This document shows positions 1 to 62,240 of a DNA stretch of 62,240 nt, in pieces. The DNA comes from a virus. Position numbers and translations under genes: made by a program. Each line of letters starts with the position of its first letter. The stretch's first letter is position 1. Location of the stretch: IMG/VR virus record IMGVR_UViG_3300021225_000301, positions 1 through 62,240 of that record. The stretch is one strand, 5' to 3'. Below the pieces are notes generated by a model, which was given only the letters and a program-made list of their open reading frames with translations, did no database searches and was not told the origin of the DNA.

Positions 1-348
1 CGGCGGGGTGGTGTAGAGAGGGATCGGGTTGTCCCATTCCTGCTGAGCAAGCTCTCGGACAGTGGTCAGGCGCACAGAGCGCGTCTCGTCTTCCTTGGCT
101 GGCATCTCCTGCATCCACGCCACCGGCGCCTGCTCCGGCTGCTTTTTGAACGGATTGCCTAGGTCCAGGTAAAACTGTTCCCAAGGCTCCGGCTGCGCCA
201 GCCGCTCGCGCAGGGCGGTGATGTTCTGGTTTACAAAATGCTCTGGCCTGCTCATCGCTTGCTCATGTGCGCGTTGGTCAAAGCAAGTCGAAACGCAACG
301 CTCCAGCGCCTCCAGCGCCTGCTTAAGAAGGTCGCGGTCGTTGTTCAT
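1..348 (-). CDS. Partial early protein, N-terminal 116 residues
   Basis: Open frame that runs off the left edge with no stop, so the C-terminus is missing. It begins MNNDRDLLKQALEALE and ends at the edge with PLYTTPP, a combination I know from many small phage proteins of unknown role. The ATG at 348 has a GAGG ribosome site five bases upstream and overlaps the stop of the preceding gene by 4 bp (ATGA). In related proteins the PLYTTPP stretch is followed by a segment like the one encoded at the far right edge of this window, so the two pieces may be one gene. Function unknown. Confidence 0.8.
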   Translation of the reverse strand, partial: MNNDRDLLKQALEALERCVSTCFDQRAHEQAMSRPEHFVNQNITALRERLAQPEPWEQFYLDLGNPFKKQPEQAPVAWMQEMPAKEDETRSVRLTTVRELAQQEWDNPIPLYTTPP

Positions 349-575
349 ACTTGCCTCGCTCTCACAATAGGTTTGATCCGGCAGGAGTGGTGCAGGGTGG
401 ACAGCTTGTCGCTGCTGTCCCTGCGGACGGTGTACTTGTAGCCGCCCAAGGCGCTCGGCCCTGCGCTCACCAGCTTGAATCGCTCCCCGGTACGCATCAG
501 GTAGAAACTCATCCCAACAGGCAGCAGGCGCAGCGTCATCGGTCTGCGATTCAGGGCTTTGTGCAGGTCGGTCAT
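345..575 (-). CDS. Hypothetical early protein, 76 aa
   Basis: Starts MTDLHKALNRR after the site GGAGAAACGAA. A longer in-frame reading exists upstream but ignores this perfectly spaced site. Basic, with no family recognised. Both ends use ATGA overlaps with the neighbouring genes, so translation is probably coupled along the operon. Confidence 0.75.
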   Translation of the reverse strand: MTDLHKALNRRPMTLRLLPVGMSFYLMRTGERFKLVSAGPSALGGYKYTVRRDSSDKLSTLHHSCRIKPIVRARQV

Positions 576-712
576 TTCGTTTCTCCTTTGATGCCCACTC
601 GCCGGGCAATAAGGGCGGCGTCTTTCAACGACCGACCGAGCGCCAGCTTCAACAGGTCTAGCCATGTGAACTCCACGACATCGCAGTCGTGCATGCTGGG
701 TGTCCAGTTCAT
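572..712 (-). CDS. Hypothetical early protein, 46 aa
   Basis: Starts MNWTPSMHDCDVVEF after a GGAGAAACGAA site and ends in GETK-stop. Those last codons (GGA GAA ACG AAA TGA) also form the ribosome site and part of the start codon of the next gene. Overlaps of 4 bp on both sides support it despite its small size. Function unknown. Confidence 0.65.
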   Translation of the reverse strand: MNWTPSMHDCDVVEFTWLDLLKLALGRSLKDAALIARRVGIKGETK

Positions 713-942
713 TTCGTTTCTCCTCTTGCGCGGATCAACTCCGCACAGTCCTCGGCAGCGCCCGCGCTAATGTTGCTGTCGTGTAGTGCGTGGTCAGCGG
801 CGATGTTTTCACACACCTGCGCACACATCTCTCGTTCATGCGCGGCGACAAGGGCGGCGAAAATTTCGTAGTTGTAAGGTAGTTCGGCACCCCACACAAT
901 TCCGGCCTCCCGCGCCATTGCAATGATGTCGTCGCGGGTCAT
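709..942 (-). CDS. Hypothetical early protein, 77 aa
   Basis: Start chosen at MTRDDIIAMAREAG because GGAGG lies six bases upstream and the ATG overlaps the previous stop (ATGA). A start eight residues earlier has no site. The pattern MTRDDII.MAREAG...FAALVAAHERE.CAQ is familiar from many phages of proteobacteria, always without assigned function. Probably all helical. It also ends in GETK, carrying the next ribosome site. Confidence 0.8.
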   Translation of the reverse strand: MTRDDIIAMAREAGIVWGAELPYNYEIFAALVAAHEREMCAQVCENIAADHALHDSNISAGAAEDCAELIRARGETK

Positions 943-1157
943 TCCAGTCCTCCAAACATCGTCCACTGCTTCGCCTTCTCTGCCATGAATAGCCCCTCGG
1001 CCCGGGTCATCTTGGATGAGCGGACAAACAACTCGCCGTCCTCGTCGTAGCCCAGCACCATCACGTCGGTAAGGTTGGCCTTGAGTGCCGAGTGCAGCGC
1101 CTGCTCTGCGGTGTAGTTCACGCTGGCGGGGAGTTCGATTACTTTTTGATTGTTCAC
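939..1157 (-). CDS. Hypothetical early protein, 72 aa, GTG start
   Basis: GTG start (VNNQKVIELPAS) lies one base after the stop of the upstream gene, with GGGG about ten bases before it. The longer ATG frame would overlap that gene heavily. It contains VMVLGYDEDGELFVRSS, a beta-rich stretch seen in many small phage proteins. Function unknown. Confidence 0.7.
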   Translation of the reverse strand: MNNQKVIELPASVNYTAEQALHSALKANLTDVMVLGYDEDGELFVRSSKMTRAEGLFMAEKAKQWTMFGGLE

Positions 1158-1158
1158 C

Positions 1159-1296
1159 TTAGTATCCCCAACGAATGCGGAAGCACACCAGATACAGGTG
1201 AAGCACAAATTCGCTGCCGCTACTAATGAACCCTACAGCGAAGCAGGGCCACTTGCGCGGCAAGAACTCGGTAGTCAGGTGTAGGCTCTTTTTCAT
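1159..1296 (-). CDS. Small hydrophobic early protein, 45 aa
   Basis: MKKSLHLTTEFLPRKW followed by an aromatic, hydrophobic middle and a basic end. Preceded by the exact GGAGAAACGAA site and overlapping the previous stop by 4 bp; the downstream GTG follows its TAA after one base. The central stretch could be a weak membrane segment. Function unknown. Confidence 0.55.
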   Translation of the reverse strand: MKKSLHLTTEFLPRKWPCFAVGFISSGSEFVLHLYLVCFRIRWGY

Positions 1297-1625
1297 TTCG
1301 TTTCTCCTCTAAGCTGCGCTTGCTGGTCATCGAACGCTTCCTTCCATACCGCGTACTTCTCTTGGCACTTGGCGCAGTCGCACTCCCACGCAAATTCATC
1401 GGGGTCAGCGATGCCACCCTCCATCTTGATCGTGGCCCGGCCAAAGTTGTTGAAGTCCTGTTCGTTCATTTCTTCTCCCCCGCCGGGCAATCTCTGCCTG
1501 CGGCCCAGCCATGTCTTCTCTTCTGGCGCATCTTTGGGCAGCGCCGTATCGAGCCACTCATGGGCCAGATGCATGAGCACGCAGCCCACGATAAGGCCGA
1601 GAACGAACCCAAGTACAAAGCTCAT
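1293..1625 (-). CDS. Membrane-anchored early protein, 110 aa
   Basis: Starts MSFVLGFVLGLIVGCVLMHLA, an N-terminal membrane segment or signal anchor (residues 2-20), after GGAGAAACGAA. The C-terminal half is soluble and acidic with a WECDCAKC cluster that might bind metal. A second in-frame ATG at 1469 (MNEQDFNNFG) also has a strong GGGGGAGAAGAA site, so a shorter 58-residue soluble product may be made from the same frame. Ends in GETK. Function unknown. Confidence 0.65.
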   Translation of the reverse strand: MSFVLGFVLGLIVGCVLMHLAHEWLDTALPKDAPEEKTWLGRRQRLPGGGEEMNEQDFNNFGRATIKMEGGIADPDEFAWECDCAKCQEKYAVWKEAFDDQQAQLRGETK

Positions 1626-2395
1626 TTCGTTTCTCCTGCTAGTTGGTAGTCGTGGAACACGGTGCCCCGGCTCGGGTCGCCTCGCTTGTGCGCTCGTACC
1701 CAGTAGCGCTTGCCTGACTTCCTGCGCACAGCCCAATGCCCTCGCACCTCGTGCTCCCTGCACTTCTCCCGTTCCTTGTGCGATCCGACTGCGTCCCGTA
1801 CTCGCTTGACCTCGTTGGGGTCGATCACGATGGTCTTCCACTCGTACAGCGGCACCTTCCCCTTGCGCCTGCGCTTCTCGTTGGCGGGGTTGCGTGGGCA
1901 AGCGTAAGACTCAGCGACGGCGGGCTTCACCACAGTTGCGGCGTACAGAAAGGCGATGTATCTGGCGGCGTTTCTTGCTATCCGGTTCGATACCGCTTCT
2001 TTACTCCCCGATTGTTTGATCAGGTCTTTCATAACCTGCGGCTCAACTTCGGCGGAGACGCTCAGTTCGTTGGTGATGGTTGGATGGTTTGTCAATCGCG
2101 CATCAAACGCGGACACCGTGCCGTCTGACCAAAGGGAAACAAGCATAGTGCTACCTTGTCGCTCGATGGTCACTGCGCACTCTGTGCCACCGCCGTACTC
2201 TTGGGGAGGAAGCATCGCCACCTTCTCGAACATCATCGGCATCTCTTCTATTTGGAAAGAAGCCAAATCGCTCAGGTGCTGCGTCATCTCCGCGTCGGGG
2301 AAGTCCTTGTCTGTCACGCCCGTGAGGTCTACCCATGTGTAGTCTGCCGCATCAAACGCAACAAACGAAGCCGCCTTTGCAACTCTGGGGTTCAC
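1622..2395 (-). CDS. Hypothetical early protein, 257 aa
   Basis: GTG start (GTG AAC CCC) with GGAGG six bases upstream, overlapping the previous stop by 4 bp. The N-terminal ~100 residues look beta-rich. The C-terminal part has VPLYEWKTIVIDP and then EVRGHWAVRRKSGKRYWV followed by HDYQL, a basic signature that I recall from unassigned phage proteins. Ends in GETK. Function unknown; the basic C-terminus could bind nucleic acid. Confidence 0.8.
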   Translation of the reverse strand: MNPRVAKAASFVAFDAADYTWVDLTGVTDKDFPDAEMTQHLSDLASFQIEEMPMMFEKVAMLPPQEYGGGTECAVTIERQGSTMLVSLWSDGTVSAFDARLTNHPTITNELSVSAEVEPQVMKDLIKQSGSKEAVSNRIARNAARYIAFLYAATVVKPAVAESYACPRNPANEKRRRKGKVPLYEWKTIVIDPNEVKRVRDAVGSHKEREKCREHEVRGHWAVRRKSGKRYWVRAHKRGDPSRGTVFHDYQLAGETK

Positions 2396-2595
2396 TTCAC
2401 CCTCCGCATCTCACGCGGCTCCCAGTGCGTGTCGGGTACGTACTCTTTCTCCGGGGGCGGCGGGGTCATCGTGGCACTCGGCGGAACCCAGCCAAAGCGT
2501 CGCCACGTGGCCTGCACATCTGCGCCTCGGGTGGGGACGAAACGCGGGTCGGTTGTTCTCAGGGTTGGTTCTACTCGGGTTTGTTCACGCTTCAT
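2392..2595 (-). CDS. Hypothetical early protein, 67 aa
   Basis: Starts MKREQTRVEPTLRTTD after GGAGAAAGCAA. Contains ATWRRFGWVPPS, a short signature I recognise from small phage early proteins, then a Pro-rich stretch. Probably largely unstructured. Overlaps both neighbours by 4-11 bp. Function unknown. Confidence 0.7.
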   Translation of the reverse strand: MKREQTRVEPTLRTTDPRFVPTRGADVQATWRRFGWVPPSATMTPPPPEKEYVPDTHWEPREMRRVK

Positions 2596-2911
2596 TTGCT
2601 TTCTCCTCGCTTGCTTTGAGTACACGCTGGTTGCGGCCTGACCTGCCGGGTCGGCGCAGGCCCGTGTCGATGATGAAGCCCTTGTCCAGCAGCGCCCGGT
2701 AGCGGGCCGTGACGGAGCTGTATGGGTAGCCCGGGAACAGCCCGCGCACCTCATCACTGATGCACCCGTTGGGGAACCGCTTGATGGCCTCGTACACAAG
2801 GCCCTCCATCCGCGTCGTGTCGATAGCCTCGGCGGCCTCGTGGCTGGTGTCAGGCGCGTCAGCGCGCACCAGATACTTGGGGTCAGTCCCAAAAGATCCG
2901 AAGGAGTTCAT
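2585..2911 (-). CDS. Winged-helix DNA-binding protein, 108 aa
   Basis: N-terminus has DTSHEAAEAID. Residues ~40-95 read as a winged helix: a helix pair with ISDEVRGLFPGYPYSSVTAR as recognition region, then a basic wing (LRRPGRSGRNQRVL). This architecture is common in phage early regions next to replication genes. ATG overlaps the previous stop (TGATG) and has GGGGGAG upstream. Likely regulator or replication accessory; the exact target cannot be read from the sequence. Confidence 0.75.
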   Translation of the reverse strand: MNSFGSFGTDPKYLVRADAPDTSHEAAEAIDTTRMEGLVYEAIKRFPNGCISDEVRGLFPGYPYSSVTARYRALLDKGFIIDTGLRRPGRSGRNQRVLKASEEKANEA

Positions 2912-3552
2912 CAGCGGTCTCCCCCGAACAGCTTGCGCAGTTCATCGTAAAGCTCGCGTGCCTGCAGTAGCGACATGTCGCGCAGCAAAGCCTGCGTTGA
3001 GGGAATTCCCGGGGGAATTCCCATGGGCACGGCGGCAGGAACAACAGAAGAAGACACTGGTCGCTTCTTCTCAAAAGGAAGGCCCGTCTTCTTCGACACG
3101 AACACCACCTTCTTCCTCTCCTCTCGCTTGGCCTTGGCTGCTGCGCGCTTGGCGGCCTGCTCCTCCAGCCTCTTCATGCGCGCGAGCGTGCGGTGCCCTT
3201 TGATCGGGACGTACTCGGGCGTGGTCGTGTGCAGCAACCCCTCGTCATCGGCCTGCAGCAACCCCTGCCGCAGCATCTGCCCGATCACCGCAGAGACAGA
3301 CCCCATCTTGAACCCTTGGCTGACCATGGCGCTTGTGATGTCAGCGCGGGAACCGGGAGAGTTCTTGATGTGTGCGAACAGCGTTCGGTTGAGGTTGTTG
3401 GTGATTGCGAAGTGGTGCTTGGGTATGGGTTCAGGTTCGGGTGCGGGTGCGGGTGCGGGCTGCACCTCCTGCGCCTTAGGTTTTTCCATGGCATCTCGCA
3501 GGTCAGCCATCATCAGCTTCGCACGCAGCATCTCACCTAGCGTCATCGTCAT
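2911..3552 (-). CDS. Putative winged-helix protein, 213 aa
   Basis: Start set at MTMTLGEM, six bases after GGAG; a TTG four codons earlier lies inside the ribosome site. Order: N-terminal helix, a Pro/Ala/Glu linker, a helix-turn-helix or winged-helix zone (ITSAMVSQGFKMGSVSAVIG and following wing, about 75-125), then a basic KAKREERKK region and a Pro-rich tail. Probably DNA-binding. It sits directly upstream of the other winged-helix gene in the same operon. Confidence 0.65.
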   Translation of the reverse strand: MTMTLGEMLRAKLMMADLRDAMEKPKAQEVQPAPAPAPEPEPIPKHHFAITNNLNRTLFAHIKNSPGSRADITSAMVSQGFKMGSVSAVIGQMLRQGLLQADDEGLLHTTTPEYVPIKGHRTLARMKRLEEQAAKRAAAKAKREERKKVVFVSKKTGLPFEKKRPVSSSVVPAAVPMGIPPGIPSTQALLRDMSLLQARELYDELRKLFGGDR

Positions 3553-3610
3553 TTGCTTCTCCAAAGAGTTAATAAAACGGGAACGGAAACAATACCATAA
3601 GCCCTAGAGC

Positions 3611-4327
3611 TTATGCAACGGGATAGTCCACCACAAAACCAGAGGTATCGCGCTTGGCCTTGCCCTTGGCGTAGAGCGCAACGACGACACCGTGTGGGTC
3701 TTCGTGACGCAAGTCCGAGTCGTCCCCGTCCACACAGGTAGTACCGAGGAACTCAGAGGGGATGTCCTGCCTACGCCTAAACACTACCGCAATCCGGTAC
3801 CCGTTATCGATAGCCTTGCGCACGTAGGGCTGGAACTCGACCACTCCTGAGTAGGAGAAGGTCAGGTCGTAGTTGGGGATGTGGGCGGTGTCGCGGTTGG
3901 GCAGCTTGGTGTAGTCGTAGAACTGCAGGTCGGGGAACATCTCGAAGATGTTGTTGTAGTAGATGCCCTCGTAGTCAAAGCTTGCGATCTCCCACTTGAT
4001 GTCCGAGGTGCCATTGAGTCGGCACACGGGCGTAAGCCCTGCGGCGTGCGCTTTACGCACGAGGCTTTTTATGGATGGGATCAACTCCGCGAAGAAGGCG
4101 GGGCGGTCTTCAAAGAACAGCCGGGTCTTGCGTACCCGTGCTGCTTGTATGTTGCTGAAGGCTCCCCGTCCTGCCGTGTTCAGGCACGGCTCGTGGCACT
4201 GGGCGATCTCTGCCATAGCGCACACTTGGTAGCCGGACAGGTTGTAGGGTGCGAGGTAGAGCACCCCGGTCATGTACCCGTACTGCTGACCCTTGATGGT
4301 CTTGGCGTTGGTGTCGATGCTTAGCAT
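3611..4327 (-). CDS. GP88-family protein, 238 aa
   Basis: Matches what I know of the phage gene product 88 family: N-terminal motif MLSIDTNAKTIKG, then YLAPYNLSG, a Cys-containing CLNTAGRGAFSN segment, RKTRLFFEDR and CRLNGTSDI. The family is widespread in phages and of unknown biochemistry; the conserved Cys residues might bind metal. Start chosen at the ATG after GGAGAATGAA; an earlier in-frame start would overlap the neighbouring coding sequence. Cytoplasmic, no membrane segment. Confidence 0.85.
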   Translation of the reverse strand: MLSIDTNAKTIKGQQYGYMTGVLYLAPYNLSGYQVCAMAEIAQCHEPCLNTAGRGAFSNIQAARVRKTRLFFEDRPAFFAELIPSIKSLVRKAHAAGLTPVCRLNGTSDIKWEIASFDYEGIYYNNIFEMFPDLQFYDYTKLPNRDTAHIPNYDLTFSYSGVVEFQPYVRKAIDNGYRIAVVFRRRQDIPSEFLGTTCVDGDDSDLRHEDPHGVVVALYAKGKAKRDTSGFVVDYPVA

Positions 4328-4328
4328 T

Positions 4329-4511
4329 TCATTCTCCTTTGGTTTTGGTTTCTTCGATGGACTCGATGAGCCACGATGCGTCCTCGTTGCTGTAGTCACC
4401 TGTCTCGATCTCCTCCCACGCCAACTCTTCAGCGTGGGCTTCGTTCAAGGCTTCCACCCAGATGGTGATGTAGCTCTCGCGTTTGAGTTCAACTTCATAG
4501 GTCTTCTTCAT
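4329..4511 (-). CDS. Small acidic early protein, 60 aa
   Basis: Starts MKKTYEVELKRESYITIWVEA after GGAGAAAGCAA. The first 20 residues look like beta strands, followed by a strongly acidic helix (AEELAWEEIETGDYSNEDA). Such small acidic proteins are frequent early phage products. No family assigned. Confidence 0.7.
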   Translation of the reverse strand: MKKTYEVELKRESYITIWVEALNEAHAEELAWEEIETGDYSNEDASWLIESIEETKTKGE

Positions 4512-4807
4512 TTGCTTTCTCCTGTTGCTTTGTCGATTGCTGTGCGTGCGATATCTATCCAGTCCCACCACTCCTGCTCTGTTGCTCCGTGATGCTGGGG
4601 TAGTTTCAGTAGTGCGTTGAGCAGGTCAGGCGCTGCCGCGAGCAGTCGTGCGTTGGCTTGCTGCTCCATGGGCGGGATGGTCATCCGCGTCGGGATGTTG
4701 GCGATGGTCGTTGAATGCACGCCTCGCTTGCGTGCGGTGATGCTGAACGGGTTGGTCTTCCACATGTTGTTCTTGTTCAGAATCCATTCTTCTTTCGTGT
4801 AGCTCAT
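4508..4807 (-). CDS. Hypothetical early protein, 99 aa
   Basis: Starts MSYTKEEWILNKNN after GGAGAAAGCAA. Contains NARLLAAAPDLLNALLKL, a helical signature shared by a large set of phage early proteins of unknown role. Ends in GESK-stop, whose codons GGA GAA AGC AAA TGA build the ribosome site and start of the next gene. Confidence 0.75.
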   Translation of the reverse strand: MSYTKEEWILNKNNMWKTNPFSITARKRGVHSTTIANIPTRMTIPPMEQQANARLLAAAPDLLNALLKLPQHHGATEQEWWDWIDIARTAIDKATGESK

Positions 4808-4953
4808 TTGCTTTCTCCTTGGGTTTGAAAGTACTCCATCACTTCCTCGTCGCGGGCATAGTCAACGAGGTCTTCGGCGTAGTCGCTGATGCGATCTTCT
4901 GCCTCCTCCCATGTGTACCCATCTTCGATGAGTCTGCGTCTGGTTGGTTGCAT
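4804..4953 (-). CDS. Hypothetical acidic early protein, 49 aa
   Basis: MQPTRRRLIEDGYTWEEAED, helical and acidic. The ATG overlaps the stop of the upstream membrane peptide (TGATG), so it is probably translated by coupling. Ends in GESK, forming the downstream ribosome site. No family recognised. Confidence 0.6.
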   Translation of the reverse strand: MQPTRRRLIEDGYTWEEAEDRISDYAEDLVDYARDEEVMEYFQTQGESK

Positions 4954-5045
4954 CACGGCCTCCACACAAGTACATCGAGCAGCACGACGATGGCTGCGAT
5001 CAGGAACACTACGCGTTCCACTTTCTCTACGGGTGTCAGGTTCAT
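4953..5045 (-). CDS. Single-pass membrane peptide, 30 aa
   Basis: Tiny gene: MNLTPVEKVER, then a hydrophobic helix VVFLIAAIVVLLDVLVW and a short RP end. The ATG has the GGAGAAGCAA site and lies just downstream of a cUUCGg hairpin; the stop overlaps the next ATG (TGATG). One membrane segment with the charged end probably inside. Function unknown. Confidence 0.55.
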   Translation of the reverse strand: MNLTPVEKVERVVFLIAAIVVLLDVLVWRP

Positions 5046-5062
5046 TTGCTTCTCCTAGTTGT

Positions 5063-5078
5063 GGGGGCCGAAGCCCCC
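5063..5078 (-). terminator. cUUCGg-capped intergenic hairpin
   Basis: Read on the minus strand: GGGGGC TTCG GCCCCC, a perfect 6-bp stem closed by the very stable C(UUCG)G tetraloop. It sits between the stop of the gene at 5086 and the ribosome site of the 30-aa gene. There is no U-tract, so a role in mRNA 3'-end protection or processing is as likely as termination. Confidence 0.6.
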
Positions 5079-5085
5079 GGGTTTC

Positions 5086-5502
5086 TTAGATGTCGATGCT
5101 CACGCTGGCGTGGCGCATGATCTCGCGCACCTTGTCCTCGAAGTCGATCTCGTCGATGGCATCAGTAACCGCATCGCTCACCTTCTCCTCGACCCGGTCA
5201 TCGAACCGGTCGTACTCGTCGTGGTCGTAGAGGTGGTTGTGATCGTTCATCGCTTGCTCTGCTACCTCCTCGGCAATCTCCTTGATGAAGTCTGCGTTTG
5301 TGCTCTGCAGATTGTTAACCTTTACCTCCAACTCAGCGATGCGCTGGTGAAGGTGTTGTGTTGCTTGTTGGATTGCTTGCGCCAGCGCAGCGTTGAAGGT
5401 GGCGGTGAAGTCGAAGATGGGGTTAGTTGCTTGCATGGTTGCTTCGTTGGTTGATTGGGTTCCGGTTTGCATGGTGCTGTCTGCGTTGATGATGTTTTCC
5501 AT
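5086..5502 (-). CDS. Coiled-coil early protein, 138 aa
   Basis: Starts MENIINADSTMQTG at 5502; a longer frame upstream would run through the structured leader. Residues ~45-85 form a heptad-like helix (HQRIAELEVKVNNLQS), followed by a very acidic region with HNHLYDHDEYDRFDD and a helical tail. Probably oligomeric. No family assigned. Its leader is one of three copies of a two-hairpin element. Confidence 0.75.
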   Translation of the reverse strand: MENIINADSTMQTGTQSTNEATMQATNPIFDFTATFNAALAQAIQQATQHLHQRIAELEVKVNNLQSTNADFIKEIAEEVAEQAMNDHNHLYDHDEYDRFDDRVEEKVSDAVTDAIDEIDFEDKVREIMRHASVSIDI

Positions 5503-5576
5503 GGTTTGCTTTCGTAGGTTGCTTGAACTGGGACTGAAGCGCAGTCCCCACGCTGGGGGAGAAACCTCCCCGATCC
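5503..5576 (-). promoter_or_regulatory. Two-hairpin leader element, copy 1
   Basis: Directly after the stop of the DUF932 gene. Hairpin I on the plus strand is GGGGAG-AAAC-CTCCCC (5556-5571). Hairpin II (5530-5548), read on the minus strand, has stem GGGACTG/CAGTCCC and loop CGCTT. The motif CAAGCAA follows, then the start codon at 5502. Copies 2 and 3 have the same order and length. Confidence 0.6.
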
Positions 5577-6548
5577 TTACGCTGTCACCAGCGCCAGAGC
5601 TTTCTGCTTGAGCGCATCGCCCGGCCCCCACAGGGCAGAGGCTTGGCGGTTCTCATCGCTGCGGGCACGGACATGGTGGTCGGCGTACTCAGTCACGGCA
5701 TTCAAAAATCCCCACGCAGTCTGATAAGAAGATTCCAGATTGCTGCCCTTACCCTCGCCGTTGAAGAGCGCCATGATCTTGGAGAATGCGGCGGACTCGC
5801 GTGCCACCTCCTCGCTCGACTTCATCAGGAGCTTCACAGTCATCGCCTCGGCGATGTCCTGCTCCATCTTGATGTTCGCCAAGCTGCGCGCTGCTTGCAT
5901 GAATGCGGAGAACTCTTCGTTCGCTGCCTCGACTGCGTCGCGTGCATCATCCGGGTTGAACACCGAGCGATGCGACACCTTGAACGCCGCCTTACCCTTG
6001 AGCGCAATGCTCAGCGTGTTGTTGCACACAGTACGCACAGTAGTCCAGCGGCATTCCGTGGCAAGGGAACCGTCGGCAGACGTAGAGAGCAAGGCGTAGG
6101 GCACGATGCGGTCACGCCCACCATCGACAGAGACCGCGTCCCCGAGCTTGGCGGTTGCGAAGTAGCGCTTGCCACCGAACAGCACACCTGCGGACTCGAT
6201 GGTCACGCCGCCCTTGTCCGCCCACTCACGGAAGAACTCCAAGACTTCGGCGGGTTGAACAACTTTATAACTATCGCTGACGACTCCCAGCGCTGCGCCC
6301 GTGTCGTTGCGGAACAGCACGACCTTGTCGTCGAGCTTCTTGAGGTTGCCGATGGCATCCGTTGCTTCATTGAAGCGCTCCGTTGCGTAGCGCACCAGCC
6401 CTCGCTGGATCTTGTAGTCCATGCCGGCAGCAGCTTGCCACTGCTCGACAGTCTGCCCGACGGGCATCAGTTGTCCGAGGCCGTGCCACTCACGCTGGGT
6501 GGATGCGTATTGAGCGACGCCGTTAACGATAGAAATTTGATGAGCCAT
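5577..6548 (-). CDS. DUF932 protein, 323 aa
   Basis: Full-length member of the DUF932 (phage/plasmid-like TIGR03299) family. Typical features are WHGLG near residue 21, GVVSDSYKVVQP (about 88-99), FGGKRYFATAKLG and the central CRWTTVRTVCNNTL with the conserved Cys-Asn-Asn. Family role is unknown, but members are common in phage and plasmid early regions. RBS AAGGAAG upstream. Among the largest genes of the left arm and preceded by a two-hairpin leader. Confidence 0.9.
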   Translation of the reverse strand: MAHQISIVNGVAQYASTQREWHGLGQLMPVGQTVEQWQAAAGMDYKIQRGLVRYATERFNEATDAIGNLKKLDDKVVLFRNDTGAALGVVSDSYKVVQPAEVLEFFREWADKGGVTIESAGVLFGGKRYFATAKLGDAVSVDGGRDRIVPYALLSTSADGSLATECRWTTVRTVCNNTLSIALKGKAAFKVSHRSVFNPDDARDAVEAANEEFSAFMQAARSLANIKMEQDIAEAMTVKLLMKSSEEVARESAAFSKIMALFNGEGKGSNLESSYQTAWGFLNAVTEYADHHVRARSDENRQASALWGPGDALKQKALALVTA

Positions 6549-6628
6549 GATTTACTTCCTTAGGTTGCTTGAATAAACACACTGCCGGTGAACCGCACCG
6601 GCGACGGCTGGGGAGAAACCTCCCCGAA
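6549..6628 (-). promoter_or_regulatory. Two-hairpin leader element, copy 2
   Basis: Hairpin I GGGGAG-AAAC-CTCCCC at 6610-6625; hairpin II at 6584-6602, minus strand stem GCCGGTG/CACCGGC with loop CGGTT; then CAAGCAA and the DUF932 ribosome site. The hairpin II stem differs from copy 1 at several positions but pairing is kept, which supports a real RNA structure. Confidence 0.6.
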
Positions 6629-7153
6629 TCAATCACACACGATGAAGCGTTCCTCACGCTTCACAACTTCCTCGCGTTCTTTGACCACGATTCTGCATGT
6701 GTCGCTGTCTTCCTTGACGTAGGCGTAGATGCCAACATTAATATTAAAACTACCGGGTACGTAGTGGGATTCCTTCATCAGTTTCTTGTACGCGATGGAT
6801 CGCGTGTCGTGATCCCATGTGAAGTCGCGGTCGAAGTTGTAGTCCCGATTGGGTTGCGTGCCGCTGGTGTAGTCCACAGTGTTGCCCTTCCAGTCGGCGA
6901 ACTTCTCCAGCACCGAGACCAAGCGCTTATCCCTGAACGAGTCGAGGTTGCGCAGGAAGAGGCTGATGTACACACAGTCCGATGAGCCAGCCAGCGACAG
7001 CCTAGCGTCGGCACGTGCCGCGACGGGCAGGGAGTTGAACACCCGAGCCACGACAGGTTGGCGCAGCAGGGTGACCCGCAGGACTGAGCGTGCTGCCTCG
7101 ATAGCAGCGCCACGAGTGGCGATCTTCGCCTTGGTTTTGAATGCGTCTTTCAT
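6629..7153 (-). CDS. Hypothetical early protein, 174 aa
   Basis: Starts MKDAFKTKAKIATRGAA after GGAGAAAGCAA. The basic Ala/Arg-rich N-terminus is followed by LPVAARADARLSLAGSSDCVYISL and a charged second half with KEREEVVKREERFIVCD at the end. No family recognised. It lies between two copies of the two-hairpin leader, in the same operon as the DUF932 gene. Confidence 0.75.
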   Translation of the reverse strand: MKDAFKTKAKIATRGAAIEAARSVLRVTLLRQPVVARVFNSLPVAARADARLSLAGSSDCVYISLFLRNLDSFRDKRLVSVLEKFADWKGNTVDYTSGTQPNRDYNFDRDFTWDHDTRSIAYKKLMKESHYVPGSFNINVGIYAYVKEDSDTCRIVVKEREEVVKREERFIVCD

Positions 7154-7224
7154 TTGCTTTCTCCTTGCTTGCATAGCCGGGAACCGCCCGGCGTCGGTCG
7201 GGGGAGGTTTCTCCCCCAGATTTG
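7154..7224 (-). promoter_or_regulatory. Two-hairpin leader element, copy 3
   Basis: Hairpin I at 7200-7217 has a 7-bp stem (plus strand GGGGGAG-GTTT-CTCCCCC). Hairpin II at 7176-7192, minus strand GCCGGG-CGGTT-CCCGGC, has the same CGGTT loop as copy 2. CAAGCAA then runs straight into GGAGAAAGCAAATG. Confidence 0.6.
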
Positions 7225-8148
7225 TTAGTCTTCACTGACTTCTTTCTTCTTCACCTCTGTGCTCCACAGGCTGGGCACTCGTCGCGATGGGCTGGACGTT
7301 ACCGCCTGATCATGCAAGTCGGCTAGCTCTAGCTGCTCCTCCTTCGTGAGCAGCATCCCCCAAGTATCGGGAAGGGGCGCGGTGTCGCCGAGCTTGTCCT
7401 CCAGTCGGCGCTTGGCTGCAGCCAGCAGCACCCTCTTCGATTCGTAGAACTGACGCAAGTAGTCCGTCGCAAACTGGTACTCGTGGTACGTGCCGTCCGG
7501 GTCTTTGATCTCCGTCTTCGCGTTGGCAAAGGCTGCACGCACCCTCGATGTGTGAGCGTCTAGCTGGTTGGCGAGCTTCTGATACTGACTCACACGTTTA
7601 GCTAGCGCAGGATTGGCACGCAGCTCCACCTCCGAGAACTTGTCCTTCACGCCCCGGCGGGCCTGCTTGCGCGCCGTCTTTTGCTGGTTGGCCTTGCGGC
7701 ACGGGGTGCACAGGTGCGACAGGACTTTCTGCGTAGTGTCCTCGCTCCATCCGTAGCGGCGTGCCTTGGCGGGTGAGGGGTCAGCTTTGAAGTCGTCCTT
7801 GGGTTTGATCTCCCGGCATTTGCGGCAGCAGCGCATCCCTTCAGGCAAGTCCCACACCTTGGGCATGGGCGGGGCATTCGCCCGCACCTTCTTCATGTCC
7901 AGCGCAAACCACTCGTGCTCTTGGGCCGCTGCAATCAGGAGCTGCTTGAGCTTGCTGGTGGGGATGGTGTCGGGATCGTGTTCGTGCTGGATGAGTTCAA
8001 GAGCTTGGCGAACTGCGATGTACGCTGCCTTGCGCTGGTCGCTGCCCTTCTGACGCAGGCTAGTCATGACGATCTCGTAGGCCACGCTCATGGGCAGACG
8101 AGGCTTCTCTTCCCAAGAAAAGGTGCGGGTTTCAGGGTAGGTTTTCAT
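7225..8148 (-). CDS. Zinc-finger protein, 307 aa
   Basis: Two Cys pairs, RCCRKC (about residues 106-111) and CTPC (about 147-150), flank a basic loop and could form a zinc ribbon like that of HNH or endonuclease VII proteins; however, I do not see the catalytic His/Asn set, so nuclease activity is not claimed. The N-terminus is helical, the middle has a basic KQARRGVKDKF, and the C-terminus is charged. The start at 8148 lacks a strong ribosome site. Last gene before the AT-rich repeat zone. Confidence 0.7.
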   Translation of the reverse strand: MKTYPETRTFSWEEKPRLPMSVAYEIVMTSLRQKGSDQRKAAYIAVRQALELIQHEHDPDTIPTSKLKQLLIAAAQEHEWFALDMKKVRANAPPMPKVWDLPEGMRCCRKCREIKPKDDFKADPSPAKARRYGWSEDTTQKVLSHLCTPCRKANQQKTARKQARRGVKDKFSEVELRANPALAKRVSQYQKLANQLDAHTSRVRAAFANAKTEIKDPDGTYHEYQFATDYLRQFYESKRVLLAAAKRRLEDKLGDTAPLPDTWGMLLTKEEQLELADLHDQAVTSSPSRRVPSLWSTEVKKKEVSED

Positions 8149-8270
8149 CGCTCATACGATCAAGAGTTGAAGGAAGCCCAATGCTAACACGTTTATCGCC
8201 CGAAGTGTCCAGCTTTCCTGCGTGTGAGCGAATGGCTGGGAAGCCCCACGAATACTGGGTTTGCACCATG

Positions 8271-8424
8271 CTCACACATCTATCGACGTACTTTTCAGGA
8301 AATGCATGCTTCTCAATGGCTCCAAAAAATAACGTGTTAAGAGAGACATCATTACTAACACGTTGAAAAAGATAGGCATACATATATAAAAGTATTTCTA
8401 AATAGATAGATATAGATGTGTGAG
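8271..8424. repeat. Middle 13-bp inverted repeat
   Basis: CTCACACATCTAT (8271-8283) pairs perfectly with ATAGATGTGTGAG (8412-8424), nested inside the 17-bp repeat. Confidence 0.8.
8331..8364. repeat. Inner 9-bp inverted repeat, TAACACGTT unit
   Basis: AACGTGTTA (8331-8339) and TAACACGTT (8356-8364) enclose 16 nt. A third copy, TAACACGTT, lies outside at 8185-8193. Two direct and one inverted copy look like binding sites for a DNA-binding protein. Confidence 0.7.
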
Positions 8425-8525
8425 AGAAGCGGGCCGCTAGGATTGACGCGGGTTTGCGGGCGATTGCTAGCCCGCAGGAAAGCTGGACATTTGTCTGATG
8501 CGTTTTTTGCATAGTTCTTGGAGTT

Positions 8526-8543
8526 GGGGGAGGTTTCTCCCCC
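8526..8543. terminator. Hairpin I alone, GGGGGAG-GTTT-CTCCCCC
   Basis: Same hairpin as in the two-hairpin leaders, placed a few bases after the stop of the gene at 8552, but without hairpin II or CAAGCAA. No U-tract. Confidence 0.5.
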
Positions 8544-8551
8544 GCTCTGAC

Positions 8552-8770
8552 TCACCAAAGCCCTCGCTGCACGGGGGCTTGCACCTTCTCCAGCCATTGG
8601 ATGAAGCCGTGCTCGCCGGCGAAGATGTGCTTCTCGCCACGCTCGGCGTGCTGCTCCCACACGCAGAAGATTTTGTACTGGGGCTTGGCCTTGCCGCAGG
8701 GGTAGTAGGTGTCGATGGCGAACTGCCTGCCGTTGATGGTGAGGGTGCCGGTGTTTTCGTAGGTGGACAT
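8552..8770 (-). CDS. Hypothetical early protein, 72 aa
   Basis: MSTYENTGTLTINGRQFAID, a beta-rich start, then a Trp/Cys-containing middle (CGKAKPQYKIFCVWEQ) and a helical end. Preceded by AAAGGAACC. No family assigned. Confidence 0.7.
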   Translation of the reverse strand: MSTYENTGTLTINGRQFAIDTYYPCGKAKPQYKIFCVWEQHAERGEKHIFAGEHGFIQWLEKVQAPVQRGLW

Positions 8771-8783
8771 GGTGGGGTTCCTT

Positions 8784-8858
8784 TCACTTGATGAGGATGG
8801 CGATACAGGTGGCGACGAGGAGAAGGAGGAGGCAAGCGCCTCCGGATAGGTTACGCAT
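8784..8858 (-). CDS. Membrane peptide, 24 aa
   Basis: MRNLSGGACLLLLLVATCIAILIK: almost entirely one hydrophobic helix with charged ends. AAGGAGTAACTC precedes the ATG at good spacing, and the gene sits neatly between its neighbours. The Cys after GGA could be a lipidation site, but this is only a guess. Confidence 0.45.
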   Translation of the reverse strand: MRNLSGGACLLLLLVATCIAILIK

Positions 8859-8861
8859 GAG

Positions 8862-9065
8862 TTACTCCTTGGGTTCGATCTCGTTGGCGACGGTGTTCAG
8901 GACGACGTGCAGGGCGGTGAAGGCGGCAGCCCGGTGTTTCTCAGGCAGGGTGGCGATCAAGCCGTAGGCGTAGGACAGGGCGTAACCGAAGTCCTCGCGG
9001 TCAGCGAAGAGGCCGCAGCGCATCTCCTTGGCAAGGTGGGCGAGGTTGGTGGTGGTTTCAGACAT
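8862..9065 (-). CDS. Hypothetical early protein, 67 aa
   Basis: MSETTTNLAHLAKEMRCGL..., helical, with LPEKHRAAAFTALHVVLNT near the end. AGGAG precedes the ATG. No family assigned. Separated from the upstream gene by an intergenic segment with hairpin I and a possible small terminator. Confidence 0.7.
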   Translation of the reverse strand: MSETTTNLAHLAKEMRCGLFADREDFGYALSYAYGLIATLPEKHRAAAFTALHVVLNTVANEIEPKE

Positions 9066-9078
9066 GGGGAACTCCTAG

Positions 9079-9097
9079 AAAAAGCAGCGGGTGCTGC
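9079..9097 (-). terminator. Weak intrinsic terminator candidate
   Basis: Minus strand GCAGC-ACCC-GCTGC followed by TTTTT. The stem is only 5 bp and it lies just upstream of the next ribosome site, so partial termination or attenuation is more likely than a full stop. Confidence 0.4.
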
Positions 9098-9158
9098 GGA
9101 TTGACAAGAAAGGGAACAGCGGCCCGGCCTCTTTGCCGTGGCCGCTCGGAAAAACTCG

Positions 9159-9174
9159 GGGGAGAAACCTCCCC
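9159..9174. terminator. Hairpin I alone, GGGGAG-AAAC-CTCCCC
   Basis: Fifth copy of the same hairpin in the left arm, just after the stop of the gene at 9179. No hairpin II with the CGSTT loop is found here. Confidence 0.5.
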
Positions 9175-9178
9175 GGGA

Positions 9179-9568
9179 TCACAGAGCGGAGAGGAAGCGC
9201 TTCTTCTGCGCGGGGGTCATCGAGGCAACCAGCGCGAGGGCTTTGGCCACCGGGTCAGCCTTGGCCGAACCGCCGGACTTCTCGGGGCGCACGACGTGAT
9301 AGGTGAACTTGGCCCGAGCCGCGTCGTAGACCTTCTGATCGTCCGCCGTCCGCTCATCGCGTGACCGGCCCATGATGATCTCGGGGTTCTTGCACCCATA
9401 GCCCTTCAAGAAGTTCAGGATGAACTCCTCTCGGCGCGCCTTGCGGGTCACCTCGTCTGCCGTGAGGTACTCGGTGTGCCACACCTCGGACACCTCCAGA
9501 GTGATCCGGGTATGTGCACCGAGGTCGTGAGCGAAGTTTGCGAAGGACAGTTTGATTGCTTTAGCCAT
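9179..9568 (-). CDS. Hypothetical early protein, 129 aa
   Basis: First gene of the leftward block. Start at MAKAIKLSFANFAHDLG, with AGGAGAAATCATC upstream. The middle is basic (KGYGCKNPEIIMGRSRDER), and the tail PVAKALALVASMTPAQKKR is helical. No family recognised. As the promoter-proximal early gene it may act first after infection. Confidence 0.75.
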   Translation of the reverse strand: MAKAIKLSFANFAHDLGAHTRITLEVSEVWHTEYLTADEVTRKARREEFILNFLKGYGCKNPEIIMGRSRDERTADDQKVYDAARAKFTYHVVRPEKSGGSAKADPVAKALALVASMTPAQKKRFLSAL

Positions 9569-9803
9569 GATGATTTCTCCTATGTAGGTGGTATCTGCCG
9601 GGGCCAATCCCCAACCGATGCCTCTATTGTGCTGCAGGGTCGATTTGATAAGCCCTGAGGGTAGTGTTTATGCCCTGAAATCGGCCCTTTCCGACCCGTA
9701 CCCCCTCCCCACCACCCCAAATCCGATGGCCCGGCTGCATCGCACGTAAACACTGTTCCTCACCCGCACTACACATTTCTGTAATACTTAATACACAATC
9801 CAA

Positions 9804-9866
9804 GCCAAATAGGCACCACCCCGTATTCCGGATACACACCAGCTCACGCCAAATAGGCACCACCCC
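9804..9866. repeat. 19-bp direct repeat, GCCAAATAGGCACCACCCC
   Basis: Perfect copies at 9804-9822 and 9848-9866, 44 bp apart (about four helical turns). A partial copy (CACCACCCC) occurs near 9709-9718. Spacing and place suggest an operator or activator site for the early promoter. Confidence 0.7.
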
Positions 9867-9947
9867 CCTTCCCCAAACTTGACCCCACCCCAAAATTTTT
9901 TAAAAAATTCCAAAGAACCTTTGTCAAACGGTAGACATGGCCAGACG

Positions 9948-9975
9948 AAAAAAAGCCCCGGGGGTTAGCCGGGGC
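9948..9975 (-). terminator. Strong leftward intrinsic terminator
   Basis: On the minus strand GCCCCGG-CTAACCC-CCGGGGC followed by seven T. Perfect 7-bp GC stem and classic U-tract. It points away from the late genes, at the start of the late transcript leader. Confidence 0.75.
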
Positions 9976-9995
9976 CTTGAACAGGAGAGGGTGAA

Positions 9996-10106
9996 ATGAC
10001 GGCCCTTCCCGAGGAGAAGCAGATGACTTGCGACAACTGCTGCATTAAGTGTATAGTGCGACGCATCGGTAAGCAAGGCGTAACGCCAAAATCCGCACAT
10101 GCTTGA
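9996..10106 (+). CDS. Small Cys-rich protein, 36 aa
   Basis: MTALPEEKQMTCDNCCIKC then a basic end. The CxxCCxxC cluster could bind zinc. GGAGAGGGTGAA precedes the ATG, and the stop overlaps the terminase small-subunit start by 8 bp, so it may drive its translation by coupling. First gene of the late operon. Confidence 0.55.
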   Translation: MTALPEEKQMTCDNCCIKCIVRRIGKQGVTPKSAHA

Positions 10107-10743
10107 ACACCTGATCAGTGACGATCTGGACCCTGTAATCTCAGGTGTCCCCCCAACAGGCTTCACGCCTTTGGAGAAAGCGTCGCCGGAAAACCTGATC
10201 GACGCTCAAGCAGAGACCGCACAATGGTTAGAGGGCCTTGGCCTCACCGACGACAAAGTCAAAGACCAAGCCGCCACCACAACCGCCCGGGCAGCCTTCG
10301 CGGCTATCACCATGGGCACAACGCCAGCCAATATCCAAAACGCCCTGACCTCCATGAAGACGCCCGCTGCTGTGCAGCGTCTGGTGGGTATGCTCACGGC
10401 CTACGACTGGGAATTTGTACAGCAGGCTAAGGAGCTGCGTGGCTACACGGTCGCCAAGCTGCTAGAAGAAACTGAAAACCCCAACGCCAACATCCGCCTG
10501 AAAGCCTTGGGCCTGCTGGGCAAGGTCACTGAGGTGGGTCTGTTCACGGAGAAGATCGAGGTCAAGCAAGCGCCTGCCTCCGATGCTGAGCTGGACGCCC
10601 GGATCAAGGAAAAGTTGGGCAAGTTCATGGGCGTGGTGGACGTGATCGACGTGTACAAAGAAGCCGAAAAAGTAGACACGTTGGAAGTGATCCGTCCAGA
10701 AACCGGCGAAAACCAAACAGATGACAAGCCTGACCAAGCTTGA
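10099..10743 (+). CDS. Terminase small subunit (putative), 214 aa
   Basis: Position directly before the large subunit, with a 23-bp overlap, and an all-helical make-up fit a DNA-recognition subunit of the packaging motor. A helical middle (residues ~60-140) is followed by LRGYTVAKLLEETENPNANIRLKALGLLG, then an acidic C-terminus. No sequence motif is decisive, so the call rests mainly on context. Weak ribosome site; probably coupled to the small Cys-rich gene. Confidence 0.65.
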   Translation: MLEHLISDDLDPVISGVPPTGFTPLEKASPENLIDAQAETAQWLEGLGLTDDKVKDQAATTTARAAFAAITMGTTPANIQNALTSMKTPAAVQRLVGMLTAYDWEFVQQAKELRGYTVAKLLEETENPNANIRLKALGLLGKVTEVGLFTEKIEVKQAPASDAELDARIKEKLGKFMGVVDVIDVYKEAEKVDTLEVIRPETGENQTDDKPDQA

Positions 10744-12256
10744 GCTGGAAGCCTTGCAAAAGGCCCTGCCGCATATGAATGCGCAGGAGAAGGCCGAGCT
10801 GTTGGCGGATCTGGAAGAGCGCGAGAAGCGCACCCGCTTGGCCGCCGCCAACGACAACATGCTGGGGTTTGCCAAGGCCGTGTACCCCGGGTTCAAAATC
10901 GGGCCGCACCATAAGAAGCTGGCGCGCATCTTCACGGACGTGATCGAGGGGCGCAAAAAGCGCGTCATCATCAACATCGCCCCGCGTATGGGCAAATCCG
11001 AGTTCAGCTCCTACCTGTTCCCCGCCTATTTCCTTGGCAAGTACCCCCAGAAGAAAATCATCATGGGCACGCACACTGCGAGCCTGTCTGAGGACTTTGG
11101 CCGGCGCATCAAAAACCTGATCGACACGGAGGAGTACCGTGAGATTTTTCCAGCAACTGTTCTTGCCGACGACCAGAAGGCGGCTGGTAAATGGTCCACT
11201 TCTGTTGGAGGCCAGTACTATGCGGCGGGTGTCGGCGGCGCTCTTGCTGGTCGTGGCGCTGACCTATTTGTTATTGACGATCCTCACTCTGAGCAGGATA
11301 TAAAGGCCAACTCCGGGCTGGCGTTCGATACGGCGTGGTCTTGGTTCCAAACTGGTCCGCTGCAGCGTCTGATGCCGGGTGGGGCGATCATTATCATCAT
11401 GACGCGCTGGGGTCTGCGCGACCTCACGGGCCGGCTGATCGACTATCAGATCAAAAATCCGGACGCCATCCCATGGGAGATCGTGGAGTTGCCGGCGATT
11501 CTTGAGTCTGAGGACGCAAACGGCAACGTCATCGAAAAAAGCCTGTGGCCCGAGCAGTGGCCAATCGAATCTTTGCAGGCAACCCGCGCATCCATCGACC
11601 CCCGGTACTGGAACGCCCAGTACATGCAGCAGCCGACCTCGGAAAGTTCGGCATTAATTAGTAGAAAATCTTGGCGCATCTGGGAAAGAGACGATCCGCC
11701 CCCGTGCGAGTACGTGATCCAGTCATGGGATACGGCGTTTGAAGCCAAAACCAGCGCTGACTACTCAGCCTGCACAACATGGGGCGTGTTCTACAACGAG
11801 GAAGAGGGCAACAGCCCGCAGATCATCCTGCTGGACGCGTTCAAAGACCGCATGGCCTTCCCAGAACTCAAGGCGATAGCCCTTAAGCACTACAAAGAGT
11901 GGCAGCCTGATGCGTTCATCGTGGAAAAGAAGGCCGCTGGCGCGCCGCTGATCCAAGAGCTGCGCAATATGGGCATCCCAGTCTCTGAGTTCAGCCCGAG
12001 CCGGGGCAACGACAAGACGGTGCGCGTGAACGCAGTTGCGGATTTGTTCACGTCGGGTAAAGTCTGGGCACCTGACACGCGCTGGGCGCGTGAAGTGATT
12101 GAGGAAGTGGCGGCTTTCCCCGTTGGCGATCACGACGACTTTGTGGATACGACCACGCAGGCCCTCTTACGCTACCGGCAGGGCGGGTTCATCAGCTTGG
12201 ACAGCGATGAGCCAGAGGACAGATTTTTTCAGCGTCGCAAAGCGGCGTACTACTGA
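10721..12256 (+). CDS. terL: Terminase large subunit, 511 aa
   Basis: ATP-driven DNA packaging motor and nuclease. The N-terminal ATPase has a Walker A variant APRMGKS (87-93), Walker B LFVIDD (182-187) and coupling motif IMTRW (226-230). The C-terminal RNase H-like nuclease has WDTAF (Asp337), VEKKAAG (Glu402) and DHDDFVD near 470-475. Length is typical. It overlaps the small subunit gene and is followed by the portal, the usual packaging order. Confidence 0.95.
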   Translation: MTSLTKLELEALQKALPHMNAQEKAELLADLEEREKRTRLAAANDNMLGFAKAVYPGFKIGPHHKKLARIFTDVIEGRKKRVIINIAPRMGKSEFSSYLFPAYFLGKYPQKKIIMGTHTASLSEDFGRRIKNLIDTEEYREIFPATVLADDQKAAGKWSTSVGGQYYAAGVGGALAGRGADLFVIDDPHSEQDIKANSGLAFDTAWSWFQTGPLQRLMPGGAIIIIMTRWGLRDLTGRLIDYQIKNPDAIPWEIVELPAILESEDANGNVIEKSLWPEQWPIESLQATRASIDPRYWNAQYMQQPTSESSALISRKSWRIWERDDPPPCEYVIQSWDTAFEAKTSADYSACTTWGVFYNEEEGNSPQIILLDAFKDRMAFPELKAIALKHYKEWQPDAFIVEKKAAGAPLIQELRNMGIPVSEFSPSRGNDKTVRVNAVADLFTSGKVWAPDTRWAREVIEEVAAFPVGDHDDFVDTTTQALLRYRQGGFISLDSDEPEDRFFQRRKAAYY

Positions 12257-12271
12257 GTTTAAGGATTGCCC

Positions 12272-14728
12272 ATGGCTACCAACATCGACAAGGCTTTGTA
12301 TCCGGCACCGCAGGGCATCGACGCTCTGGCAGAAGGCGAAGCGCCTATTGAGATCGAGATCATTAATCCGGATGAGGTCAACATCGGTGTAGACGGTCTG
12401 GAGATCAGCCTGACGAAAGAAGAGCCGGGCGAGGACGATTTTGACGCCAACCTAGTGGATGTGCTCAGTAGCGGTGAAGTTCAAGAGATCGTCTCTCAGC
12501 TCTCCGCTGACATCGACAATGACAAGAGCAGCCGCAAGGAGTGGGAGAAGACCTACACCGAGGGTCTCAAACTCTTGGGCTTGCAGATGGAGGACCGCAC
12601 GGAGCCTTGGGATGGCGCGTGTGGTGTGTTCCACCCGATGATCACCGAAGCGGTTGTGCGCTTCCAAGCTGAGACCATCACGGAAACCTTCCCGGCGCAG
12701 GGTCCAGTGCGCACCAAGATCATCGGCAAGGAAACTGTCGAGGTCAAGGAAGCTGCCATTCGCGTGCAAGACGACATGAACTTCGAGCTGACCGAGGTCA
12801 TGAAGGAGTTCCGCCCCGAGCATGAGCGCATGCTGTGGAGCTTGCCGGCTACCGGCTCTGCGTTCAAGAAGGTCTACTACGACCCGGGTCTGGGTCGTCA
12901 GGTGTCGATGTTTGTGCCCGCCGAGGACGTGCTCCTTCCCTATGGTACGACGGACCTCGACACTTGCCATCGCGTCACGCACCTGATGCGCAAGACCAAG
13001 GACGACATCGTGCGTCTGCAAGAAGCTGGCTTCTACGCCGACGTGGAGCTGGGCGAACCCAGCAAGAACAAAGATGACATCCAGCAAGCCAAGGACAAAG
13101 AGACCGGCTTCTCGGACATCAACGACGACCGCTACCAGTTGGCTGAGAGCCATGTGAGTTTGGTGATCAAGGGCGACCGCTACCGCCCGGACGACTCAGA
13201 GATTGCGCTGCCGTACGTGGTGACCTTCATTAAGGGAACCAACACGGTTATGGCGATCCGCCGCAACTGGAAGGAAGACGACGACTACCACCAGAAGCGC
13301 CAGCACTTCGTCCACTACCAATACATCCCCGGCTTCGGTGCATATGGCTTCGGCCTCTTCCACCTGATCGGTGGCTTTGCCAAGTCGGCGACCTCCATCA
13401 TGCGCCAGCTTGTGGACGCGGGCACGCTGTCGAACCTCCCCGGCGGTCTGAAAAGCAGGGGCTTGAGAATTAAGGGCGACGACACTCCGATTGCTCCCGG
13501 CGAGTTCCGTGACGTGGACTTGGGCAGCGGCAACATTCGCGACAACATCCTGCCGCTGCCGTACAAAGAGCCGTCCAACGTCCTGTACCAACTCCTTGGG
13601 ACAATCGTGGATGAGGGCCGCAGGTTCGCAGCGACTGCGGATATGAAGGTCTCCGACATGTCCGCGCAGGCTCCCGTGGGTACCACGCTGGCCCTGCTGG
13701 AGCGCCAGCTCAAAGTCCTGACCGCCGTGCAAGCCCGGGTGCACTACTCGCTCAAACAAGAGCTGGGCCTGCTCAAAGTCATCATTCGTGACTACACGGA
13801 CGTGGACTACGAGTACACCCCGGAGTACGGCACCAAGCGCGCCAAGCAGGCGGACTACGACTTGGTGGATGTGATCCCGGTCTCGGACCCCAACGCCTCG
13901 ACGATGAGCCAGCGGGTTGTCCAGTACCAAGCCGTGATTCAGATGGCGCAGATGGCTCCGGACATCTACGACATGCCGCAGTTGCATCGTTCGATGCTGG
14001 AGGTGTTGGGTATTAAGAACGCCGAGAAACTCGTGCCGCTGCCCGACGACATGAAGCCTACCGACCCCGTGTCGGAGAACATGGCGGTGCTGCGCAGCAA
14101 GCCGGTCAAAGCGTTCATGTACCAAGACCATCAGGCGCACATCCAAGTGCACATGTCGGCCATGCAGGACCCGATGCTCATGCAGCTCATCGGTCAGAAC
14201 CCGAAGGCTCAGTTGATGATGGCTGCCATGCAGGCGCACATCGCTGAACATACGGCGTTCCTGTATCGCCAGAAAGTCGAGCAGCAACTGGGCTTTGCCC
14301 TGCCGCCTGAAGAAGACAAGCTGCCCCCGCAGATCGAGACCGCCATGTCGTCGATGATGGCTAAGGCGGCTCAGCAGGTGCTGGCGCAAAACCAAGCGCA
14401 GGCAGCCCAGCAACAGGCGCAGCAGATGGCCCAAGACCCGGTGCTGCAGATGCAGCAGCAAGAGCTGCAGATTCGCGCACAAGAAGTGGCGATCAAGGAC
14501 AAGAAGGTTCAGGTTGAGGCCGCTGCTAAGGCTGACGAACTTGAGCTGAAGAAGGGCGAGTTGGCAGCACGCATGGAGCTGGAGGGCATGAAGCTCTCCG
14601 CCAAAGCGCAGCAGGACGCTACCAAGCTGGCCGCAGACCAAGAACGAGACGGTGTTCGTTTGGGCATCGACATCGCAAAGAGTCGGCAACAGGCCGCGTC
14701 ACAAAGAAGGAGCCAACGTAACCAATGA
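12272..14728 (+). CDS. Portal protein, 818 aa
   Basis: Forms the dodecameric DNA channel at one capsid vertex. Start at ATG 12272 (MATNIDKALY) after AAGGA; a TTG two codons upstream is a false start. The conserved N-terminal half has SSRKEWEKTYTEGLKLLG, PWDGACGVFHPMI and DMNFELTEVM. The long C-terminal ~180 residues are Gln/Ala/Lys-rich coiled coil, like the barrel of large P22-type portals. It follows the terminase by 15 bp. Confidence 0.9.
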   Translation: MATNIDKALYPAPQGIDALAEGEAPIEIEIINPDEVNIGVDGLEISLTKEEPGEDDFDANLVDVLSSGEVQEIVSQLSADIDNDKSSRKEWEKTYTEGLKLLGLQMEDRTEPWDGACGVFHPMITEAVVRFQAETITETFPAQGPVRTKIIGKETVEVKEAAIRVQDDMNFELTEVMKEFRPEHERMLWSLPATGSAFKKVYYDPGLGRQVSMFVPAEDVLLPYGTTDLDTCHRVTHLMRKTKDDIVRLQEAGFYADVELGEPSKNKDDIQQAKDKETGFSDINDDRYQLAESHVSLVIKGDRYRPDDSEIALPYVVTFIKGTNTVMAIRRNWKEDDDYHQKRQHFVHYQYIPGFGAYGFGLFHLIGGFAKSATSIMRQLVDAGTLSNLPGGLKSRGLRIKGDDTPIAPGEFRDVDLGSGNIRDNILPLPYKEPSNVLYQLLGTIVDEGRRFAATADMKVSDMSAQAPVGTTLALLERQLKVLTAVQARVHYSLKQELGLLKVIIRDYTDVDYEYTPEYGTKRAKQADYDLVDVIPVSDPNASTMSQRVVQYQAVIQMAQMAPDIYDMPQLHRSMLEVLGIKNAEKLVPLPDDMKPTDPVSENMAVLRSKPVKAFMYQDHQAHIQVHMSAMQDPMLMQLIGQNPKAQLMMAAMQAHIAEHTAFLYRQKVEQQLGFALPPEEDKLPPQIETAMSSMMAKAAQQVLAQNQAQAAQQQAQQMAQDPVLQMQQQELQIRAQEVAIKDKKVQVEAAAKADELELKKGELAARMELEGMKLSAKAQQDATKLAADQERDGVRLGIDIAKSRQQAASQRRSQRNQ

Positions 14729-14919
14729 TCGATGAATTCGCACGCGTATTGCGCGAACAAATACGTAACGACATGAACAACTACGCCGATGATTTGGCGG
14801 GAGGTTCGTGCCGCTCTTTTGATGAATACCAAAAACTCTGCGGCGTCATTCAAGGTCTAGCCGTTGCGGAGCGTTATCTCCTTGACCTTGCAAAGAAAGT
14901 GACAGAACAAGATGAGTGA
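14725..14919 (+). CDS. Hypothetical protein, 64 aa
   Basis: MIDEFARVLREQIRNDMNNYADD, all helical. The ATG overlaps the portal stop (ATGA) and the end overlaps the next gene by 8 bp. Small helical proteins are often found here in related phages, with unknown role. Confidence 0.7.
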   Translation: MIDEFARVLREQIRNDMNNYADDLAGGSCRSFDEYQKLCGVIQGLAVAERYLLDLAKKVTEQDE

Positions 14920-15346
14920 AATCATCCTGCCTCCGGGCATCACCCTGCCCCCTCACGTCCAACCGTTGGAAGAGCCTGAAAAGGATTCCGACAACGAAAC
15001 CAAAGCCGGAGCACTACCTACCCCCACGGGTTGGAAACTGCTTTGCATCGTCCCTGATGTCGATAGCAAGATTGCAGGTACGTCGCTGGATTTGGTGCGT
15101 GACCCCACCACCCTGCGCCAAGAAGAACACGCCACAACCGTGCTCTTTGTTATGCGCATGGGACCCGACGCGTACAAAGACTCCGCCAAGTTTCCTAACG
15201 GGGCATGGTGCAAGGAGGGCGACTTTGTGCTCGTGCGTACGTATTCCGGTACGCGTTTCAAAATCTTCGGAAAAGAGTTTCGCTTGATCAACGACGATCA
15301 GGTCGAGGCTGTTGTGCAAGACCCTCGCGGTGTAACCCGCGCATGA
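14912..15346 (+). CDS. GroES-like co-chaperonin, 144 aa
   Basis: After a disordered N-terminus (1-38), residues ~40-140 follow the cpn10 pattern: PTGWKLLCIVP, a mobile-loop-like stretch (SLDLVRDPTTLRQEE), VLFVMRMGPDAYKD, CKEGDFVLVRTYSG and FRLINDDQVEAVV. Host-like GroES caps the GroEL cage; phage versions are known to help fold capsid proteins. Its place between portal and scaffold fits that role. The IVL tripeptide of classic GroES is not obvious in the loop. Confidence 0.75.
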   Translation: MSEIILPPGITLPPHVQPLEEPEKDSDNETKAGALPTPTGWKLLCIVPDVDSKIAGTSLDLVRDPTTLRQEEHATTVLFVMRMGPDAYKDSAKFPNGAWCKEGDFVLVRTYSGTRFKIFGKEFRLINDDQVEAVVQDPRGVTRA

Positions 15347-15356
15347 AGGAGTAAAG

Positions 15357-16316
15357 ATGGCTAGTGAGAAGGACGAGTTCAAGTTTCCCGACGAAGTCGA
15401 GAGCAAGAACGCTGACACTGTAAACATCGAATCCGAAACGGATGTCGAGATTGAGATCGTCGATGACACCCCACCGCAGGACCGTGGCCGCAAGCCGCTG
15501 GAGCGTGAGGTAGCCGATCCGACGGAAGAAGAGATCGAGACTTACTCCGAGAAGGTACAAAGCCGCATCAAGGAACTGACGCACGCCCGCCACGATGAGC
15601 GCCGCAAGGCCGAAGCGCTGGCCCGGGAACGTCAGGAACTGGAGCGTCTTGCACAGCAGCTCATTAACGAGAACAAAAACCTCAAGCAGCGCTACAACGC
15701 GGGGCAAGAGGTGTTTGCTACGACCGCCAAGGAGAAAGCTGAGTCTGACCTTGATATCGCCCGCCGCGAACTCAAGCAGGCCCACGAAGCTTTTGACACC
15801 GACGCTATTGTTGCGGCGCAAGAAAAACTTGCCGAAGCCAAGATGCGTGCGGAGGCGATGAAAAACTTTAAGCCGACCCCTTTACAGGAGTCGGAATATG
15901 AGCTAAAAACTCCCCAGAAACCGCAAGAAGCTGTCAAACCCGACGAAAAATCCCTGCGCTGGCAGGCTAGAAACCAGTGGTTCGGGCAAGAGGGTTTCGA
16001 GGAATACACCAGCTACGCACTAGGGCTGCACCAAAAACTAGTCTCCGGGGGTACCGATCCCCGCTCTGATGATTACTACGACCAGATTGACGGTCGCATG
16101 AAGTCGAAGTTTCCGGAGTTGTTCGGGAATGAAGACAAGCCAAGGTCCGGTGAGGTTCAAAAGAAACCTACGACGGTTGTCGCTCCGGCTGCACGCAGTG
16201 CATCGGCTGGAAAAATCCGTTTGACAGCAACCCAAGTGGCGCTGGCTAAGAAATTTAACCTAACGCCGCAGCAGTATGCTGCCCAAGTAGCTAAACTGGA
16301 GAACCAAAATGGCTGA
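15357..16316 (+). CDS. Capsid scaffolding protein (putative), 319 aa
   Basis: Highly charged and helical: an acidic N-terminus, long coiled coil about 60-170 (RKAEALARERQELERLAQQL), a short folded region, and a basic C-terminal helix-turn-helix-like end (RLTATQVALAKKFNLTPQQY) of the kind that binds coat protein. It sits upstream of the capsid gene with AAGGAGTAAAG before the ATG. No protease gene is nearby, so it is probably released uncut. Confidence 0.7.
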   Translation: MASEKDEFKFPDEVESKNADTVNIESETDVEIEIVDDTPPQDRGRKPLEREVADPTEEEIETYSEKVQSRIKELTHARHDERRKAEALARERQELERLAQQLINENKNLKQRYNAGQEVFATTAKEKAESDLDIARRELKQAHEAFDTDAIVAAQEKLAEAKMRAEAMKNFKPTPLQESEYELKTPQKPQEAVKPDEKSLRWQARNQWFGQEGFEEYTSYALGLHQKLVSGGTDPRSDDYYDQIDGRMKSKFPELFGNEDKPRSGEVQKKPTTVVAPAARSASAGKIRLTATQVALAKKFNLTPQQYAAQVAKLENQNG

Positions 16317-16761
16317 AACCCGTACCCCTCGTGATCTTGCATCGCGCGAAAAATCTTCTCGATCAGTGTATGTTCCCCCGAGCGCACTGCCCGATCCGAC
16401 CCCCGAGCCGGGTTATGTCTACCACTGGGTTGCTACGCACATCCTTGGTCAGTCTGATCCGACGAACGTGTCCAAAAAGATGCGTGACAACTGGGTGCCG
16501 GTGAAGGCGGAAGACCATCCGGAACTGATGATGATGGGTAATCCCACAACGGGCAACGTGGAAATCGGCGGTCTGATGCTCTGCAAGCAGACTGTTGAGC
16601 AGTACCGTGCTCGTCAGGAGTATTACGCCAAACAGGCTCAGAACCAGATGGAGTCGGTGGACAACCACTTCATGCGAAACAATGACCCGCGCATGCCTCT
16701 GTTTGCAGACCGCAAGTCTTCGACCAGTCGCGGAACCGGGTTTGGTTCTGGTTCAAAGTAA
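16309..16761 (+). CDS. Head-associated protein (putative), 150 aa
   Basis: Overlaps the scaffold gene by 8 bp. Residues 20-95 form a compact region (GYVYHWVATHILGQ, VPVKAEDHPELMMMG, IGGLMLCK), then a helical stretch and a Ser/Gly tail. I know similar proteins from other podovirus-like phages without assigned function. The place between scaffold and capsid genes suggests a head role. Confidence 0.6.
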   Translation: MAETRTPRDLASREKSSRSVYVPPSALPDPTPEPGYVYHWVATHILGQSDPTNVSKKMRDNWVPVKAEDHPELMMMGNPTTGNVEIGGLMLCKQTVEQYRARQEYYAKQAQNQMESVDNHFMRNNDPRMPLFADRKSSTSRGTGFGSGSK

Positions 16762-16776
16762 CTTAGGAGTCCTTAA

Positions 16777-17379
16777 ATGGCATCTACGAACTCTCCCTAC
16801 GGCCTACGAGCCGTAAACCGTAACGACGGCATGCCCTATGCTGGCGCTACGAGTCAGTTCCTGATTGATCCCGCAGGTCTGGCATCCAACCTCTTCAACG
16901 GCCAAGTCGTTATCATTAACGCCAACGGCTACATCGCTCTGTCTACCGCTACCGGTGCAGACCTGACCACCAACAACCTCGGCGGCAACACCCTTGGCGC
17001 TTGGGGCGTGTTCGTTGGTTGCTCGTACATCAACGCGCAAGGTCAGCAGATTTACGCTCAGTACTACCCCTCCGGCACCACCGGCGTGGTTACTGCGTAC
17101 GTCATCACCGACCCGCAGGTTACGTTCCAAGCTCAGCTGGATGGCCAAGTCACCCAAGCCGCCCTTGGTGCGAACACCTTCTTCGCTGCTGCGCAAAGTT
17201 CCGGTGGTGGTTCTACCCAAACTGGCAACTCCACCAGCGCGCTGGAGTCCACGGTTGTTACCACTGCTGCCGCGTTCAAGATCATTGGCTTTGCATCCCC
17301 GCTGACCGACGCCTACACTGAAGTGCTGGTGAAGTTCAACCCGGGCGCTCACGCCTATACCAACGCCGTTGGCATCTAA
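16777..17379 (+). CDS. Putative capsid decoration or minor head protein, 200 aa
   Basis: MASTNSPYGLRAVNRNDGMPYAG..., rich in Ala, Thr, Gly and Asn with beta character, typical of exposed head proteins. It is 13 bp upstream of the capsid gene, and its ribosome site is TTAGGAG. Inferred structural from composition and place. Confidence 0.65.
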   Translation: MASTNSPYGLRAVNRNDGMPYAGATSQFLIDPAGLASNLFNGQVVIINANGYIALSTATGADLTTNNLGGNTLGAWGVFVGCSYINAQGQQIYAQYYPSGTTGVVTAYVITDPQVTFQAQLDGQVTQAALGANTFFAAAQSSGGGSTQTGNSTSALESTVVTTAAAFKIIGFASPLTDAYTEVLVKFNPGAHAYTNAVGI

Positions 17380-17392
17380 GGAGTAATTAAAA

Positions 17393-18325
17393 ATGGCTAT
17401 TTCTCGTGCACAGCTACTTAAAGAACTCCTGCCCGGCCTGAATGCCTTGTTCGGTATGGAATACGCTCGCTACGGCGAGGAGCACAAGGAAATCTACGAA
17501 ACCGAGACCTCTGAGCGTTCCTTCGAAGAAGAGACCAAGCTCGCTGGCTTCGGTGCTGCACCTGTCAAGAACGAAGGCTCTGCCATCGCTTACGACAACG
17601 CGCAGGAAGCTTTCACTGCTCGCTACACCCACGAAACCATCGCTCTGGGCTTCTCGATCACCGAAGAAGCTGTGGAAGACAACCTGTACGACAGTCTGTC
17701 TGCCCGCTACACCAAAGCTCTGGCTCGTGCGATGGCCTATACCAAGCAGGTCAAGGCCGCTTCGGTCCTGAACAACGGCTTCAACGGCTCCTACCCGGGC
17801 GGTGATGGTGTGTCTCTGTTCGGCGTGAACAGCTCTAGCTCTCGCGTTGGCCACCCGCTGGTTGGCGGCGGCGTCAACTACAACAGCCCCACCGTGGGTG
17901 TCGATCTGAACGAAACCTCGCTGGAAAACGCCACGATTCAAATCGCTGCGTGGACCGATGAGCGTGGCCTGCTGATCGCTGCCAAGCCGGTTAAGCTGGT
18001 GGTTCCCCCGGCACTGATGTTCACGTCCAAGCGTCTGCTGGACACCGAACTGCGTGTCGCCACTGCTGATAACGACATCAACGCTATCAAGCAACTGGGC
18101 ACCATCTCCGGTGGCTACACCGTGAACCACTTCTTGACCGACCCGAACGCATGGTTCCTGACCACCGACGTTCCCAACGGTCTGAAGCACTTCGAGCGTA
18201 TGGCTCTGGACACCAAGATGGATGGCGACTTCGATACCGGTAACGTTCGTTACAAGGCTCGTGAGCGTTATTCGTTCGGCTGGTCCGATCCCCTCGGCGT
18301 TTGGGGTTCGTCGGGTTCGACCTGA
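17393..18325 (+). CDS. Major capsid protein, 310 aa
   Basis: Size, position and strong downstream terminator fit the main coat protein. Features: ETETSERSFEEETKLAG (about 37-53), the YTHETIALGFSITEEAVEDN helix, a Gly/Ser-rich surface loop (140-160), and the C-terminal DPNAWFLTTDVPNGLKHFER followed by KARERYSFGWSDP. This is HK97-fold-like; it resembles proteins annotated as Mu gpT-type head subunits, though assignment to that family needs a profile search. Confidence 0.85.
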   Translation: MAISRAQLLKELLPGLNALFGMEYARYGEEHKEIYETETSERSFEEETKLAGFGAAPVKNEGSAIAYDNAQEAFTARYTHETIALGFSITEEAVEDNLYDSLSARYTKALARAMAYTKQVKAASVLNNGFNGSYPGGDGVSLFGVNSSSSRVGHPLVGGGVNYNSPTVGVDLNETSLENATIQIAAWTDERGLLIAAKPVKLVVPPALMFTSKRLLDTELRVATADNDINAIKQLGTISGGYTVNHFLTDPNAWFLTTDVPNGLKHFERMALDTKMDGDFDTGNVRYKARERYSFGWSDPLGVWGSSGST

Positions 18326-18333
18326 TGAGACTG

Positions 18334-18363
18334 AAAAGGGGGCCTTGTGCCCCCTTTTCTTTT
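18334..18363 (+). terminator. Strong terminator after the capsid gene
   Basis: Perfect 10-bp stem AAAAGGGGGC/GCCCCCTTTT with loop CTTGT, followed by CTTTT. It lies nine bases after the capsid stop. A second imperfect hairpin (GGCGTTCTG at 18394-18402 with CAGAACGCC at 18428-18436) follows in the leader of the next gene. Confidence 0.85.
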
Positions 18364-18463
18364 CCGGTATATTGGTTACATCCCGGGGTTCCCGGCGTTC
18401 TGACAGTCCCGGCTGACGACATGCAGACAGAACGCCCCAACGAATACTCGCATGTGAGGAATC

Positions 18464-18892
18464 ATGGCACGTACCACTTTCAACGGCCCGGTCGTTTCGC
18501 AAAACGGCTTCATCGGCGGCCACCAAGTCGCTCCCGCAAACGCTGTTAACGCCACTGGCACTGCAACCGCAGCGCAAGTTGCTACCGGCTACATCACTTC
18601 CACCTCGGCTGCTCCGACCACCATCACGCTGCCCACTGGCACGGACCTCGGTTCGGCTATCGGCGCTGTGCAGGGCACCACGCTGGATTTGTACATCGAC
18701 AACACCGCTGGCGCAAGCACTGTGACCGTGGCTGTGAACACCAACGCCATCCTGTCTACCGGCGCTGTTGATGCTGCTGCCGCTGCTGGCACCTTTGGTG
18801 ACCTGACCATTGCGTCTGGCGTTACTGGTATTGGCCGCTTCACCCTGATGTTCTCCAGCCCCACCGCGTACGTCTTCACCCGTACTGCCTAA
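18464..18892 (+). CDS. Structural protein, beta-rich, 142 aa
   Basis: Ala/Thr/Gly-rich with strands such as TTITLPTGTDLGSAIG and TTLDLYIDNTAGASTVTVAV. Probably a virion surface or decoration protein. First gene after the capsid terminator, so it probably has its own promoter in the 140-bp gap or depends on read-through. GTGAGGAATC precedes the ATG. Confidence 0.65.
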   Translation: MARTTFNGPVVSQNGFIGGHQVAPANAVNATGTATAAQVATGYITSTSAAPTTITLPTGTDLGSAIGAVQGTTLDLYIDNTAGASTVTVAVNTNAILSTGAVDAAAAAGTFGDLTIASGVTGIGRFTLMFSSPTAYVFTRTA

Positions 18893-18901
18893 GGGGGCGT
18901 C

Positions 18902-19183
18902 ATGCAATACGACGTTAAATCCGCGTATACAGCAAGTAGCGCGGCTATGGTGACGTACCCTGTTCGGGTTAAGGGCGCGTTTGTTTCTGTCGCTACGGGC
19001 GGCGGAACGCCTGTGACTTTCTACGACAACGCCTCTGCTGGCTCTGGAAACGTGCTGTTGCAGATTGGTGTGGACGCAGCGGGTTGCCACACAGTGGTGA
19101 TCCCCGGCGAAGGGATTCGCGCCGAAAACGGCGTGTTTTGTAACAAGGGCAGCGCGGCAGCGGTGACACTGTTCTATGGCTAA
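18902..19183 (+). CDS. Structural protein, 93 aa
   Basis: MQYDVKSAYTASSAAMVTYPVRVKGAFVSV..., predicted all-beta, with TVVIPGEGIRAENGVFC. A small head or neck protein by context. Overlaps the next gene by 8 bp. Confidence 0.6.
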   Translation: MQYDVKSAYTASSAAMVTYPVRVKGAFVSVATGGGTPVTFYDNASAGSGNVLLQIGVDAAGCHTVVIPGEGIRAENGVFCNKGSAAAVTLFYG

Positions 19184-19430
19184 GACACCAGCATGGCAGC
19201 GCAAAGAGGGCAAGTCGGAGAAGGGCGGCCTCAACGCGAAGGGCCGTGCGTCTTACAACAAAGCCAACCCCGGGAAACCCGGGTTGAAAGCTCCGCAGCC
19301 CGAAGGCGGCAAACGGCGCGACTCCTTCTGCGCCCGGATGAGTGGCATGAAGAAGAAGCTCACCTCGGCGAAGACGGCGAACGACCCAAACTCCCGGATT
19401 AACAAATCGCTACGCGCATGGAACTGCTAA
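19176..19430 (+). CDS. DUF6321-like basic protein, 84 aa
   Basis: MAKTPAWQRKEGKSEKGGLNAKGRASYNKANPG followed by RDSFCARMSGM, the signature I associate with the DUF6321 family. Very basic and probably DNA-associated or disordered. Role unknown. One of seven short Lys-rich genes between capsid and neck. Confidence 0.7.
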   Translation: MAKTPAWQRKEGKSEKGGLNAKGRASYNKANPGKPGLKAPQPEGGKRRDSFCARMSGMKKKLTSAKTANDPNSRINKSLRAWNC

Positions 19431-19439
19431 GGTGTACCG

Positions 19440-19688
19440 ATGGAGATGATGGTTTGGAACATTGTTCTTTCGTTCGTGTCTGCCGCAGCGCTGCTGTGGG
19501 TGAAGTCCATGCACGAAGAGATGAAGCGTTTGTCGATCTTGATCAGCAAGACGCGGGAAGAGCACGCGGATAAGTTTGTGAACAAGCAGGATATGCATAA
19601 CGACATCAATCGCGTTATCACCCGGCTTGATCGGTTGGACGAGAAGCTGGATGCTTTCATGAAGGAGCAGCGCAGTGCCCTCGGTTAG
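19440..19688 (+). CDS. Membrane-anchored coiled-coil protein, 82 aa
   Basis: N-terminal hydrophobic helix (residues 4-21, MVWNIVLSFVSAAALLWV) and then a charged coiled coil (KRLSILISKTREEHADKF..., RVITRLDRLDEKLDAFM). The design recalls inner-membrane spanins but also small phage anchors of unknown role. The lysis genes lie far away, so I do not call it a spanin. Confidence 0.6.
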   Translation: MEMMVWNIVLSFVSAAALLWVKSMHEEMKRLSILISKTREEHADKFVNKQDMHNDINRVITRLDRLDEKLDAFMKEQRSALG

Positions 19689-20157
19689 CGGTAAGCAGCA
19701 CAATTTGATGGCGATGGTCGCCAACGACCCTGCCGCTGCAAAGCGTGTGGGGATTCCCCAATCTGTCGGCAAAGAGTTCGTTCAAGCTGACAAGGGTCTG
19801 AAGTTTGGTAAGGGCAGCACTGGCCGAGCCGATCTCCAGAAAATCAACCGCCCTGACACCCGTCATGGCAAATCTGAACTTTTTGCAAAAGGTGGCGATA
19901 TGAAAGAGTCCAAGGCGATGGTGAAAAAGGAAGTCGGCTTCATGAAGAAAGCTGGCGCTCCCAAGTCCATGATCAAGCATGAGCTGGGCGAGATGACCAG
20001 CATGAAGTACGGCGGCAAGGCCAAGAAAATGGCTGGCGGCGGCATGACCTCTATGGGCAAGGTGAAGACCGCTGCTCCTAGCCGTGATGGTGTTGCCGTC
20101 AAGGGCAAGACCCGTGGCAAGATGGTCACCATGAAAATGGGCGGCAAAGCCTGCTAA
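19675..20157 (+). CDS. Lys/Gly-rich virion-region protein, 160 aa
   Basis: GTG start (VPSVSGKQHNLMAMVAN) with GAAGGAG upstream, overlapping the previous gene by 14 bp. The N-terminal 60 residues follow a pattern familiar from other phages (VGIPQSVGKEFVQADKG). It then has FAKGG (70-74) and repeats such as KYGGK, MAGGGM and KMGGK. Strongly basic and probably unstructured in the C-terminal half. Confidence 0.65.
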   Translation: MPSVSGKQHNLMAMVANDPAAAKRVGIPQSVGKEFVQADKGLKFGKGSTGRADLQKINRPDTRHGKSELFAKGGDMKESKAMVKKEVGFMKKAGAPKSMIKHELGEMTSMKYGGKAKKMAGGGMTSMGKVKTAAPSRDGVAVKGKTRGKMVTMKMGGKAC

Positions 20158-20160
20158 GCC

Positions 20161-20436
20161 ATGCGAGCCAGCCGTGGCATGGGGGCCATCAACCCCTCCA
20201 AAATGCCCAAGGGCAAGATCAAAGCCCGGCGGGATAACACCGACTTCACTCAGTACGCTGAGGGTGGGAAGGTCAACGCGGCTGGCAACTACACCAAGCC
20301 TGAGCTACGCAAGCGGATTGTCAGTCAGGTCAAGGCTGCCGCCACGCAAGGCACCGGCGCAGGTCAGTGGTCAGCCCGTAAGGCGCAGCTTGTGGCCAAG
20401 AAGTACAAGGCCGCAGGCGGCGGATACAAGGACTGA
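20161..20436 (+). CDS. Basic protein, 91 aa, DUF5872-like
   Basis: Contains YAEGG (32-36), then AGNYTKPELRKRIVSQVKA and GAGQWSARKAQLVAKKYKAA, a pattern I connect with DUF5872 proteins found in phages and large viruses. Very basic. Starts three bases after the previous stop. Possible DNA-binding role. Confidence 0.6.
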   Translation: MRASRGMGAINPSKMPKGKIKARRDNTDFTQYAEGGKVNAAGNYTKPELRKRIVSQVKAAATQGTGAGQWSARKAQLVAKKYKAAGGGYKD

Positions 20437-20438
20437 GC

Positions 20439-20708
20439 ATGAACTGGTCAGACGCGCTGAAGGCGGTAATCCCCGTCATCGTTGCCTCCCTAGCTTGGTT
20501 GCTGGGGCAGGTGGCGGACTTCTCTACGCGTCTGACCAAGATCGAAGGCTCGATGCCTGCGCTGATCACCAAGGAAGGCGTCCCGACGGATAGCCCGATC
20601 AGCGCTGAGAAAAGGGCTGCGCAGAAGGAGCAGTTGATGCTGTACATCAACGAGCTTCAGGTGAAGGTCAGGCTGCTGGAAGAGCGCGAGAGGCTGAACA
20701 AGAAATGA
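20439..20708 (+). CDS. Membrane-anchored coiled-coil protein, 89 aa
   Basis: N-terminal hydrophobic helix (about 8-25, LKAVIPVIVASLAWLLGQV), then a helix with TRLTKIEGSMPAL and a C-terminal coiled coil (LYINELQVKVRLLEERERL). Same layout as the gene at 19440. Function unknown; overlaps the next gene by 4 bp. Confidence 0.6.
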   Translation: MNWSDALKAVIPVIVASLAWLLGQVADFSTRLTKIEGSMPALITKEGVPTDSPISAEKRAAQKEQLMLYINELQVKVRLLEERERLNKK

Positions 20709-20938
20709 AAGCCCCGCAGAAATCGCTAAAGGACTGGACCGCCCAAAAGTGGCGGACTAAGTCCGGAAAACCGTCTTCCAAGACCGGTGAGCGATACCTG
20801 CCCGAGGCCGCGATCAAGTCCCTGAGTCCTGCTGAGTACGCTGCAACAACGCGTGCAAAGCGTGCGGGCAAAGCTGCCGGGAAGCAGTTTGTCGCCCAGC
20901 CCAAGGGCATAGCTAAGAAAACCGCGAGGTACCGATAA
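20705..20938 (+). CDS. Basic protein, 77 aa
   Basis: KSLKDWTAQKWRTKSGKPS, GERYLPEAAIKSLSPAEYAATTRAKRAGK and a final KKTARYR form a signature seen in many phage and giant-virus small proteins of unknown function. Very Lys/Arg-rich. Start and stop overlap both neighbours (ATGA, TAATG). Confidence 0.65.
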   Translation: MKAPQKSLKDWTAQKWRTKSGKPSSKTGERYLPEAAIKSLSPAEYAATTRAKRAGKAAGKQFVAQPKGIAKKTARYR

Positions 20939-21114
20939 TGGCTGAGAAGTTCATCCAAAAGGCGATCAAAAAGCCCGGCGCTTTGCGTGCCGCGCTGGGT
21001 GCCAAAGAAGGCAAGCCGATCCCTGCCAAGAAGCTGGCCGCCGCTGCAAAGGCTCCCGGTAAACTAGGCCAACGCGCACGTTTTGCGCAGACCCTGAAGA
21101 AACTGGGGAAGTAA
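20938..21114 (+). CDS. Basic protein, 58 aa
   Basis: MAEKFIQKAIKKPGALRAALG, then KPIPAKKLAAAAKAPGKLGQRA and a basic end. Histone-tail-like in composition. The ATG overlaps the previous TAA (TAATG), and the stop is directly followed by the adaptor start. Confidence 0.65.
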   Translation: MAEKFIQKAIKKPGALRAALGAKEGKPIPAKKLAAAAKAPGKLGQRARFAQTLKKLGK

Positions 21115-22050
21115 ATGGCAACCACCTCCGGCGCAAGCAGCTTTAACCTCGATCTGTCCGAGATCGTCGAGGAGGCGTTTGAGCGCGCCGGTAGTGAACT
21201 GCGCACGGGTTATGACCTCAAGACCGCCCGGCGGTCGCTGAACCTGTTGTTTGCAGATTGGGCCAACCGTGGCCTGAACATGTGGACGTTTGAGCAGGGC
21301 ACCATCAACCTCGTCCAAGGCCAGAACACATACCCGCTGCCCAACGACACGGTGGACTTGATTGAGCATGTGGTGCGCACCGGCGCGGGAAGTGCGGCCA
21401 CTCAGGCAGACCTGTCCATCACCCGGATCAGCGTCTCCACCTACGCCACGATCCCCAACAAGCTTCAGCAAGCGCGACCTATTCAAATCTGGATTCAGCG
21501 CTACAACGGGCAGATTTCTCCCACCGGGCTGGCTATCTCGGGCGGCACCCTGTCGTCCACCAATCCGACCGTCACCCTCGATTCGACCGTTGGCCTTCCC
21601 GCTACTGGCTTTATCAAGGTCGATAGCGAGATCATTGGCTACGGCGCGATTAGCGGGAACACCCTGACAAGCTGCGTGCGGGGGCAGGACAACACGACGG
21701 CAGCCAGCCATACCAACGGCACGGCGGTCTACTGGGCGCAGGTGCCTGCGGTCACAGTTTGGCCGACTCCGGACGGCTCCCAGCCTTACCAGCTTGTGTA
21801 TTGGCGGCTTCGCCGCACTCAGGACATTGGCAGCGGTGTGAACGTGGCAGATGTCCCGTTCCGGTTCGTGCCGTGCATGGTGGCGGGGCTGGCCTATTAT
21901 CTGGCGCTCAAAATCCCCGGGGCCGAGGCCCGCATGGCTACCCTGAAAGCCCAGTATGACGAGGCTTGGGAGTTCGCCAGCACCGAGGACCGTGAGAAGG
22001 CAGCCGTGCGGTTTGTGCCGCGTCGGATGTTCATCGGCGGGACCTTCTGA
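21115..22050 (+). CDS. Head-to-tail adaptor, P22 gp4-like (putative), 311 aa
   Basis: N-terminal helical region (EIVEEAFERAGSELRTG, ARRSLNLLFADWANRG) matches the start of gp4-type tail accessory proteins, which close the portal after packaging. The C-terminal end returns to helices (VAGLAYYLALKIP... AQYDEAWEFA). A beta-rich insert (about 145-215, containing VDSEIIGYGAIS and CVRGQDNTTAASH) sits between them. Stop and next start share one base. Confidence 0.75.
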   Translation: MATTSGASSFNLDLSEIVEEAFERAGSELRTGYDLKTARRSLNLLFADWANRGLNMWTFEQGTINLVQGQNTYPLPNDTVDLIEHVVRTGAGSAATQADLSITRISVSTYATIPNKLQQARPIQIWIQRYNGQISPTGLAISGGTLSSTNPTVTLDSTVGLPATGFIKVDSEIIGYGAISGNTLTSCVRGQDNTTAASHTNGTAVYWAQVPAVTVWPTPDGSQPYQLVYWRLRRTQDIGSGVNVADVPFRFVPCMVAGLAYYLALKIPGAEARMATLKAQYDEAWEFASTEDREKAAVRFVPRRMFIGGTF

Positions 22051-22439
22051 TGGGTAATCGGTACGCTTCAGGCAAAAACGCCATCGCGATGTGCGATAGG
22101 TGTGGGCAACGCTTTAGGCTTACCGAACTCAAAACCGAGATCATCAAGACCAAGCGGTACAACCTGCTGGTGTGCAAGCAGTGCTGGGACCCGGATCAGC
22201 CGCAGTTGCAGCTCGGCATGTACCCGGTGGACGACCCGCAGGCGCTCAGGAATCCCCGCCCGGACAGCACCTATGTGGTTGCGGGCACTGGCTCGGACGG
22301 GTACCTGACCGGCGGTAGCAGGATCTTCCAGTGGGGCTGGAACCCGGTGGGGGGCAGCAAGTTTTTTGATGCTGCCCTCACGCCTAACAACTTGGTTTTA
22401 TCTGTGCAATTGGGTACAGTAACGGTATCCACGACGTAA
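22050..22439 (+). CDS. Zinc-ribbon neck or tail protein, 129 aa
   Basis: Two Cys pairs CDRC (15-18) and CKQC (about 41-44) form a clear zinc ribbon; the rest, with LQLGMYPVDDPQALRNPRPD and GGSRIFQWGWNPVGG, is beta-rich. It occurs in the same position in other podovirus-like phages that I know of. Probably a small connector component. Confidence 0.65.
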   Translation: MGNRYASGKNAIAMCDRCGQRFRLTELKTEIIKTKRYNLLVCKQCWDPDQPQLQLGMYPVDDPQALRNPRPDSTYVVAGTGSDGYLTGGSRIFQWGWNPVGGSKFFDAALTPNNLVLSVQLGTVTVSTT

Positions 22440-22448
22440 GGAGTGAAC

Positions 22449-22613
22449 ATGGACGCGAAAACCGCTGTGCGCAAGCACGAGAAGAATATGCACCCCGGCC
22501 AGAAGCCGACCAAACTGAAGGCCGGTGGCAAGACCAACGCCGACATGCTCAAGTACGGGCGCAACATGGCCAAGGTCATGAACCAGCGCAGCCCCGGTCG
22601 CAAAGGAGCCTGA
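22449..22613 (+). CDS. Basic protein, 54 aa
   Basis: MDAKTAVRKHEKNMHPGQKP, then LKAGGKTNADMLKYGRNMA and a basic end. AAGGAGTGAAC precedes the ATG. Same style as the Lys-rich cluster upstream. Function unknown. Confidence 0.65.
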   Translation: MDAKTAVRKHEKNMHPGQKPTKLKAGGKTNADMLKYGRNMAKVMNQRSPGRKGA

Positions 22614-22614
22614 C

Positions 22615-22815
22615 ATGGCAACCTACAAACAACCCCAATCCGCTCCCCCCGCTAAGTTGGCCCCCGAGGACAACAAGAAGTACATGCGGGAGATGAACGT
22701 GTCTGTGGCTACCAACCGCAGCAACGACTACAAACCGACCAAAACCTCGGGCATCAAAATCCGTGGCACCGGTGCGGCTACCAAAGGCGTGATGGCTCGC
22801 GGTCCGATGGGCTGA
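22615..22815 (+). CDS. Basic protein, 66 aa
   Basis: Ends in SGIKIRGTGAATKGVMARGPMG, a Gly/Arg-rich tail common to small late proteins of related phages. Ribosome site AAAGGAGCC overlaps the end of the previous gene. Function unknown. Confidence 0.65.
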   Translation: MATYKQPQSAPPAKLAPEDNKKYMREMNVSVATNRSNDYKPTKTSGIKIRGTGAATKGVMARGPMG

Positions 22816-22822
22816 GATTTCG

Positions 22823-23518
22823 ATGAACTACACCCAGTTGTCAGACGCCATCAAGGCGTATACGCAAAACTACGAGCAAGAGTTCGTAGACAACATTCCT
22901 GTTTTCGTAAAACAGGCGGAACAGCGTATCTACAACACGGTGCAGTTCCCGTCGCTTCGCAAGAACGTGACGGGGTCGGTGACGACGGCTAACAAATACC
23001 TGTCGTGCCCCAGCGATTTCCTGTCGGTGTACTCGATGGCGGTGATTGATGCCACGGGTAACTACGAGTATCTGCTGAACAAGGATGTGAACTTCATCCG
23101 GCAGGCGTACCCGAATCCGACAAGCGACACAGGCATTCCCAAGTACTACGCGTTGTTTGGCCCGACGGTCTCTGGTGCTGTCATCTCTGATGAGTTGTCG
23201 TTCCTTCTGGGTCCCACGCCAGATGCCGCGTACAGCGTTGAGCTGCACTATTACTACTACCCCGAGTCGATCACGGTCGCTGCGGACGGTCAGACTTGGC
23301 TGGGCGATAACTTTGACTCTGTGCTGCTGTACGGCTCGCTGGTTGAAGCGTACACCTTCATGAAGGGTGAGACCGACATGATGGCGCTGTACGACGGCAA
23401 GTACAAAGAAGCGCTGGCTCTGGCCTCGCGTCTGGGTAATGGTCTGGAGCGCAGCGATGCGTACCGCAGTGGGCAGGCGCGTCTTTCGCCTCTGCCTCAG
23501 AATAACGGAGTCCAGTGA
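22823..23518 (+). CDS. Tail adaptor or tubular protein (putative), 231 aa
   Basis: Helical start MNYTQLSDAIKAYTQNYEQEFVDNIPVFVKQAEQRIY, then a beta-rich part (CPSDFLSVYSMAVID, ELHYYYYPESITV) and helical end (YGSLVEAYTFMKGE). The size and pattern resemble tail-tube A-like adaptors that extend the neck of short-tailed phages. Inferred; no diagnostic motif. Confidence 0.6.
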   Translation: MNYTQLSDAIKAYTQNYEQEFVDNIPVFVKQAEQRIYNTVQFPSLRKNVTGSVTTANKYLSCPSDFLSVYSMAVIDATGNYEYLLNKDVNFIRQAYPNPTSDTGIPKYYALFGPTVSGAVISDELSFLLGPTPDAAYSVELHYYYYPESITVAADGQTWLGDNFDSVLLYGSLVEAYTFMKGETDMMALYDGKYKEALALASRLGNGLERSDAYRSGQARLSPLPQNNGVQ

Positions 23519-23943
23519 TGGCGTTTACAGGCAACTACTCCTGCAATACGCTGCGTTTGGGTCTGGCCAACGGCACGATCAACTTTGCCACTGACACGTT
23601 CTATCTGGCGCTGTACACCAATGCTGCGACACTTGACCAAACTACCACTGCTTACACCACGACGGGTGAGGCATCGGGTGGCAATTATGTTGCGGCTGGG
23701 CAGGTTGTTACAGCGACGATTTCGTCGGAAGCGAACAATTCCGGAGGCAGCACGACGTTTATCAACTTCTCGTCTCCTGCGTGGACTGGAGCGATCACGG
23801 CCCGTGGTGCTTTGATCTACACGCCCGGTGACAACGGTGCTGTGTGCGTGCTGGACTTCGGCTCGGACAAGACCTCGACCACATCTTTCACTGTGCAGAT
23901 GCCCGCTAACACCAGCACCTCTGCGCTTATCCGCCTCGTTTAA
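23518..23943 (+). CDS. Structural protein, beta-sandwich-like, 141 aa
   Basis: ATG overlaps the previous stop (TGATG); GGAG lies nine bases upstream. MAFTGNYSCNTLRLGLANGTINF, FYLALYTNAATLDQ and GALIYTPGDNG are typical of beta-rich phage tail or fibre-attachment proteins. First gene of the fibre locus. Confidence 0.65.
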   Translation: MAFTGNYSCNTLRLGLANGTINFATDTFYLALYTNAATLDQTTTAYTTTGEASGGNYVAAGQVVTATISSEANNSGGSTTFINFSSPAWTGAITARGALIYTPGDNGAVCVLDFGSDKTSTTSFTVQMPANTSTSALIRLV

Positions 23944-23952
23944 GGATCTATC

Positions 23953-24558
23953 ATGGCAAACGAATTTTCCAACTTTGGCGACCACGCACAGGTGACCATG
24001 CAGTCCAACGTCGCGGGTTCTGAGTCTGTCGGTATTGAGGGCTGCTATCACGTTGTCTGCCGTGACGCGGATGGCAACATCAAGTGGGAAGATCAGTTCC
24101 CCAACTTGGTCAACGCCGTAGGCAAAGAGCTGATGCTGGACACGCTGCTGTCTGGCACCTCCTACACGACCGTGGGTCCGTACCTTGGCCTGATCTCTGG
24201 CGCAAGCCCGACGTTCTTGGCTGCGGACACGATGTCTTCGCACGGCGGCTGGACTGAGTTCACCAACTACACCGTGGGTGGCTCGGCTGTGCGTGGCACC
24301 GCATCGTTCAGCGCTGCGACTTCCTCGGGCCTGTCTCCTTCCAACGTGACGACTAAGACCGCTTCGGCGATCACCTACACCATCACGGGTGGCGGCGGCA
24401 CGGTGGGCGGTTGCTTCTTGGTGACCGGCTCTGGCGCATCTTCGACGCAGGGCAACACCTCAGGCACGCTGTACAGCGCGGGCGCGTTTTCGACCGCGAA
24501 GGTTACGACGGCTGGCGATACGGTTTCTGTCACGTACTCGACCACCGCAACCTCCTAA
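23953..24558 (+). CDS. Structural protein, 201 aa
   Basis: Contains CYHVVCRDADGNIKWEDQFPN and VNAVGKELMLDTLLSG, a pattern I have seen in tail-associated proteins encoded just before fibres. The C-terminal half is Gly/Thr/Ser-rich and all-beta. Likely fibre hinge or baseplate-like component. Confidence 0.6.
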   Translation: MANEFSNFGDHAQVTMQSNVAGSESVGIEGCYHVVCRDADGNIKWEDQFPNLVNAVGKELMLDTLLSGTSYTTVGPYLGLISGASPTFLAADTMSSHGGWTEFTNYTVGGSAVRGTASFSAATSSGLSPSNVTTKTASAITYTITGGGGTVGGCFLVTGSGASSTQGNTSGTLYSAGAFSTAKVTTAGDTVSVTYSTTATS

Positions 24559-24573
24559 CTAAAGGGGGCTTAA

Positions 24574-26397
24574 ATGGCTCTGGTTCTTGCAAACCGTGTC
24601 CAAGAATCGGCCACGGCGAATACGACTGTAAGCTTTACGCTGACCGGGGCAGTCACGGGCTTCCAGACGTTCGCAGTCATCGGTAACACGAACACCACCT
24701 ACTACTCGGCGACTGACACGACGGGGCAGTGGGAGGTTGGTCTTGGCACGTACTCCATCACGGGGCCAACCCTCACGCGCACGACCGTCTACGCCTCCAG
24801 CAACTCTGGCAGCGCGGTCACTTTTGTTGGCACGGTCAGCGTCTTCGTCACCTACCCGTCGGGCAAGTCGGTCAATCTGGATGGCAGCGGCAACGTCTCT
24901 GCGCTGGGTACCGTAGCGTCTGGTACGTGGCAAGGTTCGACCATTGGCGTGGCGTATGGCGGCACTGGGGTTACGACCTCGTCTGGCGCTAACTCGGTGA
25001 TGCTGCGGGACGCCAACCAGAACGTGGCGGTCAACCGGCTCAACCAGTCCAACACGGCCACGACGGCGGCGGGCGGCACGACGGCCCTGACTGCGGCATC
25101 GAGCTACTCGCAGACCCTCAACGGCACGGGCAACCAGACCTATACGATGCCGGATGCGACCACCCTGACGACGGGCGTGGCGTTCATCTTCAACAACAAC
25201 GCTACCGGCATCCTGACCCTTCGGGACTATGCATCGGGCCTGATTGGCACCGTCACCTCGGGTGGCGCGTGTGAGCTGGTTCTGCTGGCCAACGGCACAG
25301 TGGGCGGTACTTGGGACGTTCACGGGTTCCTGCCGGAAGATGTCACTTGGGGTACGAACTCCCTGACGTTGGGTTCGACCGTCATCACCGGCGGCACATG
25401 GCAAGGCGGTACCATTCAGCCAGCCTACGGCGGCACGGGTTTGACCACGTTCGTCGGGGCCAACAACGCTCTGTACTCCACTGGCGCATCCACTTTGACT
25501 GCGGGTACCCTGCCTGTGGCTGCGGGCGGCACGGGCCTGACGGTGGGCACCTCTGGCGGGGTTCTCTACTACTCTGCGTCGGGTACGTTGGCATCATCTG
25601 CCGCGCTAGCTGCAAGCTCTCTAGTTGTAGGTGGTGGCGCAGGGGTAGCTCCTTCCACGATCACGACCGGCACGGGTGTGACGACGGCGCTGGGCACCAA
25701 CGTTGGTACTGCTGGCTCGTTCGTTGTCAATGGCGGCGCACTGGGTACTCCGTCTTCGGGTACGCTAACCAACGCAACTGGCCTGCCAATCTCGACTGGC
25801 GTATCGGGCCTTGGAACGAACGTCGCTTCTGCGCTGGGCACTAACGTCGGCACTGCTGGCTCGTTCGTTGTCAACGGCGGGGCGCTGGGAACTCCATCTT
25901 CTGGGACTCTGACTAACGCGACCGGCCTTCCCTTGACGACTGGCGTGACGGGAACCCTAGCGATCACCAATGGTGGCACGGGACAGACCACTGCCAACTC
26001 CGCGTTTAACGCATTGGCACCTAGTCAAGCGACGAACTCTGGCAAGTACCTGACCACTAACGGCACGGATACTTCTTGGGCCGCCGTCACTGCGTCGGTG
26101 AACCTCACCAACGATATCAGCACGGCAACGAGCGTCTACCCTCTTTTTGCTACCGCAACCTCCGGTACGATTTCAACCGTCTACACCAGCAACGCCAACT
26201 TGCTGTACAAGCCCAGCATCGGTGAGTTGAGTGCCAACGTGCATCGATCCAGCAACGGTATCAATGTGAATAGCCAAACGATCAGCTCAAACTACACGAT
26301 TGCTTCTGGCGATAACGGCGGCTCGTTTGGACCCGTCACGGTTGCTTCTGGCGTTACAGTAACTGTTTCTTCTGGCTCTGTTTGGACGGTGGTGTGA
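24574..26397 (+). CDS. Tail fibre protein, 607 aa
   Basis: N-terminal MALVLANRVQESATANTTV, a virion-attachment pattern shared with many fibres. The shaft is Gly/Thr/Ser-rich. Residues ~372-406 and ~420-454 repeat VVNGGALGTPSSGTLTNATG with few changes (48-residue spacing). The repeat type is widespread in phage fibres. The C-terminal ~80 residues differ and may be the tip. It probably binds the host surface. Confidence 0.85.
   Translation: MALVLANRVQESATANTTVSFTLTGAVTGFQTFAVIGNTNTTYYSATDTTGQWEVGLGTYSITGPTLTRTTVYASSNSGSAVTFVGTVSVFVTYPSGKSVNLDGSGNVSALGTVASGTWQGSTIGVAYGGTGVTTSSGANSVMLRDANQNVAVNRLNQSNTATTAAGGTTALTAASSYSQTLNGTGNQTYTMPDATTLTTGVAFIFNNNATGILTLRDYASGLIGTVTSGGACELVLLANGTVGGTWDVHGFLPEDVTWGTNSLTLGSTVITGGTWQGGTIQPAYGGTGLTTFVGANNALYSTGASTLTAGTLPVAAGGTGLTVGTSGGVLYYSASGTLASSAALAASSLVVGGGAGVAPSTITTGTGVTTALGTNVGTAGSFVVNGGALGTPSSGTLTNATGLPISTGVSGLGTNVASALGTNVGTAGSFVVNGGALGTPSSGTLTNATGLPLTTGVTGTLAITNGGTGQTTANSAFNALAPSQATNSGKYLTTNGTDTSWAAVTASVNLTNDISTATSVYPLFATATSGTISTVYTSNANLLYKPSIGELSANVHRSSNGINVNSQTISSNYTIASGDNGGSFGPVTVASGVTVTVSSGSVWTVV
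25687..25933 (+). repeat. Tandem 144-bp fibre-shaft repeat
   Basis: Two diverged copies starting at 25687 and 25831 (GCGCTGGGCACYAACGT...). The DNA differs mostly at third codon positions, while the protein repeat is almost identical, so selection keeps the protein sequence. Confidence 0.75.
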
Positions 26398-26398
26398 T

Positions 26399-27085
26399 AT
26401 GCCTGTAACTATCAACGGTAGCAGTGGTGTAACCGCTAACGACGGCAGTGTTTTTACGACCGCCTCCGGTAACGTTGGGATTGGGACGTCTTCTCCGGGG
26501 CAGCGTTTACAGATCACCAACACGTCTTCATCTGGATTCGCAGCCATCCGCATGGCGGCGGATTCACGAACTTATGATGTCGGCGTTGGCGGCTCCGCTT
26601 CTGGGTTTCAGCAGAACAATTGGTACGTCTATGACGTTACCGCAGCAGCTACCCGTATGGTTGTTGACAGCAGCGGTCGGGTGCTCATGCCTTTCCAGCC
26701 TGCATTTCATGCATATCGAGACACCGCTTTCAATGCAGGGAGTGGTGTCATTGTTTTCCCAACAGTCCTTACCAATATCGGTTCCGGGTACAACAACTCC
26801 ACCGGACGCTTTACCGCCCCGGTGGCAGGCACTTACCTGATTCTTGTATCTTTCTTCACCAATATCGCCAACGCAGCGATTGATTTTCGCATCAACGTGA
26901 ATGGTGGAAACGTGGGCGGAAACGCTACGACCGGCACAACAACCGTAACGCGAGACTGCCACGCGTACATCGTGTACACGCTGGCCGTTAACGACTACGT
27001 CACCGTAGATGCGGCGGGTTTCGGCCTAAACATCCCTTCTGGGATTGGCATCTTCCAAACATTCTCTGGTCATCTGATTGGATAA
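26399..27085 (+). CDS. Tail fibre with C1q-like tip, 228 aa
   Basis: N-terminus has TASGNVGIGTSSPGQRLQI, typical of fibre repeats. From about residue 98 (MPFQPAFHAYRD) to the end it follows the C1q/TNF jelly-roll pattern: NNSTGRFTAPVAGTYLILVSF and a beta-rich finish. Such trimeric domains are used as receptor-binding tips. Paralogous to the gene at 28803. Confidence 0.75.
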   Translation: MPVTINGSSGVTANDGSVFTTASGNVGIGTSSPGQRLQITNTSSSGFAAIRMAADSRTYDVGVGGSASGFQQNNWYVYDVTAAATRMVVDSSGRVLMPFQPAFHAYRDTAFNAGSGVIVFPTVLTNIGSGYNNSTGRFTAPVAGTYLILVSFFTNIANAAIDFRINVNGGNVGGNATTGTTTVTRDCHAYIVYTLAVNDYVTVDAAGFGLNIPSGIGIFQTFSGHLIG

Positions 27086-27088
27086 ATC

Positions 27089-27349
27089 ATGACAAAAACG
27101 TACACCGTAACGCTTACCGACGCAGAAGATAAAGCGCTGCATGTCGTGGCCGTCTCGGCCCAAGAGTGGATTGATAACGCTGTCCATGCCCGGTGTCAAG
27201 TTGCGATGGATGCCATCATTGCTGACGAAGTAAAACGCAAGCTGGACGCTGGGGAACCAATTACCGGGTCCAAAGACGACATCGTGCTGGCGGCGCAGGT
27301 TGAATCAGCCGCTGATCGAAATCAACGCATCACAAGCGCGCTGGGCTAA
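27089..27349 (+). CDS. Small fibre-linked protein, 86 aa (paralog A)
   Basis: MTKTYTVTLTDAEDKALHVVAVSAQEWIDNAVHARC..., with GEPITGSKDDIVLAA. Clearly related to the gene at 29620 (shared TVTLTDAE.KAL, QWID.A.H.RC.VAMD, P..GSKD). Both follow a C1q-like fibre gene, so it is probably a partner or chaperone of that fibre. No known family. Confidence 0.7.
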   Translation: MTKTYTVTLTDAEDKALHVVAVSAQEWIDNAVHARCQVAMDAIIADEVKRKLDAGEPITGSKDDIVLAAQVESAADRNQRITSALG

Positions 27350-27351
27350 AT

Positions 27352-28452
27352 ATGAGTCTAAAACTCAACTCCTCCGGTGGTGGCAGTGTTACTCTGCAAG
27401 AACCAGTCACGGCCAGCAACCAAACCTTGACCCTGCCAAACACGACGGGGACGGTTACTGCGACTGATAGTTCGGGTAACTTGACTGTCACCGGCTCTGT
27501 AAACGCCGGAGGGACAGGCGCAAACACAATTCCTTCAGGCACTACTGCGGAACGTCCCGGAACGCCTACGGCCGGGATGACGCGGTTCAATACAACGCTG
27601 GGGACTGCGGAGTACTACACGGGCACTGCGTGGGCGACCTACGGGACACTTTCTGCTCCTGCTGTTGCAATGTTGATTGTTGCGGGGGGCGGTGGTGGAG
27701 GTTCTAACAACGGTGGCGGCGGTGCTGGCGGCGTTGTTTATTTCTCTGGTGCGGTTGTCGCAAGCGGGGTAACGTATACCGTCACTGTTGGTGGCGGCGG
27801 CGCAGGCTCCGGCACTATTGGTGTTAACGGAACAAGCGGAAGCAACTCCAGCGTCACAAACTTTACGACTGCAATTGGCGGTGGAGGTGGCGGTTCGTTT
27901 AGTAACAGCGGCGCAAACACCGGCTCTAACGGTGGCTCTGGTGGTGGCGGCGGTGGTGCTGACGGTGGACGCGCAACACCTCAGGGCGGTTCTGGCACAT
28001 TTGGACAAGGATTTAACGGCGGTAACGGCGTATCTCTAAACTCAACCAACGGAGGCGGCGGTGGTGGAGGCGCTGGAGCGGCTGGTAGTAACGGCTCTGG
28101 CTCTGTTGCTGGAGCAGGCGGCGTTGGAGCGTCATACTCCATTACTGGTTCTGCCGTGTTTTATGGCGGTGGTGGTGGCGGTGGCTCTAACGGCGGTACC
28201 GCAGGCGCTGGGGGCAACGGTGGCGGCGGAAACGGTACCAATAGCGGCACTGGCGGAAGTGGTACGGCAAATACTGGCGGCGGTGCTGGCGCAGGCGGCG
28301 CTTCTACTGGCGGCACCGGCGGTTCTGGTGTTGTAGTCATCGCTTACCCCAACACTTTCAAAGCAGCTACCACAACTGGCACTGTCACCTTGACCAACAC
28401 CGGAGGAAACTACGTGTACCGATTTACTGGCTCGGGCACGATTGTCTTCTAA
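27352..28452 (+). CDS. Glycine-rich tail fibre, 366 aa
   Basis: N-terminal ~105 residues are a fibre base (SGGGSVTLQEPVTASNQTL, GTTAERPGTPTAGMTRFN). From residue 107 (MLIVAGGGGGG) to about 330 it is dominated by Gly with Ser, Asn and Ala, a polyglycine-helix type of domain known from phage adhesins. The end (YVYRFTGSGTIVF) is beta-rich. Likely receptor binding. Confidence 0.8.
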   Translation: MSLKLNSSGGGSVTLQEPVTASNQTLTLPNTTGTVTATDSSGNLTVTGSVNAGGTGANTIPSGTTAERPGTPTAGMTRFNTTLGTAEYYTGTAWATYGTLSAPAVAMLIVAGGGGGGSNNGGGGAGGVVYFSGAVVASGVTYTVTVGGGGAGSGTIGVNGTSGSNSSVTNFTTAIGGGGGGSFSNSGANTGSNGGSGGGGGGADGGRATPQGGSGTFGQGFNGGNGVSLNSTNGGGGGGGAGAAGSNGSGSVAGAGGVGASYSITGSAVFYGGGGGGGSNGGTAGAGGNGGGGNGTNSGTGGSGTANTGGGAGAGGASTGGTGGSGVVVIAYPNTFKAATTTGTVTLTNTGGNYVYRFTGSGTIVF

Positions 28453-28461
28453 GGATCAGAG

Positions 28462-28806
28462 ATGAGTCATTTTGCAAAAGTTCTGAACGGTAAAGTGGTG
28501 CAAGTCATTGTTGCAGAGCCGGAGTTTTTCTCCTCTTTTGTTGACACCAGCCCCGGCGAATGGATTCAGACCAGCTACAACACCTATGGTGGGCAGCATC
28601 CCGAAGGCCGCCCCTTGCGAAAGAACTACGCTGGCGTGGGTTTTACCTATGACAGGGAGCGCGACGCCTTCTACGCTCCGCAGCCATACCCGTCATGGTC
28701 TTTGAATGAGGATACATGTCTGTGGATGCCGCCTGTTGCCAAACCCGATGATGGAAAGTATTACGCATGGGATGAGGCCAGCCAAATTTGGGTGGAGCAA
28801 GCATGA
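28462..28806 (+). CDS. Fibre-associated protein, 114 aa
   Basis: MSHFAKVLNGKVVQVIVAE, WIQTSYNTYGGQHPEGRPLRKNYAG and GVGFTYDRERDAFYAPQPY form a pattern familiar from marine and freshwater phages, where it lies beside fibre genes. Rich in Tyr and Trp. Probably a fibre assembly factor or tip component; overlap of 4 bp with the next gene. Confidence 0.7.
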   Translation: MSHFAKVLNGKVVQVIVAEPEFFSSFVDTSPGEWIQTSYNTYGGQHPEGRPLRKNYAGVGFTYDRERDAFYAPQPYPSWSLNEDTCLWMPPVAKPDDGKYYAWDEASQIWVEQA

Positions 28807-29609
28807 GCACTTTAAAAACAAACAACGTGCAGGTGGGACAGTCCGTTACCGCCACCAACAACTTCACGCTGTATCAGCCTTCTACTCCTGACGGCACAGT
28901 GCGTCTGGGTGTGGGCAACTCCGGGGCTACTACGCTGGATGTTGTAGCAGTAACATCTGCGGGAAACGTAGGCATTGGAACGAATTCCCCAGTCCAAAAA
29001 CTAGAGGTTTCTGGCTCCGCAGATTTCACAACAAACGTTGGAAACGGTAACGGTATAAGGATTAGAACCCCAAGTGGTAGTGGGTCCGCTGCGATTATTC
29101 AATTCACCAACAACCCAGTCACGGCGCAGTGGGGGTACATCACTTCTCCTGCCGCTGGGGTCCTTACTTTTGGTAACGCTTTTGAATACGTTCGAATGGA
29201 TAGCGGCGGGCGTGTCACGATGCCATACCAGCCGTATTACGTCGGGGTGGATCGCGCAAGCACTTATTCTGGATCGGGCACAGTTTGGGTTCACTCTACG
29301 ACCAGAGTTAACACTGGTAGTTGCATGAACACCAGTACCGGCGTTTTTACATGCCCGATTGCTGGACGCTATTTGGTGATGTTTCATGTGCTGACGCGTG
29401 CCAACGCAGCGCATAACGTAGCCATACAAAAAAATGGAACTACTTGGGTTGCTGGCCGCGATATTACACCTAGTGGTGAACAATGTACCGGGGCTTGGAG
29501 CGTTGTGGATTGCGCGGCCAATGACCAACTTCGTATTTTTGTTGATTGTGATGTGACTGGCGATTTTTGGTCTACATACAACGCAACGACAATGATGCTT
29601 ATCAGCTAA
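28803..29609 (+). CDS. Tail fibre with C1q-like tip, 268 aa
   Basis: Start at MSTLKTNNVQVG, overlapping the previous stop (ATGA) after GGAG. It contains GNVGIGTNSPVQKLEV (fibre repeat) and from about residue 140 (MPYQPYYVGVDR) a C1q-like region with NTSTGVFTCPIAGRYLVMFH. Same architecture as the gene at 26399 but only partly similar in sequence, so likely a diverged duplicate. Confidence 0.75.
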   Translation: MSTLKTNNVQVGQSVTATNNFTLYQPSTPDGTVRLGVGNSGATTLDVVAVTSAGNVGIGTNSPVQKLEVSGSADFTTNVGNGNGIRIRTPSGSGSAAIIQFTNNPVTAQWGYITSPAAGVLTFGNAFEYVRMDSGGRVTMPYQPYYVGVDRASTYSGSGTVWVHSTTRVNTGSCMNTSTGVFTCPIAGRYLVMFHVLTRANAAHNVAIQKNGTTWVAGRDITPSGEQCTGAWSVVDCAANDQLRIFVDCDVTGDFWSTYNATTMMLIS

Positions 29610-29619
29610 AGGAATGGAC

Positions 29620-29892
29620 ATGGATTTCACCGTTACTCTGACCGACGCAGAACATAAAGCCTTGGCTTTTGTTGCGCTAGACCCCGCGCAGTGGATTGAT
29701 AGCGCTGCGCACGAACGCTGCCGTGTGGCTATGGATGAGATCGTGCAAATTTGTGTAGCCAAGTGTCTAGAGGCGGGCGTGCCAATCCCCGGATCAAAGG
29801 ATGCGATGGTTGAGCTTGCATACGCTCAGGGCTGGATTGAAACCGCCGAACAGCGACAAGCGATGGCACAACAGTCTATGGCGCGTGGATAA
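29620..29892 (+). CDS. Small fibre-linked protein, 90 aa (paralog B)
   Basis: Start at MDFTVTLTDAEHKAL, six bases after AAAGGA; an ATG two codons earlier is too close to the site. Paralog of the gene at 27089 with the same key blocks. Its stop overlaps the next start by one base. Probably works with the C1q-like fibre upstream. Confidence 0.7.
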   Translation: MDFTVTLTDAEHKALAFVALDPAQWIDSAAHERCRVAMDEIVQICVAKCLEAGVPIPGSKDAMVELAYAQGWIETAEQRQAMAQQSMARG

Positions 29893-30857
29893 TGTTCGGT
29901 ATCGCCAGTTTTGCTCAGGTACCTTTCGCGTCACTCGCGGGGAATGCCTTTGCGCTGGCGCTTACTGAGAACCTGACCTCTGCCGATTCCAGCACCCAAC
30001 TATCCGCGTTCCTTCAGTCCCGTACTGAAGACGTTGTGATGGGGGACGTTGCGTCCTTCGCGGGATCGTTCTTTGGCAGCGTCACCGAGAACCTGAACTC
30101 TGCCGACTCCAGCACGCAGCTATCGACCTTCTTGCAGTCCATCAGCGAGGACTCCAACCTAGCTGACGCCCAGACCATCATGGCCCAGTTTGCCCAGTCC
30201 GTCACGGAAAACAGCAATCTGGCCGACGCCTTTGAGGTGTACTCCGCCTTCTTGCAGTCGCTCACCGAGGGTTCTACGCTGGATGACTCCAGCACCCAGC
30301 AGTCTGCGTTCTTTCAGTCCATCACCGAGAACAGCGCTCTGGATGATGTGCGGACCATCACGGCCCAGTTTGCTGCGTCTATAACCGAAAACGTAACGGT
30401 TGAGGATATCAACGCCATCGCCGCTCAGTTCGCTGCGGCTGTTACTGAGAACACGACGGTTGCTGATCTGGCCACCGCCATCAACGTGTTTGTGGCTGCA
30501 GTCACTGAAAACTTGAACAGCGCCGATGTTACGACGGCGTTTGTGATTTTCACGGCCTCTGTTTTTGAGAACCTGAACAGCGCCTCCGTCCAAACGGTTA
30601 CGGCGGCATTCAATGTGGCGGTGGCTGAGAACACGGTCTTGGCCGACAGCTTTGGCGTGGGCGGCTGGATCAAAATCATCAACTCGCAGACCGCCGACTG
30701 GGTCAACATCAACGATCCCCAGAACCCCGGATGGGCAGCGATCAGCAACGCGCAGGCTTCGGGCTGGGTGGTCATCCCCAACAGTCAGACTTCAGGCTGG
30801 ACCGGCATAGATGACGCCCAGAACCCCGGCTGGCAGAATATCAACAATTCCCAATAA
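29892..30857 (+). CDS. Tandem-repeat virion protein, 321 aa
   Basis: After a 24-residue start come 11 full and one partial 20-residue repeats (about 25-258; for example TENLNSADSSTQLSTFLQSI) with conserved E-N/D, a central D and a C-terminal F..SV/I. Residues 259-321 are five and a half 11-residue repeats of form W..I...Q..G (WVNINDPQNPG). Probably a fibre shaft or solenoid. No family known to me. Confidence 0.75.
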   Translation: MFGIASFAQVPFASLAGNAFALALTENLTSADSSTQLSAFLQSRTEDVVMGDVASFAGSFFGSVTENLNSADSSTQLSTFLQSISEDSNLADAQTIMAQFAQSVTENSNLADAFEVYSAFLQSLTEGSTLDDSSTQQSAFFQSITENSALDDVRTITAQFAASITENVTVEDINAIAAQFAAAVTENTTVADLATAINVFVAAVTENLNSADVTTAFVIFTASVFENLNSASVQTVTAAFNVAVAENTVLADSFGVGGWIKIINSQTADWVNINDPQNPGWAAISNAQASGWVVIPNSQTSGWTGIDDAQNPGWQNINNSQ

Positions 30858-30868
30858 GGAGCCTCGCA

Positions 30869-31984
30869 ATGAGCACCTACTCCCCCAGCCTGCGGATCGA
30901 GCTGATCACGACGGGCGACCAAGCCGGTACGTGGGGCAACACGACCAATACGAACCTTGGTACTCTGATTGAGTCTGCGGTTGCCGGATACACGTCTGTC
31001 TCTGTCATTTCGGCTAACCAAGCGCTCACGGCTTTGAACGGGGCGGAGGATCAGTCGCGCAACATGACTATTGCACTGACGACGACTACCGGGGCCAACT
31101 TTGCGGTCTACGCTCCTCCGGCGGAGAAGGTCTACGTCATCTACAACGCCAGCAGCTACACGGCCACGATCTACAACTCCACAGTCACTGGCAATACGAC
31201 GGCTGCGGGTACAGGAGTAGCTATTCCTGCGGGCAAGACCATGACGGTTTGGTCTGACGGCACCAACTTTGCGGTTCAGAACAGTCACATCATCGGCACG
31301 GTGGTGGGCAACGTCACGGGCAACGTCACGGGCCAGTTGGATGGTTCCATCAGTTCTGCCACTACGGCTACCACCCAAACGCCCGGCACCAACACCACAC
31401 AGGTGGCAACCACGGCGTTTGTCGGAGCAGCGGTTACTGCCGCTACTGGGTCGCTGGGCACGATGTCCACGCAAAACGCCAACAACGTGAACATCACGGG
31501 TGGCACGATTACTGGGTCGTATGGCCTGACGGCAGCAAACGCCACCAACGCCACCAACGCTGTCACTGCCACGAACCAGTCAGGTGGCACTGTGTCGGCA
31601 ACTACGGGTAATTTTTCTAACGTCGTCAACGTCAACACTGGGAGTGCCACCGGTGGTGTAGCGCTTGCAATCCAAAATGGCGGCGACTTGGCGATCTACA
31701 GTGCTGGTAACGCGTCTTCGTGCATCCTGTACAGCGACAACAACAATGAGCTGTACGTCGGTAGTAGCGCCACCGGCCTTATCCGCGCTGGCGGGTTGAT
31801 CGGCCAGTACTCCGGTACCAGCAGCAACATCGGGGCGACATGGTGGGATGCGTCCGGTAGCGCCAATTTTGGAAACGTCGGGGATACCATTTCTGGCAGC
31901 AATTTTGGGCAGCCCGGTTCGTGGTTGATCTTGAACAAAGACCAAGTTAACAGCTACATGTTCTTTATGGTGAGGACCTCCTGA
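30869..31984 (+). CDS. Tail fibre protein, 371 aa
   Basis: N-terminal SPSLRIELITTGDQAGTWGN and TNTNLGTLIESAVAGY are the classic virion-attachment region of many phage fibres. The middle has TPGTNTTQVATTAFVGAAV and Asn/Thr/Gly repeats; the C-terminal ~110 residues are different and may bind the receptor. AAGGAGCC precedes the ATG. Confidence 0.85.
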   Translation: MSTYSPSLRIELITTGDQAGTWGNTTNTNLGTLIESAVAGYTSVSVISANQALTALNGAEDQSRNMTIALTTTTGANFAVYAPPAEKVYVIYNASSYTATIYNSTVTGNTTAAGTGVAIPAGKTMTVWSDGTNFAVQNSHIIGTVVGNVTGNVTGQLDGSISSATTATTQTPGTNTTQVATTAFVGAAVTAATGSLGTMSTQNANNVNITGGTITGSYGLTAANATNATNAVTATNQSGGTVSATTGNFSNVVNVNTGSATGGVALAIQNGGDLAIYSAGNASSCILYSDNNNELYVGSSATGLIRAGGLIGQYSGTSSNIGATWWDASGSANFGNVGDTISGSNFGQPGSWLILNKDQVNSYMFFMVRTS

Positions 31985-32367
31985 TGCAGAACTTTGCAGA
32001 AATCAAATCGCCCCAGTGGGCCAACGTTGAGCAGACCATGCTTGACCTTCAGGTTCGTCTAGATGGTTCTGACGTGTTCGTACCGTACTGCGCCATGGTG
32101 TGCGGGGAGACGCAAGCGACTGACCTTTTCAATCGCGCAAGCAACGGTGAGTTTGGTGAGATTGCCCCGGTATCTGTTGCGCGGTACGAAGTCAAAGTGC
32201 GGGGGCAACGCGATGTCTTGCTCCAAGCAAGTGACTGGAGTCAGTTGCCGGATGTCCCGCAGAGCATCAGAGACAAATGGACTCCATATCGTCAGGCGCT
32301 ACGCGACATCCCCAGCCAATCCGGGTTTCCGTTCAACGTCACTTGGCCGACCTCACCCACCGTATAA
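31984..32367 (+). CDS. Tail fibre assembly chaperone, Phage_tail_APC-like, 127 aa
   Basis: The C-terminal end carries the family mark LQASDWSQLPDVP, then YRQALRDIPSQSGFPFNVTWP. Members assist folding or assembly of fibres and often lie directly after a fibre gene, as here. Start overlaps the previous stop. Confidence 0.8.
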   Translation: MQNFAEIKSPQWANVEQTMLDLQVRLDGSDVFVPYCAMVCGETQATDLFNRASNGEFGEIAPVSVARYEVKVRGQRDVLLQASDWSQLPDVPQSIRDKWTPYRQALRDIPSQSGFPFNVTWPTSPTV

Positions 32368-32391
32368 AACTGTGCTAGCTAGTGGCTAATC

Positions 32392-32856
32392 ATGATCGAC
32401 CCAATCACCGCATTTGCCACCGCGCAAGCTGCGGTAGCGGGTATCCAAAAGGCCATCAAGCTGGGCAAGGACATCAACGGCCTTGTCGGCGAGTTTGTCA
32501 AATTTTTTGATGCCAAAGACGTAGTCCAGAAAGCCGCGAACGACAACGCACGAAAGGGCCAATCCGATACCAGCAAGGCCATGGAGATCGTCATGCAGGC
32601 CAATGCTTTGCGTGAAGCGGAAGAGCAGCTAAAGCACCAATTGGTTTACGGCGGTTATCCCGAGCTGTGGGAGATGATGCTTCGGGAGCGCATGAAGATT
32701 CGTCAGGCGCGGGAGAAGGAAGAACGCGCCGCAAGGATTGAGCGCAAACGGGTGGCGGCTCAGAGACTGTTTATTGCGCAGGTTGTTGGCGCGGGCATAA
32801 CGGCACTTATCGCGCTTGTCCTGTTCGTGTTCATTGCGATTCAGATTTTGGGGTAA
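32392..32856 (+). CDS. Protein with C-terminal membrane segment, 154 aa
   Basis: MIDPITAFATAQAAVAGIQKAIKLGKDINGL, a helical charged middle, then a hydrophobic helix at 131-151 (VVGAGITALIALVLFVFIAI). The same type of protein is often found just before the holin in related phages. May take part in lysis, for example as a second holin; unproven. Confidence 0.65.
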   Translation: MIDPITAFATAQAAVAGIQKAIKLGKDINGLVGEFVKFFDAKDVVQKAANDNARKGQSDTSKAMEIVMQANALREAEEQLKHQLVYGGYPELWEMMLRERMKIRQAREKEERAARIERKRVAAQRLFIAQVVGAGITALIALVLFVFIAIQILG

Positions 32857-32881
32857 CTGTTTTGTCAAGGAGTAAACAGTA

Positions 32882-33370
32882 ATGGAATGGCTTAAACAGA
32901 TCGCGCCCACCATCGCGTCGGCGATGGGTGGCCCTCTTGCGGGTATGGCGGTTTCTGCCATTTCCAAAGCTATTGGGGTGGACGAAGACAAAGTTCAAGA
33001 CCTGATCTCCAGTAACAAAATGACGCCAGAGCAGATCGCGCAGGTCAAGATCGCTGAGATCGAACTCAAGAAGCAAGAGAACGAGCTGGGCCTGAACTTT
33101 GAGAAGCTGGCGACCGAAGACCGTTCCAGCGCCCGTGAGATGCAGATCGCCACACGGTCTATCGTGCCGCCATTACTGGCCGGGACCATCACGTTGGGGT
33201 TCTTTGGCATCCTGATTCTGTTGCTGCTGGGCAAAGTCGAGGGCGACAACAACACCATCCTGATCATGCTGGGCAGTCTTAGTACGGCTTGGACCGGTAT
33301 CATTGCGTACTATTTTGGTTCTAGTGCGGGTTCGCAGGCCAAGACTGAACTTCTCTCGAAAACGAAATGA
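32882..33370 (+). CDS. Holin, 3TM GTA-type (putative), 162 aa
   Basis: N-terminal amphipathic region with GGPLAGMAVSAISKAIG, a charged helix with the Asp-x-Ser-Ser-Ala-Arg block (EDRSSAREMQ), then two strong membrane helices (about 99-118 and 126-145) and YYFGSSAGSQAK at the end. This is the layout of the GTA_holin_3TM family. It releases endolysin through the inner membrane; the endolysin gene follows with a 4-bp overlap. Confidence 0.8.
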   Translation: MEWLKQIAPTIASAMGGPLAGMAVSAISKAIGVDEDKVQDLISSNKMTPEQIAQVKIAEIELKKQENELGLNFEKLATEDRSSAREMQIATRSIVPPLLAGTITLGFFGILILLLLGKVEGDNNTILIMLGSLSTAWTGIIAYYFGSSAGSQAKTELLSKTK

Positions 33371-33888
33371 AAGAAAACTTCGACTCCGCTCTGGCTGCCA
33401 TCCTTCACCATGAGGGAGGCTTTGTGAACCATCCGGCTGATCCCGGTGGGATGACCAATCTGGGCGTCACCAAGCGCGTCTGGGAAGAGTGGGTGGGCCA
33501 CGAAGTGGACGAGAAGACCATGCGGGCGCTGACCCCTGAGACTGTTGCGCCGATGTACAAAACCAAGTACTGGGATCGGATCAGGGGCGACGACCTGCCG
33601 ACTGGAGTGGACTACATCGTGTTTGATGCGGCGATCAACTCCGGGCCGGGTCGGGCTTCCAAGTGGCTCCAGCAGTGCGTGGGGGCGGTCCCGGATGGGG
33701 CGATTGGTGCTGGCACGCTGGGCAAAGTAGCCGCTATGCCTGCGGAGGATATTGTGGAAAAATACCAGCAAATTCGCTTGGAGTTCCTGCAATCTCTCCC
33801 GACTTGGGAAACCTTTGGAAAAGGGTGGGGTCGCCGGGTCCAAGAGGTCCAAGTCACTGCCGCCAAGATGACAGATTCTGCGGCGTAA
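33367..33888 (+). CDS. Endolysin, GH108 muramidase, 173 aa
   Basis: Glycoside hydrolase family 108 lysozyme. The catalytic Glu16 sits in HHEGGFVNHPADPGGMTNLG, followed by WDRIRGDDLP and DAAINSGPGRASKWLQ; the C-terminal peptidoglycan-binding-like part has VPDGAIGAGTL. It cuts the glycan strands of host murein. No signal peptide, so export depends on the holin upstream. Confidence 0.9.
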   Translation: MKENFDSALAAILHHEGGFVNHPADPGGMTNLGVTKRVWEEWVGHEVDEKTMRALTPETVAPMYKTKYWDRIRGDDLPTGVDYIVFDAAINSGPGRASKWLQQCVGAVPDGAIGAGTLGKVAAMPAEDIVEKYQQIRLEFLQSLPTWETFGKGWGRRVQEVQVTAAKMTDSAA

Positions 33889-33898
33889 GGGCGCATCC

Positions 33899-36061
33899 AT
33901 GCCACTGCAAAAACTCCAGCTCAGACCCGGCGTTAACCGGGAATCGACGACGCTCGCCAACGAGGGCACTTGGTTTGAGATGGACAAGGTGCGCTTTCGC
34001 TCAGGCTACCCCGAGAAGCTTGGTGGCTGGACCAAAGACACCGGCACGTACTATAACAACGGCACTTCTCTAGCTCCTCCCACCGGATCGTTCTGGGGCA
34101 CCTGCCGTTCGTTGTGGAACTGGGTGACGCTGGCCAGCTACAACCTGATGGGGTTGGGTACCCACCTGAAGTACTACATCCAGCAGTCTGTCGGCGGCAA
34201 CTTTTTTGACATCACACCAATCCGCTACACCAGCGTAGTTGCGGCAAACGCCTTTACGACTAGCAACGGTTCGACCACTGTCATCGTTAACGATGCGGGT
34301 TACGGCGCAAGCAACGGTGACTTTGTCACGATCTCTGGTGTTGGCGGTGCAGTCAACGGTATCCCGGCCTCGGCGCTGAACAAAGAGTTCCGCGTCACGT
34401 ACATCGACGCCTCGACCTACAGTATCACGGTCAGCTCCCCTGCAACCTCATCTGGCACCACCGGAGCGGCCACCTTTGCCTACCAAATCTCCATCGGCCA
34501 AGAGACCTACACAACGCTCACTGGCTGGGGCGCTGGTGGCTGGGGCGGCACGACGACAATCTCTGCCAGCACAACTTTGAACGGCACGCTAAGTTCCAGT
34601 GCTACGACCATCACTGTGGTGTCCACGACGGGTTTTTCTGCGTCTGGCGCTATCGGCATCGAGGGTGAGTACATCACTTACTCAGGCAAAACGCCAACTA
34701 CTTTCACCGGCTGCACGCGCGGTGTGGGCAGCACCGCCGTGGCTCATGCCTCTGGTACCACAGTCAATCAGTACAGCAGCGCTACAGGATGGGGAGTGTC
34801 TGCAACGTCTGGTGTGGGCGCGCAGCTTCGCCTTTGGAGCCAAGCCAATTTTGGTCAAGACCTGATCATCAACCCCCGAGGCGGGGCGCTCTATCTGTGG
34901 AAGGTCAACGCCAACCCGACAATCTATGACCGGGCGGTATTGCTAGCTACAACGAGTCCCTCTCCCTACACGACAGACTCCGGCTGCCCCACGATTTGCA
35001 ATGGGGTTAGCGTCTCCGACGCTTCGCGGTTTGTGTTGGCCTTTGGTTGCAATGACTACGGTTCTTCTACGCTGGACCCGCTGCTGATCCGGTGGTCTGA
35101 CCAAGAAGACTACGCGGTATGGAACCCTGCGGCGACCAACCAAGCAGGTAGCTACCGCCTATCCACCGGCTCGACCATCATTGCCAATCTGCAAACCCGG
35201 CAGGAGATTTTGGTCTGGACCGACGCGGCCATCTACTCCATGCAGTATCTGGGCGCTCCGTACGTGTGGGGCTTCCAGATTCTGGGCGCGAACATCTCTA
35301 TCGCTGGCCCCAACGCCGCAGCCACCGCAGCCAACATCACCTACTGGATGGGGCTGGATAAGTTCTACATGTACTCAGGCCGCGTGGAAACCCTGTACTG
35401 CCCGCTGCGGCAGTACATCTTCGGCGACATCAACCTTCAGCAGCAGTACCAATTCTTCGCTAGCACCAACGAGGGCTACAACGAGGTGTGGTGGTTCTAT
35501 TGCTCGGCCAACTCGACAGTGATCGACCGCTACGTCATCTATAACCACCTTGAGCGCGTCTGGAGCTACGGCAATCTCTCGCGCACCGCATGGCTGGATA
35601 CGCCGCTGCGTGACTACCCCACCGCTGCTGGTTACGGCGGCCAGTTGATTTATCACGAGAGTGGTGTGGATGACGGTACGACCAACCCGCCCAGCCCGAT
35701 TGAGTCCTACATCCAGTCTGCCGACTTCAACATCGGTGACGGGCACAACTACGGCTTTGCGTGGCGCATGATCCCGGACATCACGTTTGATGGCTCTTAC
35801 GTCAACAACCCGGCGGTGACGTTTACTCTGCGCCCGCGCCAGAACCCCGGTGCCAACTACAGCTCGGCTGACACCCCGACGGTGACCAGCACCCAGAACT
35901 ACCAAGCCCAGCGCAACTACACGGTGCAGCAGTTCACGCAGATCATCTACACCCGCATCCGTGGCCGCCAGATGGCGTTCAAGGTCAGCTCTGACGGGTT
36001 GGGTGTGAACTGGCAGTTGGGCGTTCCGGCAATTGACATCCGGCCTGATGGAAGACGCTGA
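33899..36061 (+). CDS. Tail nozzle or stabilisation protein (putative), 720 aa
   Basis: Starts MPLQKLQLRPGVNRESTTLANEG, then FRSGYPEKLGGW. Very beta-rich, with possible propeller blades and inserted immunoglobulin-like segments (~110-300). This start pattern is typical of gp10/gp12-type tail proteins of short-tailed phages that form the nozzle below the adaptor. Assignment rests on pattern, size and place. Confidence 0.65.
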   Translation: MPLQKLQLRPGVNRESTTLANEGTWFEMDKVRFRSGYPEKLGGWTKDTGTYYNNGTSLAPPTGSFWGTCRSLWNWVTLASYNLMGLGTHLKYYIQQSVGGNFFDITPIRYTSVVAANAFTTSNGSTTVIVNDAGYGASNGDFVTISGVGGAVNGIPASALNKEFRVTYIDASTYSITVSSPATSSGTTGAATFAYQISIGQETYTTLTGWGAGGWGGTTTISASTTLNGTLSSSATTITVVSTTGFSASGAIGIEGEYITYSGKTPTTFTGCTRGVGSTAVAHASGTTVNQYSSATGWGVSATSGVGAQLRLWSQANFGQDLIINPRGGALYLWKVNANPTIYDRAVLLATTSPSPYTTDSGCPTICNGVSVSDASRFVLAFGCNDYGSSTLDPLLIRWSDQEDYAVWNPAATNQAGSYRLSTGSTIIANLQTRQEILVWTDAAIYSMQYLGAPYVWGFQILGANISIAGPNAAATAANITYWMGLDKFYMYSGRVETLYCPLRQYIFGDINLQQQYQFFASTNEGYNEVWWFYCSANSTVIDRYVIYNHLERVWSYGNLSRTAWLDTPLRDYPTAAGYGGQLIYHESGVDDGTTNPPSPIESYIQSADFNIGDGHNYGFAWRMIPDITFDGSYVNNPAVTFTLRPRQNPGANYSSADTPTVTSTQNYQAQRNYTVQQFTQIIYTRIRGRQMAFKVSSDGLGVNWQLGVPAIDIRPDGRR

Positions 36062-37446
36062 TGACACTGATCGTCACCTCGCAGTACGAACTTAACCGGG
36101 TGGTCGCCCCGCGCCTGCCCACCGCTCCGCCGGAGTATGAGAAGCGCTTTCACGATCAATTCGCTGACGTACTGCGCCTGTACTTCAACCGGCTGGACAA
36201 CATTCTGGGGCAACTCGTGGCTACTATGGACGCTCTACCTGTAGAAATTACCGGCACAAACCTCGACGCGTTTGGGCGCCTGCGAGTCAGCAACCCGTTC
36301 ACGCTGTTCGACTCCTCCCACCGCTACGCCGACAACAACCTGTGGGCTACCAGCACCACCGGCACGGCTGCCGCCACGTTCAGCGCAGACGAAGGCTTGG
36401 TTAACCTGACTGTTGGCTCTGCCAGCGGCGACCAGATCATTCGCGAGACGATCAAAGTCTTCTCCTACCAGCCGGGTAAGAGCCTGCTGGTCATGAGCAC
36501 GTTCGTGTTTGGGACTGCCAAGGCCAACTTGCGCCAGCGCGTGGGCTACTACGGCGCTGCCAACGGCATCTACTTTGAGCGCGACGGCACCACAAACTAC
36601 ATGGTCGAGCGCAGCAGCGTGACGGGCGTCTTGACCAATACCCGCGTGGCGCAGGCTGACTGGAACCAAGACCCGCTGGATGGCACCGGCCCATCCGGGC
36701 TGACTTTGGACTCGTCCAAGGCGCAGATTCTGTACATGGATGTGGAGTGGCTGGGTCTGGGCACGGTGCGTACCGGCTTCATCATCAACGGGGCTTTTGT
36801 CCCGGCGCACAACTTTAACCACGCCAACTTAGTCACTACGACTTACATCACCACGGCATCCCTGCCCCTGCGCTATGAGATGACCAACACGGCGGCAACG
36901 ACCGGAGCCAGTACGCTCAAGCAAGTCTGCTCCACGGTGATCTCTGAGGGCGGCTATCAACTGGCGGGCCGACAGCAATCCATTGGTACGGCGATTAACA
37001 GCCCCAGATCGCTGACCACTGCCGCCACCTTTTACCCTGTTGTCTCCTTGCGCCTGAAGACCACCCGGCTGGACGGCATCGCCATCCTGACCGCTTTGTC
37101 ACTCCTTGGTATTACTAACAACGCCAACTATGAGTGGCGGGTTGTGGCAAGCGGCACTACGACGGCGGGCACTTGGGTCAGCGCGGGCACAAACTCTTGC
37201 GTGGAGTACAACATCACCGGGACCGCGTTTACTACCGGCACTGGACGGGTTTTGGCCTCGGGCTTCTTCCAAGGCTCCAACCAAGGCTCGACCTCGGTGG
37301 ACATTTTGAAAGAGGCGCTGTTTGCCTTTCAGCTGGAGCGCGAGCCGTTTACGGCCACTCCCTACGAGCTGACGCTTATCTGCGCTGCTGCCACCAACGG
37401 CGATCAGGTGCTGGCATCCCTTGACTGGGAAGAGATCAGCCGTTGA
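36061..37446 (+). CDS. Tail structural protein, 461 aa
   Basis: The middle has FGRLRVSNPFTLFDSSHRYADN, a signature common in tail proteins of environmental phages. Two beta-rich domains follow. Start and previous stop share one base. It could be a tail spike base or a capsid-distal tail component; no enzyme motif is seen. Confidence 0.7.
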   Translation: MTLIVTSQYELNRVVAPRLPTAPPEYEKRFHDQFADVLRLYFNRLDNILGQLVATMDALPVEITGTNLDAFGRLRVSNPFTLFDSSHRYADNNLWATSTTGTAAATFSADEGLVNLTVGSASGDQIIRETIKVFSYQPGKSLLVMSTFVFGTAKANLRQRVGYYGAANGIYFERDGTTNYMVERSSVTGVLTNTRVAQADWNQDPLDGTGPSGLTLDSSKAQILYMDVEWLGLGTVRTGFIINGAFVPAHNFNHANLVTTTYITTASLPLRYEMTNTAATTGASTLKQVCSTVISEGGYQLAGRQQSIGTAINSPRSLTTAATFYPVVSLRLKTTRLDGIAILTALSLLGITNNANYEWRVVASGTTTAGTWVSAGTNSCVEYNITGTAFTTGTGRVLASGFFQGSNQGSTSVDILKEALFAFQLEREPFTATPYELTLICAAATNGDQVLASLDWEEISR

Positions 37447-37499
37447 TGGATTAAACCCCCCATGTTAGACTCAATTAACCCCCATTCCGTGAGGCCCCA

Positions 37500-39722
37500 A
37501 TGAGCCTGCAAGTTCTCGCCCAAGATATGGCTTCCCGTGGTCGGGGGCCGGACACGATGCTCGTTCACATGGCCCCGAAAGAAGTTGCGGGGCTTCAAGC
37601 GCTGGCACTTGCCCACGGCGGTTCGCTCACTATCAACCCTCAGACGGGCCTGCCTGAAGCAGGTTTTCTGTCCGCCATCTTGCCGATGGTCGCAGGCATG
37701 GCGCTCAACGCTTTTGCACCCGGTGTGGGCACGGCTGTTGGAAGCGCGTTGGGTGGTCTCGGCGGCGCTGCGGGTACGGGTATTTTGGTTGGCGGCCTCA
37801 CGGGCTTGGCGACCGGCAGTCTCCGCAAAGGTCTCATGGCCGGCCTCGGTGCCTATGGTGGCGCTGGTATTGGCGACGTGATTGGTAACGCAGGCGCTGC
37901 GGCTATCGAAGCGGGGGTCCCGGCCACCACGGCTTCGGTCGCACCGGTTGTGCCTCCGGTCTCGCCTGTTGCCTCTGTTGTACCTCCGGTTTCGCCTGTT
38001 GCTCCTGTTGCTCCTGTTGCCGCTGCCCCCGCTTCGGGTGTCGTAGTTGGTGGTCCCATACCGCCTCCGTCGTATTTACAAGGCGCAATTGACCCAACTG
38101 CTGGCTTCCCCTCGGCGGGGGTTCCCGTACCTGCCAGCGGTGCATATAACGTTGACCCGTTTGGCGGCCTCGGAGGGGCGGCACCCGCTCCCGTTACGCC
38201 GCCGCCCGCGCTCACGTCGCCGACTTATTCGGTTGACCCTGCTGCACTCCAACACGGCTACACCAACCAGATGGATATCGCCAGCGACGCCGCTTCAGCG
38301 GCGCGCGAAACCGCAGCGCGTAATTACACCAACCAGATGGATATCGCCAGTGATCTGCGCGCGCCCAAAGAAGCTGCGTTGCGTGAAGCGGGTCCGACCG
38401 GGCGGTTTAGCAAAGGGCTTGGCGCAATCGCCAATAAACCCAGCCTGCTCTTCAACAAAGAGAACATTAAGTACGGTCTGGCCGCTGCGGCCCCGCTGAT
38501 GTTCCAAACGCCTAAGAGCACCCAAGCGCCGCGTGACACCGAGCAGTATCGGTACGCTTATAGCCCCGGTCGTGAGATGCCGCCCACTCGTGCAGGGAAT
38601 GTGGGTGAGTACACGTACTTCCAGCCCAGCTACACCCGGCTTGCTGCCGATGGTGGTCTGATGGACTTGCCTGTTCAGCGCATGTCTGACCGCAACGAAG
38701 CCGAGACTGAAATGGCTAACGGCGGTATGCGCTTTGCTGACGGTGGCGACACTGACACGTACAACTACGCCTACGACCCGGTTACAAGGACGTACACAAA
38801 ACCGATGGCGACTCCCGTGAGAACGACGACGCAGATGCCGGGGGTAAGCGCCGCATATCCAAACGATGTCAGCCCGGGTGCGCCCGGTGAGGGCAACACT
38901 GCTTGGGGTGAATTGACCCCCTCGCAGCAAGCTGCTTACTACGCTGAGCATCCCACCATGTCGGCCATCACGCAGTTTGGGCAGGGGCTGTTTGGCTTTA
39001 CTACTCCGGGCATGATTCAAAACGCGCTGGTGCCCAACTTCGTGCAGCAACAGCAGATGATCGCTAAGGGCATTGATCCGTTTGGCATGGCGGGGCTGAC
39101 GCCGCAGCAACAGTCCAACGTCAATCAGGCGCTGAGCGGATATCTCGAAAGCTCCATGAACCAAGCTCCGGGTGACGTGACTACCGGATTTGATTCCGCC
39201 GGGTTTGGCTCGTACGGTGAAAACGTTGCGCCCGGTGCGGGTGTTGAAGTCGGCGGCCCGATCAGTTCCGGTGATGTAACTGGCGTTGACATCGGTTCTA
39301 TTGATGCCGGAGCTGCTGCCGGGGCGGATGCGGGTGGTGTGGGCGACGCTGCTGGAGATGGTGGTGGCGGTGATGGGGCTGACTACGCTCGTGGTGGCCT
39401 GTCTGCGCTCATGCCCCGTTTTGCTCGTGGCGGCTACAACCTTGGCGACTACTCTGATGGTGGCCGCCTACTGCGCGGTCCCGGTGATGGCGTGAGCGAC
39501 TCGATCCCCGCATCTATTGCCAACAAGCGCCCCGCACGCCTTGCCGATGGTGAGTTTGTTGTGCCCGCCCGTATCGTCTCTGAGCTGGGCAACGGCTCGA
39601 CTGAAGCGGGCGCGCGCAAGCTGTACGCCATGATGGATCGCATCCAGAACAATCGTCGCAAGACGGTTGGCAAAGGTAAGGTTGCGGTTAACAGTCGCTC
39701 TGAGAAACTACTGCCGGCATGA
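37500..39722 (+). CDS. Virion protein, possibly internal, 740 aa
   Basis: N-terminus with MAPKEVAGLQALALAHGGS and a hydrophobic, Gly/Ala-rich helix zone (about 60-140) that could enter a membrane. It has a Pro/Val/Ala repeat (150-200), several FADGG-like motifs (412-416 and others) and a conserved C-terminus (GPGDGVSDSIPA, LADGEFVVPARIVSELGNG). Such proteins lie among the ejection proteins of related phages. No known domain. Confidence 0.65.
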   Translation: MSLQVLAQDMASRGRGPDTMLVHMAPKEVAGLQALALAHGGSLTINPQTGLPEAGFLSAILPMVAGMALNAFAPGVGTAVGSALGGLGGAAGTGILVGGLTGLATGSLRKGLMAGLGAYGGAGIGDVIGNAGAAAIEAGVPATTASVAPVVPPVSPVASVVPPVSPVAPVAPVAAAPASGVVVGGPIPPPSYLQGAIDPTAGFPSAGVPVPASGAYNVDPFGGLGGAAPAPVTPPPALTSPTYSVDPAALQHGYTNQMDIASDAASAARETAARNYTNQMDIASDLRAPKEAALREAGPTGRFSKGLGAIANKPSLLFNKENIKYGLAAAAPLMFQTPKSTQAPRDTEQYRYAYSPGREMPPTRAGNVGEYTYFQPSYTRLAADGGLMDLPVQRMSDRNEAETEMANGGMRFADGGDTDTYNYAYDPVTRTYTKPMATPVRTTTQMPGVSAAYPNDVSPGAPGEGNTAWGELTPSQQAAYYAEHPTMSAITQFGQGLFGFTTPGMIQNALVPNFVQQQQMIAKGIDPFGMAGLTPQQQSNVNQALSGYLESSMNQAPGDVTTGFDSAGFGSYGENVAPGAGVEVGGPISSGDVTGVDIGSIDAGAAAGADAGGVGDAAGDGGGGDGADYARGGLSALMPRFARGGYNLGDYSDGGRLLRGPGDGVSDSIPASIANKRPARLADGEFVVPARIVSELGNGSTEAGARKLYAMMDRIQNNRRKTVGKGKVAVNSRSEKLLPA

Positions 39723-40147
39723 ACATCAGCTTTGTCCCGGTTGGTGGAGTCGCTGGCGTAATCCCAGCGCTCCTGCCCTACTTAAACGAGTCCGCACGAT
39801 GGACTCGGGGCCGGGCAACAGCGGACGACATCCTCCAGATGATTCTGTCTGGGCAGATGCACCTGTGGGCAGCGCACGATGAGCAGACAATCTTTGGGCA
39901 TGTGATCACAGAGATCAAGATGTATCCGCGCTGCAAGATGCTGACGATCCAGTACTGCGCCATGCAACCGGGCAAGCTGGAACAGGTAGAAGATGTCATG
40001 CAGGACGTGGCAGCTAAAGTCGCCAAGGATGCCGGCTGTGCCGGCATTGAGTTTGTTGGACGCCCGGGATGGCGCGACACGGCTAAGAAATACGGATACG
40101 AGGTGCAGAGTGTGATGTACCAAAAATTTTTTGAGGTGGCCAAATGA
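39719..40147 (+). CDS. GNAT-fold virion protein, T7 gp13-like (putative), 142 aa
   Basis: Helix-strand order and the end CAGIEFVGRPGWRDTAKKYGYE fit an acetyltransferase-like fold, as in T7 internal virion protein gp13. The acetyl-CoA loop is not clear, so activity is doubtful. It overlaps genes on both sides (ATGA) and lies among the ejection proteins, which supports an assembly role. Confidence 0.65.
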   Translation: MNISFVPVGGVAGVIPALLPYLNESARWTRGRATADDILQMILSGQMHLWAAHDEQTIFGHVITEIKMYPRCKMLTIQYCAMQPGKLEQVEDVMQDVAAKVAKDAGCAGIEFVGRPGWRDTAKKYGYEVQSVMYQKFFEVAK

Positions 40148-41226
40148 TTATTCCAAGCAAGTTTGATGGCTATGGTGAAGGTGGTCGCCTCACCAGTACG
40201 CGCCGGGTATACGACAGTGGCGGTGGCGGCAGCGCGCCCGCTTCGCAGACTCAGGTTTCTGATCTGCCGGACTGGGCCAAGCCGTATGCCAAAGAGACGC
40301 TGGGCAAGGCGCAGGCTCTGACGGACATCAACCAGAACAAGTACCAAACCTACGGCGGCGAAAAGGTTGCTGGCTTCCAGCCGCTGCAACAGCAGTCGTT
40401 CCAAGGCGCGGCAGGCATGCAGCCCTCTCAGCTTGGCGCTCAGGCTGGGCAACTGGCGGGCGCTGCCACGATGGGTGCCTTGGGCACGGGCTACGATCCG
40501 TATCAGATGGGGCAGTTTACTTCTGGGCGCGCAGCTCAGTACATGAACCCGTTTGTTGAGATGGCCATGGAGCCGCAGCTTCGGGAAGCTCAGCGTGCTT
40601 CTGAGATTCAGCGCACCGCTGACCAAGCGCAGGCTACCCGCGCCGGGGCTTTTGGCGGTTCTCGTCAGGCTCTTATCGAGGCTGAGCGCCAGCGCAATCT
40701 GGGCATCCAGCAGGGTGACATCCGCGCCAAAGGCTACATGTCTGCCTTCGACCAAGCGCAGCAAAACTTTGCCCGGGAGCAGCAGCTTCGTGAACAGTCT
40801 CGCCAGTACGGCGCGGGTCTGGGTTTGCAGGGTCTGCAAACCGCGCTGCAAGGCGCAGGTCAGATGGGTCAGCTTGGCGGTCAGCAGTTCCAGCAGGGCA
40901 TGGACATCAACAAGCTGCAAAACCTGTACGGCACTCAGCAGCAGCAACTGGAGCAGCAGCGCCTGAGCCAGAACTACCAAGACTTCATGAACCAGCAGCG
41001 GTATCCGTACCAGCAGCTTGAGTTCATGTCCAACATCCTGCGCGGCACCCCGATGGGCACGGTCAACACGCTGTACGGCGGACAACCCGGTTTGGGGTCG
41101 CAGTTGGTTGGTGCTGGCACCGCACTGTATGGCGCAAGTAAACTGATGAAAAAGGGTGGGGCGGTTAAAGACCAGCCCGCAGGCGGCCTCGCCGCGCTGG
41201 CACTCGACAAAATTGGGCGGGGGTAA
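40144..41226 (+). CDS. Internal or ejection protein (putative), 360 aa
   Basis: Starts with YGEGG (10-14). The long middle is Gln/Ala/Gly-rich and helical (FQPLQQQSFQGAAGMQ, QARAGAFGGSRQALIE-like segments), and the end has MKKGGAVKD. Composition and position between the gp13-like gene and the giant protein fit T7 gp14/gp15-like ejection proteins. No enzymatic motif. Confidence 0.6.
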   Translation: MIIPSKFDGYGEGGRLTSTRRVYDSGGGGSAPASQTQVSDLPDWAKPYAKETLGKAQALTDINQNKYQTYGGEKVAGFQPLQQQSFQGAAGMQPSQLGAQAGQLAGAATMGALGTGYDPYQMGQFTSGRAAQYMNPFVEMAMEPQLREAQRASEIQRTADQAQATRAGAFGGSRQALIEAERQRNLGIQQGDIRAKGYMSAFDQAQQNFAREQQLREQSRQYGAGLGLQGLQTALQGAGQMGQLGGQQFQQGMDINKLQNLYGTQQQQLEQQRLSQNYQDFMNQQRYPYQQLEFMSNILRGTPMGTVNTLYGGQPGLGSQLVGAGTALYGASKLMKKGGAVKDQPAGGLAALALDKIGRG

Positions 41227-41228
41227 AT

Positions 41229-42965
41229 ATGCAAACGATGGGTGAATTTGCCACTATCAGCGACAGCTTGGCGCTGATGCCCGATCCTGCGCTGCAGCGC
41301 TTTGCGATGATGCACAAGGACGACCCGTTCACGCTGGCCTTGGCCGTGTCGGAATCCAACCGCCGCAAAAAGATGCGTGCCGCGCAGCAAGGCGTGGCTG
41401 GGATGCAGCAGCAACCCCCGGTGGCCGACCAAGAGATTGCCCAGATGAGCGCCCCGGTCATGCCGGAGAACGTCGGTATTGGCGCTCTGCCCGCGCCCAG
41501 CATGGCAGGTATGCCCGCTGGCGGCATTACCGGTGAAGAACCCCAAGCCATGGCCGGTGGCGGCATGGTGGCGTTTGCTGATGGCGGGGATGTGGAACGG
41601 TATAGAGAAGATGGGCTGGTGCAGCCGCAGCAGCGCCCGGGTGAGAGCTTTGAAGCGTTCCGTCGTCGGGCTTTTCAAGAGTCACTGGCGGCAGAACAAG
41701 CACGGAGACAACAAGAGTATCTTGCGTCGGAAGCCGAACGTCAAAGAGTGCTGGCTGAACGCGGTACTCCCGCCATTCCTCCAAGCCCTTACGGTATTGC
41801 CCGTCCGGCGTTGGTGCCCACCGGCGTAAAACCGCCTGCTCCTGCTGCTGGATTTGTGCGCACAGACCCTCGCGCTGCTCAGTTCGACATCCCGTCAATT
41901 GCGCAGCAAGCGCAAGAACTTAAAACCAGTGCAGGTTCTCCCGAAACTACTGGTCCCGGTGCCGCTCCCGGTGCTGGTCCTGCCCCCGCTCCTGCTCCCG
42001 GTGCTGGAGCACCTACGCTTGCCGCCGCTACCCCTGCTTCCGCAGCCTCGCTGCAACAGCAATACGCCAGCATCTTGGCAGCTCAGCCCAGTGCCGACCC
42101 GGAAGCCGCAGAGCGTGAAGCGCTGGGGCTGGAAGGTGTTGCGCGCGCTCAAGCCAAAGCAGCCGCCACGAAAGCACGTCAAGAGAAATACGCGGATGTG
42201 TTCAAAGGCCGGGAAGAACGCCTGACCAAACAGGAAGCAGAGCTGGGAAAACGCGCAGACCTCAACACTGGGCTGGCTTTCCTGAACGCAGGTCTTGCCA
42301 TTATGTCCACGCCGGGCAGTGTTGCATCTGCGATTGGCAAGGGCGCTCGGGTTGGCACGGAGCAGTACGCTGCGGGTCTGGAGCGCATTCAAGCTGCCAA
42401 AGACAAAGCTGCTGAGGCGCGCGACCGGCTTGAGGAACTTAAACTCAACCGTTCTGAGATGTCTGACAAAGAAGTCGAGGCGGCTCAAGACGGTATTCTG
42501 GGCGCTCAAATCGACGCCCGTAAGCTGGCTATTGAGGGACGCTCCCTTACCCGGGGCGAGAACCGTGCGACGGCTGCGCGAATCTTTGACGCTACGGCGG
42601 CAAACGAGCGGGCTGCTATGCAAGAGCGCGGCGCTAACGCCCGCGCCATGGCTAGTTTGCAAGCAACCCTTACTTCTCCTGACCGGCTGGCTTTTGCTTC
42701 AGCGCTGCAAAGCACGAAGACCAAGGAGCGTCCGCAGGGTGATCCGGTCGAGGCGTACCGCAAGCTCATGGAAGTCAAGCGTGAACCCATGACGCTGGAG
42801 AAGCTGCGCGAGGCTTGGAACGATCCGATGAAGCGGATGCAAATCAGCCAAGATTACCCGAACGTCAAGACGTTTGAAGACTACGCAACGATCATGAACG
42901 TTGGGGGCGGTGGTGCAGGCGGCGATGGCGGATTTTCTCTTCGCGGAACGCGTCCGGGACCGTAA
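41229..42965 (+). CDS. Internal or ejection protein (putative), 578 aa
   Basis: N-terminal helical part (residues 1-60), FADGG at 116-120, a Pro/Ala-rich low-complexity linker (~230-275), a hydrophobic helix (about 345-370, LAFLNAGLAIMSTPGS), then long coiled coil (KDKAAEARDRLEELKL). The design suits a protein that leaves the capsid and lines a channel across the envelope. Inferred. Confidence 0.6.
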   Translation: MQTMGEFATISDSLALMPDPALQRFAMMHKDDPFTLALAVSESNRRKKMRAAQQGVAGMQQQPPVADQEIAQMSAPVMPENVGIGALPAPSMAGMPAGGITGEEPQAMAGGGMVAFADGGDVERYREDGLVQPQQRPGESFEAFRRRAFQESLAAEQARRQQEYLASEAERQRVLAERGTPAIPPSPYGIARPALVPTGVKPPAPAAGFVRTDPRAAQFDIPSIAQQAQELKTSAGSPETTGPGAAPGAGPAPAPAPGAGAPTLAAATPASAASLQQQYASILAAQPSADPEAAEREALGLEGVARAQAKAAATKARQEKYADVFKGREERLTKQEAELGKRADLNTGLAFLNAGLAIMSTPGSVASAIGKGARVGTEQYAAGLERIQAAKDKAAEARDRLEELKLNRSEMSDKEVEAAQDGILGAQIDARKLAIEGRSLTRGENRATAARIFDATAANERAAMQERGANARAMASLQATLTSPDRLAFASALQSTKTKERPQGDPVEAYRKLMEVKREPMTLEKLREAWNDPMKRMQISQDYPNVKTFEDYATIMNVGGGGAGGDGGFSLRGTRPGP

Positions 42966-42972
42966 AATAAAG

Positions 42973-42992
42973 CGCCGCATATCGCGGCGTTT
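42973..42992 (+). terminator. Short hairpin before the giant gene
   Basis: CGCCGC-ATATC-GCGGCG followed by TTTCT on the plus strand, and a T-rich run on the minus strand. Weak bidirectional terminator or mRNA-stability hairpin 20 bases before the next start. Confidence 0.45.
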
Positions 42993-43013
42993 CTACAATT
43001 CAGGAATTAGGCT

Positions 43014-46000
43014 ATGCCCATTTACAGCGTACAGGGTCCGGATGGACGTATTTATGATGTAGAGGGGCCTGCCGGCGCTTCTGAAGCGGCCATCCTGAAT
43101 TTTGTCCGCCGCCAGTACCTGATGTCCGCTCCGCCCGCAGCGGAGCCAAAGTCTGCTGGGTTCTCCCTTAGCGACCTGCTGACTTCCTTTGGTCAGGGCG
43201 CGGTCGGTAGTACCAAAGCACTGACTGATGTTGCCGGGGCCGGCAACGTAGCCTCCCAACAGCTAGAGCAGGCAGGCGAGGCGCTGCAACAGCGTCTGTC
43301 TCCCGCCCGGCAAGCCGAACTTCGCCGTCAACAAGAGCGCGCAAAGAAGGCCGAGGAGTCCGGCAGTACGTGGGAAGAGATCAAAGCTGCTGCCCAGTCG
43401 GTGGCAGAAGCGCCTCTGCAGTCCGCAGCGCAAGCCGTCGGCTCGTTTGTTCCTTACATTCCCACCATGTTCCTTGGCCCCGGCGCTGCCGCGTTGGGTC
43501 TCGGTGCTAGGGCAACGGCTGCTGCTACCGCTGTAGCCCGGGCGGCTCCCGCCGCTATCGGCACGGCACAAGGTGCTGGTGCGGTCAAGGGCGCTATCTA
43601 CCAGCGCGTCTACGAAGCTGAGCTGAAAGACGGCGTGCCGGAAGAACAGGCCCGTGCAAAAGCTGAAGCCGCCCAAAATTATTTCGGCCAGAACATCGAC
43701 CAGATTCTGCTGGGTGCTGGCGCTGGCTATGTTTCCGGCAAGTTTGGTGCAGAAAAACTGCTGACTCCCGGTGCCGCAGCAGCGGCAGAGCGCTCGGCCT
43801 TGGGCCGTATTGGTACCACGCTGGCGGCTGACGTTCCGACGGAAGCTTTCCAAGGCGGCCAAGAACAACTGGCAGCCAACCTAGCCCTCCAGCGAGAAGG
43901 CCGGGAGGTTCCCACGTTCCAAGGTGTTGCCGGGCAAGCTGCGCAAGAAGGTCTCATGGCCGCGCTCGGTGCCGCCCCTGTGGCTGCTATCCGTGGTCCG
44001 GGAGAAGGCCCCGCTAGGGCAGCAGAAGAAGCCGCTCGACGCGAAGCAGAAGCTAGGAAGAACGCGCCCGAAGCCTTGCTGGCGCTAGATGACAGCTACC
44101 GTGCTGCGCTGCAGCAAATGGCTGCACTGAATGCAGCCGTCAAAACCAAGCCCGGCAAAGGCGCATCCGCAGAAGAGAAGACTGCGTATGCCGAGGCAGT
44201 GCGCGCACGGGACGCGTACAACCGGGATGAGTTTCTCCCGCTCAAACGGGAGTATGAGACCCGCCGTCCGCAGATTGATGCGCTGTACGCTGAACAAACC
44301 GCTGCTACCGAGGCGCAGTTTGCCGGGCAGCCTACCGCTGCTAAGCCGCTGCCGAGCGACATCCCCGGAGCACAACCGTTTGAGACCGTGCCGCCTGTGC
44401 GGCTGATGGAACAGTATGACCAGATGCGCACGCAGTTTGGTCAGCTTGAAAACCGACTGGTTGCGGCTACGCCGGAAGAATACGCGGAGCTGTTCCCCCG
44501 GTATCAGTCTGCGCTTCAACAGCTCGATGAGCTTGGCAAGGCGGTGGAGGCCAAGGGCGGCACGACGGAGACGCTGGAGTCTCTGACGAAACTCATTGAT
44601 AAAGAAACGGCTAAGTTCAAAGAGCTGCAAGAGAAGGGCGACTTTGAAGCAGCAAAGAAACAGGCCGACAAGATTGCTGCACTGCGGGCAAAGCTGCCGA
44701 TCCTGCAAGAGAAGCAAGCCGGACAACAGCAGCGTGGCGAGACGCGCCCGCTGTTTGAAGGACTGACGCCAGCACCGGATGAGCGCGCGGCCCAAGACAT
44801 TCGCGAAGAAGAACGCAGCCGCGCTCTGTATGGCCCGGAGAGTGAGAAGGCCCGCGCCGAGCAGCAAGCCGCTCCTGCACCCGAACAAACCGAAGTCATC
44901 AAAGACACCGCCACTAGCGACATCTTCAGCGACTTCAACATCATCAACACAGCGATCCTAAACCGTGACCAAAAAGCGCTGGATGCTCTGGCGCGGGCGG
45001 CTGAGCAAAAGAAACGACAGACCGCTGATGAGGCCGCACAAGAGCGCCGTCGTCTGGCTGAAATCTTGGAGCGGCGTCTGGATGTGGCGGGCATCAAGCG
45101 TGAGCGAGCCAACCTGTTTGACGACTTGTTTGATCCCAAAGCCCGGGCTGAATTCAAGAACGGCACGTACCAAGACAAAGAGCTGCAGAAAATCTACGAC
45201 GAGCAGGGCGCTGCGGCGGTCGAGTATGAGTATGTGATGCGGCAAGTGGCGGCCTTGAAGCGCAAGGTGGAGACCCCGCAAGGCAACGCTAAGCAGTCTG
45301 TTCTTCAGCAGCTTATTGACATTGCCGCTGAGCACGAGCGCCTGCAGTCTCAGCTTGAGAGTGGGGTTGCTACCCCGACCATGGGAGAAAAGGTTGCCGA
45401 AGCCGGCGCTAAGTTTGGCAAGGGTGAGGCTCCGGCCCCTCGGCAGATGGATGCGGCTGAGAAGTACCAGCTCCGGCGCAAGATTGATTCTCTTACCAAG
45501 CGGTTTAACGCGCTGGTGACCAGCAAGGTCCAGCCCGTTCGTGAGCAGATTGAAAAGCTGCACGGGCAGCTTTACACGACGACTCCGGTGCGCAAGGCTA
45601 GTGAGATTGAAGCTGAGAAGGAAGCTAGGGCAGAAGCTGAAGCCCGCGCGCCTAAGCGGATGTCCCGTGCCGCAGCAACGGCTGCTCGGATCGGGCGGGG
45701 GGATGTCCGCAAAGAAGCCGAAGCTTCGGAGAAGATGCGCGCTCTGGCAAAAGAGCTAGGCCGCAATGAAGATGCCTACAAGAAGTTTTTGCGGGATAAC
45801 AAGAAGCGTCTCGACGCCCTTGTTGAGCGCTACGGTGCTGACGATCAAACGGTCAAAGATTTCAAGGCCATGGTGCGCGAGCAAATGGACGAGCGCGCTA
45901 TGGAAGCCGGACGCAAGACGCCCGAGTACAAGGCTACGCTGAAAGAGCAGATTGAAGTTGTTCGTGAGGCGTTGTCTCAGAGCAAACAAGAAGTTCCCAG

Positions 46001-49000
46001 TAAACGCACCGGGGCCGTCACCAAGCGGGTCAGCGCTGCGCCCCGTGAGCTGCGTGTGGCTGGCAGCCGCATGTCCCAGAAAGAGATCGAAGCCACGATC
46101 CGTGAGGCGGAAGCTAACGAGGGTGGCCCGGTCTACCGTCTGCGCGAGCGCACTGGCGAGGGCGTTGTCGATGCTGCCCAAGCCGCAGCCGCCATGGAGA
46201 AGATTCAAAAGAATCTGCCAGAGAACGTCACGCTTGTGTACGCAGCCAACCCGGGCAAGATTCCGCTCAAGCTGCTCAAGCAGATGCAAAAGGACGGAGT
46301 GGACCCTACCGACGCCATGGTGCAGGGCGCTGTGTTCAGTGACGGCACGGTCCTCGTCGTGGGCGATCAGCACGCTGACCTGCGTGATCTGGAAGAGACG
46401 GTGTTCCACGAGCTTGTGGGCCACTACGGTATTGATACCCTGATCGGTATCCCGCAGCTTCAGGCGTATGCCAACAAGACCGATCTGTACAAACTGGCCA
46501 AAGATTTGGGCGGTGACAGGCTGCTGGCCGAGATGCAAGAAGTGGCACGGGCAAACCGTGACGCAGGGCGCAGCGAAGAGATTCAAAAGCTGCAAGTGCT
46601 GCGCGAGCTTATTGCTCACACGGAAGAAGCGCGGGTCACGGAGTCGTTCCGTGAGAAGGCTGGGCGGTTTATCAAAGAGCTGGTGGGCATGGTCCGCTCT
46701 GCTCTGCGCCGCATGGGCTTTACCAACATGGCGGAGATGTCCACCTCGGACGTGTTCTACGCGCTCAAGAAGTCGCGTCAGGCTTTTGCCAACAAGACGA
46801 TTGGCCCGTACCGGGCAGCCGACGGACAGATTGCGTTCCGTTCTCGACGCGAGTCTAGCGACTACGGCATTGGCCGCCCGGCTGGATTTATTGACACGCT
46901 GCGCGGCAACATGCTGGGGCTGGCTGGTCGTGTGCAGTTCGTGGATCAATACGCCGCACTTGACGCCGCCATCAAGAAAGGTTTGAGCGCCGGGCAGATC
47001 AACTCGCTGGAAGCTACGAACGCGCAGTACCTGCTCCGGTTCGGTCAGCAGCGCAGTCAGTACGCCGGTCAGTTCATGACCAACGGTCGGGTGAAAGCGG
47101 AGACTACCCGAGAAGGCGGTGTTACCAAGACTTTGTACCGCAGCACCAAAGGCGTCAACTTGATTGACGTGGCCCAAGCGCTGCACAAAGCCAAGCTGGG
47201 TAACGACACCGAACAGGAAGACATGTTCACCCTGTATCTGGCGGGCAAACGCGCTAACCAAGTTGGTTGGGCGAAGCTGAACTTTGACAAACCTGCGGAG
47301 ATGCAAGCCAAGTACAACGAAGTGCTGGCTAAGCTGGAAGCGAACCCCACCGCAAAAGCGGCGTTCAAAGAGGCCGCCGACCTGTACCAGCAGTACAACG
47401 CCGGATTGCTGGACTTCCTTGTGGAGACGGGCGCACTGTCGGCAAGGAAAGCTGCGGAGCTAAAGGCCATCACCTACGTGCCGTTCTACCGCATCAACAG
47501 CAACGGCGAAGTGCAACTGATGATCGACAAAGAGCATCCGGTGCGCATCTCTAACATCAGGGACGAGCCGCATCTGAGAGAACTGGTGGGCGGAAACACG
47601 TCAATCCTGCCGGTCTTCACTAGCGCTGCGCAGAACACGTTCATGATCACGGGTCTGGGCCTGCGTAATCAGGCTGTTAAAGAGACGGCGTTCATGCTGC
47701 GCAAGATTGGGATTGCCAGCCGTGTTGCTCCGGGCAAAGGCCCGGCCAGTGCCGACGTGGTCCGCTTCAAGAAAAACGGCGAAGACCACTACGTCCTGAT
47801 CGACACGGACATGTACGGCATCCCTGCCGAGCTGATCGTCAAAGGTATGGAGGGTATCAAAACGACGATGCCCGCCGCTATCCAACTGATGGGCTATCCG
47901 GCGGATATTCTGCGCAAGTTTGTGACGCGCAACCCTGTGTACGCCATTCGGCAGGTTGTGCGTGATCCGCTGAACGCTTGGATGACTACCGGCACGGACG
48001 CCATCCCGGTACTGAGTTCTTTCAAAGAGCTTGGCAAGATGGTGGCTGGGCGCAGCGACGTTGAGAAGACGCTCATGGAGACCGGCGCTATCAGCAGCAA
48101 CGTGTTCTCTGGCAACGAGCGCGACATGCAAAAGTTTATTGCTGACATTGCCGCCGGCAAGTCGGGCTGGGCTAAAGCGGTTGCCAAACTGGACGCGCTG
48201 GCTATGCAAGGCGACGCTGCTACCCGCGCTGTGGTTTACAAGGACTCGCTGGCTAAGGGAATGTCGGAGCAAGAGGCGCTGCTGCGTACGCTGGAGTCCA
48301 TGAACTTTAGCCGCCGTGGCGTGTCGCCCAGCATGCAAGCGCTGTCTACCATCATCCCGTTCTTCAACGCTCAGATTCAGGGCTTGGACGTGCTGTACCG
48401 GGCGTACACGGGGCAGATGCCGTTTAGTGAACAGCTCAAGATCAAGCAGAAAATGCTGGCTCGGGGCATGATGATGGCTGCAGGCACGCTGGCATACGCG
48501 GCTCTTATGGGCGACGATGAAGCGTACAAGCGTGCCAAACCCGAAGAGCGCTACGGCAACTGGTTTGTGTACGTGCCCGGCATCGACGAGCCTGTGCGTG
48601 TGCCGATCCCGTTTGAATTGGGCTACCTGTTTAAGGCTTTGCCTGAGGCGCTGTACAACATTGCTGCCAACGACGAGAAAAGCAGCAAGGCGATGGGCGG
48701 GTTTTTCAAACTCGTGGCGCAGACCAACCCGTTCAGCCTGCCGCAAGCAGTCAAGCCGGTCGTCGAAGTGGCGCTGGGCAAGTCGTTCTTTGCAGGCGAC
48801 ATCGAGTCTGCCCGCGAGAAACAACTCCTGCCGCAAGAGCGCTACCGTGAGAACACCACGGAATTGGCTAAGCTGCTGGGCAGCGTCACGGCCAGCGAGA
48901 CGGTTAGGAAACTGACTGGCAAGGAAGGCATCACGCCCATCGAGATCGACTACCTGATCCGTGGCTACACGGGCGGTCTGGGCGTCGCGGTGGTGCAGCT

Positions 49001-49436
49001 TGCCAACCCGATACTGAACACCGAGATGTCGGCAGAGGTTGCTAAGCCCTCGCTTAAGGCCAGCAAGACGCCGTTCATCGGGGGTCTGTTCCAGCCGGTC
49101 GAGGGCCGGGGCACGCTGGACGAAGCCTACGACGCCATGGAGCGGACCAAGCAAGCCAAGGCTACGTTCAACAAAATCCTTGAGCGTGGCGATAGGGCAG
49201 AGGCGCTGGCGTTCGCACAGGAATACTCTGCCGAACTGGCTGCCGCATCCACGGCAGGCAAGGTGCAGAAGTATCTGGGCGAGCTGGCCAAGCAAGAGCG
49301 CATCATCCGCGCCAGCCCGACGCTGACCACCGAGCAGAAAGACCTGCGACTCAAGCAGTTGGATCAGGCGAAGGTGGCGTTGGCTCGGCAGTATGTCGCA
49401 CTTGCTGAGGCTTCCGAAAGAACCAAACCCCGGTAG
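43014..49436 (+). CDS. Giant ejection or polyvalent protein, 2140 aa
   Basis: Largest gene. Order: an N-terminal MPIYSVQGPDGRIYDVEGP motif, a hydrophobic Ala/Gly-rich segment (~145-265), long coiled coils (~330-1050), a zincin-like region with HELVGH (1132-1137, HExxxH type), and a C-terminal LPD38-like region (~1640-2000, with MNFSRRGVSPSMQALS and YLIRGYTGGLG). Probably enters the host with the DNA, in the manner of T7 gp16. Whether the HExxxH site is active is unknown. Confidence 0.8.
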   Translation: MPIYSVQGPDGRIYDVEGPAGASEAAILNFVRRQYLMSAPPAAEPKSAGFSLSDLLTSFGQGAVGSTKALTDVAGAGNVASQQLEQAGEALQQRLSPARQAELRRQQERAKKAEESGSTWEEIKAAAQSVAEAPLQSAAQAVGSFVPYIPTMFLGPGAAALGLGARATAAATAVARAAPAAIGTAQGAGAVKGAIYQRVYEAELKDGVPEEQARAKAEAAQNYFGQNIDQILLGAGAGYVSGKFGAEKLLTPGAAAAAERSALGRIGTTLAADVPTEAFQGGQEQLAANLALQREGREVPTFQGVAGQAAQEGLMAALGAAPVAAIRGPGEGPARAAEEAARREAEARKNAPEALLALDDSYRAALQQMAALNAAVKTKPGKGASAEEKTAYAEAVRARDAYNRDEFLPLKREYETRRPQIDALYAEQTAATEAQFAGQPTAAKPLPSDIPGAQPFETVPPVRLMEQYDQMRTQFGQLENRLVAATPEEYAELFPRYQSALQQLDELGKAVEAKGGTTETLESLTKLIDKETAKFKELQEKGDFEAAKKQADKIAALRAKLPILQEKQAGQQQRGETRPLFEGLTPAPDERAAQDIREEERSRALYGPESEKARAEQQAAPAPEQTEVIKDTATSDIFSDFNIINTAILNRDQKALDALARAAEQKKRQTADEAAQERRRLAEILERRLDVAGIKRERANLFDDLFDPKARAEFKNGTYQDKELQKIYDEQGAAAVEYEYVMRQVAALKRKVETPQGNAKQSVLQQLIDIAAEHERLQSQLESGVATPTMGEKVAEAGAKFGKGEAPAPRQMDAAEKYQLRRKIDSLTKRFNALVTSKVQPVREQIEKLHGQLYTTTPVRKASEIEAEKEARAEAEARAPKRMSRAAATAARIGRGDVRKEAEASEKMRALAKELGRNEDAYKKFLRDNKKRLDALVERYGADDQTVKDFKAMVREQMDERAMEAGRKTPEYKATLKEQIEVVREALSQSKQEVPSKRTGAVTKRVSAAPRELRVAGSRMSQKEIEATIREAEANEGGPVYRLRERTGEGVVDAAQAAAAMEKIQKNLPENVTLVYAANPGKIPLKLLKQMQKDGVDPTDAMVQGAVFSDGTVLVVGDQHADLRDLEETVFHELVGHYGIDTLIGIPQLQAYANKTDLYKLAKDLGGDRLLAEMQEVARANRDAGRSEEIQKLQVLRELIAHTEEARVTESFREKAGRFIKELVGMVRSALRRMGFTNMAEMSTSDVFYALKKSRQAFANKTIGPYRAADGQIAFRSRRESSDYGIGRPAGFIDTLRGNMLGLAGRVQFVDQYAALDAAIKKGLSAGQINSLEATNAQYLLRFGQQRSQYAGQFMTNGRVKAETTREGGVTKTLYRSTKGVNLIDVAQALHKAKLGNDTEQEDMFTLYLAGKRANQVGWAKLNFDKPAEMQAKYNEVLAKLEANPTAKAAFKEAADLYQQYNAGLLDFLVETGALSARKAAELKAITYVPFYRINSNGEVQLMIDKEHPVRISNIRDEPHLRELVGGNTSILPVFTSAAQNTFMITGLGLRNQAVKETAFMLRKIGIASRVAPGKGPASADVVRFKKNGEDHYVLIDTDMYGIPAELIVKGMEGIKTTMPAAIQLMGYPADILRKFVTRNPVYAIRQVVRDPLNAWMTTGTDAIPVLSSFKELGKMVAGRSDVEKTLMETGAISSNVFSGNERDMQKFIADIAAGKSGWAKAVAKLDALAMQGDAATRAVVYKDSLAKGMSEQEALLRTLESMNFSRRGVSPSMQALSTIIPFFNAQIQGLDVLYRAYTGQMPFSEQLKIKQKMLARGMMMAAGTLAYAALMGDDEAYKRAKPEERYGNWFVYVPGIDEPVRVPIPFELGYLFKALPEALYNIAANDEKSSKAMGGFFKLVAQTNPFSLPQAVKPVVEVALGKSFFAGDIESAREKQLLPQERYRENTTELAKLLGSVTASETVRKLTGKEGITPIEIDYLIRGYTGGLGVAVVQLANPILNTEMSAEVAKPSLKASKTPFIGGLFQPVEGRGTLDEAYDAMERTKQAKATFNKILERGDRAEALAFAQEYSAELAAASTAGKVQKYLGELAKQERIIRASPTLTTEQKDLRLKQLDQAKVALARQYVALAEASERTKPR

Positions 49437-49599
49437 CGCCGTCCTTGATGCCGGGTATGGCATGCGCATCCAGTATGCGCATGCTGACCGCTTTGATCAG
49501 CCCATACTCCCGCATCTTTTCAAAGTCGAGGCAGGGGACAAAGAACCCCTGCCCCTTCTCAAGCCGCTTCCAAGGAAGGCGGATTCTGGAGTAGTTCAT
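49351..49599 (-). CDS. Hypothetical protein, 82 aa
   Basis: Start MNYSRIRLPWKRLEKGQGFF with GAGG six bases upstream. RLPWKRLEKGQGFFVPCLD and IKDGATGVWFFRKP form a motif I know from short early proteins of many phages. Its last 86 bp lie antisense to the end of the giant late gene. It overlaps the helicase-primase gene upstream by 41 bp. Last gene of the leftward block. Confidence 0.7.
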   Translation of the reverse strand: MNYSRIRLPWKRLEKGQGFFVPCLDFEKMREYGLIKAVSMRILDAHAIPGIKDGATGVWFFRKPQQVRHTAEPTPPSPDPTA

Positions 49600-52492
49600 C
49601 CACATCCTCTGCCCGGCGGCGCACTTTGAGCGCTTGCACGCGCATCGGCGGGGCCTTGGTCTTGGCGGTCATGTCCTTCTTTACGAACTCCACCATGATG
49701 TTGTTGGTCTCCGCCAGCTTCTTGCAAAACGCCGCATAGCCGAAACTGTGCGCGGCGCAGTGGGCCTTCATCATCTGCTCCTCGATAAAGAAGTCGCAGT
49801 AGCCCGGCGTGATGTTGTGCTCTACACGCCCAGAGATGGATGAGCGGGTGATACTCTCGTCCGCCTCCCGACCCATGCCAAACTCAGTCATCAGAGCGTT
49901 GCTCTGCGCATGACGGCGCACAACCAGCAGCTTGCCGAAATTCTCACTGATGAACGAGTTAAGCACATGCTCTGCAGTCCGGGCGTTGGTACGCATGGAC
50001 TTGCGCATGAAGGCCACCACATCCTTGTAGGCACCGAGAATCTCTTTGAGCGGCAGATCGACGATGCCGATGTACTTCTGGCTCCACAGCACCCCGGCGG
50101 TCACGGCGCAGCCGATGCCAGCCATCCAGAAGCGCTCGTCGTTGGTGGCGTTGAACACTTTGTACATCCGCTGCACGGTCTCGTTGGTCAACTCAGGCAG
50201 CAGCTCCTCGTTTTCCACCATGTAGTCCGCCATCATGTAGCCCGCCACGCCGTAGTTATGGTGCAGGCTCTTGATGATCTCGACCTCGGCAGAAGTCCAC
50301 GACAGCGGGTCTTCGATGATGTACTCCAGCAGCCGGCGCAGCTCACCCTCGGAGGAATGCTTGCGCACGCCAGTCAGCCAGTCCACGCCGTGCGTGTTGG
50401 ATGACAGCATCGCGATGGTGAACCACGTCGATAGGTTCAGGCGTTCTTTGTTCGCGCCAGACTCCATCCGCTCCTTGCCCTTGCCTTCCGACATATCCAG
50501 TAGGAAGCCGGGGAACCACTCAAAGTCCTTGCGGTTGTTGTTCGTGATCTCATCCGAGATCATCGGTAGGCAGTGCAGCAGACCCAGCCTTTGCTGCATC
50601 GCAACAGTGGACGTGGACTTGCCCGTGCGGTAGCGAGCCGGGTGCCCCCAGACCGAGGCCGCCAGCTCCAGTGCCAGCGACTTGCCCGTGCCGGACTCCG
50701 TGGAGGCGCAGTGAACTGTCATACCGGCCAGCCCGGTGTAGCGCATCAGTGGCGCGCCAGCGCCCAGCAGCAAGATGGACAGGTGCCTGTACATCTTCTT
50801 GTCGATCAGCATGCTGATGATGGTGCGCCAGCCCTCGATGGTGCCCTTGGGTTGAGTCGCCGAGACGATGTTCTCCAGCCCCGGGATCGGCACCTTGATT
50901 GGGGGTTTACCCTTAGAGAAGATGCGTCCCGCAAACACGAAGTTCTTGTCGGGCTGCCAGCCGTAGTTGTCCGGAACGGTGAGCGCCTTCTTCTCCAAGC
51001 CGGCCTTCTCGACGCAGGCGCGGACGTAAGCAAACAGGTTCTGGTCGTTGCCTTGGCCAAAGCTGGCGATGATGTTCTGCTGGGCTAGCGATTTGACCGT
51101 CTCTTCTCTGGAGACAATCGCCCGGGCCGGCACCAAGATGTCTGTCGCACCCTCGGGACGCAGCGCCATCATGTGCACAGTGTGCTCGCCATGGGCGTTG
51201 AGGATGTCCACCACGAACAGGTCGTAGGGCAGCAGCATGACGGGCTTCTTGGTCTTGGAGCCGTCGGCCATCTCGACCTCACGCTCCTGATACACGCCGC
51301 CTTTGTCGCCGTAGGCGTAGCCTTTGGGCGGTACCGGGCGCTTGATCGGTGCTGGCTCCGTCACCGTGCTCAAGTCCTCGAACTCTTGCAGGATTTCTTT
51401 CTCTTCCGTATTGACGTGAACCTCACGTCCCAGCGCCAGCGGGTTGGTGATCTTGCCCCACTGTGGGCATTTGGTGCACAGGCCGGGGTTCTCGGAGTCG
51501 AACTTGATGCAGGGGTAGGGGCCTTTGATCTCGCGAAGCTTTTGCTCCATCCGCTCGTTGGTGTACGGGTGAAGCTTGGTCAGCCACACGACAGCCTTGG
51601 AGCCGTCCTCACACTTCTGGGCAATCGACAGCCAGCCACGCCACAGCGGCTCCATGCCGTCGTCTTCCGCGTTCTCGATGAAGTGCTCAAGCTGGGCGCA
51701 ACCCGACCCAGACTGGGTGGCCTTGACGATGTTCTTGAATTTCGTTGAGCTGTTCTCAAACAGCTTCACGCTAGTGGCCGTCGGAGCTGCGGTGGGGCGG
51801 GTGCCCGGCAGCTCGATCACATTGCTCGGTGCCGTCACCGCAGGCGTACCGCCCGCGCCCAACTGGCCACGGATAGCTTCGCCAAGGATGTCGAAGTCGA
51901 ACAGCACGCCCTCTTCCAGTATCCGCACCGGACGCGGCTCCGAGTATTCCGGCTTGAAGTTGAGCGTGTCCGGGTAGCGCAGCACGCGGGCGGCATCTGC
52001 CGTCACCGTCATGTCGATCTTCAGGCCCTCTTGCTTGCACAGGCGCTTGAAGTTCTCCGCCAGCGGCTTCCACGTCGTGATGTCCTGCGTCTCGGTCAGG
52101 GGCCAGTAGACGTGATACCCACCGCCCGAGTCCACGATGTAGGGCTTGCCAAGTTCGTGCAGCCCGGTCTTTTGCATGAAGGAGGTGAACGCCTCCATGC
52201 CTTCTTCTTTGGTGCCGTAGGTCTTGGGACCGTCTTTGTTGCAGTCGATGTCTGCGAACAGCGCCTTGATGTGCCGTGCGTTCTCAGCGATGCGCGAACC
52301 CGCCTTCTCAAACGTTGCCAGCGCAAAGTACGTGTTGTACTTGTCCTCGACCCAAGCGTCTACGTGTTGTTGCAGGTCTTCATATTTCTCCTCGAACTTG
52401 TGCTCTTTTCGTTTTGTGGTCAGCTCGACCGCGCAATACAACCCGTGACCGGGTGGCGGCAGAACCACCGCGAAGAACTCTTGCGGTGTCAT
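49559..52492 (-). CDS. Primase-polymerase/helicase fusion, 977 aa
   Basis: N-terminal archaeo-eukaryotic primase (PrimPol) domain: FADID (Asp81, Asp83), SGGGYHVYW (His127) and IDMTVTADAARVLRYPDT (~159-176). A Cys pair CTKC lies in the middle. The C-terminal DUF927/SF3-like AAA+ helicase has Walker A SGTGKS (Lys604). It probably starts replication by unwinding and priming. First enzyme of the replication set by position; upstream genes encode a helix-turn-helix protein and a possible ssDNA-binding protein. Confidence 0.85.
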   Translation of the reverse strand: MTPQEFFAVVLPPPGHGLYCAVELTTKRKEHKFEEKYEDLQQHVDAWVEDKYNTYFALATFEKAGSRIAENARHIKALFADIDCNKDGPKTYGTKEEGMEAFTSFMQKTGLHELGKPYIVDSGGGYHVYWPLTETQDITTWKPLAENFKRLCKQEGLKIDMTVTADAARVLRYPDTLNFKPEYSEPRPVRILEEGVLFDFDILGEAIRGQLGAGGTPAVTAPSNVIELPGTRPTAAPTATSVKLFENSSTKFKNIVKATQSGSGCAQLEHFIENAEDDGMEPLWRGWLSIAQKCEDGSKAVVWLTKLHPYTNERMEQKLREIKGPYPCIKFDSENPGLCTKCPQWGKITNPLALGREVHVNTEEKEILQEFEDLSTVTEPAPIKRPVPPKGYAYGDKGGVYQEREVEMADGSKTKKPVMLLPYDLFVVDILNAHGEHTVHMMALRPEGATDILVPARAIVSREETVKSLAQQNIIASFGQGNDQNLFAYVRACVEKAGLEKKALTVPDNYGWQPDKNFVFAGRIFSKGKPPIKVPIPGLENIVSATQPKGTIEGWRTIISMLIDKKMYRHLSILLLGAGAPLMRYTGLAGMTVHCASTESGTGKSLALELAASVWGHPARYRTGKSTSTVAMQQRLGLLHCLPMISDEITNNNRKDFEWFPGFLLDMSEGKGKERMESGANKERLNLSTWFTIAMLSSNTHGVDWLTGVRKHSSEGELRRLLEYIIEDPLSWTSAEVEIIKSLHHNYGVAGYMMADYMVENEELLPELTNETVQRMYKVFNATNDERFWMAGIGCAVTAGVLWSQKYIGIVDLPLKEILGAYKDVVAFMRKSMRTNARTAEHVLNSFISENFGKLLVVRRHAQSNALMTEFGMGREADESITRSSISGRVEHNITPGYCDFFIEEQMMKAHCAAHSFGYAAFCKKLAETNNIMVEFVKKDMTAKTKAPPMRVQALKVRRRAEDVDELLQNPPSLEAA

Positions 52493-52510
52493 TCGGATTC
52501 CCGGTGAGGT

Positions 52511-52690
52511 TTATAGCTGGTCGAACAGGTTGAGTTGGCGGGGGTCGTCGGCGCGGTTGGGTTCATCAAAGTTTTTGGCGAACGCTTTGCTGAGTTGCTC
52601 AGCCCATTCCGTGGGCAGCGCGCCGGCCTGCAAGTAGGCGTAGCGCTCCAGCTCTTCGTCGCTTAGGGATTGAGGTTGTATTCCCGGCAT
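52511..52690 (-). CDS. Hypothetical protein, 59 aa
   Basis: Start MPGIQPQSLSDEELERYAYL after GGAGAACGAT; a TTG four codons earlier is within the ribosome site. All helical and acidic, ending RQLNLFDQL. The last residues resemble a clamp-binding peptide (QLNLF), which might dock on the host sliding clamp; this is a guess from the motif. Common next to replication genes. Confidence 0.65.
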   Translation of the reverse strand: MPGIQPQSLSDEELERYAYLQAGALPTEWAEQLSKAFAKNFDEPNRADDPRQLNLFDQL

Positions 52691-52941
52691 ATCGTTCTCC
52701 AAGCCTCGTCGGCGTTTGCTGATGTTTGTAGGATTTTGAGAAGGAACTCGGCGCGATCTCGATAGCCGACGAACACTTCAGTGCCCGTGAACCAGTTGTA
52801 GACCGTCTGCCGGGTTACTCCCAAAGCTGTGGCAATTTTGGTCACGGGGAAGTCATGATAGACCGCCCAGCGCCCGAGCTGGTTACCCAGCGACTTGGGC
52901 GTCTTCGCAACCGCGTCGATAATTTTTTGTGAGTAAGCCAT
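52663..52941 (-). CDS. Helix-turn-helix DNA-binding protein, 92 aa
   Basis: Residues ~32-55 (FPVTKIATALGVTRQTVYNWFTG) are a clear Cro/Xre-type helix-turn-helix with the VTRQTVYNW recognition helix. It may regulate the replication operon or help origin recognition. Weak ribosome site; the leader has a GC hairpin, so translation could be limited. Overlaps the next gene by 28 bp. Confidence 0.75.
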   Translation of the reverse strand: MAYSQKIIDAVAKTPKSLGNQLGRWAVYHDFPVTKIATALGVTRQTVYNWFTGTEVFVGYRDRAEFLLKILQTSANADEAWRTICREYNLNP

Positions 52942-52951
52942 TTGTTTAGGT

Positions 52952-52971
52952 GGGGCGGCTTGCGCCGCCCC
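52952..52971. terminator. GC hairpin, GGGGCGGC-TTGC-GCCGCCCC
   Basis: Perfect 8-bp stem with a 4-nt loop right after the stop of the gene at 52978 and just before the HTH gene. No U-tract; an mRNA-stabilising or attenuating hairpin. Confidence 0.5.
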
Positions 52972-52977
52972 TGTGTC

Positions 52978-53928
52978 TTACTCGTCGTCCCAGTCGGCGA
53001 CGATGTCAGCCAGCTTGCCCTTCTTGGCAGGCACAGCCTCGGCCTTGGGTGCGGGCTTGCGCACTTCCGGCTCCTCGTCCTCAGACACCGCCGGGGCGGC
53101 TTTCTTCTTGGGCTTGGGCGCTTCTTCCTCTTCAGCCTCCACCGCTGCGCCGGGGCGCTTGCCTTCCAGCATCATGGGGGCGGGCTTGGTCACGCCATCG
53201 GCGGCAGCCGGGGTCATCAGTACGGCACGCTGTGCCTCCACACTCTGCGCCTTCTCCTGCACCGTCCCGTACTCGCCTTCCGTCAGCCAGCGCTGCGGGG
53301 CAAACACCAGCTTGGGGGACTCAGCCGTAGTGTCAAACTTCATGCGCGTGACAACCATGTCGAGGTTGACCGGGGGAGTCTGCGTTGCCGCCCACCGTGC
53401 GTATGCTTGCAGCGGCAGCTTGTCGCCTTCACCCTTGCCGAAGATTGAAGTTGCGGGCAGTGTGACCTGCAGCACGTCGCCTTCAGGGTTGTTAGCCAGC
53501 ACCACAGCCAGACGCTGTTGGTAGCGGCAGGCGCGGGAGTTACCGTTGCCAGAGCCTGCGATGTTCTGGGGGCACTTGGCGCAGGTCGATGCCTGCGGTG
53601 CCTTGATGGACTTGTCGGGGGTCTCGCCGTCGTTGCTCCAGCAATCCGGGGCCACAGCCGCTGCATCCTTGTCGTACTTACCTGCGTAGAAGATGCGGCT
53701 GACCTTGGGTGCAGCTTTCACAACGATCACGTCGAGGTGACGATCTTCGATGTTAGCGATCTCTTTGCCGCCAGCGACCAGACGGAACACGCCACCTTTG
53801 ATGGAGACGCGCTTGACGCCGGGGCCAGTGGCCGGCCCGCCAGCCAGAGCCAGCGTGGTTTCAGACAGTTCTGCGTTGGCTACGAACGCGGGTGCTTTTG
53901 CGGAATTGAATACAGTGATATTGCTCAT
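52978..53928 (-). CDS. Putative ssDNA-binding protein, 316 aa
   Basis: A folded core (1-225) with a Cys cluster (C.SNDGETP..., CAKCPQN, CRYQQR; about 97-139) likely holding zinc, then a low-complexity Pro/Glu/Lys tail ending in acidic DWDDE. This gp32-like plan (zinc core plus acidic tail) and its place between primase and helicase genes suggest single-stranded DNA binding. No direct family assignment. Confidence 0.6.
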   Translation of the reverse strand: MSNITVFNSAKAPAFVANAELSETTLALAGGPATGPGVKRVSIKGGVFRLVAGGKEIANIEDRHLDVIVVKAAPKVSRIFYAGKYDKDAAAVAPDCWSNDGETPDKSIKAPQASTCAKCPQNIAGSGNGNSRACRYQQRLAVVLANNPEGDVLQVTLPATSIFGKGEGDKLPLQAYARWAATQTPPVNLDMVVTRMKFDTTAESPKLVFAPQRWLTEGEYGTVQEKAQSVEAQRAVLMTPAAADGVTKPAPMMLEGKRPGAAVEAEEEEAPKPKKKAAPAVSEDEEPEVRKPAPKAEAVPAKKGKLADIVADWDDE

Positions 53929-53937
53929 GATGTGCTT

Positions 53938-54351
53938 TCAGTTGGTAGGTTTGCGTACCGAGATGTCGTACTCCGCATGGGAGTTCAACCCGGGCGGTAC
54001 GAGTCCCGGATTCTCTTCGAGAAATTGGTTCATGTTGGACTGCGCGATGCGCTTCTCCAGCAAGTCCACTGCGTCATGCTCGACCACGAACTTCTTGAAG
54101 GAGTCCCAGTCTTGCGTGCTGTAACGGGTCTTGATGGACAGCACCACGGTGCCCTGCGCGGTGCGCACTGATGTGACGCCCATCGTCTTCATCATGTCCT
54201 TCATCGCGTTCTTGATCTCCTCCTGCTGCGCCTTCAGAGCCTCGACCTTGCCGTCGTACTCCTGTGTCAGCGTGGTGATCTCAGTGCGAATCTTGCGGTA
54301 AATCTTCGCGAGCCGATCCAGTGGGATCGTTTCACTCTCAGTCTCTGTCAT
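53938..54351 (-). CDS. Coiled-coil replication-region protein, 137 aa
   Basis: Residues 10-60 form a coiled coil (LAKIYRKIRTEITTLTQEYDGK), followed by VRTAQGTVVLSIKTRYSTQDWDSFKKFV and a PPGLN-containing end. I know this protein type from other phages, next to the putative ssDNA-binding gene; role unknown. GGAGAAGCAA precedes the ATG. Confidence 0.7.
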   Translation of the reverse strand: MTETESETIPLDRLAKIYRKIRTEITTLTQEYDGKVEALKAQQEEIKNAMKDMMKTMGVTSVRTAQGTVVLSIKTRYSTQDWDSFKKFVVEHDAVDLLEKRIAQSNMNQFLEENPGLVPPGLNSHAEYDISVRKPTN

Positions 54352-54417
54352 TTGCTTCTCCGTGTTATTTGTCTAGGGTTGGACAGTGTACATGTTTTTG
54401 CTGGGTGCGCAACTCCT

Positions 54418-55974
54418 TTATTCGCTGATCACGCTGTTGAACATGTCAGTCAGTAAAGAGTTGTCGTCCACTTTCTGACTGAGCGCTTTGAACATCCGCT
54501 TCTCCACCGGGCTGGACTGGATGTGCACCACGGTGACCTTGTCGCTGGTCTGGCCCTTACGGTCGGCCCGGGCGCAGCACTGGATGTACTGCTCCACGCT
54601 CATCAGTGGGCCGTAGAACACGACGGTGTCAGCAGCGGTTAGGGTAATCCCGTGCGCCGAGGCTTGGGGCTGCATCACCAGCACGCGCGGCTCCGGTTCG
54701 TTTTGGAACCTGTGGATGATCTGCGCCCGCTTGGACGCTGTCACCCCGCCGTGAATCTGCTCGTTGGCTATGCCCTTTTTCGTAAGGTGATTGCTGATGG
54801 TCTCAATGATGCTCAGGTACAGCGCAAAGATGATCACCTTTCGGTTCGTCTCTTCCAGCACTTCCTCCAGTACCGACAGGCGGGGCGCGGCGTCGAACTC
54901 CACCACCTCACGGTCGTCTGTGTATGCTGCACCGCAAGAAATTTGCAGCAGCTTGTTCATCGCAGCAGCGGCATTGACCGCCGTGATGGTTTCCCCTGCC
55001 GCCTGCACCAGCATCTGCGTCTTGAGCATGTTGTAGTACTTGGCCTGCTGGGGCGTCATCTCCACGTCCCGAGCCATCGTAACAACCGGCGGCAGGTCGA
55101 GACACTGCGCCTTGGTGAAGCGGATCGCAGGCTGGAGCGCCTCGAACACTTCCTCTTTGGCGGTGGCTTTGGGTGCCCACTTGTACATGGTGATCTTGTT
55201 CATCACCTTGTCGCGCCACGCCGTGAAGAATTTCGGCACGCCGTCCGGGTTCACCAGCTTGGCAAGGCCATACGCATCCACGGGAGACTGCGACGCAGGT
55301 GTGCCGGTCATCATCCACAGGTAGGTCTGCGTGGTGAGGATGGAGTTGAGCGCCTTCCAGCGCCGGGTCGTGTTGGTCTTGTAGGCGTTGGCTTCATCGA
55401 CGATCACGAGATCGAACCTACCGTCGGCCTTCACCTCGTCGGCGATCAGGGCTAGTCCCTCGTAGTTGGTGATGACGATCTCGTAGTCCTGCTGGATCAT
55501 CTCGATGCGCCGTGCAGCTTTCGGATGGTGGGCGATGATGGCGCTGCGGTGCAGGACGCTGTTGTTGATGTCCCCCATCCATGCGCTGTGCATGATCGAC
55601 AGAGGGCACAGGATCAGCACGCGCCGCACCTTGCCCAGCTTCATCAGGTAGTCAGCGGCCCACAGGGCCGAGAGAGTTTTGCCCGTGCCGGGTTCGCTGA
55701 ACACGAACGCCCTGCGATGCATGGTCAGGAAGGCAGCCGTGTCGATCTGGTGCTGCATGGGCTTATAGCGCCCGGGCCAGTCGTAGCGTTGGGTGATGGG
55801 GGAGGGGACGTTCTTCACGCCCAGATTGCGCAGTACCCGCGCCTCGTCCAGCCCCCAGTACACAGCCACCTGATAGCCGCCATCGACAGGGATGACTTTG
55901 TGTTTGGGGATGATGCTGTACTTGGCCGGGTTGCGCGTCTTAAACAGCAGCGCTTTGTTGTCTACGATCTGCAC
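54418..55974 (-). CDS. SNF2-type DNA helicase, 518 aa
   Basis: GTG start with GGAGAAGCAG upstream. Superfamily 2: Walker A SEPGTGKT (93-100), motif II DEAN (193-196), motif III TGTPA, and a C-terminal domain with QCCARADRKGQ as motif VI. ATP-driven translocation on double-stranded DNA, probably aiding recombination or replication restart. Typical length for phage SNF2 proteins. Confidence 0.9.
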   Translation of the reverse strand: MQIVDNKALLFKTRNPAKYSIIPKHKVIPVDGGYQVAVYWGLDEARVLRNLGVKNVPSPITQRYDWPGRYKPMQHQIDTAAFLTMHRRAFVFSEPGTGKTLSALWAADYLMKLGKVRRVLILCPLSIMHSAWMGDINNSVLHRSAIIAHHPKAARRIEMIQQDYEIVITNYEGLALIADEVKADGRFDLVIVDEANAYKTNTTRRWKALNSILTTQTYLWMMTGTPASQSPVDAYGLAKLVNPDGVPKFFTAWRDKVMNKITMYKWAPKATAKEEVFEALQPAIRFTKAQCLDLPPVVTMARDVEMTPQQAKYYNMLKTQMLVQAAGETITAVNAAAAMNKLLQISCGAAYTDDREVVEFDAAPRLSVLEEVLEETNRKVIIFALYLSIIETISNHLTKKGIANEQIHGGVTASKRAQIIHRFQNEPEPRVLVMQPQASAHGITLTAADTVVFYGPLMSVEQYIQCCARADRKGQTSDKVTVVHIQSSPVEKRMFKALSQKVDDNSLLTDMFNSVISE

Positions 55975-55988
55975 CTGCTTCTCCAGTT

Positions 55989-56225
55989 TTATTTGTTGTC
56001 GCCTTGATTGGCACTCTTACTTCGCAGCCGCAGATTGCCCGGGGTCGTCTTGCCGCCCTTGCGTAGCGGCGTCTTGTGGTCGATGTCCTTGCCCGCCCGG
56101 TCGATGCCCTTCTTGTCGTAGAGCCGGCGGGCCTTCTGCCGTTCGAGCTGGTCTTGGGTTTCGCCGGAAGCCTTCTGCAGTTTGTAGGCGTGCTTGTAGT
56201 CACGCTTGCCGTTGGTCTGGGTCAT
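55989..56225 (-). CDS. Small HNH-like protein, 78 aa
   Basis: The C-terminal part DIDHKTPLRKGGKTTPGNLR fits the HNH core (Asp-His, then Asn), but the zinc Cys pairs and final His are not obvious, so it may be a minimal or degenerate nuclease. GAGG before the ATG. Very basic. Confidence 0.65.
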   Translation of the reverse strand: MTQTNGKRDYKHAYKLQKASGETQDQLERQKARRLYDKKGIDRAGKDIDHKTPLRKGGKTTPGNLRLRSKSANQGDNK

Positions 56226-56232
56226 GATGTCC

Positions 56233-56898
56233 TCAGTGCTTGGGGTTGAACTCGCAGCCGGTCACTTGGCACCAGCCGCACAGGGGGGTCGGAGTTGGGT
56301 TCCACACGTCATTGGAGAAGCACGCCTCAAGCCGCGCCGTGCGCTCACGGTACTTCCACCAGTGATCATCCTTCTGGTCACGCGTCATGGACATCTTGAC
56401 CATGTCGTTCTTCACGATAAACAGCAGGGCGCTGTTCACTTTGCGGATATGAGGGAAGTGCTCGAAGACCATGAGCGACATGAGCACAAGCTGATCCCTG
56501 TCGGGGTACTTGTTGTTACCGGTCTTCCAATCGCCCACCCACGCTGTGAGGTTCTCGTCGTCGAGGATTAGGATGTCGGCGATGCCGCGCACCCACACGT
56601 CGGGTGACTTCCACTCGCAGGGCTTGAGGTCAACGGTCAGCGCCATCTCATACTCAGCCAGCTTGCGCCCGGGTTTGCCCAGCATGGCGTCCGCCACATC
56701 CTTGAACTGCGCGTACTGCGCAGGAATCTCCTTGCCGTCCCGGATGTACAGCTCTAACGCCTCATGCACTTGGTTGCCGTAGCGCGTGGCCTCAGTCTCT
56801 TGGAAGGGGTACTTCTTCAAGACCTTGACCTCGTGGTATCTGCGGGCGCAACCCTCGAAGTCTTTGAGGGAGCTGTGGCTCCATGCTGGTTTTTTCAT
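56233..56898 (-). CDS. Cas4/RecB-like PD-(D/E)XK nuclease, 221 aa
   Basis: Catalytic set: His45 (GNQVHEALE), Asp108 (GIADILI), Asp123 and Lys125 (VGDWKTG). Four Cys residues, Cys17 at the N-terminus and Cys207, Cys210, Cys215 at the C-terminus, match the iron-sulfur cluster layout of Cas4 and AddB-type nucleases. Likely an exonuclease in phage recombination. No CRISPR array is present. Confidence 0.85.
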   Translation of the reverse strand: MKKPAWSHSSLKDFEGCARRYHEVKVLKKYPFQETEATRYGNQVHEALELYIRDGKEIPAQYAQFKDVADAMLGKPGRKLAEYEMALTVDLKPCEWKSPDVWVRGIADILILDDENLTAWVGDWKTGNNKYPDRDQLVLMSLMVFEHFPHIRKVNSALLFIVKNDMVKMSMTRDQKDDHWWKYRERTARLEACFSNDVWNPTPTPLCGWCQVTGCEFNPKH

Positions 56899-57089
56899 TT
56901 ATCAAACCTTTTCTTTGCTAACTCAGGGTACTCCAACAAAAACTCCGCAAACTGCTGGAACTCTTCCTTTGGCACCAGCTTAAACTTTGTTTGGCCGTCT
57001 TTGTGCATGGCAATGAAAATGCTGACCCCGTTGACGATAGCGTCGCGCATGAACGCTTCTTCAACATCTTCCCAAAACTGTTCATTCAT
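56895..57089 (-). CDS. Hypothetical protein, 64 aa
   Basis: MNEQFWEDVEEAFMRDAIVNG..., mixed helix and strand, ending in KKRFDK. The stop overlaps the nuclease start (ATGA) and the start follows the peptidase stop closely. No family assigned. Confidence 0.65.
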   Translation of the reverse strand: MNEQFWEDVEEAFMRDAIVNGVSIFIAMHKDGQTKFKLVPKEEFQQFAEFLLEYPELAKKRFDK

Positions 57090-57388
57090 TTGAACTTCGC
57101 TGTGTTGATTGCCTTGGACAGGCGGTTGGCGAACCGGGTCACGAACTTCTCGTTGTTGTACAGGCTGCTGCCCATGTCATAGAGGATCGCGTGTGTCAGC
57201 TCGTGCCAGAACGTGTCACTGACTTCTTCTTTGGAAAACGGCTTGTCGGTGACGTTGCACTTCTTGGCAACTTCGATCTCGCCCGTACCGTAGTACACGT
57301 ACCCCATCTGCGCCTTGCGCTGCATGGTCTCGACGATCTCGACCGAGTACCAGCGGTCTCCTACTTTCACTTTCTTTGGCAAGTCCAT
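57086..57388 (-). CDS. SprT/ImmA-like HExxH metallopeptidase, 100 aa
   Basis: Short zincin: HELTH (62-66) in DTFWHELTHAILYDMGSS, preceded by a beta-rich part (DRWYSVEIVE, GYVYYGTGEIEVA). The core is compact and the third zinc ligand is probably further on (Glu in NNEKFVTRF). It might cut a host protein or a phage regulator. AAGGAGAAGCAG before the ATG. Confidence 0.7.
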   Translation of the reverse strand: MDLPKKVKVGDRWYSVEIVETMQRKAQMGYVYYGTGEIEVAKKCNVTDKPFSKEEVSDTFWHELTHAILYDMGSSLYNNEKFVTRFANRLSKAINTAKFK

Positions 57389-57403
57389 CTGCTTCTCCTT
57401 GGG

Positions 57404-57583
57404 TTATTTGTTTTGCATGAGCCGAAGAGTTTGAACAAGAAGCCGCGACTCAGTCACAAGCTCCAGCGCTCTCTCCTCCGCCTCTGACAGCGTGCGGTGC
57501 AGACATGCGTCGTGCACCTCCTTGGCCAGCCGCTCGATGTTCATAAGCGGCGTGGCGTAATCAATCAGTACGTCTTCTTTCAT
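57404..57583 (-). CDS. Hypothetical helical protein, 59 aa
   Basis: MKEDVLIDYATPLMNIERLAKEV, then a helical charged body ending LRLMQNK. The ATG overlaps the polymerase stop (TGATG). Small polymerase-linked protein of unknown role. Confidence 0.65.
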   Translation of the reverse strand: MKEDVLIDYATPLMNIERLAKEVHDACLHRTLSEAEERALELVTESRLLVQTLRLMQNK

Positions 57584-59550
57584 CAGTTCTTCGCCAGTCC
57601 ATATCGACGGTGCACACCACCGTCAGCGTCCAAGGGTAGCCCCGGCAAGTAGCTCGGCTCCATGGTCATCTGCGCGAGGACCCAAGTCTTCGCGTCAGCT
57701 ACCTCTTCATCGGGCACGACAGCAATCAGCTCGTCATGCACCGTTCCCACCACGGGGTAACGTTTGTTCACCCGCAGCATCCCGTCTGTCATCACAATCC
57801 GCGCAGTGCCCTGCACCACGTTGTTCGTGATCTTTCCACCGTACAGGGGCGTGGCCTCCGGCCCATACACCCACCGCTTGCCACCCTTTTCATCCTTCTC
57901 TTGACGCAGATTGGGATACAGGATGCGCATGCCGTTTGGCAATACGATCTCCTCCTTTCGGAAGGTGAGACATTTATACACGATCTCTTCGCCCCCGGCA
58001 AGACACCGCACCAGCAGCTCCTCCATCATGCTCCAAAACGTCTTCACTGGCCATGCTGCAGCGCGGTATTTGTCGATGATGGCCTTGGCCGTGAGGCAGT
58101 GGATGAGCAGTTCCTGCTCAGTGCAGATGTGGGGAATCTCCTGCATGCGCTTGACGTACTCCTCGTTCTGCACGAATGCCGCAATGCCCTCGCCCGTGAC
58201 CCCCAGCTTCTTGGCGTCGGCCTTGCTGTAGCGCAGCGGTGGTGCCCCGAGGAAGCCCACCAGAAGCTGCTGCGCAAAGCTCGCCCACCCCAGCCCATAG
58301 CCAGCTCCCAGCAGCGCGCTCTTGGCGGACTGTCGCTCGATGGGGTGCGTGTCCTTGGTCATGCCGGGGATGTTGAACATCTGCGCCCCGAACTGGGCGT
58401 ACGGGTCACCCTTGGCCCGGAAGATGTCCAGCAGTTCCTCGTAGTCAGCCAGCCACGCCAGCACGCGCGGCTCGATCTGGGACAGGTCACCCACCGCCAA
58501 CTGGTAGCCCTCGGGAGCCATGATGGCCTTGCGCAGGAAGCTGCCGCGCTTTAAGTTCTGCATGTTGATGGCCGACCCCTTGCTGGCTGTCCACCGCCCG
58601 GTCGATGCCCCGTAGTAGGACAGGGGCACGGGCAGCGCCCCTCGATGGGAGATGTCTAGGAAGCGCTGCGCCCGCGTGCGCTCCGTCGTTGATTTAACTT
58701 TGAGTCGCGCTTCACAGAGCGCTGCAACTTCCTCATTCCCACCATTGAGGAGTGCTTGGAAGAGCGCATCGTTCTTGGCAAGCGCGAGCGTACGCTTACC
58801 AGTCGTCTTGCTAATCTTCGTAGGCGGCTCGACTCCAAGCGCTTCGAGCGCTTTCGCAAACTGCGGGTTCGACGCCAGAACAGTTTCATCCAAGCCGAGC
58901 CTGTGTAGTAGACCTTCACGTGTTTCCTTCTCTGACTCGATTGCGTCGAGCAGCATGTTCTTATCAAGCTCAAGCACCGGGCGGGTGTACATCTTGAGCG
59001 TCATGTCGATCAGTCGGAGTTCCTTGGATGGATAGCCGTCGCTCAGTCGTTGGAAGATTTCTTCGCAGAGGAAGACATCGTGAGCGCAGTAAGCCGCAAG
59101 TTCTCTTTCAATTTGTTCTGGGAGTACCGCAAGTCCGTCCGTCGAATGAACGGCTTTTCCCTTGTCAGGGAGTCCAAAATCCAGCGCCAGTTTGGCAAGG
59201 GAGTTGCCCACTTCCACGCCTCGTAAAGCTCTTGCCATCGATAGGGTGTCGAAGATGAAGACGGGGTGCCATTCATATACCCAATCAAGAATTGAACAAT
59301 CAAATTGAGCGTTATGGAAAAGTACGGCTGTTTCTTTTGGGTCAATACCGGCAAGGAACGCGGCCATGTCATCGCCGCGCACCCACTGGGCAGGGGCCTC
59401 ATCCCCCAACCATTTCCAGCAAGCGCCAAAAACTTTGAATCTTTTGTCCCGTATATATTCTTCAGTGGTCAATTTCGACAAAGTAAAATCTTTGCTGCTC
59501 CAAAAAGTTTCAAAGTCTCCAACCAATATGCGTTTGTAGGGTTTGCTCAC
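57583..59550 (-). CDS. polA: DNA polymerase, family A, 655 aa
   Basis: GTG start (GTG AGC AAA CCC) overlapping the HNH stop by 4 bp. 3'-5' exonuclease: Asp12/Glu14 (GDFETF), Asp84 (FHNAQFDCS), Asp158 (YCAHDVF). Polymerase: motif A GDLSQIEPR (Asp355), motif B Arg406-Lys410-Leu414-Tyr418, motif C VHDE (604-607). No 5' nuclease domain. Position 414, equal to Phe762 of E. coli Pol I, is Leu, a known phage variant. Confidence 0.95.
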   Translation of the reverse strand: MSKPYKRILVGDFETFWSSKDFTLSKLTTEEYIRDKRFKVFGACWKWLGDEAPAQWVRGDDMAAFLAGIDPKETAVLFHNAQFDCSILDWVYEWHPVFIFDTLSMARALRGVEVGNSLAKLALDFGLPDKGKAVHSTDGLAVLPEQIERELAAYCAHDVFLCEEIFQRLSDGYPSKELRLIDMTLKMYTRPVLELDKNMLLDAIESEKETREGLLHRLGLDETVLASNPQFAKALEALGVEPPTKISKTTGKRTLALAKNDALFQALLNGGNEEVAALCEARLKVKSTTERTRAQRFLDISHRGALPVPLSYYGASTGRWTASKGSAINMQNLKRGSFLRKAIMAPEGYQLAVGDLSQIEPRVLAWLADYEELLDIFRAKGDPYAQFGAQMFNIPGMTKDTHPIERQSAKSALLGAGYGLGWASFAQQLLVGFLGAPPLRYSKADAKKLGVTGEGIAAFVQNEEYVKRMQEIPHICTEQELLIHCLTAKAIIDKYRAAAWPVKTFWSMMEELLVRCLAGGEEIVYKCLTFRKEEIVLPNGMRILYPNLRQEKDEKGGKRWVYGPEATPLYGGKITNNVVQGTARIVMTDGMLRVNKRYPVVGTVHDELIAVVPDEEVADAKTWVLAQMTMEPSYLPGLPLDADGGVHRRYGLAKN

Positions 59551-60011
59551 TTGTGCTTCCTGAGTAGTACGGAGATGGCAACGTCACTGACATTAAACAG
59601 GTATCCTATATCTCGCTGTGTAAGTCCTGAACGGTACATGTCTTGTACCGTCGGCACGCTTTGCGTTGAGATGCAAAGTTGTGGGTGGTTACCTGATGCA
59701 CGCGTCGGAGGCACCTGCCTGCCTTTGCGCACCATGTCTCGGCAGTTGTCTGCTTGCGTTCCAAGAAAGAGATGGTCTGGCTTGACGCACAGAGGGTTAT
59801 CGCATTTGTGCAGTACAAACATGCCGCACGGCACCGCACCCTTGTGTATGTGCCACGACAAGCGATGTGCTTGCCAGTCAACACCCGAAACCTTCACGGT
59901 TCCGTGCCAACCTTTGCGTTTACTGTAGCCCGCCCAGTTCCAGCAGCCGTGCGTCTTGCGCACTTTTGCCCAGAAAAAAGACAAGTCGGCTAACGTGTTT
60001 TGTTTTGGCAT
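59547..60011 (-). CDS. HNH homing-type endonuclease, 154 aa
   Basis: Start MPKQNTLADLSFF after AAGGA. HNH_3-type core: CWNWAGYSKRKGWHG, AHRLSWHIHKGAVP, VLHKCDNPLCVKPDHLFLG, then a C-terminal DNA-binding tail (MYRSGLTQRDIGYLFNVSD, an HTH-like segment). Such free-standing enzymes often sit beside polymerase genes and spread by cutting intron- or gene-free alleles. GTGA overlap with the polymerase start. Confidence 0.85.
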   Translation of the reverse strand: MPKQNTLADLSFFWAKVRKTHGCWNWAGYSKRKGWHGTVKVSGVDWQAHRLSWHIHKGAVPCGMFVLHKCDNPLCVKPDHLFLGTQADNCRDMVRKGRQVPPTRASGNHPQLCISTQSVPTVQDMYRSGLTQRDIGYLFNVSDVAISVLLRKHK

Positions 60012-60105
60012 AGCTGTCCTTGCTACGAAGATGTCCATGAAAAGTGTGGCAAGCAACGTGGACGCGCTGCGGTTCGGGAGCTACCCTAGCCACGCAATCA
60101 GTATA

Positions 60106-60384
60106 TCAATTAAATAGCTCCTTGGGTGGCGCGTCCGACACGACGGACTCTTGAACGTGCTCGTTCACCGCGCCCAGCAGTTTGGCTGCATCCATCTCGT
60201 TGGTGTTCACGGCCATCACCTTGAAGCGCTCGTACGGTTCTTTGCCGATCATCACCATGCCGTGCAGGTCGTCGTCCAGATAGCACTGGAGCAGCTCAGA
60301 GATGACGATGCGCAGGTGTTCGCGCTGGTCTTCCGACATCTTGCTGAGCGCTGCATCCATTTCTTCCGCGCTTTTTATAAACAT
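60106..60384 (-). CDS. Hypothetical protein, 92 aa
   Basis: MFIKSAEEMDAALSKMSEDQRE..., helical, then MVMIGKEPYERFKVMAVN and an acidic end. Overlaps the VRR-NUC stop by 10 bp. Known only as an unassigned phage protein type. A 94-bp gap without a gene follows it, before the HNH gene. Confidence 0.7.
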   Translation of the reverse strand: MFIKSAEEMDAALSKMSEDQREHLRIVISELLQCYLDDDLHGMVMIGKEPYERFKVMAVNTNEMDAAKLLGAVNEHVQESVVSDAPPKELFN

Positions 60385-60665
60385 AGCAGTCTCTCTTTCA
60401 GAGTTTTCAAATTGTCCTCCCGTGCCACGAACACGAACCCACCAGCGGCACAGATCGCGTCAAGCTCTCGGTCTTGCAGCGCCGTGGTCTTGCCCTGGCC
60501 GGCCTTGCACTCGATGGCCACGAACTTGCCGTTAAAACAGGCGATGATGTCCGGCACACCCGCACGTCCCATACCCGCCATGAACGGCGAGAAGTGATAG
60601 ATGCGCAGGTCGTCCAAAATTTTCTTGACCCCCAGCTTGACCTTGCCTTCAGGAGTAATCGCCAC
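60375..60665 (-). CDS. VRR-NUC nuclease, 96 aa
   Basis: GTG start (VAITPEGKVKLGVKK) with GGAGG upstream; the longer ATG frame overlaps the DUF3310 gene. Catalytic core GVPDII (Asp39), IECKAG (Glu52, Lys54) and a Gln-containing helix (TALQDRELDAI). VRR-NUC proteins cut branched DNA; short phage versions probably resolve junctions. Confidence 0.85.
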   Translation of the reverse strand: MAITPEGKVKLGVKKILDDLRIYHFSPFMAGMGRAGVPDIIACFNGKFVAIECKAGQGKTTALQDRELDAICAAGGFVFVAREDNLKTLKERLLCL

Positions 60666-60918
60666 GCTCGACCTCCTGCAGTTTTTGCATGTAATGCCGG
60701 GCCTTGCCAGCGTCGTCGCTGCCGTCCTTGCGTCCAGCACGCAGGCTGTACTTGATGATGTTGCCCTTGAGAAAGCCCACGAACTCGTCGTGCGTGAGCA
60801 CCGCCTGCATCACATGCCACGGCTGGATGGGCATGTCTTTGTAATGGTTGCCGCTGACCTGCAGGTCATCAGCGCTGGTGCCGTTCAGGCCCTTCATCAG
60901 ATCGTTCATTCCGTTCAT
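60649..60918 (-). CDS. DUF3310 protein, 89 aa
   Basis: Family mark: VSGNHYKDMPIQPWHVM, LKGNIIKYSLRAGRKDG and DAGKARHYMQKL. Members are small phage nucleotide-kinase-like or helical proteins of unclear function. GAGG lies upstream of the ATG; a second ATG three codons later is possible. Confidence 0.85.
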   Translation of the reverse strand: MNGMNDLMKGLNGTSADDLQVSGNHYKDMPIQPWHVMQAVLTHDEFVGFLKGNIIKYSLRAGRKDGSDDAGKARHYMQKLQEVERGDYS

Positions 60919-60936
60919 AGTAGTGCGTCCTCGATG

Positions 60937-61188
60937 TCACTTGGGTTGTTTTGTTTTTGGCTTTGCTTTCGGTGCAGGTAGTTCAGCACCTGCGCGTCTG
61001 CTCTTTGGAATGGCCACCACTGGCCGCTTTGGAGCGCGCTTAGCTCCGACTGCTGCGATGGACTCCACCGTGGTGAACCTGTGCGTGTCGGTGCTGTCGC
61101 ACTCCCGGCGGCGGTAGCTGGTGTTCGTGTACTCATTGTGTCTGGTCTCCAAAATCACGGAGGGTTTTCCACATACAGGGCACTTCAT
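60937..61188 (-). CDS. NrdR-like zinc-ribbon protein, 83 aa
   Basis: MKCPVCGKPSVILETRHNEY, then RRRECDSTDTHRFTTVE, like the zinc-ribbon half of NrdR, but the last CxxC is incomplete (one Cys only). The ATP-cone domain is absent. The C-terminal 35 residues are Lys/Pro/Ala-rich, probably unstructured. Overlaps the next gene by 4 bp. Confidence 0.75.
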   Translation of the reverse strand: MKCPVCGKPSVILETRHNEYTNTSYRRRECDSTDTHRFTTVESIAAVGAKRAPKRPVVAIPKSRRAGAELPAPKAKPKTKQPK

Positions 61189-61448
61189 AGCTTCAGTCCT
61201 GCCCGTGTGTACACGGTGAACTGCTTGACGCTGATGATGCGCTCGGCGTGGGTCTTGGCCGACAGGCCGGCGATGTGACTGATGTCCCTGCCCTTCTCGC
61301 GTTCACGCTCGACCACCATCGTCTGGTTGTGCGACAGCGTTGCGGCTGCAGCTTTGAAGTTGTTGTCGAGGGCGAAGAGAGAAGGGCGCGGGTTGTCACG
61401 CCAGTGAAACGGGCTGTCTGGGGGGCACTTGCATTTGCGTTTGGTCAT
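61185..61448 (-). CDS. Hypothetical protein, 87 aa
   Basis: MTKRKCKCPPDSPFHWRDNPRP, a small Cys pair start, then a helical charged body (VVEREREKGRDISHIAGLS). No family assigned. Sits between two NrdR-like genes with ATGA overlaps on both sides. Confidence 0.65.
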   Translation of the reverse strand: MTKRKCKCPPDSPFHWRDNPRPSLFALDNNFKAAAATLSHNQTMVVEREREKGRDISHIAGLSAKTHAERIISVKQFTVYTRAGLKL

Positions 61449-61789
61449 TTCTTCTTTCTGTTCCTGTAGGCCACGATCTTGTTGTTGCGGGCGATGGTGC
61501 TGATCATGTTGTCGCTCAGCCCAAACTCAGCGGCAACGACCGCGTGTTTGTGACCCTGCTCCAGCAGTTTGATGATCTTCTCGTTCCTGCGTGTCAGCGC
61601 CACGCGTTTGGTGATTGCTTGGGCGTGCGGCTTCATGTACTTACGGATGGTCTTGGCGCAGCCATCATCCATCTCATAGGTCGAGAAGCGGTGCCCGCAG
61701 TGACCACACTCACGCCGTCTCTTGAGCATGTGATCCACCATGCGCGTGTCCAGCACAGCGGTGTCCCTGCCGCATCGCACACACTTCAC
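61445..61789 (-). CDS. NrdR-like zinc ribbon plus HTH, 114 aa
   Basis: GTG start after GGGGAGG. Full zinc ribbon: CVRC (3-6) and CGHC (28-31) with RRREC..CGHRFSTYE, just as in NrdR. Instead of an ATP cone, the C-terminal half has a helix-turn-helix (KIIKLLEQGHKHAVVAAEFGL then a recognition helix). Likely a sequence-specific regulator. Different from its neighbour at 60937 in having all four Cys. Confidence 0.75.
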   Translation of the reverse strand: MKCVRCGRDTAVLDTRMVDHMLKRRRECGHCGHRFSTYEMDDGCAKTIRKYMKPHAQAITKRVALTRRNEKIIKLLEQGHKHAVVAAEFGLSDNMISTIARNNKIVAYRNRKKK

Positions 61790-61902
61790 TTTTTACCTCC
61801 CCGCAGCTTGTCGTACAGCTCGACAAGAATGATCGTGAGCGGCAGGGAAACAATCAGTACAACGCCAGCGCCCAGCAGGAATAGAACGATGGGTAGGGTC
61901 AT
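61786..61902 (-). CDS. Membrane peptide, 38 aa
   Basis: MTLPIVLFLLGAGVVLIVSLP then TIILVELYDKLRGGKK: one or two hydrophobic helices with a basic C-terminus. GGAGAAGAACAC before the ATG; overlaps both neighbours. Function unknown. Confidence 0.6.
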   Translation of the reverse strand: MTLPIVLFLLGAGVVLIVSLPLTIILVELYDKLRGGKK

Positions 61903-62141
61903 GTGTTCTTCTCCTTGAGCTTGGTGAAAATGCGCTTATAGATGTGAGCCGACAGGTACTGATCCGGAGTGATTTTGAAGCACTCGTCAATCTCTTCCCA
62001 CGTCAGCCCCACCCATTCCCGGCGCACCAGCCCCAACAGATACTCGATGGCTTGTGCGGCATGGTCTGCCGTGCTTGCCCTTGTCTTGTCCCTGAGTTGC
62101 TTAGCGTAAGCCTCGCATTCTTCTATGCTCCACGGTCTCAT
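61899..62141 (-). CDS. Hypothetical early protein, 80 aa
   Basis: MRPWSIEECEAYAKQLRDKT, then AIEYLLGLVRREWVGLTWEEID and a helical end. REWVGLT.EEID is a mark of many small phage proteins. GGGAGAAAAACGC precedes the ATG. Function unknown. Confidence 0.7.
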   Translation of the reverse strand: MRPWSIEECEAYAKQLRDKTRASTADHAAQAIEYLLGLVRREWVGLTWEEIDECFKITPDQYLSAHIYKRIFTKLKEKNT

Positions 62142-62240
62142 GCGTTTTTCTCCCGCAGCTTCTTGACCACATCAACCATTGCCTCGTGCATCGTGTCACT
62201 GCGGTCATGGATTTCATCAAACTCTTCCAGCGTCAGCCCC
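62138..62240 (-). CDS. Partial protein, C-terminal 33 residues
   Basis: Enters from the right edge without a start: GLTLEEFDEIHDRSD and a helical end KLREKNA. The stop overlaps the next ATG (ATGA). The GLT.EE.DEI segment is the piece that follows PLYTTPP in related proteins, which links it to the truncated gene at the left edge. Confidence 0.65.
   Translation of the reverse strand, partial: GLTLEEFDEIHDRSDTMHEAMVDVVKKLREKNA

Follow-up and report, generated by a model that had tools for sequence, protein, structure and literature searches.

The gaps in front of three consecutive genes in a virus record of 62,240 bases (the whole of this analysed stretch is called the window here) each contain a short RNA element that comparative sequence supports as a compact H-type pseudoknot. 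The same element precedes genes in many related phages, and we conclude that it constitutes a new RNA family, one that probably acts in cis, on the start of translation or on the fate of the message.

The three leader gaps all lie on the minus strand, at 5503-5576, 6549-6628, and 7154-7224. They precede, respectively, a gene for a 138-aa protein (5086..5502), a gene for a 323-aa DUF932 (PF06067) protein (5577..6548), and a gene for a 174-aa protein with no function assigned (6629..7153), all likewise on the minus strand. The initial annotation had proposed one plan for all three gaps, running from stop codon through hairpin I, a pentaloop hairpin II, and the motif CAAGCAA to the start codon, and all of its sequence statements hold, including the perfect hairpin II stems GGGACTG, GCCGGTG, and GCCGGG with loops CGCTT, CGGTT, and CGGTT. 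The 138-aa protein has no Pfam or PHROG match and a scan for its relatives returned none, and the genes at the same position in related genomes encode small acidic proteins. The DUF932 gene was the query by which relatives were retrieved, so that genomes were gathered mainly by protein rather than by RNA, with three additional contigs from a small DNA-pattern scan.

In each window copy, loop bases 1-3 of hairpin II are complementary to a triplet lying shortly 5′ of its stem, as GCG/CGC in leader 5503 and as CCG/CGG in leaders 6549 and 7154. Because the loop can thus pair with bases just outside the stem, hairpin II is an H-type pseudoknot, in which the helix made with the loop is termed S1, the original stem S2, and the short connection between them L1. 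Pseudoknot 1 (5530..5554, minus strand; 32.0-bit covariance-model match) comprises the S1 5′ strand (A)GCG at 5554-5551, L1 UG at 5550-5549, S2 GGGACUG at 5548-5542, the loop CGCUU at 5541-5537, which opens with CGC, the 3′ strand of S1, and S2′ CAGUCCC at 5536-5530. Pseudoknot 2, before DUF932 (6584..6608, minus strand; 37.0 bits), has the S1 core CCG at 6607-6605, L1 UC, S2 GCCGGUG at 6602-6596, loop CGGUU at 6595-6591, and S2′ CACCGGC at 6590-6584. Pseudoknot 3 (7176..7198, minus strand) has a 6-bp S2 and was found by the descriptor, without a covariance-model match; its parts are S1 ACCG at 7198-7195, L1 AC, S2 GCCGGG at 7192-7187, loop CGGUU at 7186-7182, and S2′ CCCGGC at 7181-7176.

Across the family, S1 has 3 bp, L1 1-2 nt, and S2 5-8 bp (mostly 6-7), with S1′ following directly after S2; the first three loop bases close S1 and usually about 2 nt remain to cross it. 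L1 is 2 nt in the window copies and 1 nt in more distant relatives. A 7-bp S2 normally goes with an L1 of 2 nt and a 6-bp S2 with one of 1 nt, a pairing of lengths that fits the need of the loop to cross the deep groove and so argues for the knot. The family has the features of an H-type pseudoknot in both geometry, with 1-2 nt of L1 spanning 6-7 bp and groove-crossing loop lengths, and pairing, with the loop joined to bases outside the hairpin and compensatory changes in both strands. The second loop, which usually has 2 nt to span 3 bp, is about as short as knot geometry allows. With an S1 of just 3 bp, stability may be marginal unless Mg2+ or a binding partner is present. A fourth S1 pair, A-U beyond the core, does not form in 28 of 47 sequences and was placed outside the conserved helix. 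Almost none of the unpaired bases in the knot are conserved, the exception being a loop pyrimidine. Single-sequence folding is no more than weakly unusual for the three leaders (z -0.5, -2.3, and -2.1), and the evidence for structure is comparative.

The S1 core is paired in 48 of 48 distinct homologues from two curated alignments (A1, 21 rows; A4, 27 rows), rows that are related to one another and that include several group B members initially found by an S1-aware descriptor. Pairing reaches 100% of the rows in each alignment, with two-sided changes at all three pairs across both sets. Among the compensatory variants are GUG/CAC, CCU/AGG, and GCG/CGC, the last in two separate lineages; C-G became G-C in the window lineage and independently in L302/L303, C-G became U-A in L006/L007, and G-C became U-A in L073. 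When the S1 partner is slid by one to three columns the pairing is lost, with 9-54% of cells paired. S2 likewise covaries strongly, and the proposal that the gaps hold a structured RNA family with covariation is supported across many phages. Register required care in a few rows: L006 in A1 has a longer loop and is correctly aligned in its S1 columns only, and L073 has gaps in alignment A2 and lost its outer G-U pair to manual trimming in A4.

Searches blind to S1 point the same way. Among hairpins listed solely by a CGGTT, CGCTT, or CGGAT loop, the copies in leader position carry CCG or GCG to match. A wider collection of 131 pentaloop hairpins before starts contained 27 with S1 complementarity, whereas permutation gave 8.7 on average and 16 at most; the 27 omit about eight family members in which an extra outer pair shifts the frame, and the shuffle counts are not probabilities.

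The knot was present in 31 of 52 distinct phage DUF932 leaders. In related genomes, 485 leaders preceding genes of at least 100 aa were compared with the descriptor; 20 fit it, and about 14 of these were judged to belong to DUF932 or adjacent genes, leaving roughly 6 in 470 other leaders. A covariance model built from the hairpin part of the family, a search of the kind suggested in the initial annotation, gave 24 matches in 762 kb of relatives, all in known leaders and one a clipped duplicate, an undercount given that the model skips 6-bp copies including window 7176-7198. The same model gave no matches in 64 bacterial or other-phage DUF932 records, and the knot was not found at bacterial DUF932 loci or in the three named phage records examined. 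The single genome of apparently bacterial origin that matched the descriptor, the Prosthecobacter MAG contig L140, looks like a phage contig near-identical to L069/L080 that was binned into a bacterial MAG.

Within these genomes, the knot stands before DUF932, before the gene preceding it, or before the gene following it, and occasionally before other small genes (L096/L117, L127, L136); many genes have none. Gaps lacking the pairing in close relatives would have spoken against the family, and for the DUF932 leader they do not occur in the window's own clade, where all distinct DUF932 leaders are paired. Pairing is missing only in distant clades (about 50% DUF932 identity or less), several of which carry the knot at a neighboring gene; in clade B2, for instance, the DUF932 leader has no knot and neighboring genes often have one. 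Membership is uncertain for two further knot-like leaders before non-DUF932 genes, one in L115 (2406, minus strand; S1 CGC/GCG), where the gene product carries an HEVTH motif, and one in L117 (10346; S1 GCG/CGC).

A second knot-like motif was seen in leaders of DUF932 or the next gene in L027-L034 and L050. It starts with the hairpin CAAUGCCCGGCGUGCCGGGUAUUG and continues GCGGU-GUAU-CCAGGC-G-ACCGC-AACU-GCUUGG, in which the loop CCAGGC can pair with GCUUGG; the L050 version, CCAGGC/GCCUGa, looks compensatory.

The first-described unit, a two-hairpin element, was correct in being structured and covarying and is revised in its extent, as the recurring unit is the pseudoknot with its adjoining open Shine-Dalgarno sequence and hairpin I is not always present. 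In the window, hairpin I occupies 5556..5571 in leader 1 (GGGGAG-guuu-CUCCCC, directly 3′ of the DUF932 stop codon), 6610..6625 in leader 2, and 7200..7217 in leader 3 (GGGGGAG-aaac-CUCCCCC), all exact and on the minus strand. It also occurs alone, as first reported, at 8526-8543, without a pseudoknot, and at 9159-9174, where it is followed by the terminator-like CGAGUUUUU, both again on the minus strand. The sequence GGGGAGNNNNCTCCCC has five exact copies, for which the chance expectation is about 0.01 by our own estimate, and seven copies with up to two mismatches against 3.4 expected. The five window copies of hairpin I include both orientations (loop GTTT or AAAC), as a near-palindrome flipped between copies.

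Stems of hairpin I in relatives range over GGGGAG/CUCCCC, GAGAGAG/CUCUCUC, GGGGAC/GUCCCC, GGGGGAA/UUCCCCC, and UGUCCA/UGGACA. Where present it lies 0-4 nt upstream of the knot in most group A leaders, and it is missing while the knot is kept in L008, L009, L024, L096, and some others. Because it is variable and sometimes missing, hairpin I is regarded, from its sequence distribution, as an optional, generic intercistronic hairpin that is accessory to the knot. The CAAGCAA motif, found in all three window leaders, is clade-specific among relatives. An anti-Shine-Dalgarno switch formed by the CUCCCC arm was considered and rejected, the arm becoming CUCUCUC, GUCCCC, UUCCCCC, or UGGACA in relatives. 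At window 5063-5078 (minus strand), a UUCG-tetraloop hairpin, GGGGGCUUCGGCCCCC, sits before the RBS of the next gene in the slot of hairpin I, and similar examples occur in relatives. A 16-nt inverted repeat (GTCCAGCTTTCCTGCG) noticed by eye at 8207-8222 and 8473-8488 flanks an AT-rich gap of about 250 nt, which could represent inserted DNA, an origin, or a regulatory gap; a repeat finder reported there only an inner 13-nt pair at 8271-8283/8412-8424.

Measured from the 3′ edge of the knot, the AUG lies 14-23 nt away (median 18) in group B and 13-38 nt away (median 23) in group A. The Shine-Dalgarno sequence falls in this interval, neither contained in the knot nor paired with it, and the RBS adjoining the knot is largely unpaired, the sole exception being leader 2 with predicted pairing at the start codon. 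That AGCC/AUGGCU pairing, predicted in one of the three window leaders, was rejected as a shared feature. In group A2 (L012-L022), the hairpin and knot come directly after a promoter-like TTCCCA-17-TACA(C/A)T, and because of this the module can, as read from sequence, be a true 5′ UTR and transcript start there. A different conserved sequence, CATCGGTTAGGGGATTGGC, appears at likely operon starts in L004 (~800-850) and L007 (~1690), with a similar CATCGGTTGGGGATTGGCC at window ~9600-9640 on the minus strand; both stand just after a promoter-like stretch, have alternative pairings, and are possibly another leader RNA.

In the most likely reading, still a tentative one, the knot would be a ribosome standby or insulating element. 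This is favored because the RBS is left open, the knot abuts the site of the 30S subunit and ribosomal protein S1, and shape is kept over sequence; copies within one genome that differ in sequence and share one shape likewise favor a shape-based role. Sitting at the upstream side of the 30S subunit, the knot would form a rigid platform that recruits or holds ribosomes or protein S1 as a standby site or enhancer, and would insulate the open RBS from folding of upstream RNA. Consecutive genes of one transcript could then be initiated independently, with hairpin I, after the preceding stop codon, serving as an accessory that caps or insulates the preceding cistron. Equally, a knot so near the RBS could hinder initiation, and the same data also fit a protein operator or an RNase barrier.

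Other translational pseudoknots offer partial parallels. The rpsO (S15) operator also lies beside the RBS, but it belongs to a ribosomal protein gene and its knot involves the initiation region, whereas the knot here stops short. The tisB mRNA also has a pseudoknotted 5′ leader linked to translation initiation, with pairing backed by compensatory changes, and the requirement of its pseudoknot for 30S and S1 binding is a precedent for the feasibility of a standby role (PMC7708055). Its dimensions differ, with an S1 of 9 nt and an S2 of 5 nt, and it lies at a processed 5′ end about 100 nt upstream of a sequestered RBS (PMC7708055), whereas the RBS here is open and adjacent.

Ranked second, and rather unlikely, is a translational operator, in which a phage-encoded protein would bind the knots, spread or sit across the RBS, and repress DUF932 and its neighbors on accumulating, as does T4 gp32. 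The T4-type gene 32 knot has a short L1 crossing S2, as here, and a 7-nt operator loop. Further likenesses to the T4, T2, and RB69 gene 32 operator are its H-type topology in a phage mRNA leader, its general place 5′ of an unstructured RBS, and its relaxed sequence with kept shape (PMC535899, PMC3014915), and repeated copies on consecutive genes, clustered at DUF932 and its neighbors, would suit a shared trans factor. The gene 32 knot, however, serves a single gene, lies about 67 nt upstream of the AUG, is followed by UUAAA repeats, and has gp32 as known ligand (PMC535899, PMC3014915), whereas the knot here, with an S1 of 3 bp, occurs in as many as three copies per genome before adjacent genes, stands 13-38 nt from the AUG, and has no known ligand. 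No UUAAA or UAAA repeats were found between knot and RBS, where the spacers are short and A-rich or U-rich, and the 7-nt loop is lacking too. The scarcity of conserved unpaired bases also counts against a protein reader, and no candidate protein was identified. DUF932 itself was rejected as the binder: it has no RNA-binding signature, no PDB fold matches its AlphaFold model (pLDDT 79.5) at E<0.001, and bacteria and other phages have the protein without the knot.

Less probable again is a message-stability module, in which hairpin I would shield the upstream cistron from 3′ exonucleases and the knot would be, or guard, a processed 5′ end against RNase E. Structured 5′ ends that protect mRNAs are established in E. 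coli, and hairpin I stands close behind stop codons, keeps its pairing despite sequence change, and also occurs alone. Yet hairpin I and the knot are usually separated by a linker of 0-4 nt, which hardly leaves space for RNase E, the knot is retained where hairpin I is missing, and a plain hairpin would suffice, so that the conserved 3-bp knot would go unexplained.

A transcription element, either a terminator or an antitermination RNA similar to HK022 put, which consists of two adjacent hairpins in early phage RNA, is improbable despite that likeness. A real T-run follows only the lone hairpin I at 9159; none of the three leader knots has an adequate U-run, the terminator listing including 6602-6584 on a weak mixed tail (AGTGTGTTTA), and the element is repeated before consecutive genes with most copies beside an RBS rather than near promoters. 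A small-molecule riboswitch is very improbable. Small H-type knots can be aptamers, and the preQ1 type is likewise a very small knot near an RBS (PMC11625349), but the knot here lacks its conserved ligand pocket and paired Shine-Dalgarno sequence; almost no unpaired bases other than the loop pyrimidine are conserved, and no expression platform reaches the Shine-Dalgarno.

The initial annotation did not recognize a described element, and in agreement with this no Rfam family matches: Rfam release 15 (4227 models) gave no matches at gathering thresholds in the window or ten relatives, and, with the cutoff relaxed to E of 5, no relevant match near the leaders. No description of this knot was found in the open literature searched. 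The RNA family therefore appears new, with one classic precedent for its kind, the pseudoknotted phage mRNA leader.

It is rather unlikely that one phage-encoded protein reads the knot shape on several adjacent leaders and switches DUF932 and its neighbors off or on together; if true, this translational regulon would be a second phage system after T4 gene 32, and a multi-gene one. At 22-28 nt and with natural compensatory variants, the knots are convenient test objects, and mutants that break and repair S1 are directly testable in a reporter. They also illustrate that simple-looking hairpins in phage gaps can conceal knots. A compact, recurrent, compensated pseudoknot that is absent from Rfam marks leaders in many uncultured phages and is associated with DUF932, a protein without an assigned function that is widespread in phages and bacteria.
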